IMG/VR virus record: IMGVR_UViG_3300032665_000138
Coordinates: 1-30,378 of that record
Source of the DNA: a virus
Direction: 5' to 3' (one strand)
DNA: 30,378 nt
The notes beneath the pieces were generated by a model. The model saw only the letters and a program-made list of their open reading frames with translations. It searched no databases and had not been told where the DNA came from. The position numbers and the translations under genes are program-made. This document shows, in pieces, positions 1-30,378 of the stretch. The stretch's first letter is position 1, and every line of letters starts with the position of its first letter.

Positions 1-325
1 CGAACCCGCCGTTGTGCGCGAACAGCGGCAGGCTCACACCACCGAGCAGGACCGTCTGGCCAGAGGTCAGGGTGATCTCGCAGGTCTGGACTTCTTTGCC
101 GCGGGCGTGTCGGATCGGGCCGCGCTTGATGCCGGGCTGGGATGTGGACTGGTCGTCCTGGCAGGTGAAGGTCCGGCCGCCCACCGTGAGGCTCTGGTCG
201 CAGCTGGTCCAGCGGTAGACCGTGCCACCCATGGCCGCCGAAAGCGTGATCGTGTAGCAATTCGCCACGAGGAACACGGCGTTGTTGGCCAGTGCGGAGA
301 TGAGAGATCCAGACGCGGCTCTCAT
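1..325 (-). CDS. DUF2163-like phage protein, N-terminal part (runs off the window)
   Basis: Only the first 108 residues are inside the window; the gene continues past position 1. It begins MRAASGSLISALANN, and the visible part has a beta-rich pattern with 'YRWTSCDQSLTVGG' followed by 'CEITLTSGQ'. This resembles the N-terminal half of the DUF2163 family, which lies between DUF2460 and tail-tip hydrolase genes in siphoviruses and gene transfer agents and is part of the tail-tip hub. The start was chosen because its ATG overlaps the stop of the upstream DUF2460 gene as ATGA. The gene order tape measure, DUF2460, DUF2163 is the usual one and is the main support. Family assignment is by pattern and order, not by search. 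Confidence 0.7.
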   Translation of the reverse strand, partial: MRAASGSLISALANNAVFLVANCYTITLSAAMGGTVYRWTSCDQSLTVGGRTFTCQDDQSTSQPGIKRGPIRHARGKEVQTCEITLTSGQTVLLGGVSLPLFAHNGGF

Positions 326-924
326 TTGAGGCTGATTAGCTTGATGGTGCCGTTGCCCCAGCACAGGTTGACGATCTGCTCGAGCTCGAACTCGTCCATG
401 TCGAAGCGGCAACGCCGGTAGTAGCCTCCGGCCCAGGTGATGGCCAGCCCATTCCCCGGGTTGGTGACCCAGGTGACCAGGCCGTTGCTGACGGTGTAGT
501 CGGTCGTCACAGTCTTAAGCGTGCCGTTCACGTAGAGGCTGGGCGTCCCGTTCAGGTCATAGATGGGGTACCCCTCGATGTCCAGGAGCTGTGTGGTCTG
601 CCCCGCGAGGCCAGTGCCCGCGGCAATGGGGGTGATGCCGAGTTGCATGTTGCTGTACGGGTCCGTGAAGTCGAAGTAGTTGAGCTGCCCCATCGCCGTC
701 ATGAAGGACGAGAGGATGGTCGCCATCTCGTTCGTGGCCGTGTTCGGGCTGAAGCCGGTCATTCGGGCGAAATTGAGAGGGATCGAGTATTTCCAGCGCG
801 GGATGGACTGGAAGGCCGCCCGGGTCTCCTTCCCGCTGATGCTCGTCTGGACCAGCGTCGAGAAGACCGGCGTGCGCTTCACCGCGATGCCGATGCCTGG
901 GAGGGCGGGGAAGATGGCGGTCAT
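322..924 (-). CDS. DUF2460-family tail protein
   Basis: A 200-residue protein opening with 'FPALPGIGIAVKRTPVF', then 'TLVQTSISGKETRAAFQSIP', which is the hallmark start of the DUF2460/TIGR02217 family of phage tail proteins. Members are usually about 200 residues, so this copy looks complete. The family forms part of the distal tail, next to the tape measure, and is thought to link the tail tube to the tip. It lacks a signal peptide or membrane segment, as expected for a virion part. Its start overlaps the tape-measure stop and its stop overlaps the DUF2163 start, both as ATGA, so the three genes are probably translationally coupled. Confidence 0.9.
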   Translation of the reverse strand: MTAIFPALPGIGIAVKRTPVFSTLVQTSISGKETRAAFQSIPRWKYSIPLNFARMTGFSPNTATNEMATILSSFMTAMGQLNYFDFTDPYSNMQLGITPIAAGTGLAGQTTQLLDIEGYPIYDLNGTPSLYVNGTLKTVTTDYTVSNGLVTWVTNPGNGLAITWAGGYYRRCRFDMDEFELEQIVNLCWGNGTIKLISLK

Positions 925-2924
925 GATCGTCGTCCGTTGCGCATGACGCCGCCTAGGACTTCCATCAGGCCGCCGGTGTTGTTCTTCAGCGCCTGGGTGA
1001 AGGACTGGCTGTCCATGGCGTGGATATGGATGTGGTTGCCGCCGCCAAGATTCCCGCCACCAGCCAGGCTTTCACGCAGCGGGTTGGCGATGTTCGCCGG
1101 GAGCACCATCTCGTTCTTGTGGATCATCGCCACTTGGTCAGAGGGCACCCGGTCCCATCCGCCCTCGGCAAAGGCCATGACACCCGCGAAGGAAGCCGCG
1201 GCGGCAACCGGGGCCAGCACCGGCCCGATGAAGGGGATACCGACCGTGGCGTTCCAGGCGGCAGCCGCGGCGCTCTTGGCGTTGGTCATGACCTGGGTCA
1301 TGTGGGCCTTGTCGCCCTCGATCTGCTGCAGGATGAAGTACTTTCCCCACTGCAGGCCCATGTTGATGATGGACTTCTCGACCTGGTTCTCCATCTGTCG
1401 TGCAGCCCCGATCACCCCATCCTTCAGGCTCATCTGGCCGTGGAGCATCTTCTGGATGGCCCCGTCCCAGCCGCTGGTCATCTGGTCTAGGATCCTCATC
1501 TCGCCTTCGAGCCGCTTCTTCTGGTTCTTCTCGATGTCCTTTTGGATCTCGATGTTGATCGCTATCCGGCTCTGCTCTTGTCTCCGATCTTCTTTTTCTT
1601 CCGCCTGGATACCTTCCAGCCAGTGCTTCTCGGCTTGGTCGTCCAGTCCCTGGACGGTCTTCTGGTAGGCCCGCTCCTCGTCGGCCATCCGCGCCCGGAT
1701 GGTGGCGATCTGCACGGCGTTGCCCTGCGCCAGGGCGATCTCCTTGTTCCCGGTCTCCTGCTGGGCCTCCCAGGTCTCCAGTGCCGCGGCCTTGGCGTTG
1801 GAGATCATCTCGTCATAGTCCAGTGCATCCATGTCCACCAGGTGCTTGTCCGCAGCCACCTGGGCGTTGATGGAATCGATCTTGGCCTTCAGTTCCTCCT
1901 GGGCGGACATCTGGGCCAGTTGGATCCGCTGGGCGGCGGCGGCCTTGGCGGCATCGAGTTCCTGCTGGGTCTGGCCGACCTTGGGGGCGGATCCGCCCGC
2001 GCTGAAAGCCGGGGCCCCGCCCTCCTTCGTGGTCAGAGCCGGGGCATGGCTGCCCTGGCCGCCGGCAGCAAGGAGTTCTGTGACGCCAGGGATCATCCTC
2101 AGAATGGAATTGGACGAGGTTGCGGCGTCCACGAGCTGTTTCCATGCAAGCGAAGCCTGGAGCCCCCAGGTGGCGAACCCCCGCCCTGACTCGGCCATCT
2201 TCTGATCCACGGCCTCGATCTGTAGTTTCAATTCTCCAGTGGCGTGTTCCAGGGCCTTCATCTTGTTCACGGCCGCATCGTCAATGGTGGCGCCGAGCTT
2301 CTTGAGGCCCTCCACGCCATCCTTCTCGATCACCTCGTTCATGCGCATGATCTGGGGCAGCATGGCCTGGGCCCGGCCGCCCAGAAGGGAGATGGCCAGT
2401 TCCGCCCGCCGGCCCGGGTCCTCGACGGCCGCGATCACCTGGACCGACTTGGCCAGGGTGGTCATCAGATCCTGATGCTGGAGCGCGGCCTTATCCGCGG
2501 CGATGCCGTTGGCGATGTAGATGTCGCTGTTCTGGGCCATCTTCCGGGATAGGCCAGTCAGGAGGGCGCTGAAGTCCTCCATGGACCCGCCAGAGAGCAC
2601 CATGGCGTTCTTGTAGACGGTGAGGTCCTCGTAGGAGGCACCCGTGCGCATGTGCAACGTCTCGAACGACCGGGCCAGCTCGTCCGTGGACTTCACCGCC
2701 TCCATGACAGAGGCGGCCCCTTCCTTGAGGCCTTCCATGGCGATGCCGACCGCCCCCATCGCCAGCGCAGCAGGGCCCAGCTTCTCGAAGGACTCGACCA
2801 GCGCCCCCAGGTCGCCCTTCATGCCCTCCGTGGCATTGGCGACATGTTCCTGGGCGTCCTTCATCCCCTGGAGGAGACTCTGGACGTCGGCGCTGATCTT
2901 GACTTGGACCTCTTGGTCGCTCAT
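921..2924 (-). CDS. Tail tape measure protein
   Basis: A 667-residue protein that sets tail length and is ejected ahead of the DNA. The N-terminal third has Gly/Ala-rich helices. Residues about 320-490 are Glu/Gln/Lys-rich and likely coiled coil. A hydrophobic stretch lies near residues 561-585, followed by 'FAEGG' and 'MIHKNEMVLPANIANP', a motif seen near the C terminus of many tape-measure proteins. With the usual rule of about 0.15 nm per residue, the tail would be near 100 nm (inference). I prefer the ATG at 2924 because the AGGG upstream is then about 7 bases away; a GTG at 2927 is an alternative. It sits directly after the tail-chaperone pair, as in lambda and P2. Confidence 0.93.
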   Translation of the reverse strand: MSDQEVQVKISADVQSLLQGMKDAQEHVANATEGMKGDLGALVESFEKLGPAALAMGAVGIAMEGLKEGAASVMEAVKSTDELARSFETLHMRTGASYEDLTVYKNAMVLSGGSMEDFSALLTGLSRKMAQNSDIYIANGIAADKAALQHQDLMTTLAKSVQVIAAVEDPGRRAELAISLLGGRAQAMLPQIMRMNEVIEKDGVEGLKKLGATIDDAAVNKMKALEHATGELKLQIEAVDQKMAESGRGFATWGLQASLAWKQLVDAATSSNSILRMIPGVTELLAAGGQGSHAPALTTKEGGAPAFSAGGSAPKVGQTQQELDAAKAAAAQRIQLAQMSAQEELKAKIDSINAQVAADKHLVDMDALDYDEMISNAKAAALETWEAQQETGNKEIALAQGNAVQIATIRARMADEERAYQKTVQGLDDQAEKHWLEGIQAEEKEDRRQEQSRIAINIEIQKDIEKNQKKRLEGEMRILDQMTSGWDGAIQKMLHGQMSLKDGVIGAARQMENQVEKSIINMGLQWGKYFILQQIEGDKAHMTQVMTNAKSAAAAAWNATVGIPFIGPVLAPVAAAASFAGVMAFAEGGWDRVPSDQVAMIHKNEMVLPANIANPLRESLAGGGNLGGGNHIHIHAMDSQSFTQALKNNTGGLMEVLGGVMRNGRRS

Positions 2925-2926
2925 CA

Positions 2927-3094
2927 CTATCCCTGGAGCTGCTGCATCATCTGGGTGGGCGTGATCATTTCGTCATCCCGCTTGGGCTTGAACCCGAGGT
3001 AGGCCTTGACCATCAGGTGGAGCGGCGGGTTCTGGGACCAGTAGGCGAGCAGGTCCGCCACTTCAGGCCAGGGCGTGGCGTCCAGCTCGCGCAT
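2927..3094 (-). CDS. Tail assembly chaperone, downstream (T-like) frame; probably made by -1 frameshift
   Basis: A 55-codon frame read from an internal ATG (MRELDATPWPEVADLL...MMQQLQG), ending two bases before the tape-measure ATG. The frame is open upstream of this ATG and continues without a stop (LNWGRLSGLIVTTTGWT) back into the end of the 3142-3429 gene, but with no good start codon there. It is in the -1 frame relative to that gene. In lambda (G/GT) and P2 (E/E') the second chaperone is made only as a frameshift fusion at exactly this place, so the main product here is probably the fusion. The short Trp- and Pro-rich text resembles T/E'-type partners. Separate translation from 3094 cannot be excluded. 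Confidence 0.65.
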   Translation of the reverse strand: MRELDATPWPEVADLLAYWSQNPPLHLMVKAYLGFKPKRDDEMITPTQMMQQLQG

Positions 3095-3141
3095 GGTCCA
3101 CCCCGTGGTCGTGACGATGAGACCGGAGAGTCGGCCCCAGT

Positions 3142-3151
3142 TCAGGGGTTC
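3142..3151 (-). promoter_or_regulatory. Candidate -1 programmed frameshift site in the tail chaperone pair
   Basis: Read on the minus strand, the end of the G-like gene is CCG AAC CCC TGA. A one-base backward slip on the four Cs re-pairs the Pro tRNA with CCC and continues CTG AAC TGG into the T-like frame, bypassing the stop. The heptamer G AAC CCC is only half a classical X XXY YYZ signal; the stop directly after the run could provide the pause. I did not find a clear pseudoknot by eye. The exact slip point is inference; the frame relation is directly visible. Confidence 0.5.
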
Positions 3152-3429
3152 GGAACTTGCTGAACTGGGGCGAACCCTTCCGGGCTGAAGAACGTCGCGG
3201 CATGGACATCCCGGGAGGCGTTCAGGATGTCGAGGGGAACCGCCGCGTCGAAGTCGGTGCCGGGGGCCGACAGCGAGAGGAAGGCGGCGGCTGCCGCGAT
3301 CCGGTCGTCGTAACCGAGGTCCTTGGTCTCGAAGCGGTCGATGATCTCCTTGTTCGCCTTGACCGCCCCGTAGGTGAGGGGCGGCAGGACGACCTCGGAG
3401 CCGTTGACGTTGATCTTGAAGGTGGCCAT
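3142..3429 (-). CDS. Tail assembly chaperone, upstream (G-like) frame
   Basis: A 95-residue protein beginning MATFKINVNGSEVVLPPLTYG and ending QQVPNP. The phrase 'LTYGAVKANKEIIDRF' followed by a helical segment is typical of small tail assembly chaperones placed between tail tube and tape measure. The start was set at the ATG preceded by AGGAG six bases upstream; the longer open frame to 3813 is only a shadow of the tail-tube gene. Its last codons are AAC CCC TGA, giving the run CCCC immediately before the stop. Slipping one base back there joins it to the 2927-3094 frame. The role, binding the tape measure before tube assembly, is inferred from position and family pattern. Confidence 0.8.
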   Translation of the reverse strand: MATFKINVNGSEVVLPPLTYGAVKANKEIIDRFETKDLGYDDRIAAAAAFLSLSAPGTDFDAAVPLDILNASRDVHAATFFSPEGFAPVQQVPNP

Positions 3430-3437
3430 GAAGGCTC

Positions 3438-4178
3438 CTAGACGCTGGTGTAGGCGTAGTAAATCTGGCCGGCCAGGTTCTGGCAGGCCTCGAAGTCCAC
3501 GGCGTCGCTGGTGAAGTCCGAGTTCTTGAAGCCCAGGCTCATCTTGGAGAGCACCACGTTGGGCAGCATGATGCCCATCTGGCCGCCGATGGGGCTGGTG
3601 CTGTAGTTCTCGAACAGGGCGAGCTGGAAGTAGGTGTTCGTGCCCATCAGCTGGTTGGCCAGGCTGACGGTGACGCCGGTGGACGCGACGGTCCACGAGT
3701 AGCAGAGGGCCATCAGGTGGGTGGCGTCCGCCGCCGCGAAGGTGTAGACGCCGGTGGAGGTGACCACCGAATACTGCCCCGTCACGGGGCCGGAAGCGAC
3801 CCAGGTCAGCCACTTCTGGGCGGTGCTGTCCCAGACGCCGAGGTCGGTCTTGAAGGTGGCGCCGTGGACGGCGGTGATGGTGTTGCTGCTCGGGGTGGCG
3901 GGGCCTTCCAGATAGATACCCTGAACGTTGCCGGCCGCCGTGGTGGCGCCGCTGGTGAGCTGGGCCAGGAGCAGGCTGTTGACGGTGGCGAAGGTGGCCT
4001 TGCCGGTCAGCTTGCCCTCTCCCCGGGCGATGTCGAGCGGGAACTGGCTCTGCCCCGTCAGGGACTTCATGGTGTAGGACAGGTCGATGCTGACGTCCTT
4101 GAGGACGCCGATGGGGATAGGCTGGGAGCCCACGATGGCGGTGAGGAACCCCACGCCGAAATTGACAATCTGGCCCAT
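3438..4178 (-). CDS. Major tail tube protein
   Basis: A 246-residue, beta-rich protein with Gly, Thr and Val throughout and no signal peptide. It begins MGQIVNFGVGFLTAIVG and contains 'LDIARGEGKLTGKATFA' near residue 48, a pattern common in siphovirus tail-tube proteins. The middle (about residues 95-175, 'GATFKTDLGVWDSTAQKW' to 'THLMALCYSW') looks like a separate beta-sandwich insertion. It lies between the tail terminator/neck genes and the chaperone-tape measure set, the standard place of the tube subunit. The gap to the chaperone gene holds its AGGAG. The name rests on gene order plus composition; the fold would need a structure prediction. Confidence 0.78.
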   Translation of the reverse strand: MGQIVNFGVGFLTAIVGSQPIPIGVLKDVSIDLSYTMKSLTGQSQFPLDIARGEGKLTGKATFATVNSLLLAQLTSGATTAAGNVQGIYLEGPATPSSNTITAVHGATFKTDLGVWDSTAQKWLTWVASGPVTGQYSVVTSTGVYTFAAADATHLMALCYSWTVASTGVTVSLANQLMGTNTYFQLALFENYSTSPIGGQMGIMLPNVVLSKMSLGFKNSDFTSDAVDFEACQNLAGQIYYAYTSV

Positions 4179-4187
4179 GATGGGCTC

Positions 4188-4451
4188 CTACAGAAGACTC
4201 AGGACCTTGGCGCGGAGGGACTCCACGAAGGACATGAGCGTGTTGTGGGCGACGGTGGGGATCAGCGCGGAGACGTTGGCCCGCACCTCCTCCCTGAAGG
4301 CGTCGAAGTGGGCGTGGATCTGGGCGACCTTGGCGTCAGCCTCGGCAGGCACGGCCTCGACGGCCGCCTTCACCTCTTCGACGTCAGCCTCGAGACGTTC
4401 CACCAGGGTGGGCTCCGGGGCCGGGGTTGCAGGTTCGGTTTCTTCGGCCAT
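4188..4451 (-). CDS. Small helical protein of unknown function in the tail module
   Basis: An 87-residue protein beginning MAEETEPATPAPEP, a short Pro/Glu/Ala-rich tail, followed by one long predicted helix or coiled coil (LVERLEADVEEVKAAVEAV to about residue 60) and a hydrophobic C terminus 'SFVESLRAKVLSLL'. I do not recognise the family. It sits between the tail terminator and tail tube genes and is followed at a 9-base gap by the tube gene, so it is probably co-expressed with virion genes. It could be a structural accessory or an assembly factor. An upstream GGAGG supports the chosen start. Confidence 0.6.
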   Translation of the reverse strand: MAEETEPATPAPEPTLVERLEADVEEVKAAVEAVPAEADAKVAQIHAHFDAFREEVRANVSALIPTVAHNTLMSFVESLRAKVLSLL

Positions 4452-4461
4452 AGGGCCTCCT

Positions 4462-4941
4462 TTAGCGGACTTCGACTTCGACGGGGAAGATCAGGAACAG
4501 CGAGTCGCCCAGCAGACCCTCGTCGGACCAGACCGGCCCGGAGATCCAGGCATGGCGGATCCGCCCGGAGGTGTCCCCCAGGACCTGGACCGTGCCAGGG
4601 AAGCCCGGCGGGCCTGCGGTCACGGTGGGCAGGAGGGCCGCCTTGATGGCCTCCAGGAAGGTGTTGAGCACCGTGGAGGGGGCGATGGGCGGGACAGCCT
4701 GGGCGTCGCTGTTGTGCAGGTAGCAGTAGATGATGTATTCGTACTTCCACCCCGTGGGCAGGCCGCTGGCGTCGTTGATGGGGGTGTGGTCCCCCATGGT
4801 CTGGAACAGGGCGGGCATGTCCTCAGAGGAGCATTCGCCGATGGTCTTGAGGACCCGGCTGGAATACTTCAGGCCGGAGATGGTCTGAAGCTGGGAGAAC
4901 AGGGCGGAGGCGATGCCTTCGGCGGTGTAGGTGAGGCTCAT
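4462..4941 (-). CDS. Probable tail terminator / tail completion protein
   Basis: A 159-residue protein beginning MSLTYTAEGIASALFSQLQTI, with an early helix, a central beta region ('KYEYIIYCYL') and a C-terminal strand 'FLIFPVEVEV'. This alpha-beta layout and size match tail terminators (lambda gpU type) that cap the tube and join it to the head. Position supports this: it lies directly after the gp10-like gene and before the tail tube. Its ATG overlaps the stop of the gp10-like gene as ATGA. The sequence is divergent and I see no invariant motif, so the assignment is mainly from order. Confidence 0.62.
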   Translation of the reverse strand: MSLTYTAEGIASALFSQLQTISGLKYSSRVLKTIGECSSEDMPALFQTMGDHTPINDASGLPTGWKYEYIIYCYLHNSDAQAVPPIAPSTVLNTFLEAIKAALLPTVTAGPPGFPGTVQVLGDTSGRIRHAWISGPVWSDEGLLGDSLFLIFPVEVEVR

Positions 4942-5504
4942 CGGATGGCCTCCTTCAGCGCCGCTTCGATCCCGGCTCGGATCTCAGGGGTGAGGGCCGC
5001 CAGGGCGGAACGGAGGAAGGACCGCTCGGGGATCTTGGAGCCGGGGTGACGGACGACCCGGGCGAACTGCATAGAGCCATCGCCGATGGCGCGAGAGATG
5101 GCCGCCTTCTTACCCTTGGCGTATCGCCCGCCCTGGGTCCTCATGCTCTCCATGGGGCCGATGAAGCCACCCCTGGCGAACAGGAGAGCCCGTGCCCGAA
5201 CCGGGCGGATCTCATGGGGCCTGGTCTGCCCGCCGAACTCATTGATCCGGGCGTAGACGACGTTGGTCCCCACGATCCCGGCGTAGGTGGTGCCTTCCTC
5301 GGTGGCCTTGGCGGTGATAGACCGCCGCAGCCGGCCGGTGCGGACGTGCAGGGCCTGGCCAGTGAGTTCGCTGTCCTTGACGTAGTTCTGGAGCATGACT
5401 GCCAGCCGGAGAATGGCCCGCTTCATGCTGTCCTTGGACTGCTCGGGCAGCCGCTCCATGAAGGAGAGAACACGCTCGGCACCCACCAGTTCGGCAGCGA
5501 TCAT
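4938..5504 (-). CDS. HK97 gp10-like head-tail joining / tail component protein
   Basis: A 188-residue protein beginning MIAAELVGAERVLSFMERLP. It contains the signature of the HK97 gp10 family: 'LHVRTGRLRRSI' near residue 53 followed by 'VYARINEFGGQTRPHEIRP', and the C-terminal 'RSFLRSALAAL'. Members are neck or tail-completion proteins of siphoviruses. The start at 5504 overlaps the upstream connector's stop as ATGA; the open frame extends in silence to 6347, but that part is a shadow of the connector gene. The 'GGFIGPMESMRTQGGRYAKGKKA' region (about residues 108-131) is an insertion relative to the shortest family members. No membrane segment. Confidence 0.85.
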   Translation of the reverse strand: MIAAELVGAERVLSFMERLPEQSKDSMKRAILRLAVMLQNYVKDSELTGQALHVRTGRLRRSITAKATEEGTTYAGIVGTNVVYARINEFGGQTRPHEIRPVRARALLFARGGFIGPMESMRTQGGRYAKGKKAAISRAIGDGSMQFARVVRHPGSKIPERSFLRSALAALTPEIRAGIEAALKEAIR

Positions 5505-6082
5505 CCGACATTCCTCCGGGTGTAGTGCTCCAGGATCAGAACCACGTCCGCAGGCGCCCAGGTGGCCAAGTAGGCCGCCGTCATGCGCCCGCCGACGGAC
5601 TCGGAGGACTTGCCCTGCCGGTTCCGGTTGCGAAAGATCCAACCCACCAGGGCCCAGACGGCATACTGCAGGTCCATCGGGATCGCGGCGATGTTGGCGT
5701 AGCCTGCGGTGTAGTTCACTTCGCAGTTCTGCTCCCCCTTGGTGAAGTGGCACCCGGCCAGGCGAATCTCCTGGCGCAGGGGGTCGAAGGTGTAGCCGTA
5801 GAGCGGGTATGGGTTCGATCCAGGCGTCACCAGCGGGATGCTGATGCCGTCGATGTTCACGGAGTTGATGGTGGCGGGGCCGTAGGGCACCACCACGGTC
5901 TTGCTGCCCCAACCCGAGAAGAACCAGTCGTAGGTGGCCGACAGGATCGGGTTGTCCGTGAAGTCCTGGATCATGGTGGAAACTGACGTGATCAGGGCGG
6001 ACAACATGGCGTCGCTGTTGCTGGTCGTCTCGTTCAGGTACGTTTTCACGTCCGCCAGAGCCGCCATATCGTTCGCTGCCAT
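5501..6082 (-). CDS. Head-tail connector protein (HK97 gp6-like)
   Basis: A 193-residue protein beginning MAANDMAALADVKTYLNETTSNSDAMLSALI. The opening pattern, Ala-Leu-x-x-V-K-x-Y-L followed by a helix and 'MIQDFTDNPIL', is typical of gp6-like connectors that dock under the portal and form the first neck ring. The middle is beta-rich and carries a 'GYTFDPLRQEIRLAGC' strand pair, and the C-terminal half ('DLQYAVWALVGWIFRNRNRQG') is a helix common to the family. It follows the capsid gene after about 30 bases, and is coupled to the gp10-like gene by ATGA. No separate stopper (gp7-like) gene is visible next to it. Confidence 0.8.
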   Translation of the reverse strand: MAANDMAALADVKTYLNETTSNSDAMLSALITSVSTMIQDFTDNPILSATYDWFFSGWGSKTVVVPYGPATINSVNIDGISIPLVTPGSNPYPLYGYTFDPLRQEIRLAGCHFTKGEQNCEVNYTAGYANIAAIPMDLQYAVWALVGWIFRNRNRQGKSSESVGGRMTAAYLATWAPADVVLILEHYTRRNVG

Positions 6083-6111
6083 GCTGTCCTCCCTTCTTCA
6101 CAGACCAGGGT

Positions 6112-7611
6112 CTAAACGAGGCCCTGGATGATGCCGAACGCAGGAGCGAAGTGCAGCTCGAGGTTGGCGTCGCAGTAGATGCCCATCTCATGCAAGCGCT
6201 TGTACTGCGGCCATTCGATGCCGTAGTAGGGCTGCCGCTCGCGGACCACGATGGGGCCGTCCTGCAGCTGCTGGACCTGGTAGGGCAGGCGGCTGGAGGT
6301 GGCGAGCACCGTGCCGGCGGGGATGTCGGGGTGGACGTGGACGGCAATGGACTGCTCCACCGTGGGGAACGGGTTGAGCAGGTCGGGGATCTGGTAGCCC
6401 GCGACGAACTTCTTGCTGTCGAGAGAGCCGTCGCCTACCATGCGCACCAGGGGCTGGCTGCCGTTGGCGGAGCAGAGGTTGCGGATCTGGATGCCCTGGG
6501 TGGCGTTCACCCAGAGGTCCGTGGGTCCGAGCTTGTAGTTGTTGAACATGCTGACCAGCATGTTGGTGATCTGGGTGACCCCGCCCTCACCGTCGGACGT
6601 GAAGCTGGTGCCCGCGGCGTCGTAGAAATACATCCCGTTGCTGGCGTAGGCGGCGGCGTAGTTCAGGAGGCCGCTGTAGCTGTTGACGGTGCAGCCCTGC
6701 TGGGTCTGGTTGTTGAAGCTGTAGTCGTTCGTGCTGGTCCAGGCGGTGATGTTCTGGCCGGTGGTCAGCGGGGTCGTGGTGGTGGTCCAGGTGGGGGCGG
6801 TCACGACGGTCTGGAACTTGATCGCGCCAGAGAGGCCCGCGTAGACGGCGTAGGCCACGGCGCCGGGGACGGAGGCCCAGGTGGCGGTGATGGCGTGCAC
6901 CGAGTCGGACATGACCACGGTCTGGGAGGCCGAGGCGATGCCGTAGCCCATGTTGATGGTGTCGGTCGTGCCGTCTGTGTTGGACCGGCTGGCGACCTGG
7001 GGGGTGATGGCGGAGGCGGCGGCGCCGATGTTCTTGTAGCCGAACAGGGTCATCGGCACGACCTGGACGTAGTAGGTCCCGGAGGCGACGGTGCCGGTGG
7101 AGCTGTTGGCGAGGGTCACAGTCCCGCACTGGCCGAGGCCCTGGGTCTGCATCCCGCCGATGAGCTGCCACTCTTCCTTCTGCTGGAGGTCGTAGACGGC
7201 CAGCTGCATGGCAGTGGCGCGCACGTCCTCGAAGTTCTGGGAGGCGTACCGCGCTTCCCAGGTCACCGGGTTCTCAAGGCCGATCCCGGCGTAGGCGGCG
7301 GACAAGGGGGTGACGGTCGTGTTGATGGCCGCCCCGCGATGGCCTTCACCCACTTCCGCGGTGGTCGTCAGATCCAGCGCGGTGATCGCCTTCCAGCGGT
7401 GGGACGTGTCACCACGGCCCGGGCGGCGGGGGATCTTCAGCCGCAGGGGGGTGATGAGGGGGATGGCCTTCTCGGACGGGACCTGCAGGTCGTAGAAGAC
7501 CAGGCCAGTGGACTGGCTGATGCCGGACTTGGCGAGCAGGTCGCCACGGCCGCCCGTGTCGTTCTTGCGGATGGACCGAAGCAGGTCCAGGGTTTCGTAG
7601 GTGAGATCCAT
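6112..7611 (-). CDS. Major capsid protein with an inserted FN3/Ig-like domain
   Basis: A 499-residue protein in the place of the major head subunit: after the protease-scaffold gene and before the connector. Residues about 1-160 (N-arm, 'LVFYDLQVPSEKAIPLITPL', 'LENPVTWEARYASQNFEDVRA') and 295-499 ('SFTSDGEGGVTQITNML', 'VHVHPDIPAGTVLATSS', 'PYYGIEWPQYKRLHEMG') look like a head subunit of the HK97 fold. Between them, residues about 165-290 have strand patterns of a fibronectin-III/Ig-like domain, notably 'ITATWASVPGAVAYAVYAG'. Such domains are often exposed on capsid surfaces. The ATG is preceded by GGAG at eight bases. The fold is inferred from context and pattern. Confidence 0.85.
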   Translation of the reverse strand: MDLTYETLDLLRSIRKNDTGGRGDLLAKSGISQSTGLVFYDLQVPSEKAIPLITPLRLKIPRRPGRGDTSHRWKAITALDLTTTAEVGEGHRGAAINTTVTPLSAAYAGIGLENPVTWEARYASQNFEDVRATAMQLAVYDLQQKEEWQLIGGMQTQGLGQCGTVTLANSSTGTVASGTYYVQVVPMTLFGYKNIGAAASAITPQVASRSNTDGTTDTINMGYGIASASQTVVMSDSVHAITATWASVPGAVAYAVYAGLSGAIKFQTVVTAPTWTTTTTPLTTGQNITAWTSTNDYSFNNQTQQGCTVNSYSGLLNYAAAYASNGMYFYDAAGTSFTSDGEGGVTQITNMLVSMFNNYKLGPTDLWVNATQGIQIRNLCSANGSQPLVRMVGDGSLDSKKFVAGYQIPDLLNPFPTVEQSIAVHVHPDIPAGTVLATSSRLPYQVQQLQDGPIVVRERQPYYGIEWPQYKRLHEMGIYCDANLELHFAPAFGIIQGLV

Positions 7612-7645
7612 TGTCTTTCTCCGAAAGGAGGGGTGGGAAGGGCTA

Positions 7646-9004
7646 TTACTGCAGAGGCGTCCTCATGGCCTTCTTCATGTCGTAGAGTGGGTCCTTGGGG
7701 TCGAGCTCCTCCGTGCTGGGCTCGGAGCCGGGGAGCAGGTTTTCCTTGCCCTGCGCCTTGGCCAGGGCGAGCTCCAGGGGGGAAGCGGCGGGGGCCGACA
7801 GCGCCTTGGTGAGCAGTTCCTTGAGCTCAGCCAGGGCGGCGCCCTGGTCGGCCACGGACTTCCGCAGGTTGCCGATCTCCTCGGCCTTCGAGCTGTCATC
7901 CTTGCTGGCGTCGTCCTTGACGCTGCCCAGGATCGCCTTCACGGCCTTGCCGCAGGCGTTCTTGTGGGCATCGCAGGCGTCCTTGTGGGCTTTGTGGGCC
8001 GCTTCGACGTCCTTCATCGCCTTGCTGCAGTCGTCCTTGCTGGCGTCGTCCTTAAGGGACTTCACCGCGTCGGAGGCATCCTTGTGCGCCTTGTGGGCAT
8101 CCTCCAGGTCCTTCCAGGCCTTGGAAACGTCGTCCTTGGCCGCTTTCTTGAGTTCATCGGCCATGTCGGCCTCCAATAAGACGGCCGGTTGGCCGTGTGG
8201 GTGGGATTCCCATCGCTTGAGCAGGTGGGCTTTCAAGGCCTTGGCAGCCTTGCTTTCAGCCCCGCGCAGGGGCATTCCTTCTGGCCCCGCGGCGGAGACC
8301 ATGAGCTCCTGGGTCTCCTCCTCGGTGAGCTCGCCGAACACCTCGACGCCCATGGACAGCCACTCGCGCAGCTTCGCGGGCATGGTGGAGTTGTCGCCCT
8401 CCATCTCGGCCTCGGCCTGGAGGGACTGGCACATCCAGCCGATCTCCTGGAGCATCTGGGCCAGGCTGCCCACGGTGAACATGGACTTCTGGGCCTCGGT
8501 GCCGTCGAACTTGGCGATCTGGAACCGGCAGTCCGGGTTGGCGGGCCGGTCCACCACGGAAACCTCGGAGAGGCTGATCCCGGTGATGATGTGCCGGTCG
8601 GTGGGATCGTACTTGACCTTGCGCCCGCCGATGCTGAAGCCCTGGAGTACCCCCTCCTTGACCTTCTTGACGGTCTCGGAGTTGATGATGCGGGCCTCGA
8701 ACTCGGTCTCCCCGGCGTCGTTGACGTGGATCGACAGGGCCTTCCCGGCGGCGATATTGCTGTGCATCTCGCGCACGTTCGCCCACTGCATGTATTCCGG
8801 GATGGCGGCCTTGATGGCGCTGGCCAGGATGACCTCGCCGTCGCTGTCCTTGGTCTCACTGGAGCAGAGGCCGGACACGATGATCGAGCCGTCGTCCTGC
8901 TCCTCGGCCTTGGTGAAGGTGGCGAACATGTTGAAGCGGGCCTTAGCCAAGGCCGCAGCGCTGCCCGCCTCCTTGAGCGCCTTGTAGGTGACGGCGTCTG
9001 GCAT
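7646..9004 (-). CDS. HK97-type prohead protease fused to a repeat-rich scaffold domain
   Basis: A 452-residue two-part protein. Residues about 25-170 match prohead serine proteases of family U35/S78: 'SDGEVILASAI' (54-64), His81 in 'REMHSN' and Ser124 in 'LQGFSIGGR', then 'LSEVSVVDRPANPD'. His81 and Ser124 are the likely catalytic pair. Residues about 280-400 are Lys/Asp/Ala-rich and helical with repeated 'AHKAHKDA' and 'KDDASKDD' units, as expected for an internal scaffold. The protease would cleave the scaffold during head maturation. A GTG three bases upstream is an alternative start; the ATG at 9004 overlaps the upstream stop as TGATG. Confidence 0.9.
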   Translation of the reverse strand: MPDAVTYKALKEAGSAAALAKARFNMFATFTKAEEQDDGSIIVSGLCSSETKDSDGEVILASAIKAAIPEYMQWANVREMHSNIAAGKALSIHVNDAGETEFEARIINSETVKKVKEGVLQGFSIGGRKVKYDPTDRHIITGISLSEVSVVDRPANPDCRFQIAKFDGTEAQKSMFTVGSLAQMLQEIGWMCQSLQAEAEMEGDNSTMPAKLREWLSMGVEVFGELTEEETQELMVSAAGPEGMPLRGAESKAAKALKAHLLKRWESHPHGQPAVLLEADMADELKKAAKDDVSKAWKDLEDAHKAHKDASDAVKSLKDDASKDDCSKAMKDVEAAHKAHKDACDAHKNACGKAVKAILGSVKDDASKDDSSKAEEIGNLRKSVADQGAALAELKELLTKALSAPAASPLELALAKAQGKENLLPGSEPSTEELDPKDPLYDMKKAMRTPLQ

Positions 9005-9237
9005 CACTTGCCTCCTTTCTTCTTGGAATCCAGGACCTTTTGGAAGTCCGAGTCCGACAGAACGGAGACCTCCTCCAGCTCGAACTTCTTGACCCCACCC
9101 CGGGGCGTGACCCTCCCCCGCACGGAGAACACGAAGTTTCCCTCAGCGGGCAGGGAGTCGGCATCCACCCGCAGCATGCCGATGGCCTTGTGGCGGTCGA
9201 AGCCGATAGTCACTGGAACTTGAATACCTCGTGGCAT
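9004..9237 (-). CDS. Small hypothetical protein upstream of the prohead protease
   Basis: A 77-residue protein, MPRGIQVPVTIGFDRHKAIG to SKKKGGK, with beta strands in the first half and a charged, Lys-rich C terminus. I do not recognise the family. It is coupled to the protease-scaffold gene (TGATG) and lies between head genes, so a role in the virion or head assembly is possible. GC use matches its neighbours. It has two short strands with 'FVFSVRGRVTPRGG', which could be a small beta barrel, but this is only a guess. Confidence 0.6.
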   Translation of the reverse strand: MPRGIQVPVTIGFDRHKAIGMLRVDADSLPAEGNFVFSVRGRVTPRGGVKKFELEEVSVLSDSDFQKVLDSKKKGGK

Positions 9238-9244
9238 GGTTTCC

Positions 9245-9451
9245 TCAGTCGTAGTGGAGCGCTTCGTTCTCGTTCAGGACGTCCTGGAGCGCCGCCAGGT
9301 TGTCGCCGCTGGGGTTGGTCACCGCCGCCTGGGCCGCCCCGCAGAGCCGGGCGTAGTAGGCCGCGAACGTCTTGCAGACGGCGTGTCCGCTCTGCTCGCA
9401 CATCTCGTAGACGCAGGAGGAGGTGGCGGAGGTGATGACCGGTAGCGGCAT
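9245..9451 (-). CDS. Small cysteine-containing hypothetical protein in the head module
   Basis: A 68-residue protein, MPLPVITSATSSCVYEMCEQ to ENEALHYD, with four cysteines at about residues 13, 18, 26 and 37. It is mainly helical. No known family was recognised. Its ATG overlaps the stop of the 9451-9924 gene as TGATG, and it is followed by the next small gene after seven bases, so it is a normal member of the late operon. The cysteine pattern (C-x4-C-x7-C-x10-C) is not a standard zinc ribbon. Confidence 0.55.
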   Translation of the reverse strand: MPLPVITSATSSCVYEMCEQSGHAVCKTFAAYYARLCGAAQAAVTNPSGDNLAALQDVLNENEALHYD

Positions 9452-9924
9452 CAGGCGCCACCCATCGTCTGGAAGCCAGCCACCTGGGCCCCGGTGCCGG
9501 AGATGGCCGTTACGTTCAGGCGGACGTACTTCCAGGGCACCAAGGGGCTCACTGAGGCGTCCGCGCCGAACATTCCGAGGCCAACCAAGGCGCTGGAGGC
9601 CGGGGGACCTGCGGCGGCTACACCGGCGCCCGTGCCAGTGAGGCTGATGGCCGTCCCCATGCCAGCCGGAGCGACGGCGTTCTGGTTGCCCATCGGCAGG
9701 CCCGGGATGTCGTCCCCGAACTCGAAGTGACAGGTGGCAGTCACCGCCCCGGACGTGCCGGTGAGCTGGGCGAAGTAGGCGTTGGGCGCGTCCGTGATCT
9801 TCGCCCAGGAAGACACGCCAATCGCGGTTAGAGGGGCGCCCACAGCCTTGGGCTGGGGCACGCCGGCGCCCGGGCCCATGCCACGGTGCCAGACTCGAAG
9901 GAAGCCATCATCTGCTTGGGCCAT
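9451..9924 (-). CDS. Hypothetical virion-associated protein following the portal
   Basis: A 157-residue protein rich in Gly, Ala, Thr and Val with likely beta structure ('YFAQLTGTSGAVTATCHFEFG', 'WKYVRLNVTAISGTGAQV'). The last strand pair resembles small phage structural proteins that measure or decorate the head, but no family is certain. It starts one base before the portal-MuF stop codon (adjacent TAA and ATG) and is coupled to the next gene (TGATG). The place between portal and protease suggests a decoration or head accessory protein. No signal peptide. Confidence 0.6.
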   Translation of the reverse strand: MAQADDGFLRVWHRGMGPGAGVPQPKAVGAPLTAIGVSSWAKITDAPNAYFAQLTGTSGAVTATCHFEFGDDIPGLPMGNQNAVAPAGMGTAISLTGTGAGVAAAGPPASSALVGLGMFGADASVSPLVPWKYVRLNVTAISGTGAQVAGFQTMGGA

Positions 9925-12246
9925 TTACTCCTCGCTTTCTTCAGGAAGGACTGCAATTCGGTCACACCGGCAATTCGGGTGGGCCACGTCATCCGCGGGG
10001 GTGCCGTCATCGAAGGCGCCGTCTACCGGGGCCTCCTTCCCGTCCAGGTCGTCGCACTGGTCGCAGGCATCCGCCTCGGCCGTGAGCCACTGGACCCGCT
10101 CGACGCCGGCCTCCTTGCTGATCTCCATGTTCCCCTTGAGATCAGCCATGGCAGATTCGGTGCGGGAAATTACCTCGGCCCGGTCGGGGCTGAACTCGTA
10201 GGCCTCGTCCAAGGCGTCGGCCAGGCGGTTGTTGGACCAGCCCTCGGTCATGGCCTGCTCGACTAGCTCCCGCACACCGTCCTTGGTGGTCTGGCTGATC
10301 CCCACGATCTGCTCGGCGGCGTGGGCTTCGGCCCAGGCGATGCCCCGCTCGTTCGCCAGCTTGAGCATGGCGTCCGTGGCGTTCAGGGTCTGACCGGCTG
10401 CCGCCGCCCCGCCCTGGTAGAGGTCCAGGGCCTGAGCCTGCAGGAGCGCCCGGAAGCGGTTGAAGTCCTCGTCGGTGACGATGTTGGCGATGGGTTCGCC
10501 GGGGGCCTTCGCCAGCTTGTGTTCGGTAGCCCGAACCCGGGAGATGGCTGCCTTGCGGATCCGGTCCAGTTCCTTGGCCGCCTTCAGGGTGTAGGAAGCC
10601 TCCATCCGGAGCAGGTCTTCCCGGTTGCGGCTGGGCAGAGCCTTCCGGTTCTTGGCCATCTTCTCGGCTGAGCGCCCCGAGGACTGGGAGAGGGCCGGTT
10701 GCTTAGGTTTCCCCGCCGCGGGGGGCTGCTTATCAGTGGACGCAGGCTGGGCCTGGCCTTGGGGGTCGGAGGCGGCTCCGGGGGGCGGGGAAAGGGGGTC
10801 CGGCTTCGGCGTGGGCGGCGTGGGCTTGGGGAGGCCCAGCTTCTCGGCGGCGGCAGCTGCATCCAGGATCCCAGCCGTCACCAGGGCAGCCAGAGCCTGG
10901 GCCTCGGGCAGGGTCGGGATGGCGTCGTCGGGGAGCGCGTCCAGCCCCAGGCTGTCGCGGACCTCGTTGCGCTTCACCGTGCCGTTGGCGAGGTTGATGT
11001 TGTTGACCTGGGCCCGAACCAGCGGATCAAGCGCCTCCTGGTCAGTCCAGGCGAACTCGCACTCCGGGCGGCCCATCCGGACGAGCATGTCGTCCACGAT
11101 GGACTTCCACCACTTCTTCAGGGGGACCAGGCCCTCCTTCTGAGCGGTCTCCTGGGCGGTCTCCGCGGTGCCACGGTTCATCATCTTGACGAACGGGGTG
11201 GGCGGCAGGCTGAAGGCGTAGCAGACCACGCGAGCCAGCCACTCATCGAACTCGTCCTTGAGCGGGTCCTTCTTCGTGTTCTCGAACTTGCACTCGTTCC
11301 CACCGGGGATCAGCAGGGGCCGCCCGCGGCGCTGCTGGCTGTTGCCGCGGAACAGGCTCTCCCAGTGGGCCTCGAGCTTGATGATCTCCTTGGAGTTCCA
11401 CTCCTTGGGGACGCCGATGATCAGGTCGGGCGCCGAGCCGTCCGTGTACCAGGCGAGCTGGTGGAACTGGCGGCGCAGGCAGAGGTTGACCGTGATGATG
11501 ATCTGCTCGACGCAAGACAGGCCGTAGCCCTTGTGGTTCCTGGGGCGCCGCGGGGCATAGATCAACTGGTCCCGGGTGTAGCCCACCGCGGGCATCCCCT
11601 TGATGATCTGGGTGTAGGCCTCACCCAGCATCGGCACCCGGCCCCAGGGGTCCAGGCGGAGCGTGATGGTGCCGCCGTGGATCGGCTCGAAGCCCCACAC
11701 ATCGCCCTTCAGGTCGCGGCGAACGTAGGCCGTGGCGCAGTCCCCGACGAAGTGATCCTCGAGCAGCCGCCCCTGCCACTGCTCCCAGGGCTCACGCTTG
11801 TCGGGCGACTGGAAGAACTTGACCAGGTCCTCCTGCACATCCCCGAACTTCTTACCGCCGGGCGCCCTGCGGAGCCGGATGGTCCACTCCTGGCCGGCCA
11901 TCTGGTCCTTGCGCGTCTCGATGCAGAGCCGGGTCAGGTCGTGGATGTCCGCCAGGCTGTAGAGCTCCTGGAACGGGGTCATCTCCTCCGAGCGGGGCGC
12001 CCACTGCATGTTCGCCGTGAGGGGGTAGTCCCGCATCCGGCCCGCCACCTCTTCGGGGGCGACGGGGACCATGGGCGTGCCGGGACCGAAGAACTGCTCA
12101 GCCGGGGCGGTGCCATCCCAGACCCAGCGGGCCAGGGCGGCAGCGCGGGAGACCAGGGAGGCGGGCTGGGGCTTCGCCGGGGTCATGGTGGAGACGTCCA
12201 CCACGCGGCCATCGCCCAGGGTGCCGGAGAGGAGGGGGGTGGCCAT
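9925..12246 (-). CDS. Portal protein fused to a MuF-like head morphogenesis domain
   Basis: A 773-residue protein with two parts. Residues about 80-465 match the portal: 'TRLCIETRKDQMAGQEW', 'QWQGRLLEDHFVGDCATAYV', 'YTRDQLIYAPRRPRNHKGYG' and 'FSLPPTPFVKMMNRGTAETA' are typical. A Pro-rich linker (about 470-525) follows. The C-terminal part (about 540-773) is a MuF/SPP1 gp7-like domain: 'VISRTESAMAD' and then C728, C731, H756, C759 and C761 in 'ACDQCDDLDG' and 'HPNCRCD', the family's metal-binding-like pattern. The portal forms the DNA gate; MuF proteins are minor head proteins. Usually these are two genes; here they are one frame. The ATG overlaps the upstream stop (TGATG). Confidence 0.92.
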   Translation of the reverse strand: MATPLLSGTLGDGRVVDVSTMTPAKPQPASLVSRAAALARWVWDGTAPAEQFFGPGTPMVPVAPEEVAGRMRDYPLTANMQWAPRSEEMTPFQELYSLADIHDLTRLCIETRKDQMAGQEWTIRLRRAPGGKKFGDVQEDLVKFFQSPDKREPWEQWQGRLLEDHFVGDCATAYVRRDLKGDVWGFEPIHGGTITLRLDPWGRVPMLGEAYTQIIKGMPAVGYTRDQLIYAPRRPRNHKGYGLSCVEQIIITVNLCLRRQFHQLAWYTDGSAPDLIIGVPKEWNSKEIIKLEAHWESLFRGNSQQRRGRPLLIPGGNECKFENTKKDPLKDEFDEWLARVVCYAFSLPPTPFVKMMNRGTAETAQETAQKEGLVPLKKWWKSIVDDMLVRMGRPECEFAWTDQEALDPLVRAQVNNINLANGTVKRNEVRDSLGLDALPDDAIPTLPEAQALAALVTAGILDAAAAAEKLGLPKPTPPTPKPDPLSPPPGAASDPQGQAQPASTDKQPPAAGKPKQPALSQSSGRSAEKMAKNRKALPSRNREDLLRMEASYTLKAAKELDRIRKAAISRVRATEHKLAKAPGEPIANIVTDEDFNRFRALLQAQALDLYQGGAAAAGQTLNATDAMLKLANERGIAWAEAHAAEQIVGISQTTKDGVRELVEQAMTEGWSNNRLADALDEAYEFSPDRAEVISRTESAMADLKGNMEISKEAGVERVQWLTAEADACDQCDDLDGKEAPVDGAFDDGTPADDVAHPNCRCDRIAVLPEESEE

Positions 12247-12533
12247 CAGAGCGCCCCGCCTGGGAAGCCGTGCTGGTCATGCCGGACGCCGCAGTTCTTC
12301 TCAACCATGTCGAGCCTGAACTCAACGATCTTTATCTTCCCGGTGACATCATCGGCCTTGTTCTGGACGTCCTGGATCCACTCGTCCCGCAGCTTGTCCT
12401 CTTCCTCGATTCGCTCTAACCGCTCGATGAACAGGGATTGGATCGTGTGCTTCAGGTCCCGGTGGGACGAATAGAGCAAGCCACAGGCCCCGAGAGAGAC
12501 CGAGCAGACGCTGATCCATTCCCCAGGAGTCAC
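12246..12533 (-). CDS. Small membrane protein with coiled coil, possible spanin or lysis accessory
   Basis: A 95-residue protein with one N-terminal hydrophobic segment (about residues 6-21, 'WISVCSVSLGACGLL') followed by a charged helix or coiled coil from about 33 to 80 ('SLFIERLERIEEEDKLRDE', 'VTGKIKIVEFRLDMVEKN'). This is the outline of an inner-membrane spanin (Rz-like) or of XhlA-type holin partners. It is coupled by ATGA to the holin gene just upstream, which supports a lysis role. No o-spanin lipoprotein is visible nearby. Function is inferred. Confidence 0.6.
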   Translation of the reverse strand: MTPGEWISVCSVSLGACGLLYSSHRDLKHTIQSLFIERLERIEEEDKLRDEWIQDVQNKADDVTGKIKIVEFRLDMVEKNCGVRHDQHGFPGGAL

Positions 12534-13066
12534 TTGGCCTCCGTGGGCGTGGAGTTGTAGAGCATGTGATCCTTGACGGGATCAGTGCTGGACTTGCCGT
12601 AGTAGTAGTTCGTACAGCCAACCCAGGCCGTGCCCAGGGAGCCGACCATCACGTAGAGGACGGCCTTGTTCGCTTCGGGGATGGGGAGGAACATCATTGC
12701 CACCAGGAGCACAAAGAACCCGACGGTGATGATGTAAAACCCGGCGGCGGGGGTCTTGTCCTTGACGGCGATCTCCCGCTTTCGGGCGCTGTCGCGGTCG
12801 TCGGCGGCGATCTTCTCCAGGGCCTCGGTGTCGGCGAAGCCCATCTGGGCCATCTGGGCGGCGAAGTCATCCTCGATCTTCTTGATGGCGACGAGCTGGT
12901 CAGGCGTGGCGTTCTGGATGGCGGCGCTGAGGGTGTCGGGGTTGGCGTCGGGAGTGCCCAGGGCCTTGGCGATGGCGGCTCCGGCGATGCCACCGAAGGG
13001 CCCGCCGAGCGCCGTGCCGAGCATCGGTGCGACGGTCTTGACGATGGACTTCCAGTCAAAGGACAT
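12530..13066 (-). CDS. Holin of the three-transmembrane (HI1416/GTA) type
   Basis: A 178-residue protein beginning MSFDWKSIVKTVAPMLGTALGG. Three membrane segments are visible near residues 16-36, 108-128 and 134-155. Between the first two lies a charged linker with 'ATPDQLVAIKKIEDDFAAQM' and 'DRDSARKREIAVKD', which are characteristic of the '3TM holin' family (PF11351 type). The C-terminal 'LGTAWVGCTNYYYGKSS' also fits. It would make the pores that release the endolysin. It is separated from the endolysin gene by three virion-like genes, which is unusual. The next gene is coupled by ATGA. Confidence 0.85.
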   Translation of the reverse strand: MSFDWKSIVKTVAPMLGTALGGPFGGIAGAAIAKALGTPDANPDTLSAAIQNATPDQLVAIKKIEDDFAAQMAQMGFADTEALEKIAADDRDSARKREIAVKDKTPAAGFYIITVGFFVLLVAMMFLPIPEANKAVLYVMVGSLGTAWVGCTNYYYGKSSTDPVKDHMLYNSTPTEAK

Positions 13067-13078
13067 CAGGCACCTCCC

Positions 13079-14089
13079 TCATACGAGCCAGCCCGGGGTG
13101 GGCGGCAGGACGGTGACGAAATTGGTGGGCTTGGAAACCACGAGCCCGGCCTGGCCGGGCGTGTTGACGTAGGTCCCGGTGGCGCCACCGTTGACGACGA
13201 GCAGACCGCCGCTGGTGCCCGTGATGGCTGCCAGACCCCCACCAGAACCCGACCCGGTGAACGTCAACGCCGCGGAGCTGGTCCCGCTGATCGGCGCGGC
13301 GAACGATCCAGCGGAGGTCCCGCCGAAGGCCAGCAGGTCGGAACCCGTGCCCTTGACGCCATGCGCACCTGTTCCGGTGGCCAGAATGGCGAGGCTGTCC
13401 GAGCTGGAGCCGTTGAAAGACTGGGTGAAGGTGCCCGTGCCGGTAGGTGCAAGGGCCAAGGCGCCCGAACTGGAGCCTGCCGTCTTTAGCGTCCCAGTAG
13501 CCGACCCTGAGATGGCCAGTGCATCGGCGCTTGTTCCCTGGAGGGTGACCACGCCAGACGAGGCGCCGGACACCGCCAGGGCGTCTGCAGAGCTTCCGGA
13601 GAACGATGTCGCGCCGTAGTTGCCAGAGGCGGACCCAGCCAGAGCGAGGGTATCTGTCCCGGTTCCGGTCGCACCTTGGGCGCCCGTGCCAGCAGGGATG
13701 AACGCCAGGGTGCCCGAACCGCTGCCCACTTCACCCTGTGCCCCGGTGGCGACCGAGAGGATGGCGACCTGAGCCGAGGATAGGCCGATGGCGACCAGGA
13801 CCCCAGCGGCGAGCCCCAGGAGGGAGACCAGCGCCGAGCTCGACCCGGATAGCGGTGTGATGAAGGAGCCCGAACTGGCTCCGGTGACAGCCAGCGGGGC
13901 AGAAGAGGCCCCAGCCTCACCAAGTTCTCCTGTGTCCAGGTCTGCCGTGACGATGCCCAGGGTCCCGGATGATGTGCCAGTAATCCCCGACTGTTGGATG
14001 TTCTGCCCGAAAGTCACCGAGAACGTCTGCCCCGCCTGAATCGGCGGGACATTCTGGTTAGGGCTTTGCTGCCAAAGTTTGGCGCCCAT
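13079..14089 (-). CDS. Repeat-built Gly/Ser/Ala-rich protein, candidate fibre or solenoid
   Basis: A 336-residue protein made of about 13 imperfect repeats of 18-25 residues, each starting G-[ST]-[SG]-[SAG] and then Leu-Ala-[IVLF]-x-x-x-[AS]-[ST]-G, for example 'GTSADALAISGSATGTLKTA' and 'GSSSDSLAILATGTGAHG'. The regular small-residue and Leu pattern suggests a beta-solenoid or extended fibre. The N terminus (MGAKLWQQSPNQNVPPIQAGQ) may be an anchor, and the end 'VVSKPTNFVTVLPPTPGW' is not repeated. The gene is next to two virion-like genes and the holin. Function is inferred. The ATG overlaps the stop of the next gene (TGATG); a GTG three bases upstream is an alternative. Confidence 0.7.
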   Translation of the reverse strand: MGAKLWQQSPNQNVPPIQAGQTFSVTFGQNIQQSGITGTSSGTLGIVTADLDTGELGEAGASSAPLAVTGASSGSFITPLSGSSSALVSLLGLAAGVLVAIGLSSAQVAILSVATGAQGEVGSGSGTLAFIPAGTGAQGATGTGTDTLALAGSASGNYGATSFSGSSADALAVSGASSGVVTLQGTSADALAISGSATGTLKTAGSSSGALALAPTGTGTFTQSFNGSSSDSLAILATGTGAHGVKGTGSDLLAFGGTSAGSFAAPISGTSSAALTFTGSGSGGGLAAITGTSGGLLVVNGGATGTYVNTPGQAGLVVSKPTNFVTVLPPTPGWLV

Positions 14090-14523
14090 CACTCATCCCA
14101 CACGATGTAGCCGTTCAACACGGAACCGGCGCTGCCGCCGTAGTTCCACAGGAACAGGCACGAGGACACGGGCACCACCAGGTCGCGCTCGCCGAAGGTC
14201 CAGATGATTCCGTTGCCGATGGCGGCGGGGAGCGTGATCTTGCGGAGGTAGTTCGACCCGACCGTGCCAGCCGCCGACCAGGCCGTTCCCACGGTCGCAG
14301 TGGCGGCGGCGTCAGCGGCGTCCACCGGCTGCCCGGCCACAGGGGATGTCGCCGTGCCTACCGTCGCCGGCCGGATCAGGCCGATGCTGGAGGCCGTGGC
14401 GGCGTTGAGGAATAGCCCGATCTCACGAACATAGGCCCGCTCGGTCGATGCCGTGATGAGGTTCGCGTAGGCCGCAGAGGCTGCGGCGGCTGGCGTGGAG
14501 AACCCCAGGGAGAATCGAGCCAT
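14089..14523 (-). CDS. Virion-like protein in the fibre/lysis block
   Basis: A 144-residue protein, MARFSLGFSTPAAAASAAYAN to LNGYIVWDE. It is beta-rich, with 'ERAYVREIGLFLNAATASSIGLI' and the C-terminal 'IGNGIIWTFGERDLVVPVSS'. Such text occurs in small phage structural proteins that decorate heads or tails, but I cannot assign a family. The long open frame to 15189 is a shadow of the next gene; the ATG at 14523 follows just after the stop of the 14526-15107 gene. It is coupled to the repeat protein gene. It may be a receptor-binding or decoration component. Confidence 0.6.
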   Translation of the reverse strand: MARFSLGFSTPAAAASAAYANLITASTERAYVREIGLFLNAATASSIGLIRPATVGTATSPVAGQPVDAADAAATATVGTAWSAAGTVGSNYLRKITLPAAIGNGIIWTFGERDLVVPVSSCLFLWNYGGSAGSVLNGYIVWDE

Positions 14524-14525
14524 GG

Positions 14526-15107
14526 CTACATCTGCCGCGTGAACGAGGTGATCGACAGCGGGCCGCCCGCCACCAAGGAGGTGGTGTTCAGGTTGAGGTC
14601 GGCGCCTGACGTGCCGACCGTGCCCTGCTCCATCGTGTTCATCAGGTAGGCCGTGCCGCTGCCTGTAAGGGTCGTGCCCGTGGCGATGAACATCTGGCCG
14701 GCGGCCAGGGATGTGATCCCAGCGCTCAGTCCGATACTCTGGTAATTCGCCAGGGTGGACGAACCCGGCGCCTGCACCATGTAGACGTTGCCCACCACGA
14801 AGGACGACCCGCTGATGCCGCTGGTGCCCTGGGCATAGGACCGGAAGAAGGTGGCCGTCGCCGTGGCGTAGACGTTCTGTTGGGTGATCGAGTTGGCCGT
14901 GATGACCGAGGGGGTGGCCGCAGTGGCCGTGCCGAACGCCGTAGAGCTGAACGGGTTGGCTGCGATGATGGCGTTGCCGCTGAAGGCGGTGTCCGCATTG
15001 GTCGGCGCCGTGCCGGAGAAGATGGCCAGCTGCGAGGCGGCGCCCCAGAGCGCGTTGTAGTCGTTCAGGAGGGCCTGGCGGTTGGCCATGGCGAGCGTGA
15101 GCGTCAT
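14526..15107 (-). CDS. Hypothetical virion/fibre protein
   Basis: A 193-residue protein, MTLTLAMANRQALLNDYNALW to LSITSFTRQM. After an N-terminal helix it is rich in Thr, Ser, Ala and Gly with alternating small and hydrophobic residues ('SSTAFGTATAATPSVITANS'), the composition of phage fibre or decoration proteins. No family was recognised. Its ATG overlaps the endolysin stop as TAATG and it ends just before the 14089-14523 gene, so three such proteins lie in one row. Together they may form a tail fibre or head-fibre assembly (inference). Confidence 0.6.
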   Translation of the reverse strand: MTLTLAMANRQALLNDYNALWGAASQLAIFSGTAPTNADTAFSGNAIIAANPFSSTAFGTATAATPSVITANSITQQNVYATATATFFRSYAQGTSGISGSSFVVGNVYMVQAPGSSTLANYQSIGLSAGITSLAAGQMFIATGTTLTGSGTAYLMNTMEQGTVGTSGADLNLNTTSLVAGGPLSITSFTRQM

Positions 15108-15799
15108 TAGTCAGCCCCTCCTTCATCGGGTGTGATCGCCACAGCCGGACTGGAGCCCCCGTCCGCGCTGGGGGTAAGCTCGGCAGCAACGCCAGCGCCG
15201 GGGGCAGGTGAGCCCGCAGGCTCGACAGGGGGCAAGGCTTTAGCCCGGATGAGCCAGCCCGCCAGGAACTTCGCGCTCTGGGGCCGATTCACCACGCGGG
15301 TCTGGTAGTAGTCGCAGGCCTCCTCAACCAGGCCGTCCAGGATGGCCGTGGGGCTGGAGGCCAGGATGGCTGTCTGGGTGTTCGGGCCCCAGGCGCCGTC
15401 CTGGGTGATCTCCACGCCGAGGCCGTAGAGCACCGCCTGGACGAGGTGGATAGCCGGATGCAGCCCCTCGTTCACCGCCAAGTCGAGCAGCTTGGTGGCC
15501 ACCCGCTGATCCAGCGCGTCGAAGCGCCAAAAGGCGGCACGGTAGACCTGGGCCAGCTTCTCATCGCTGATCGCCTTCAAGTCATCAACCGTGCCGATTC
15601 CGTAGGCCTTCGCCAAGTAGAGCGTCAGCCCCCAGGCCGTGGCCCCGCCCGCGTCATCGGGGTCATCCGTGAACCAGAAGTGTTCCTTGCCCAACGCCTG
15701 AACATGCGCCATCCCCGCGGCGACGTCGGAAACACCGACAGGCCACCCGATCACCTCATGGTTGAGGACCCAGGGTAGGGCTTGCGCGAAGTCGGCCAT
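15107..15799 (-). CDS. Endolysin: GH108-type muramidase with C-terminal peptidoglycan-binding domain
   Basis: A 230-residue lysis enzyme. Glu15 in 'VLNHEVIGW' is the likely catalytic residue, and 'TDDPDDAGGATAWGLTL' (about 44-60) is the second hallmark of glycoside hydrolase family 108 N-acetylmuramidases. Compared with short members, about 25 residues lie between the Glu and the DPDD motif, which may be a local insertion. Residues about 110-175 ('LLDLAVNEGLHPAIHLVQAV', 'DGAWGPNTQTAIL') match the PG_binding_3 domain often fused to this family. The last 40 residues are a Pro/Gly/Ala tail. There is no signal peptide, so export needs the holin at 12530-13066. Confidence 0.88.
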   Translation of the reverse strand: MADFAQALPWVLNHEVIGWPVGVSDVAAGMAHVQALGKEHFWFTDDPDDAGGATAWGLTLYLAKAYGIGTVDDLKAISDEKLAQVYRAAFWRFDALDQRVATKLLDLAVNEGLHPAIHLVQAVLYGLGVEITQDGAWGPNTQTAILASSPTAILDGLVEEACDYYQTRVVNRPQSAKFLAGWLIRAKALPPVEPAGSPAPGAGVAAELTPSADGGSSPAVAITPDEGGAD

Positions 15800-15823
15800 G
15801 GTCTACCTCTCGTGGAAGCAGAC

Positions 15824-16309
15824 CTAAAGGGCGCACCACTGGCTGTTCGCGCCAGCCACGATGCAGGTGAGCAGGGCGCCCTTGGCGGACGCTGTGGTGT
15901 AGGCGGCATTGGCCGCGCCCGCATTGATGGTTGCGGAGCCACCAGCAGGCGGGTAGATCAGCAGGGCCTGGGCCACCGGGTTGGTGATCAGGATCTGTCG
16001 GCCCACGATGGCGTCAGCCGCAGCCAACACCACACCGTTCGTGCCAGACGCGCCGCTGACGGGGTAGATGTTGCCAGCGAGGGCGGGCAGAGCACCCGCG
16101 TTGCCCTGGGTCGTGCCCGCGGCGGCCGTGGTCGGGGCCGGAATGGTCGCCTCCTGCAGGTAGGCGAAGACGGCGCCGGCCTGGATGGCAAAGGGCACAT
16201 CAGCGGGGTTCACGTTGATGATGCCGAAGGCGTTGGGGACGTAGGTCGTTCCGCTGGGGCCGGTGAACGCTTCACCAAGGACAACGGAAACCATCGGGAC
16301 AGTGGCCAT
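15824..16309 (-). CDS. Hypothetical decoration-like virion protein
   Basis: A 161-residue protein. The C-terminal half, 'GVVLAAADAIVGRQILITNP' through 'LTCIVAGANSQWCAL', is a beta pattern that I know from many small phage proteins of unknown or decoration role. The N-terminal part (MATVPMVSVVLGEAFTGPSG) is Gly/Val-rich. It is the first gene after a 64-base gap, is preceded by GGAGGT at five bases, and is followed by the endolysin. It may therefore begin a late transcript. No membrane segment. Function not certain. Confidence 0.6.
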   Translation of the reverse strand: MATVPMVSVVLGEAFTGPSGTTYVPNAFGIINVNPADVPFAIQAGAVFAYLQEATIPAPTTAAAGTTQGNAGALPALAGNIYPVSGASGTNGVVLAAADAIVGRQILITNPVAQALLIYPPAGGSATINAGAANAAYTTASAKGALLTCIVAGANSQWCAL

Positions 16310-16373
16310 GGAATACCTCCATGACCAGCGTTGGGTTCACCTTGTGTCATTACCTTCAAACTGTGACAAAACT
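16310..16373 (-). promoter_or_regulatory. Short intergenic gap with a TGTCA/TGACA dyad, candidate late promoter region
   Basis: This gap is one of the few real breaks in the leftward operon. On the plus strand TGTCA lies at 16345-16349 and TGACA at 16364-16368, an inverted pair with 14 bases between. On the minus strand TATAAA lies just at the end of the preceding gene, about 60 bases before the start of the 15824-16309 gene, with only a weak -35-like sequence. A Mor-family gene lies right upstream, and Mor proteins activate promoters carrying a dyad without a good -35. A binding role is inference; no transcript data are visible. Confidence 0.35.
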
Positions 16374-16565
16374 TTATAGGGATTGCTGCTCAGAGATTAA
16401 AAAGGCCCTTGGGATCAATTTGATGGTGTGCATAGGGTAATCGTTGCCACCGAATGATATGTCCCACTCCATTTCGCCGGCTTCCACACGGTCGGCGAGA
16501 CGCCGAAGATGGTCAGCCGTCAACTTATCCCCAACCGGGTCCTTCTTGATGGTCTCCGAACTCAT
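16374..16565 (-). CDS. Small hypothetical protein following the Mor-like activator
   Basis: A 63-residue protein, MSSETIKKDPVGDKLTADHL to RAFLISEQQSL. It has a helix 'TADHLRRLADRVEAGEMEW' followed by strands. I do not recognise the family. The start at 16565 was chosen because it overlaps the Mor-like stop as ATGA; the longer frame to 16712 is a shadow. It may work with the activator, but only position suggests that. It is the last gene before the 64-base gap. Confidence 0.6.
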   Translation of the reverse strand: MSSETIKKDPVGDKLTADHLRRLADRVEAGEMEWDISFGGNDYPMHTIKLIPRAFLISEQQSL

Positions 16566-16798
16566 GCCGCCCCCGACCGCCATACCCGGTAGACCGTGCA
16601 GACGCTTACATGGTAATCCTTCGCCAGCGCATGCGCATCCGTCCTCCGGTCCTGGATGATCGCTTTGTAGCGCCGCACCCGCCGGTAGCTGTGCACGGTC
16701 GGGACGTACCACTGCCGCCCGCCCGCCACAAGCAGGAAGGCCTCGACGTCCAGGTCAGGGCAGAGCTGCTGGAGGATTTGGAGGATGTCGTCGGTCAT
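16562..16798 (-). CDS. Mor-family transcriptional activator
   Basis: A 78-residue DNA-binding protein, MTDDILQILQQLCPDLDVEA to YRVWRSGAA. The order, 'FLLVAGGRQWYVPT' (about 21-34) then a basic helix 'YRRVRRYKAIIQDRR' and a helix-turn-helix 'AHALAKDYHVSVCTVYRVW' (about 55-73), is that of the Mor/C family of Mu-like phages, in which a dimer binds a dyad upstream of middle or late promoters. It is shorter than Mu Mor (about 130 residues), having lost part of the N terminus. It lies upstream of the virion genes, so a late-gene activator role is likely. It is coupled by ATGA on both sides. Confidence 0.75.
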   Translation of the reverse strand: MTDDILQILQQLCPDLDVEAFLLVAGGRQWYVPTVHSYRRVRRYKAIIQDRRTDAHALAKDYHVSVCTVYRVWRSGAA

Positions 16799-16956
16799 CG
16801 TGGCACCCGATTACCTGTGGCACGAAGTGCAGCTTCGAAAAGTTGACAGATCAAAGGCGCGACCCCACCTCGACCCCTGTGCCAACGAAGAAATATCTTG
16901 GCTTTTTTGAGCCCGTGTCGATTTAACTTGCCGAGGTGTGAGATGGGCCGAGTCAT
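16795..16956 (-). CDS. Very small basic protein between two ATGA overlaps
   Basis: A 53-residue protein, MTRPISHLGKLNRHGLKKAK to GNRVPR. It is strongly basic, with many Arg, Lys and His and no membrane segment. The stretch would look empty by length alone, but the ATG at 16956 overlaps the preceding stop (ATGA) and its own stop overlaps the Mor-like ATG (ATGA). This double coupling is the same as at most junctions in this operon and is the main support. Function unknown; the basic character could mean nucleic-acid binding. Confidence 0.6.
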   Translation of the reverse strand: MTRPISHLGKLNRHGLKKAKIFLRWHRGRGGVAPLICQLFEAALRATGNRVPR

Positions 16957-17156
16957 CGTGGCGCTCCACAGGACGGGCAGCGCACGGCTGCAGTGATGAC
17001 GACGAGGGTCTGGCAGTAGGCGCAGCGCGGGTTCCGCTGCTCGAACAACTTCACAGGGAAGTATCGGCAGGGCGGAAGGTCATAGGAAACCATGCCGCCG
17101 ATGGCGAACCCCTTGTGGGTCATGGGAGGAATGAGGTGTGGCTGAGGTGTGCTCAT
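16953..17156 (-). CDS. Small zinc-ribbon protein
   Basis: A 67-residue protein, MSTPQPHLIPPMTHKGFAIG to RCPSCGAPR. The C-terminal half holds two CxxC pairs, Cys45/Cys48 in 'CAYC' and Cys60/Cys63 in 'CPSC', a zinc-ribbon pattern. The start at 17156 overlaps the stop of the next gene upstream as ATGA; the extended frame to 17231 is a shadow. It is one of two zinc-ribbon genes in a row. Such proteins in phages bind DNA, RNA or RNA polymerase, but the target here is unknown. Confidence 0.65.
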   Translation of the reverse strand: MSTPQPHLIPPMTHKGFAIGGMVSYDLPPCRYFPVKLFEQRNPRCAYCQTLVVITAAVRCPSCGAPR

Positions 17157-17392
17157 GGCTTGATCCCCACACCATGCAACCACTCGGCATCGGCGGCACC
17201 CAGTTTTAGTCCGGCTTCCCGGCGACAACAACCTTCATACCGGGAGAACCCCTGGAAGGCGGTGGGCTCAGGCTCAGCGGGCACATCCAGCAAAAAAGCC
17301 GTGTCCCCGCAATAAATACATAGGAATGCATCCTTGCTGATCTGGTTCGGACCAAGAGAGAACATGGGCCACTTGCAGCGCGGGCAGTTCAT
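17153..17392 (-). CDS. Small zinc-ribbon protein, second of a pair
   Basis: A 79-residue protein, MNCPRCKWPMFSLGPNQISK to WLHGVGIKP. It has Cys3/Cys6 in 'CPRC' and Cys25/Cys28 in 'CIYC', a complete N-terminal zinc ribbon, plus 'CC' at 55-56 and a helical C-terminal part. The start at 17392 overlaps the upstream stop as ATGA; an upstream in-frame ATG at 17416 is less likely. It neighbours another zinc-ribbon gene. Function unknown. Confidence 0.65.
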   Translation of the reverse strand: MNCPRCKWPMFSLGPNQISKDAFLCIYCGDTAFLLDVPAEPEPTAFQGFSRYEGCCRREAGLKLGAADAEWLHGVGIKP

Positions 17393-17499
17393 GGAATCAC
17401 CCTCACCGTCCCGCACTTCCAGTGCCCTGCCACGATGGCGCAGAACGTCGCGCTCGCCTTGAGGTAGGCGGGCCAGTGGATGATGGGGATGATTTTCAT
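17389..17499 (-). CDS. 36-residue protein with a hydrophobic core
   Basis: The frame reads MKIIPIIHWPAYLKASATFC to CGTVRVIP. It starts in an ATGA overlap with the preceding gene's stop and ends in another ATGA with the following gene's start, which supports it despite its size. It is hydrophobic in the middle ('ATFCAIVAGHW'), but too short to call a membrane protein safely. No family is recognised. Confidence 0.5.
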   Translation of the reverse strand: MKIIPIIHWPAYLKASATFCAIVAGHWKCGTVRVIP

Positions 17500-17720
17500 T
17501 CCGGCTCCCTCATAAGACGCCCTAACTTGGCTAAACGCACGATATAGAACACCCTGTCGTACTCGACAATTCCCTCGTCCTGCCACTTGTTCACCAGGTG
17601 GTAGACCCGCTCGGACCGCATGGTGGTGAAGGCCGGCTGGAGGTCGATCTCCTGTTCCGGGTCCGGCACGCTCATAATTGAATTGAGTAAACGGGTTTCG
17701 TCGTCTGGACGGTCTGGCAT
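17496..17720 (-). CDS. Small protein resembling a winged helix, start overlapping terminase
   Basis: A 74-residue protein, MPDRPDDETRLLNSIMSVPD to LGRLMREPE. The part 'MRSERVYHLVNKWQDEGIVE' followed by 'YDRVFYIVRLAKLGRLM' looks like the recognition helix and wing of a small winged-helix DNA-binding protein (inference). Two starts are possible. The ATG at 17720 has a strong AAGGAG five bases upstream and overlaps the terminase end by 49 bases. The ATG at 17675 would give 59 residues and the usual ATGA overlap with the terminase stop, but without a good ribosome site. I chose 17720. Confidence 0.6.
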   Translation of the reverse strand: MPDRPDDETRLLNSIMSVPDPEQEIDLQPAFTTMRSERVYHLVNKWQDEGIVEYDRVFYIVRLAKLGRLMREPE

Positions 17721-19186
17721 TCCTTCTCCTTTCCCTCAAGCCAACCCAGAAAACCCTGGGCGGTCATGCCAAGCACGATGTAGCGCACCAGCTGCGTGAA
17801 GGCGTCCACGTCATCGTCGTGGGCCATCTTCGGGAAGCCGTAGAGGTGATTCAGGAAGTCGTCCACCCATTCGGCGCCTTCCGGCAGGTAGACATTCCCC
17901 GCCTCCCAGAACGGCGCGCAGGTGTTCGCCCGCGACACCTTGTCCGTGTCGGCCTTGACCGCCCGCACGGGCAATAGGGTGTCGTTCGTGAGCTCCTGGA
18001 TGAGCGACTGGCCGGATGCCTTGTCCTCGATCAGGAACACGTCCGGCCGCCAGCGGTCGCCCATCAACCGAGCCTTAACCTTCAGGTCGGGATAGCTCGC
18101 CTGCTCTTTCCACCGGTCCAACAGGTAGAGCCCGGCGTGGCCCGCCTCCTCGCACTGGCCCGCGGCCAGAATCACACTGAAGTCCGCGCTTTCCTTTTCC
18201 TTGAAGGCGGTGTCCGCCGACAGGAAGGTGGCTGTGAACTTCGGGATGCCACGATAGAACTTGACGTAGCCCCGCCGGAAGATCTCGCCTTCCTTGGCCG
18301 AGGGGCGCTGCTGGTGCTGGCCGGCATAACCCGAGCTGCCCTTGATCCGCTTCTCGGCCGCCACCACGTCAGGCGGAAAACGTGCGGGGAAGAACAACTC
18401 GCCCTCCACCGTGCGGGGGTCCGTCCACCCCAACGGCGTGGGCACGAAGTCCGGGTCGGTAGGCTGGGGCGCCTCGTACTCCTGCCGGACGATCAGGAAG
18501 GCCCAGTCCTGCTTGTCCTTCTCCAGGATATGGCCAGTCAGGTCCTCTTCATGCAGGCGCTGCTGGATGATGCAGCGGTGCCCTGTGGTGAGGTCGTTGA
18601 GCCGGTTCGATGCGGCGTCATCCCACCAGGTGATGATCTGGTCCCGCTCCGCCTTGCCGCCCGCGGCGTCATTCGGGTCATCCACGAACATGTCGTCCGC
18701 CCGGTCCCCGGTGATCTTCGACCCGGCCGGCTGAGCCTTACGGAAGCCCGTCCGGCTGTTCCGGTAATGCCCCTTGGCATTCTGATCCTTGGACCACCCC
18801 CAGGAGGGCTTGAACAGCCGCTGGTACCAGTCGCTGTCCAGGATGTCGCGGCACTTCATGCTGTCCCGCATGGCCACGCCCTCGTTCCCAGAGAGGAACA
18901 GGCCCCGCCAGGACGGGTTGCGCGTCCACATCCAGGCGGGCACGGCCACAGACAGGATGCTGGACTTCATGGAGCCGGGCGGCACGTTGATGATCAAGTT
19001 CCGAATGACCCGGCCGTCCTTGACCAGCCGATCCTCCAGGAGGGCCTGCACATGGTCACAGATCACGTCGATGTGCCAGTTCCAGACCAGGGGTGTAGTG
19101 GGCTCGTAGATGGGCCAGGACTGTTTGACGAACTCGGCGAGGGACAGACGCCCCTTGGCTGCGCGAATCCGGTCCAACCGGTTCAT
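17672..19186 (-). CDS. terL: Terminase large subunit
   Basis: A 504-residue packaging motor and nuclease. The ATPase part has a Walker A-like 'VPPGSMKS' at 68-75 and a Walker B 'ADDMFVDD' at about 163-170. The nuclease part has Asp325 in 'FLSADTAFKE', Glu387 in 'FLIEDKASG' and Asp457-459/Asp461 in 'MAHDDDVDAF', a RNase-H-like metal site. The length is usual for the family. It pumps DNA into the prohead through the portal and cuts the concatemer. Its ATG overlaps the small subunit's stop (ATGA). Unusually, the portal is over 5 kb away rather than next to it. Confidence 0.95.
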   Translation of the reverse strand: MNRLDRIRAAKGRLSLAEFVKQSWPIYEPTTPLVWNWHIDVICDHVQALLEDRLVKDGRVIRNLIINVPPGSMKSSILSVAVPAWMWTRNPSWRGLFLSGNEGVAMRDSMKCRDILDSDWYQRLFKPSWGWSKDQNAKGHYRNSRTGFRKAQPAGSKITGDRADDMFVDDPNDAAGGKAERDQIITWWDDAASNRLNDLTTGHRCIIQQRLHEEDLTGHILEKDKQDWAFLIVRQEYEAPQPTDPDFVPTPLGWTDPRTVEGELFFPARFPPDVVAAEKRIKGSSGYAGQHQQRPSAKEGEIFRRGYVKFYRGIPKFTATFLSADTAFKEKESADFSVILAAGQCEEAGHAGLYLLDRWKEQASYPDLKVKARLMGDRWRPDVFLIEDKASGQSLIQELTNDTLLPVRAVKADTDKVSRANTCAPFWEAGNVYLPEGAEWVDDFLNHLYGFPKMAHDDDVDAFTQLVRYIVLGMTAQGFLGWLEGKEKECQTVQTTKPVYSIQL

Positions 19187-19749
19187 GTGATACCCCGGGC
19201 CTTGGTCTCCAAGCGCTCCAGGTGGTCCAGTTCCTCCATGGACAGGTTGGAATAGTCGGGCTCGTCCTCTGGGGTCTCAGGGAGTGCTTCTTTGCCCTTA
19301 CTCGCAGCCAGTAGGGCTGTGCCCGTCTGTGCTGCCTGGTTGGCCGTCACGGTGATGGCGGCGATGTCCCGCAGCACCTCCGAGTTGACCTTGCCATCCT
19401 GTCCCAGGGCCTGCTTCACCTTCCCATTGGCGATCTCAGCCAACTGGGCAGCCGTGTCAGAGCCCGCCTTAGCGGCCCGCGTCAGGTTCAGGCTGATGGA
19501 CTTCAGGTCATCAGCCAGCCTCACAGCGAGCGGTCGTTCCGATTCAGGAAGAGCCGCAAGCGCCTTACTTGCTTCAACTAGTTTGTTTGCAACCGTTCGT
19601 ATTCGTTCTTTCTTTTCTGAACACCGTCCAGAAATGTTTGATTTAGAAACGCCAAACTCCGCCGCAAGCGCACCCATGGAGTCCCCAGCGACCACCCGCC
19701 GCTTAATTTCGTCCCACTGCTCGGGAGTAAGCTTGGAGTGACGTCCCAT
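19183..19749 (-). CDS. terS: Terminase small subunit
   Basis: A 188-residue DNA-recognition protein directly upstream of the large subunit. Residues about 8-45 form a helix-turn-helix ('LTPEQWDEIKRRVVAG', 'MGALAAEFGVSKSNISGRC'); the middle is long helix with 'LAVRLADDLKSISLNLTRAAK', and the end is acidic ('EDEPDYSNLSMEELDHLERL'). This is the normal small-terminase outline, with a DNA-binding head, an oligomerising helix core and a C-terminal contact to the large subunit. Part of the gene (about 19560-19660) is clearly richer in A and T than its surroundings, which may mark the packaging site. Coupled to both neighbours. Confidence 0.85.
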   Translation of the reverse strand: MGRHSKLTPEQWDEIKRRVVAGDSMGALAAEFGVSKSNISGRCSEKKERIRTVANKLVEASKALAALPESERPLAVRLADDLKSISLNLTRAAKAGSDTAAQLAEIANGKVKQALGQDGKVNSEVLRDIAAITVTANQAAQTGTALLAASKGKEALPETPEDEPDYSNLSMEELDHLERLETKARGIT

Positions 19750-20150
19750 TAGGCCGCCACTTGTCCCTCAAACTGAGCCAGCGCCGATACCACCGAGTCA
19801 GCCCAGAATGCAATGGCACCCTTGGCAACCAGCAGCGCCAGCATGGACACCTGGGCATTCGTGGGCTTGCCACCAGGCGCCTTGACCTCAATGTAGATCG
19901 CACGCCCAGAAGGTGGAACGACCCCCACGAGGTCAGGGAACCCTGCAGGGGTGGACGAGTAGCCCCCCTGACCCGCAGCACGCCCCTGACGCATCCCTGC
20001 GGCCCCGGAATCGACATGGACGAGGGCAATATTGAATTTCAACCTGAAGGCGTCCTGGATGGCTCGCTGAACGGCCTTCTCGGGTTGAGCCTTTCGTTTG
20101 CGCTTGGGGGCGCAAAGACCAAGGCCCCAGACAGGGGAAGGGATAGTCAT
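19749..20150 (-). CDS. VRR-NUC domain nuclease
   Basis: A 133-residue protein. 'GFPDLVGVVPPSG' and then 'AIYIEVKAPGGKPTNAQ' give the PD-(D/E)xK catalytic set, with Asp73, Glu88 and Lys90 and Gln100 after them, as in phage VRR-NUC nucleases. Arg/Lys-rich text at 15-20 may help bind DNA. The ATG at 20150 is preceded by GAGGTG at suitable distance; a GTG at 20156 also exists. The family acts on branched or flap DNA. Here it is the first gene of the packaging block and is coupled by TAATG to the small terminase, so it may process DNA before packaging (inference). Confidence 0.88.
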   Translation of the reverse strand: MTIPSPVWGLGLCAPKRKRKAQPEKAVQRAIQDAFRLKFNIALVHVDSGAAGMRQGRAAGQGGYSSTPAGFPDLVGVVPPSGRAIYIEVKAPGGKPTNAQVSMLALLVAKGAIAFWADSVVSALAQFEGQVAA

Positions 20151-20156
20151 GGGCAC

Positions 20157-20403
20157 ACCTCACGGTTGAGAGGGGCCAACCCCTCTCGTTTTGAAAACCC
20201 CTCTCCGAAAATTTCCTTAGAGAGATAAGGGATAGAGAGAGGAGAGAGGGGTGAGAGAGGTATATAGAGAAAGGACGTAGAAACAGACAGTGAAGAAAAG
20301 GGAGGATTGGAAATCGACCTCCGGCCTCTCACCCCTCTCAGACGGCATAGCTGCGCACTTCCAACCCCTCTCGGAGACCACCCTCTCACCCCTCTCACCC
20401 CTC
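20157..20403. repeat. Non-coding region with 9-base repeats TGAGAGGGG and a purine-rich tract
   Basis: No gene is supported here. The plus strand has six copies of CCCCTCTC at 20180, 20198, 20332, 20365, 20389 and 20398 (first bases), and near copies at 20325 and 20381. The last three form a tandem run of 9-base units that reaches into the primase stop codon. Two inverted copies, GAGAGGGG, lie at 20168 and 20244. Between about 20216 and 20305 the plus strand is almost only A and G. Candidate roles are an origin, an operator array or a processing site; nothing in the sequence decides this. Confidence 0.8.
20168..20187. other. Perfect 8-base hairpin upstream of the VRR-NUC gene
   Basis: GAGAGGGG (20168-20175) and CCCCTCTC (20180-20187) form a perfect stem with a four-base CCAA loop on the plus strand. 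It ends about 17 bases before the nuclease ATG on the minus strand and has only four Ts on the plus strand after it, so it is not a convincing terminator. In the leftward mRNA it would lie just ahead of the ribosome site of the nuclease gene and could control translation or be cut by a processing enzyme (inference). Confidence 0.55.
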
Positions 20404-22446
20404 TCATTCCTGCGGAGGAATCCATACCGCAACCCTTCTTTCTCCAGTGAGTTGTCTCGTCCACCCATTCCGTCGAAGGAGTTTCCCGAGCCTTTGGCCG
20501 GCGGCGTTCGTGTGCTGCGCGGCCGGGATGCCCATGTGAGTGAGGAGGCCCGACAGGCTGTAGCCGGCCGGTCGCTCCTGAGTAGCTCGACGGGCGGCGC
20601 TGTCGATGAGTTCCACCGCCTGGTGGATCAACTCCTCCCAGGGGTCCTCCGCCTCGAACCGGGTGGCATCCTTGGCCCGCAGGTTCTCCCGGGTCTGGTC
20701 CAGCCAGTGGGGAATCTTGTGGGCCTCCAAGTCCATAGCCTCGGCCCAGAGCTGCTCGCGCCAGTCTCTGAGGAGGTCCAGGTCGATCTGCGTGCAGTTG
20801 ATCGGCCAGAAGCGCCGGGAGCCTGTGGGGTCAAAAAGGAAGGATTCCTGGTTTGTCGTGCCGACCAGGAATCCCGAGCGCTTGAAGGCCAGGGCTGTGC
20901 GACCGTAGGGTGGGCGGTAGACATCCTCGGAAGAGGAGAGGAAGGACTTCACCCGCTCGATGGCCTTGGTCCCGGTGGTGTGGTCCAGCTCGGCAAGCTC
21001 GGTGCACCAATTCCGGTGCATAACCATGAAGCCGTCCTTGGATTCCACGTCCAGGGGGCTGTCGCCAAACCACTGGTCCCCGATGAGGGTGTGCCAGAAG
21101 GTGGACTTGCCGAGCCCCTGGTTCCCAACGAGGACGGGAAGGGTGTCGAGCTTCGTGCCGGGCCGCAGGACGCGCCGGCAGGCGCCGACCATCGTGCACC
21201 GCAGGTAGTGGGTGGACAGGGGGCTCTCGGCGAGGAGGACCTCCTTGGCCACCCGGTGGATCCGCTCCTCCCCGTCCCAACGCAGGGCCTTCAGCCACTC
21301 CCGGACGGGGTGGATGGTGGTCTCCATGGCTTGGGCCATGATCTTGGAGGCCATCTCCTCACGGCCGAAGGCCACCCCGTGATGATCCTCGATCCGCTCC
21401 TGCGCCCAGTCGATGAAAGCGTCAGTCACGTCCTTCTTGTTGAACATGACAGCCTGGGTCATCTCGTTCATGGCCAGCGCCGGTCCCCAGGCGGGGTCGA
21501 GCCGGAGGATCTTGGCGAGGTTGCCCGGGGTCTTCTTGATCGTCCCGTTCTTGGTGTGAGTGAGGACGTCCTGGAGGGTGACTTCGCCCCCCTCGTCCAG
21601 GGTGGGGGCGGGCGCCAGTGGGGTGTAGGCCGTGCGCAGAGGCTCGGCCTCGAGGAGGTAGCCGAAGGGCTCGGACCCGTTCTCCCGGGCGCTGGTGACC
21701 TTGGTGAGGAGGTCAGACTCAGACCAGGGGGGCACGCACTTCGAATTCCACGCCATGAGGTATTCGAGTGCCTGCTGGTCGCCCAGGTCGAAGCCGCGGA
21801 CCAGTTTGCATGCCACCCGGAAGGTGTGCACGTCGCCGCCCTGGCCTTCCACGGCGCCCGGTGTGGCGTCTAGGTAGGCCACCACGCGCTTGTCCCCGTC
21901 AGCATGCGCCACACGGGGCAGGGGCGTGACCCGGGCCCCAAGCCAGGCCGGTTGGAATAGGGGGAGGGTGGCGCCGGGTGCCCAGTTGCCCTCCTCCTCG
22001 TACATCGCGCCGTTCGGATGGATCGAGCCGGGCGCCACGACATAGCCGCCGTCGCCGCGCACGTCCAGAGCCATGCCACCTAGCTTCACATTGTTCTTGA
22101 TGGTGACGCCCGGGTGGCGGAAGAAGAAGTGCTTCCCTTTGCCGGTGCGGGTGCGCATGGGGCTCGGGTGGTTCGCCTGGAGCCAGTTCACGGCGTCCAG
22201 GCTGTCGCCGTCCACCGCCACCAGCTCGGAGATGGCGCCCGTGACGATGCCGATGTTCAGGTCCACCCCGCCGTCGAACCACTCGCGCACCTCGTCAACG
22301 GTGGCGCGGTGCTCCTGGTAGGGCTTCCATGAGGCCAGGGCGGGGCGCTTGTCCCGGGCCTTGAGGGGAATGACTGAGAACCCCAGGGACAGGAGGCGCA
22401 GTGCCTGGTCCAGGGGGTTCGGACGGTGGTGAGGGGCGGCGGTCAT
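20404..22446 (-). CDS. Primase-polymerase with VapE/VirE-type helicase domain
   Basis: A 680-residue replication protein. The N-terminal part (about 10-200) is a PrimPol domain: 'LLSLGFSVIPLKARDKRPAL', 'ISELVAVDGDSLDAV' with Asp79 and Asp81 as likely metal ligands, and 'RTGKGKHFFFRHPG'. The C-terminal part (about 330-640) is a VirE/VapE-like ATPase with Walker A 'GNQGLGKS' (441-448), 'NWCTELAEL' and 'GTTNQESFLFDPTGSRRFW', the family's signature. It would prime and unwind phage DNA. The repeat-rich region right after its stop is a candidate origin. It is coupled to the HNH gene upstream by ATGA. Confidence 0.92.
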   Translation of the reverse strand: MTAAPHHRPNPLDQALRLLSLGFSVIPLKARDKRPALASWKPYQEHRATVDEVREWFDGGVDLNIGIVTGAISELVAVDGDSLDAVNWLQANHPSPMRTRTGKGKHFFFRHPGVTIKNNVKLGGMALDVRGDGGYVVAPGSIHPNGAMYEEEGNWAPGATLPLFQPAWLGARVTPLPRVAHADGDKRVVAYLDATPGAVEGQGGDVHTFRVACKLVRGFDLGDQQALEYLMAWNSKCVPPWSESDLLTKVTSARENGSEPFGYLLEAEPLRTAYTPLAPAPTLDEGGEVTLQDVLTHTKNGTIKKTPGNLAKILRLDPAWGPALAMNEMTQAVMFNKKDVTDAFIDWAQERIEDHHGVAFGREEMASKIMAQAMETTIHPVREWLKALRWDGEERIHRVAKEVLLAESPLSTHYLRCTMVGACRRVLRPGTKLDTLPVLVGNQGLGKSTFWHTLIGDQWFGDSPLDVESKDGFMVMHRNWCTELAELDHTTGTKAIERVKSFLSSSEDVYRPPYGRTALAFKRSGFLVGTTNQESFLFDPTGSRRFWPINCTQIDLDLLRDWREQLWAEAMDLEAHKIPHWLDQTRENLRAKDATRFEAEDPWEELIHQAVELIDSAARRATQERPAGYSLSGLLTHMGIPAAQHTNAAGQRLGKLLRRNGWTRQLTGERRVAVWIPPQE

Positions 22447-23054
22447 TCATCACCCCGTTTTGGAGCATCAGGAAGATCGCTCGGCCATCCCCACCGGGAG
22501 AGCCCACCACGGTACTCGGCCAATCGCATAAAAACCTTGTTTACACGCTCAGCGGGAACCGCATATATCACAGTTAGCTCAACGAATTTCTGGAACAATA
22601 GGCCGCGCCGCTCAAAGAATGGAGCACTGGCGACAGAATGATTCCCTGCTCCCCACGTAAAGACGTGCCTCGTGATTGAATTGTCCGGAAAAGGGACAAG
22701 AATAATATCGCCCGGAACAAACCTAGATCCCGGGATCACCTCACATTCCCAACCCGCATTCCAGCAGATTATGGAGTTGGTAAGATCCTCTCCTCCCCAG
22801 TCTTCATCAATTCCTGGTGCCCCGAACTCGCTTGGATGGAAGTCGTCGGCGCCCTTTTCGAGATTGCACCTTTGGCATAGGACCCTGAGATTGTCGGGTG
22901 TGTTGTGGCCGCCCTTAGAGACGGGGATGATGTGGTCAATATGGAGTGGCCCGAAGGAGCCACAAATTAAGCACTGGCTTCCATCACGTTCAATGATGAG
23001 GGCGCGCAAGGAAGGGGAAATGGGTCGGCGAAAGGTCTGTGTGAGTGTGCTCAT
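22443..23054 (-). CDS. HNH endonuclease with an unrecognised C-terminal domain
   Basis: A 203-residue protein. Residues about 12-75 are an HNH domain: Cys28/Cys31 in 'CLIC', His38-Asp40-His41 in 'HIDHIIP', Asn55 in 'TPDNLRVLC' and Cys60/Cys63 in 'CQRC', so the ββα-metal site and its zinc ligands are complete. Residues about 76-203 are a second domain without a recognised family ('CEVIPGSRFVPGDIILVPFP', 'VFTWGAGNHSVASAPFFERR'). The gene is visibly richer in A and T than its neighbours, which suggests recent transfer, as for homing-type HNH genes. It is coupled to both sides by ATGA, so it is integrated in the operon. Confidence 0.85.
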   Translation of the reverse strand: MSTLTQTFRRPISPSLRALIIERDGSQCLICGSFGPLHIDHIIPVSKGGHNTPDNLRVLCQRCNLEKGADDFHPSEFGAPGIDEDWGGEDLTNSIICWNAGWECEVIPGSRFVPGDIILVPFPDNSITRHVFTWGAGNHSVASAPFFERRGLLFQKFVELTVIYAVPAERVNKVFMRLAEYRGGLSRWGWPSDLPDAPKRGDE

Positions 23055-23281
23055 TTCCCGGCCTCTCCGCGCCGAATGGCATCAGCAATGCACTTCGGTA
23101 GAACCATGGAGTTCGGGGGCATATCCACAACCAGTCGCTCGGTCATCTCCGCCAGAATTGCTTGCCGGGCGGTGCGCAGGTGGGCCACAGCATCACCGAT
23201 GCGCGGCTCCTGGGTCACCAGGGCGGCGTCGGCTTCCTGGATGGCATGGAGGGCCTTGAGGAGGTTCGTCTCGCCGGTCAT
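23051..23281 (-). CDS. Small helical hypothetical protein
   Basis: A 76-residue protein, MTGETNLLKALHAIQEADAA to ADAIRRGEAGK, with two or three helices and no cysteine cluster. The start at 23281 overlaps the preceding stop as ATGA, and its stop overlaps the HNH ATG the same way. A TTG 12 bases upstream opens a slightly longer frame, but the overlap favours 23281. Family not recognised; it belongs to the early leftward genes by position. Confidence 0.6.
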   Translation of the reverse strand: MTGETNLLKALHAIQEADAALVTQEPRIGDAVAHLRTARQAILAEMTERLVVDMPPNSMVLPKCIADAIRRGEAGK

Positions 23282-23460
23282 GACGCGCACCAAGCCACCA
23301 GGGCCATGGCGGCGACGAAGAGGACAGCGGTCCAGAGGCCGGCCATGGTCGAGCGTTTCTTGATGCAGACGCAGGGCACATCCTCCATGGAGGGCCCGTG
23401 GAACTCGGAGTAGTAGGGGGCCCGGTAGGAGCCCTTGCCCTTGCAGACGGGGCAGATCAT
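23278..23460 (-). CDS. Small zinc-finger-like protein with one membrane segment
   Basis: A 60-residue protein, MICPVCKGKGSYRAPYYSEF to VAWCAS. It has 'CPVCKGKG' at 3-10 and 'CVC' at 30-32, a DnaJ-type or rubredoxin-like metal-binding motif, followed by a hydrophobic stretch at about 39-58 ('MAGLWTAVLFVAAMALVAW'). It may be a membrane-anchored zinc protein. The start overlaps the preceding stop (ATGA). No function is known. Confidence 0.6.
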   Translation of the reverse strand: MICPVCKGKGSYRAPYYSEFHGPSMEDVPCVCIKKRSTMAGLWTAVLFVAAMALVAWCAS

Positions 23461-23630
23461 GGCGTCACCTCCGCCCCGGGCTCGGCCACCCCGTTCCGGG
23501 CGAGGATCTGGTCGATGGCCTGGGTGAGGGCCGCCAGTTCCTTCAGGAGGGCGGCCTCGGTCTCGGCGGCACGGGTCTTCCGGGCCTCGTGCAGGGTGCG
23601 AAGGAGGGCGAACTTCTGCTCGGGGTTCAC
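23457..23630 (-). CDS. Small helical protein with GTG start
   Basis: A 57-residue protein, with GTG as start: (M)NPEQKFALLRTLHEARKTRA to VAEPGAEVTP. It is almost fully helical with Ala, Leu and Glu, likely a coiled coil. The start was chosen because GTG overlaps the stop of the regulator gene as GTGA. The extended open frame to 24005 is a shadow of that gene. Function unknown. Confidence 0.6.
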   Translation of the reverse strand: MNPEQKFALLRTLHEARKTRAAETEAALLKELAALTQAIDQILARNGVAEPGAEVTP

Positions 23631-24112
23631 TGGACACCCCCTTCCACGTCCGCGATCACCTCTTCCGTCAGGGCCACCAGGCGCCGGAGGGGCGGCACGT
23701 CGGCAGCCACCGTTAGGTGATCGAGGTCCTGCAGCAGCTGCTGGAGCGCGTTGCCCTCCTGCTTCGCCAGCAGGCCCAACAGGGTCACGATGGCCTCGTG
23801 CGGGTGGGCGGCATGCTCGCCGTGGTGGTACTCGCCGCCGCACTCCCGTGCCAGCCACTGCATGTAACCGGGCCCCGCGCAGCGTGTCAGGTAGGCCACC
23901 TTGTGGGCCGGCAGGTCGTCGGGGTAGCCGTCGCCCAGGTAGCGGCTGAGTTGGGCGTCCGAGGTGCGGAGCTGGTAGGCCACCTCCTTCTTGTGGTGGC
24001 CGCACAGGTCCTCGCTCGTCTCGAAGCGGAGGCGCTCCTTCGACTTTAACTTGAGGTGATCAACACTATGGATCTGGTTTTGAGCCGCACTGCCCGCGAT
24101 ACTCTTACTCAT
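23627..24112 (-). CDS. CII-like phage regulatory protein
   Basis: A 161-residue protein. After a short polar N terminus it has a helix-turn-helix-like stretch ('HHKKEVAYQLRTSDAQLSRYLG', about 39-60), then 'DLPAHKVAYLTRCAGPGYMQWLARECGG', which resembles the layout of the CII/CP76 family of phage regulators that follow Cro and precede replication genes. The C-terminal half is a leucine-rich helix, often used for tetramers. Position supports the name: Cro-like gene, hairpin terminator, this gene, replication genes, as in lambda. The family match is by pattern only, and the protein could also be another replication regulator. Confidence 0.6.
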   Translation of the reverse strand: MSKSIAGSAAQNQIHSVDHLKLKSKERLRFETSEDLCGHHKKEVAYQLRTSDAQLSRYLGDGYPDDLPAHKVAYLTRCAGPGYMQWLARECGGEYHHGEHAAHPHEAIVTLLGLLAKQEGNALQQLLQDLDHLTVAADVPPLRRLVALTEEVIADVEGGVQ

Positions 24113-24147
24113 GGGAGAGTCCTTGGATTATTCCGGTAGAAGGGAAA

Positions 24148-24177
24148 CGCCCGGATCAGTAGGAGCTGGTCCGGGCG
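24148..24177 (-). terminator. Terminator-like hairpin between cro-like and CII-like genes
   Basis: Two 12-base arms (24148-24159 and 24166-24177) pair with one G-T wobble around a six-base loop. On the minus strand the stem is followed by TTTCCCTTCT, a weak T-rich tail. A leftward transcript from cro would meet it before the CII-like gene, in the same place as tR1 of lambda. The tail is imperfect, so leaky or regulated stopping is likely. It is not preceded by a gene on the plus strand. Confidence 0.6.
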
Positions 24178-24338
24178 CGGTGATCCACGGAGCCGAGGGC
24201 AGTCAGCGCGTGGTGCTGGTGATCATCTTCATGACGATGGATGAATTGCGGGTTGCCGGTCCCCTGGCCCTGCGTCCCTGGTTGGAGCGCCGGATGCGGC
24301 AGCTGCGCCGAGGGCCGGGAGAGGTGGTGGAATTCCAT
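24156..24338 (-). CDS. Doubtful small ORF between cro-like and CII-like genes
   Basis: A 60-residue frame, MEFHHLSRPSAQLPHPALQP to DHRARTSSY. Its ATG overlaps the cro-like stop as TGATG and third positions are mostly G or C, which favours coding; but it is rich in His, Pro and Gln, matches no known family and ends inside the terminator-like hairpin. The opposite strand also has an open frame here. It may be a real small gene or an untranslated leader region. Apart from this the stretch 24178-24337 shows nothing else. Confidence 0.3.
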   Translation of the reverse strand: MEFHHLSRPSAQLPHPALQPGTQGQGTGNPQFIHRHEDDHQHHALTALGSVDHRARTSSY

Positions 24339-24559
24339 CAGGAGGCCCGGTCCAGAGGTGGGTCTTGATCCTCGAGACCCATCAGCACGGCGGCGCGGAG
24401 CACCCCTTTGCTTGCCACCTGCAGGCGCTTCGCCAGTCCACGGCGCGGGTGACGCTTGCCGCTGAGTATGTTGTAGAGGTGGGCAGGGGGCGTCTTGGCC
24501 CTGGCGGCCACCTCGGCAACGGTTTGGCCGGAGGCCAGAAGAGTGTCCTTGAGTCCCAT
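24338..24559 (-). CDS. Cro-like helix-turn-helix regulator
   Basis: A 73-residue protein, MGLKDTLLASGQTVAEVAAR to DPPLDRAS. Residues about 12-40 ('QTVAEVAARAKTPPAHLYNIL') form the helix-turn-helix of a small Cro/XRE-type protein, followed by 'SGKRHPRRGLAKRLQVASKG'. It faces the repressor across an 84-base region holding the operator. Its size and place make it the lytic-phase switch protein. The ATG is only seven bases from the -10 of its promoter, so the message is probably nearly leaderless. It is first in the leftward operon. Confidence 0.8.
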   Translation of the reverse strand: MGLKDTLLASGQTVAEVAARAKTPPAHLYNILSGKRHPRRGLAKRLQVASKGVLRAAVLMGLEDQDPPLDRAS

Positions 24560-24566
24560 GGGAACA

Positions 24567-24595
24567 ATACTAATAGCGTATCGCTATTAGGTCAA
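24567..24595 (-). promoter_or_regulatory. Leftward (PR-like) promoter of the cro-like operon
   Basis: On the minus strand TTGACC (24590-24595) and TAGTAT (24567-24572) are separated by 17 bases, a good sigma-70 pair. The operator fills the spacer. The ATG of cro follows seven bases after the -10, so transcription would begin at or very near the start codon. Repressor bound to the operator would block RNA polymerase here. Confidence 0.75.
24570..24590. promoter_or_regulatory. Operator with perfect inverted 9-base arms
   Basis: CTAATAGCG (24570-24578) and CGCTATTAG (24582-24590) are perfect inverted arms around TAT. This lies between the divergent cro-like and repressor genes and inside the leftward promoter. 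A second copy with about 16 of 21 matching positions lies at 25623-25643. Both are therefore very likely binding sites for the repressor and Cro. I found no third site. Confidence 0.8.
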
Positions 24596-24643
24596 GGGGT
24601 GTACTCAACTTGTCGCACACTATCAATCACCAAGAATGGAGCC

Positions 24644-25126
24644 ATGTCCTGGCCCCAGCTCTCAAACTTCAAGCGCCGCCTGAGCGAGTACCAGGCTATG
24701 ACGAAGAAAACCCAGGAACAGGTTGCGGAAGACCTTGGCACCTCCTATGGAACCCTCCGCTTTTGGTTGTCTGGGGCAAGGCCTCCAAGCCTGGCCACAC
24801 TGCAGACAGCCTCTAGGCTTTTCAAGTGTTCCGTGAGTGAGTTTATAGACGACCCTGGTAGGATGTATGCCGACCAGGACCTGTCTGAAAAAACGCCAGA
24901 GGAGCGCTTCTTCGCTTCCATGGTGATCAAGGGGGTCCTAACAAAGGACCTAACTGATGAGCAACGCCAGTTCATCATCGAGGATATCTTCAGGACCGTT
25001 GACCGTGTTCGCGCTATCCCTGCTCGAAAACATGGCAACGGACGGAGAGATACTTCTAGGGAAGAGTCGCACCTACACCCTGATCTTCCAGGCGGTGATC
25101 CCGGTGGTCCTGCTGGCAAAAAATAG
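24644..25126 (+). CDS. XRE-family phage repressor (CI-like)
   Basis: A 160-residue protein, MSWPQLSNFKRRLSEYQAMT to PGGPAGKK. Residues about 18-66 are an XRE helix-turn-helix ('TQEQVAEDLGTSYGTLRFWLSG'), followed by 'PPSLATLQTASRLFKCSVSEF', the usual end of that domain. The rest is helical; there is no Ser/Lys autoprotease domain as in LexA-type repressors, so induction would need another route. GGAG lies only two bases before the ATG, which is tight. The gene is read away from cro across the operator. Its last 95-120 bases overlap a second open frame (25005-25181). The C-terminal 30 residues are rich in Gly, Pro and Arg. Confidence 0.78.
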   Translation: MSWPQLSNFKRRLSEYQAMTKKTQEQVAEDLGTSYGTLRFWLSGARPPSLATLQTASRLFKCSVSEFIDDPGRMYADQDLSEKTPEERFFASMVIKGVLTKDLTDEQRQFIIEDIFRTVDRVRAIPARKHGNGRRDTSREESHLHPDLPGGDPGGPAGKK

Positions 25127-25181
25127 CGATGCCGACTGGGCACTTGAGGTCCTCGAGACAATCATAAGGGAGAGCGCATGA
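25005..25181 (+). CDS. Small ORF overlapping the repressor end, possibly an accessory protein
   Basis: From GTG at 25005 the frame reads (M)FALSLLENMATDGEILLGKS to LEVLETIIRESA, 58 residues; the ATG at 25032 would give 49. It is in another frame from the repressor and overlaps its last 95-120 bases. Its text looks more protein-like than the repressor tail, and its stop overlaps the lipoprotein ATG as ATGA, which supports real translation. It carries a hydrophobic stretch 'TLIFQAVIPVVLLA', perhaps a membrane segment. Function unknown. An AGGA lies about 10 bases before the GTG. Confidence 0.45.
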   Translation: MFALSLLENMATDGEILLGKSRTYTLIFQAVIPVVLLAKNSDADWALEVLETIIRESA

Positions 25182-25543
25182 AGAAGATGCTGATCGTCCC
25201 CGCCTTGGTGGCCCTTGTGGGGTGCGCCTCGACCTATTCCATTCCGGCCGGCGTGGACTGTGGCCCGCAGCCGACACAGGTCCAGGTGGACCAGGCCGTG
25301 AAGTACTGGGTAGACCACGTAGGCCTCAAGGACCCGGGCAGCGCCCAGACCAAGGAAGCCCATGTTGTCAACAGGGCCGGCTGGAATCGGGGATTGGTCA
25401 ATGGCGGCGGCAAGGATTACGGCTGGGAGGTCGCCTTCCAGTGCAACGCCAAGAACGCCTACGGTGGCTACACCGGGTTCCGCGAGGAGACCTTGCTTCT
25501 TTGCCCGAACGGTAAAGTTGTCTGTGCCTATATTTTAGAATAG
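25178..25543 (+). CDS. Small secreted lipoprotein, candidate lysogenic conversion gene
   Basis: A 121-residue protein with an N-terminal lipoprotein signal: MKK, hydrophobic core and lipobox 'LVGC' with Cys16 as lipidation site, then Ala-Ser at +2/+3, so it is probably sent to the outer membrane in a Gram-negative host. The mature part has four further cysteines (28, 89, 109, 116), likely two disulphides, and 'KYWVDHVGLKDPGSAQT', 'KDYGWEVAFQCNAKNAYGGY'. No family is certain. It follows the repressor and ends just before a strong terminator, so it is likely made in the lysogen. A role in superinfection exclusion or surface change is inference. Confidence 0.8.
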   Translation: MKKMLIVPALVALVGCASTYSIPAGVDCGPQPTQVQVDQAVKYWVDHVGLKDPGSAQTKEAHVVNRAGWNRGLVNGGGKDYGWEVAFQCNAKNAYGGYTGFREETLLLCPNGKVVCAYILE

Positions 25544-25564
25544 ATTACCGCTCGGCCCATTTTT

Positions 25565-25591
25565 ATGCACCGTTCGGCGGTGCATTTTTTT
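25565..25591 (+). terminator. Strong intrinsic terminator after the repressor-lipoprotein transcript
   Basis: An 8-base stem, ATGCACCG (25565-25572) with CGGTGCAT (25578-25585), a TTCGG loop and then six more Ts (seven in total with the stem end). It ends the rightward repressor transcript and separates it from the rightward early promoter at 25616. Confidence 0.9.
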
Positions 25592-25615
25592 GTGTGAATT
25601 TCTCCGAGAGTACCC

Positions 25616-25643
25616 TTGCGAAATAGTAGCGCTACGCTATCAT
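25616..25643 (+). promoter_or_regulatory. Rightward (PL-like) early promoter
   Basis: TTGCGA (25616-25621) and TATCAT (25638-25643) are separated by 16 bases. The second operator overlaps the spacer and -10. It lies about 120 bases before the first gene of the recombination operon. The leader between 25644 and 25759 holds no clear gene or hairpin. Confidence 0.7.
25623..25643. promoter_or_regulatory. Second operator, related to the one at 24570-24590
   Basis: The arms ATAGTAGCG and CGCTATCAT (7 of 9 paired) around CTA match about 16 of 21 positions of the reverse-complemented first operator. It lies inside the rightward promoter. It would let the repressor silence the recombination operon as well. 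Confidence 0.7.
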
Positions 25644-25759
25644 GTGAAGCGTTGACCTACTGAAGCCTCCCACACACCCTCCGATTGTCCCACCACAACC
25701 ATCCTCAAGCACCGCCGGGCAGGGCGGGCGCCGAAGGCCTACCACCACAGGAGAACCGC

Positions 25760-26065
25760 ATGATCCGAACCACCGAACAGCACGCCATGGATACGGTCCC
25801 CGACCTCGTCCACCAGTTGGCGGTCCTCACGGCAGATCAGCCCACCACGGCCGAGATCGAGGAAGCCATCCTCATCAGTAAGGCCATCACCCGCGCTCTA
25901 TTCGAGTGGGCTGCCTGGCGCTACGCACAGAACGCGATGGCCGCAGTTGCCGCCGAACCCGTGGATGACCTGATGGACTCGCTAACGGAAGCCGAGTTCG
26001 ACCGGATCGAGAAGGCCCAGGTTCACCCGATCTTCGTGCCGCTGCTCAAGGGGTTGGCGGGATGA
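25760..26065 (+). CDS. Small hypothetical protein, first gene of the rightward operon
   Basis: A 101-residue, mostly helical acidic protein, MIRTTEQHAMDTVPDLVHQL to FVPLLKGLAG. The ATG at 25760 has AGGAG seven bases upstream, which decides against the longer open frame from 25685. It contains 'ITRALFEWAAWRYAQNAMAA', an amphipathic helix. No family recognised. It is coupled to the next gene by ATGA and is likely one of the first proteins made in infection. Confidence 0.65.
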   Translation: MIRTTEQHAMDTVPDLVHQLAVLTADQPTTAEIEEAILISKAITRALFEWAAWRYAQNAMAAVAAEPVDDLMDSLTEAEFDRIEKAQVHPIFVPLLKGLAG

Positions 26066-26175
26066 ATGGCGAATGGGAGGACGAAGAAGGCCGCGGGCAT
26101 GAGGAATGGGATGCCGGCGCATACGAGGACCACTTCAGAGAACTCAACCACCACACCACGGAGAAACCAGAATGA
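26062..26175 (+). CDS. 37-residue acidic protein between two ATGA overlaps
   Basis: The frame reads MNGEWEDEEGRGHEEWDAGA to HTTEKPE. It is very acidic and hydrophilic, with several Trp, His and Glu residues. Its ATG and stop both lie in ATGA overlaps with neighbours, which makes it likely real despite its size. Its charge resembles DNA-mimic or inhibitor proteins, but that is only a guess. Confidence 0.5.
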   Translation: MNGEWEDEEGRGHEEWDAGAYEDHFRELNHHTTEKPE

Positions 26176-27266
26176 ACGCTTTTCATCGCGCAACACGGGC
26201 ACAGGTGCCCCTCAAGATCGGGATTTCCGGCCCCTCCGGGTCGGGGAAAACCACAGCCGCGCTCCACATCGCCAGGGGTCTGGTCGGTCCCACCGGGCGC
26301 ATCGCCTTCCTGGACACGGAGAACGGCAGCGCCAGTCTCTACGCCGATCTCACCCCTTTCGACACGCTGGACATGACGCCGCCCTACCAGGTGTCGAAGT
26401 TCCTCAAGGGCATTGATGACGCCGTGGCCGCTGGATACAACGCCCTGGTGATCGACAGCGCCAGCCACGAATGGACGCAGATCCTTCAAGACAAGGAAGC
26501 CCTCGACGCTCGGGGCGGGAACCAGTGGACGAACTGGGCCAGTTTCACGAAGCAGCATGAGGCGTTCCTCGCCGCGATCCGCAACGCCCCCATCCACCTT
26601 GTGACCTGTCTCCGGGGCAAGGAAAAGCACGAAATGGCCCCCGACACCAAGAAGGTCACGAAGTTGGGCGTGGGTTCGCAGATGCGGGATGGCTTCGAGT
26701 TCGAGCTTACCGTCAGTTTCGACCTGGACATGAAACACAACGCGATCACCAGCAAGGACCGGACCCGGCTGTTTGACGGGCGTCTGGAGCCTCTGACTGA
26801 GCAGACGGGCAGGGAACTGGCCAAGTGGCTGTCCGGTGGTGGCATTCCCGAGCCGATGCCATCCCCGCAGACCGTGGGCGAGGTATTCAGCCAGATGACC
26901 CCACCCGAGTCGACCCCCGTGAGTGCCCAGGCTGAGGCGTTCGTGGAATCCGTGGACCCCACGCCGGAACCGGCTCCGAAGCACATCACCCAGGACCAGT
27001 GGCAGGAACTCACCCAGTGGGTGAACGCCAATGGGGTTAAGCACTCCGGATTAAACGCCATGCTCCGCGCCTATCTGGTCGGCAAGGGTTGGCTTCCGCC
27101 CACCGCGCAAGGGTTCAACACGCTCCAGGCGTCCTGCTGGGTCCAGCTTGCCAACCAGATCCAGAACCGTTCTGACGCTTTCCTGGCGCACCTCGCCAGC
27201 CACTTCCCGCAGACCGTCACCGAACCCACCACCCCCACCAAGGGCCGCAAGCCCAAAGCCGCATAG
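26172..27266 (+). CDS. Sak4-like RecA-type ATPase with C-terminal extension
   Basis: A 364-residue protein. Residues about 12-240 are a RecA-like ATPase: Walker A 'GPSGSGKT' at 20-27, 'RIAFLDTENGSASLYAD', and a Walker B-like 'YNALVIDSASHEW'; later 'TKLGVGSQMRDGFEFELTVSF' is common in the phage AAA_24/Sak4 group, single-strand annealing or recombination ATPases. A Pro-rich linker (about 240-285) is followed by a C-terminal part ('KHITQDQWQELTQWVNANGV', 'LNAMLRAYLVGKGWLPPT') that I do not recognise, about 80 residues longer than minimal members. It acts with the next two genes. Confidence 0.85.
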   Translation: MNAFHRATRAQVPLKIGISGPSGSGKTTAALHIARGLVGPTGRIAFLDTENGSASLYADLTPFDTLDMTPPYQVSKFLKGIDDAVAAGYNALVIDSASHEWTQILQDKEALDARGGNQWTNWASFTKQHEAFLAAIRNAPIHLVTCLRGKEKHEMAPDTKKVTKLGVGSQMRDGFEFELTVSFDLDMKHNAITSKDRTRLFDGRLEPLTEQTGRELAKWLSGGGIPEPMPSPQTVGEVFSQMTPPESTPVSAQAEAFVESVDPTPEPAPKHITQDQWQELTQWVNANGVKHSGLNAMLRAYLVGKGWLPPTAQGFNTLQASCWVQLANQIQNRSDAFLAHLASHFPQTVTEPTTPTKGRKPKAA

Positions 27267-27277
27267 GAGCCACCACC

Positions 27278-27715
27278 ATGGCATTTCTTGACCTCAGCCA
27301 CACCACGAACAGCACCGAAAACGCCCCGCGCCTCCCCGCCGGCCTGCACCGCGTCACCCTCACGAAACTGGCCTACATCACCAGTAAGGACAAGGCCCTG
27401 GCCGTGTTCACCGCCCTGGACGGGTCCGAATACCTGGAATGGCTCGGGACGGGCAGCGATGGAGCGAAGAAGCGCCTAAAGGCGTTCCTGATCCTCATGA
27501 CGCAGATGGCCGGCGTCAGCCATGACCTGACGTTCGCGTCCATGGAGGACTTCGACGCGCTCGGCCTCCAGATCGTGGCGAACTGCCCACCGCTTCACCT
27601 TCGCCTGGCCGATAGCGAGTACCAGGGCCGCGTGAACCAGATCCTTGACGGATATTTCGACCAGGCCATCACGGAAGCCCACGCCACGTTCGACCCGACC
27701 GCGGACGGTTTCTGA
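27278..27715 (+). CDS. Probable single-strand DNA-binding protein (DUF669-like)
   Basis: A 145-residue protein, MAFLDLSHTTNSTENAPRLP to DPTADGF. Its opening, an 'FLDLS' start, 'APRLPAGLHRVTLTKLAY' and a beta-rich middle, resembles the DUF669 group of OB-fold-like phage proteins, and such a gene usually lies between a Sak4 ATPase and an exonuclease. The acidic C terminus is also typical of SSB-like proteins. An AGGAG at nine bases supports the start. It would coat single strands made by the exonuclease. The family match is tentative. Confidence 0.6.
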   Translation: MAFLDLSHTTNSTENAPRLPAGLHRVTLTKLAYITSKDKALAVFTALDGSEYLEWLGTGSDGAKKRLKAFLILMTQMAGVSHDLTFASMEDFDALGLQIVANCPPLHLRLADSEYQGRVNQILDGYFDQAITEAHATFDPTADGF

Positions 27716-28392
27716 TGCTCGACCTCGCCACCCCCACCTACACGCTCCCCAATGGGGCCACCGTCTATGACATCCCGCAGCATGACGCCGATGGGGTCGC
27801 CAATATCGAATGGCTGACCCTCCGCGCCGGGAAAGTGACCGGATCTCGCATGAAGGACGTCCTGGACGTCACCGCCAAGGGCCTACCCAGCGCCAAGCGC
27901 ACGGCCTACCTGTGGCAGCTTGTCCAGGAAACGCTGACCGGCAAAGCCGCCCCTGCTGAGTTCGTGAACGATGCGATGCGATGGGGCACGGCCACCGAGC
28001 CATTCGCGGCCATCCAGTATGGAACCCCGCTGGAACACGCCGGCCTGATCATCCACCCCACCATTGACCGGCTGGCGTATTCCCCTGACGGGCTGGTGGG
28101 CGAGGATGGCCTGTGGGAAGCGAAGTGTCCCACGACCACCACGATGCTCCAGTGGCTCATGGCCGGGGTGATTCCCGAGCAGCACCTTCCCCAGTTGAAC
28201 CTCGCCCTGGCCGTGACGGGCCGTGAGTGGATCGACTTCATGGCCTATGACCCCCGCCTGCCGGAAGGGTTTGACCGGATGATCCTGCGGCATCACGCCG
28301 ATGCCAAGGCCATCGAAACAGTAGAACAGGAGGCCGTGAAGTTCCTGGCCGAAGTCGATTCCACCGTGGCCGCGCTCCGGGACCGCTTCTGA
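27715..28392 (+). CDS. YqaJ/lambda-type recombination exonuclease
   Basis: A 225-residue nuclease. 'WLTLRAGKVTGSRMKDVL' (33-50) matches the family's N-terminal W...R...VTGS motif, 'MRWGTATEP' (88-96) holds Glu95, 'YSPDGLVGEDGLWEAKCP' (122-139) holds Asp125, Glu135 and Lys137 of the PD-(D/E)xK site, and 'LPQLNLALAVTGREW' the Q-containing helix. It would resect double-strand ends to feed the Sak4/SSB pair. Length is normal for the family. The ATG overlaps the preceding stop (TGATG). Confidence 0.9.
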   Translation: MLDLATPTYTLPNGATVYDIPQHDADGVANIEWLTLRAGKVTGSRMKDVLDVTAKGLPSAKRTAYLWQLVQETLTGKAAPAEFVNDAMRWGTATEPFAAIQYGTPLEHAGLIIHPTIDRLAYSPDGLVGEDGLWEAKCPTTTTMLQWLMAGVIPEQHLPQLNLALAVTGREWIDFMAYDPRLPEGFDRMILRHHADAKAIETVEQEAVKFLAEVDSTVAALRDRF

Positions 28393-28721
28393 TGCGCGTG
28401 TATTGCGCTTCGCCATATTCGTCCGCCGATCCCCGCCAGGTGATCGCCAATATCCTCCACGCCGAACAGGTGGGCGTGGAGGTCCGGCGACTCGGACACA
28501 TCCCACTGGTGCCCCATATCGCCCTGCCACCGTTCGCTCTGTCCGTCGAGGACGCCTGGGTACCGGCCATGCGGGAGTGCCTGTCCCACCTGGTGTCCTG
28601 CGATGCCGTGCTTCTGACGGGCGAATGGGCATCCTCCCGAGGGTGCCAGGTGGAACACGCCGCCGCTGTCGAGGCCGGCATGACGGTGTTCCACAGCCTG
28701 GCGGATCTGGAGGCGGCATGA
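28392..28721 (+). CDS. DUF4406-like protein (nucleoside deoxyribosyltransferase fold)
   Basis: A 109-residue protein. 'MRVYCASPYSS' as the first strand, 'RLGHIPLVPHIALPPF', 'CLSHLVSCDAVLLTGEW' and 'SRGCQVEHAAAVEAGMTVF' with Glu88 form the typical DUF4406 layout, a relative of nucleoside 2-deoxyribosyltransferases (Rossmann-like). It may act on nucleotides or bases in the infected cell. It is coupled to both neighbours (TGATG and ATGA). Substrate not predictable from sequence. Confidence 0.82.
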   Translation: MRVYCASPYSSADPRQVIANILHAEQVGVEVRRLGHIPLVPHIALPPFALSVEDAWVPAMRECLSHLVSCDAVLLTGEWASSRGCQVEHAAAVEAGMTVFHSLADLEAA

Positions 28722-28978
28722 CCGAGCGGGAACGATGGAGAACGGTCAAGGCATCCACTCGATGCCGCGCCAAGGGGTGTGCGAAGGTTCCTCTGGAGAG
28801 CGGCTGGTGTGGCTACCACGACGAGTTGATTGAGGACGGTGTGCAGGTCCAGGCCAAGCCAGTATCGCGGAATCTGGACCCCGTGGTGATCGCCGCTCGG
28901 AACCGGACCCGGAAGATGAACCGAGCCCGGAAGCTGGCCGAAATGGAAGCGCGAATCCAGGCACGGAAGGCGTCGTGA
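28718..28978 (+). CDS. Small Cys/His protein with basic C terminus
   Basis: An 86-residue protein, MTERERWRTVKASTRCRAKG to ARIQARKAS. Cys16, Cys21, Cys31 and His34 ('CRAKGCAKVPLESGWCGYH') may bind zinc; the second half is a basic helix rich in Arg, Lys and Ala. This suggests DNA or RNA binding. The start at 28718 overlaps the preceding stop as ATGA; the longer open frame from 28403 is a shadow. Next to the integrase it could be an excisionase-type helper, but no family match was seen. Confidence 0.6.
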   Translation: MTERERWRTVKASTRCRAKGCAKVPLESGWCGYHDELIEDGVQVQAKPVSRNLDPVVIAARNRTRKMNRARKLAEMEARIQARKAS

Positions 28979-30087
28979 CCTTCCCCATTCCCCCCGATGC
29001 CATGGCGCGATGGTGGGAGCAGCACATGAAACAAGAGGGTTCGATGATCAAGTGTCCCGTTTATGAAATCGCTGAGAACCTTGAAACGGTGCCAGCGCTT
29101 ACGTATAGCGCCGTGCCACAGATTAGCCGCGATGCAGCCATGGCTGATGTAATCGAGGCATTTCTGACAAGTCAGATCCCCAACAAGAAGACTGCAAGGG
29201 GATATCGACGCCACCTCAATGCCGCCTTTGATTCAATGGCCGTGGAGAAGTTGGGCGACCTCCAGCCAATCCACTTGATGAATTACCGCTCCGAACTGAT
29301 GGCTGACCTCCGAGGCGTAGCAACCCACGCCCAAGCCCTCATCGCTGTCCGGTCATTCCTGGCATGGGGCGCGGCCTTGCGAGGCCATGACCTCTCCATG
29401 GACCAGGCCAACTATCTCCTGAAGGTTCCCAAGGTTCATGTCATCACGCCCCACGAAATCCTTTCGGCTGAGGAAATCGTCCGATACCTGAAGGCCGCAC
29501 AACAGACTGGCCCCCGTGACTACTGCCTAGCCATCGTTGCGCTGGGTTCCGGGGTTCGCGTGGCCGAACTGGTAGCCATCGACATCAAAGACATCCGGAC
29601 GGATGCCGGTGGTGGGACCATGATCCACGTTCGCCAGGGCAAGGGGTCCAAGGACCGCATGATCCCAGTCCGTAAGGAAGTGGGTCAGGCCGTTGACGCC
29701 TATCTCAAGGCATCCTTCCGCCAGCGTGGGGATGGTGGGCCGCTATTCCAGTCCGAAGATCGGGCCATGGGTGCCAGGGATTCTTGGCGGTTGACTACGA
29801 AATCAGCGGGGAGGATCGTCAAAGCCCTCGCAGACATGGCCGGCATCAAGAAGCGCATCAGTCCCCATGCATTGCGCCACACCTTCGCCTTCACGACCTA
29901 CATGTACTGCCGGAACCTAGTTGCCGTTCAAAAGTTGCTGGGCCATTCGACCATCGCAACCACCCAAAGGTATGTGGCTCACCTAGACGAACTTGATTTA
30001 AGGAAGGCTTGCCCCGCCTCGTTGGTCGGTGGCCGGGGGCCGAAGGTTTCATCCCAACTCAAGAAAACCACAGCCCTGCTGGGCTGA
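28975..30087 (+). CDS. int: Tyrosine recombinase (phage integrase)
   Basis: A 370-residue protein. The catalytic domain (about 155-340) has Arg195 in 'GSGVRVAELV', Lys226 in 'QGKGSKDRMIPV', His298 and Arg301 in 'HALRHTFA', His324 in 'LLGHSTIATTQRYV' and Tyr333 as nucleophile. The N-terminal part (about 50-145) is the core-binding helical domain. The GTG at 28975 overlaps the previous stop (GTGA), but ATGs at 29002, 29026 or 29044 could also be the start, because the first 23 residues look unlike an arm-binding domain. Its codon use is less GC-rich than its neighbours. No attachment site was seen in the window. Confidence 0.93.
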   Translation: MTFPIPPDAMARWWEQHMKQEGSMIKCPVYEIAENLETVPALTYSAVPQISRDAAMADVIEAFLTSQIPNKKTARGYRRHLNAAFDSMAVEKLGDLQPIHLMNYRSELMADLRGVATHAQALIAVRSFLAWGAALRGHDLSMDQANYLLKVPKVHVITPHEILSAEEIVRYLKAAQQTGPRDYCLAIVALGSGVRVAELVAIDIKDIRTDAGGGTMIHVRQGKGSKDRMIPVRKEVGQAVDAYLKASFRQRGDGGPLFQSEDRAMGARDSWRLTTKSAGRIVKALADMAGIKKRISPHALRHTFAFTTYMYCRNLVAVQKLLGHSTIATTQRYVAHLDELDLRKACPASLVGGRGPKVSSQLKKTTALLG

Positions 30088-30106
30088 TCTGTCCACTGGA
30101 GGACGC

Positions 30107-30256
30107 ATGACGCTAAAAGAAAAGATCGACTTCATTCGGTCTGCTATGTGGCACCAGGACGATTGTGGCAGTGGTTGGGGGAAGCCCTGCAACTGCCGAC
30201 ACGACCGGGCTCAAGCCTACCTTGATGAAATTGAAACCAAACTTGCATCCGAGTGA
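30107..30256 (+). CDS. Small hypothetical protein after integrase
   Basis: A 49-residue protein, MTLKEKIDFIRSAMWHQDDC to DEIETKLASE. It has 'CGSGWGKPCNCRHDRAQ', a Cys/His cluster possibly binding a metal, between two helices. The start is preceded by GGAGGA at about five bases. Family not recognised. It is not overlapped with the integrase, from which it is separated by 19 bases. Confidence 0.6.
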   Translation: MTLKEKIDFIRSAMWHQDDCGSGWGKPCNCRHDRAQAYLDEIETKLASE

Positions 30257-30276
30257 TCTTGTCCAGGAGGTGCCCG

Positions 30277-30378
30277 ATGTGGAAAGCCATCCTCTGTTTC
30301 TTCTGGGAGCCGTGGTCCTGCGATGCGTCTAACCCCTACAAAATCACTCGGACCTGTGCCCGATGCGGAAGGCAGGAA
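30277..30378 (+). CDS. Small zinc-ribbon-like protein, 3' part beyond the window
   Basis: The frame reads MWKAILCFFWEPWSCDASNP to CARCGRQE and is open to the window end, 34 codons. It has AGGAGG six bases before the ATG. The short hydrophobic, Trp-rich N terminus followed by a CxRCG motif resembles small prophage proteins of the DUF1660 type, but too little is visible to be sure. Confidence 0.5.
   Translation, partial: MWKAILCFFWEPWSCDASNPYKITRTCARCGRQE

Follow-up and report, generated by a model that had tools for sequence, protein, structure and literature searches.

A candidate self-loading-helicase origin of replication beside the Prim-Pol/VapE primase-helicase gene of a temperate tailed phage

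The virus record analysed here (the window) is 30,378 bases long. It contains genes for a large terminase (17672-19186), portal/head-morphogenesis, neck and tape-measure proteins, an integrase and a RecE-like exonuclease, and on this combination of terminase, head and tail genes, integrase and exonuclease we read it as the genome of a temperate tailed phage. One of its products, a 773-aa protein encoded on the minus strand (9925-12246), has portal matches in its first part and head-morphogenesis/minor head matches at its C-terminus, and is apparently a portal-head morphogenesis fusion. The gene at 20404-22446 (minus strand) encodes a Prim-Pol/VapE primase-helicase of 680 aa (PF09250, E 8e-27; PF05272, E 6e-65), the proposed initiator, in which an N-terminal Prim-Pol domain is followed by a VapE-type AAA+ helicase core and a C-terminal winged helix. 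Directly upstream of it, and overlapping it by 4 bases, is an HNH endonuclease gene (22443-23054, minus strand) with a weak match to the HNH region of IscB, possibly a homing endonuclease. On the downstream side, approximately 250 non-coding bases separate the primase-helicase gene from a gene for a VRR-NUC nuclease (19749-20156, minus strand; PF08774, E 6e-7) with a GTG start and an in-frame ATG at 20150. The nuclease gene is the boundary of the non-coding region, a neighbour lying outside the candidate origin described below.

The non-coding region is occupied by short repeats. An 8-base core, GAGAGGGG, is found in six copies on the minus strand and two inverted copies, all within 20168-20405 and none elsewhere in the window. 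No other 8-mer of the window clusters to this degree. When the region was shuffled 2,000 times with its dinucleotide composition kept, the count for any 8-mer never exceeded five, as against the eight observed in 250 bp. The original prediction spoke of six copies of a 9-base unit and two inverted ones, counts that hold for the 8-base core; an exact match to the full 9-mer, TGAGAGGGG, occurs at only four places (three on the minus strand, one on the plus strand), and the remaining copies are off by one or two bases. The full inverted complement is larger than the two copies with the exact core, consisting of three tandem units at 20234-20260 and one unit at 20167-20175. Its statement that the tandem units extend to the primase stop codon was confirmed, as the helicase TGA (20404-20406) lies inside the unit 20398-20406, of which it makes up the first three bases.

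This unit belongs to a first, direct set (20323-20406, minus strand) with units at 20398-20406, 20389-20397, 20380-20388, 20365-20373, 20332-20340 and 20323-20331, the tandem ones being spaced at 9-bp steps. A second, inverted set (20234-20260, plus strand) has tandem 9-bp units at 20252-20260, 20243-20251 and 20234-20242, only one of which retains the exact core, two of the three being degenerate. A third group (20167-20206) combines direct units at 20198-20206 and 20180-20188 with an inverted one at 20167-20175; the units 20180-20188 and 20167-20175 together form a palindrome. Between the iteron sets, and overlapping them, is an AT-rich, purine/pyrimidine-biased stretch (20208-20307), a candidate melting region, which includes TATATA and is, by nearest-neighbour energies, the least stable 100 bp of the window (42% GC versus 64% for the window). 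The inverted set is followed by the box AAGGAAATTTTC (20207-20218, minus strand) of the pattern AAGG(0-3 nt)TTTT. Read along the gene, six direct units come first, then the AT-rich stretch and three inverted units; after the AAGGAAATTTTC box there are two more direct units and a last, inverted one. A clear switch of GC skew near 20 kb was not seen, which counts against an origin here. The tract of approximately 90 bases predicted to consist of A and G only was not found: the best 90 bp are 86% purine and the longest pure run measures 18 bp (20234-20251). Because the tract is not pure purine, the accompanying idea of an unusual DNA structure is without support.

The transcript of this region is predicted to fold strongly, and in the clade of the window a reading frame runs through the array without a stop, as might be expected if the repeats were translated or served in RNA processing or termination. 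However, no Rfam family came near its gathering score, and the sole terminator-like site is on the opposite strand and is no more than shuffles give; we regard this reading as highly improbable. A hidden gene across the array was rejected, as the frame is broken in the relatives L079, L011 and L023 and the peptides are of low complexity.

In four IMG/VR contigs with helicases 94-100% identical to that of the window, the array is nearly unchanged base for base; in L010 it has gained one extra 9-bp unit. Two Geothrix loci (Acidobacteriota, Holophagae) with helicases 84-85% identical have kept the array in diverged surroundings: 63/64 and 57/64 of the exact-unit positions are identical to the window, versus 163/216 and 144/216 of the remaining positions. 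One of these array-bearing loci (L041) is on the chromosome of Geothrix campi. The array being kept in both of them, we suggest that the host of the window phage is probably a Geothrix-like member of the Acidobacteriota. The position adjoining the helicase stop is the same in the relatives, where the repeats are neither absent nor random, and on this point the prediction is kept. A scan of viral contigs for a pattern of two tandem units returned, beyond these relatives, L001, L003, L006 and L007, none of them among the recovered helicase relatives. The matches in L003 and L006 are collagen-like coding repeats and that in L001 is an isolated pair, and these were discarded.

At helicase identities of 50-60%, an array of another unit is present at the same place. 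The unit is TGAGCGACCT in L011 and L015, TCCACGACCT in L012 and L013, TGACCAACCT in L023, TGAGAGACCT in L079 and TGAGCAACC(T) in L081 and, less regularly, in L021. Named phages have units of their own: GTAACAACCT in phage APSE-1, GGTCACCCC in Marinobacter phage PS3 and GGAACAACCT in Corynebacterium phage StAB. As dispersed, tandem and inverted copies change in concert, the pattern points to a DNA-binding protein as the constraint on the units. The L079 unit looks intermediate between the TGAGAGGGGT of the window and the TGAGCGACCT / TGAGCAACCT units. L012 and L013, which derive from one sample, have a common helicase, a nearly identical array and different nuclease genes downstream, and would represent the swapping of a downstream gene beside a constant origin.

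We then considered 143 VapE loci, drawn from bacterial genomes as well as from viral contigs and phage records, which gave 82 lineages (<80% identity) with enough downstream sequence, and called an array where a 350-nt stretch at the gene's 3' end had at least four copies of one 8-mer. Arrays were called in 41 of the 82 lineages and in 99 of 9,118 equal stretches elsewhere in the same loci (1.1%; Fisher p ~1e-54, a nominal value as the control stretches overlap). The other 41 lineages have no array at this place, although in approximately eight of them one is displaced by a few hundred bases or lies within an extended C-terminus. This counts against the origin reading: either their origin is elsewhere, or arrays are not universal. 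Most of the 41 do have the winged helix, and the notion that an array occurs only where this domain is present gained no support. In L026, L114 and L137, arrays of 7-9 copies are inside an extended open C-terminus of the helicase and not after its stop, and part of the origin may be translated there. An array directly 3' of the gene was not found in Pseudomonas phage Haddon and Bacteroides phage BS162P3; Haddon has GTCCCAC-type repeats farther downstream. Streptococcus phage Sfi21, in which the origin is located beside the primase, was left out, the examined stretch stopping short of the 3' end of the putative primase gene.

Across 39 array lineages a common layout emerges. Copies of the second set, at +125 to +175, are inverted with respect to the first in 35 of 41 cases (p 5e-6). 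Steps of 9 bp clearly predominate, and around +125 the GC content drops from approximately 0.60 to 0.43. Six lineages whose iterons differ (the window, L011, L021, L029, L030 and L033) have the pattern AAGG(0-3 nt)TTTT between +178 and +217, counted from the gene stop. Within +0 to +300 it is present in 7 of the 41 array lineages (the seventh being L140, at +262), against 0.011 expected per 300 nt; it is a possible melting or primer-start element. Gibbs sampling for a universal second motif yielded only AT-richness, slightly above shuffles, the AAGG..TTTT pattern being limited to a subset.

Facing copies can also pair with each other, and the serious rival to an iteron origin is a stem-loop origin of the pRN1 type, in which a Prim-Pol/helicase/winged-helix protein would recognise one large hairpin formed by the facing inverted copies. 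In plasmid pRN1, a stem-loop of approximately 100 nt that directly follows the Prim-Pol/helicase gene is required, and a similar arrangement has been proposed for phage BIP-1 (PMC4234260). The window strand does fold better than its shuffles (z -3.4). Nonetheless, a hairpin requires neither multiple identical copies on the same strand at 9-bp steps nor more direct than inverted copies, and the inverted units of the window are degenerate in comparison with the direct ones, which makes for weaker pairing. We therefore consider a pRN1-type hairpin unlikely as the explanation of the array.

The helicase part of the window protein, modelled with AlphaFold2 (pLDDT 90), has its best fold match in PDB entry 7pds (PriRep1, E ~1e-25), to which the window helicase is also similar in sequence (E 6e-38). 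This entry is titled 'The structure of PriRep1 with dsDNA' and labels the molecule 'similar to D. nodosus vapE'; we take PriRep1 to be the SaPI1 Rep, and the entry 7ola, released on the same day, is titled SaPI5 primase-helicase. The C-terminal winged-helix domain of 81 aa (20404-20649, minus strand), our proposed reader of the repeats, is modelled with pLDDT 91 as helix-helix-helix-hairpin, and its nearest PDB folds are mostly winged-helix regulators, with weak matches, none below E 0.001. With core identity controlled, unit similarity correlates with winged-helix identity (partial Mantel r 0.163, p 0.001), modestly and with phylogeny partly controlled; in the reverse test, of unit similarity against core identity with the winged helix controlled, r was 0.098 (p 0.043). 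Where two helicases have a core identity of at least 0.55 and a winged-helix identity of at least 0.77, they always share the unit.

Near-twin helicases with different units are particularly informative, as in these the winged helix has diverged more than the core. The pair L106/L116 (core 82%, winged helix 60% identical) has the unrelated units GTGTCCCAG and GGTGCACGA, and the start of the recognition helix differs (WTQWDKIRV and WTQMDRNRV, respectively). In L121/L147 (core 88%, winged helix 76%), the unit changes from TGTCCAAC to TGTCCCAC, and neither 8-mer is present in the array of the other; here, too, a few residues have changed where the recognition helix begins. The way in which the unit follows winged-helix identity suggests, indirectly, that the iterons are bound by the C-terminal domain of the initiator. 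At the recognition helix of the ACCT-unit relatives there is an R/K-G-x-x-M pattern (QQTRG..M), which is lost in the window lineage.

The same observations bear on another reading offered in the original prediction, an array of operators between early and late transcription, to which a repressor or activator would bind. The array does sit between replication and packaging genes, and operators are typically repeated short sites. However, the helicase, nuclease and terminase genes are on one common strand, no match to a sigma-70-type promoter was found in 19700-20700, and the unit follows the helicase's own winged helix. Moreover, the genes downstream of the helicase vary among the array lineages, and the array therefore travels with the helicase gene and not with the nuclease or terminase. 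A dedicated operator array thus seems to us quite improbable, although the helicase could repress transcription here as a side effect. Operators and RNA processing sites, the two alternatives originally named, are both less well supported than an origin.

In the PICI satellite islands, origins are located immediately 3' of rep and consist of an AT-rich region flanked by two iteron sets (PMC6092414). Colonies were obtained from a cloned rep-ori plasmid only when rep was present, deletion of ori significantly reduced their number, and autonomous plasmid replication driven by helicase plus origin was demonstrated with those of SaPIbov1, SaPI1, EfCIV583 and EcCICFT073 (PMC6092414). As the window has a homologous helicase, with repeats at the same place and in the same layout, we read the array as the origin of the phage. 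Very probably, this temperate tailed phage, whose host is probably Geothrix-like, uses the region 20151-20406 as an origin of the SaPI/PICI rep-ori type, at which the helicase loads itself. The iteron origin beside the primase-helicase that was predicted originally is thus favoured by comparative evidence, namely the arrays across lineages, the link to the winged helix and the PriRep1 match, and replication from it can be pictured as follows. The winged-helix C-terminus of the Prim-Pol/VapE helicase would bind the 9-bp GAGAGGGGT iterons, and the facing iteron sets, whose layout is observed, would seed helicase rings on either side of 20208-20307. This stretch would then melt, the helicase would load itself, and the fused Prim-Pol domain would prime synthesis.

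The origin proposed here belongs to a known kind (rep-ori), met in new surroundings; its generality may be the novel part, as 41 VapE lineages, named phages among them, have the layout at this position. The organisation has been described as common to PICIs and to 'no other known bacterial replicon' (PMC6092414), a statement that, given these 41 lineages, looks too narrow. A description of a VapE-wide origin layout was not found in the open-access literature, its absence elsewhere being unproven. In a broader interpretation, which we consider about as likely as not, a single origin architecture would serve the VapE-family phages, with a swappable unit of approximately 9 bp recognised by the winged helix of the helicase itself. 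Across dozens of lineages, unit and reader would have changed together, and the replicons of satellites such as SaPI1 would form one branch of this phage system. If true, nature would provide a collection of initiator/origin pairs that are orthogonal to one another and from which a recognition code could be recovered; the near-twins L106/L116 and L121/L147 allow such a code to be tested directly, and could be a source of orthogonal replicons for plasmids. For most phages that are known from metagenomes alone, the origin has not been mapped. A simple rule predicts it in about half of the VapE family, the named phages APSE-1, Marinobacter PS3 and Corynebacterium StAB included: just 3' of the gene, one looks for a unit of approximately 9 bp that forms a direct set and an inverted set, with an AT dip between them.

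Several known systems share parts of this design. The alpha protein of phage P4, also a primase-helicase, reads short repeats with a winged helix at its C-terminus, as proposed for the window; it differs in helicase family and repeats, and ori and crr of P4 are separate sites. Classical plasmid iterons are read by a separate, non-helicase Rep protein. They are approximately 20 bp long (PMC2647930), and an origin of this class was rejected for the window, with its 9-bp units and a helicase as the neighbouring gene. Cch2 of SCCmec is likewise a helicase of the self-loading type with repeats downstream of its gene; it binds this region, a putative origin, via the direct repeats, which are needed for binding, and its isolated C-terminal domain binds there specifically, a precedent for the proposed reader role, but it has three iterons of 5 nt and belongs to another helicase family (D5_N/Primase_Cterm) (PMC7581432). 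With pRN1 of Sulfolobus and the proposed BIP-1 origin, the window shares a non-coding region just 3' of a Prim-Pol/helicase/winged-helix gene; in those, a single large stem-loop with a poorly conserved stem sequence takes the place of the repeated 9-bp units in both orientations (PMC4234260). The window is not itself a PICI, a satellite that uses the virion proteins of a helper, as it has its own terminase, portal, neck and tape-measure genes. It differs from the SaPI/PICI rep-ori systems (SaPI1, SaPIbov1, EcCICFT073; PMC6092414, PMC7581432) in that the carrier is a complete temperate phage, probably of Acidobacteriota, and not a satellite island, in the fusion of Prim-Pol to the helicase, in the sequence of the 9-bp unit and in the extra third iteron group. 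It resembles them in the array immediately 3' of the initiator-helicase gene, in the direct set (20323-20406), inverted set (20234-20260) and AT-rich stretch (20208-20307), and in a Rep-type helicase, homologous to 7pds, with a modelled C-terminal winged helix.
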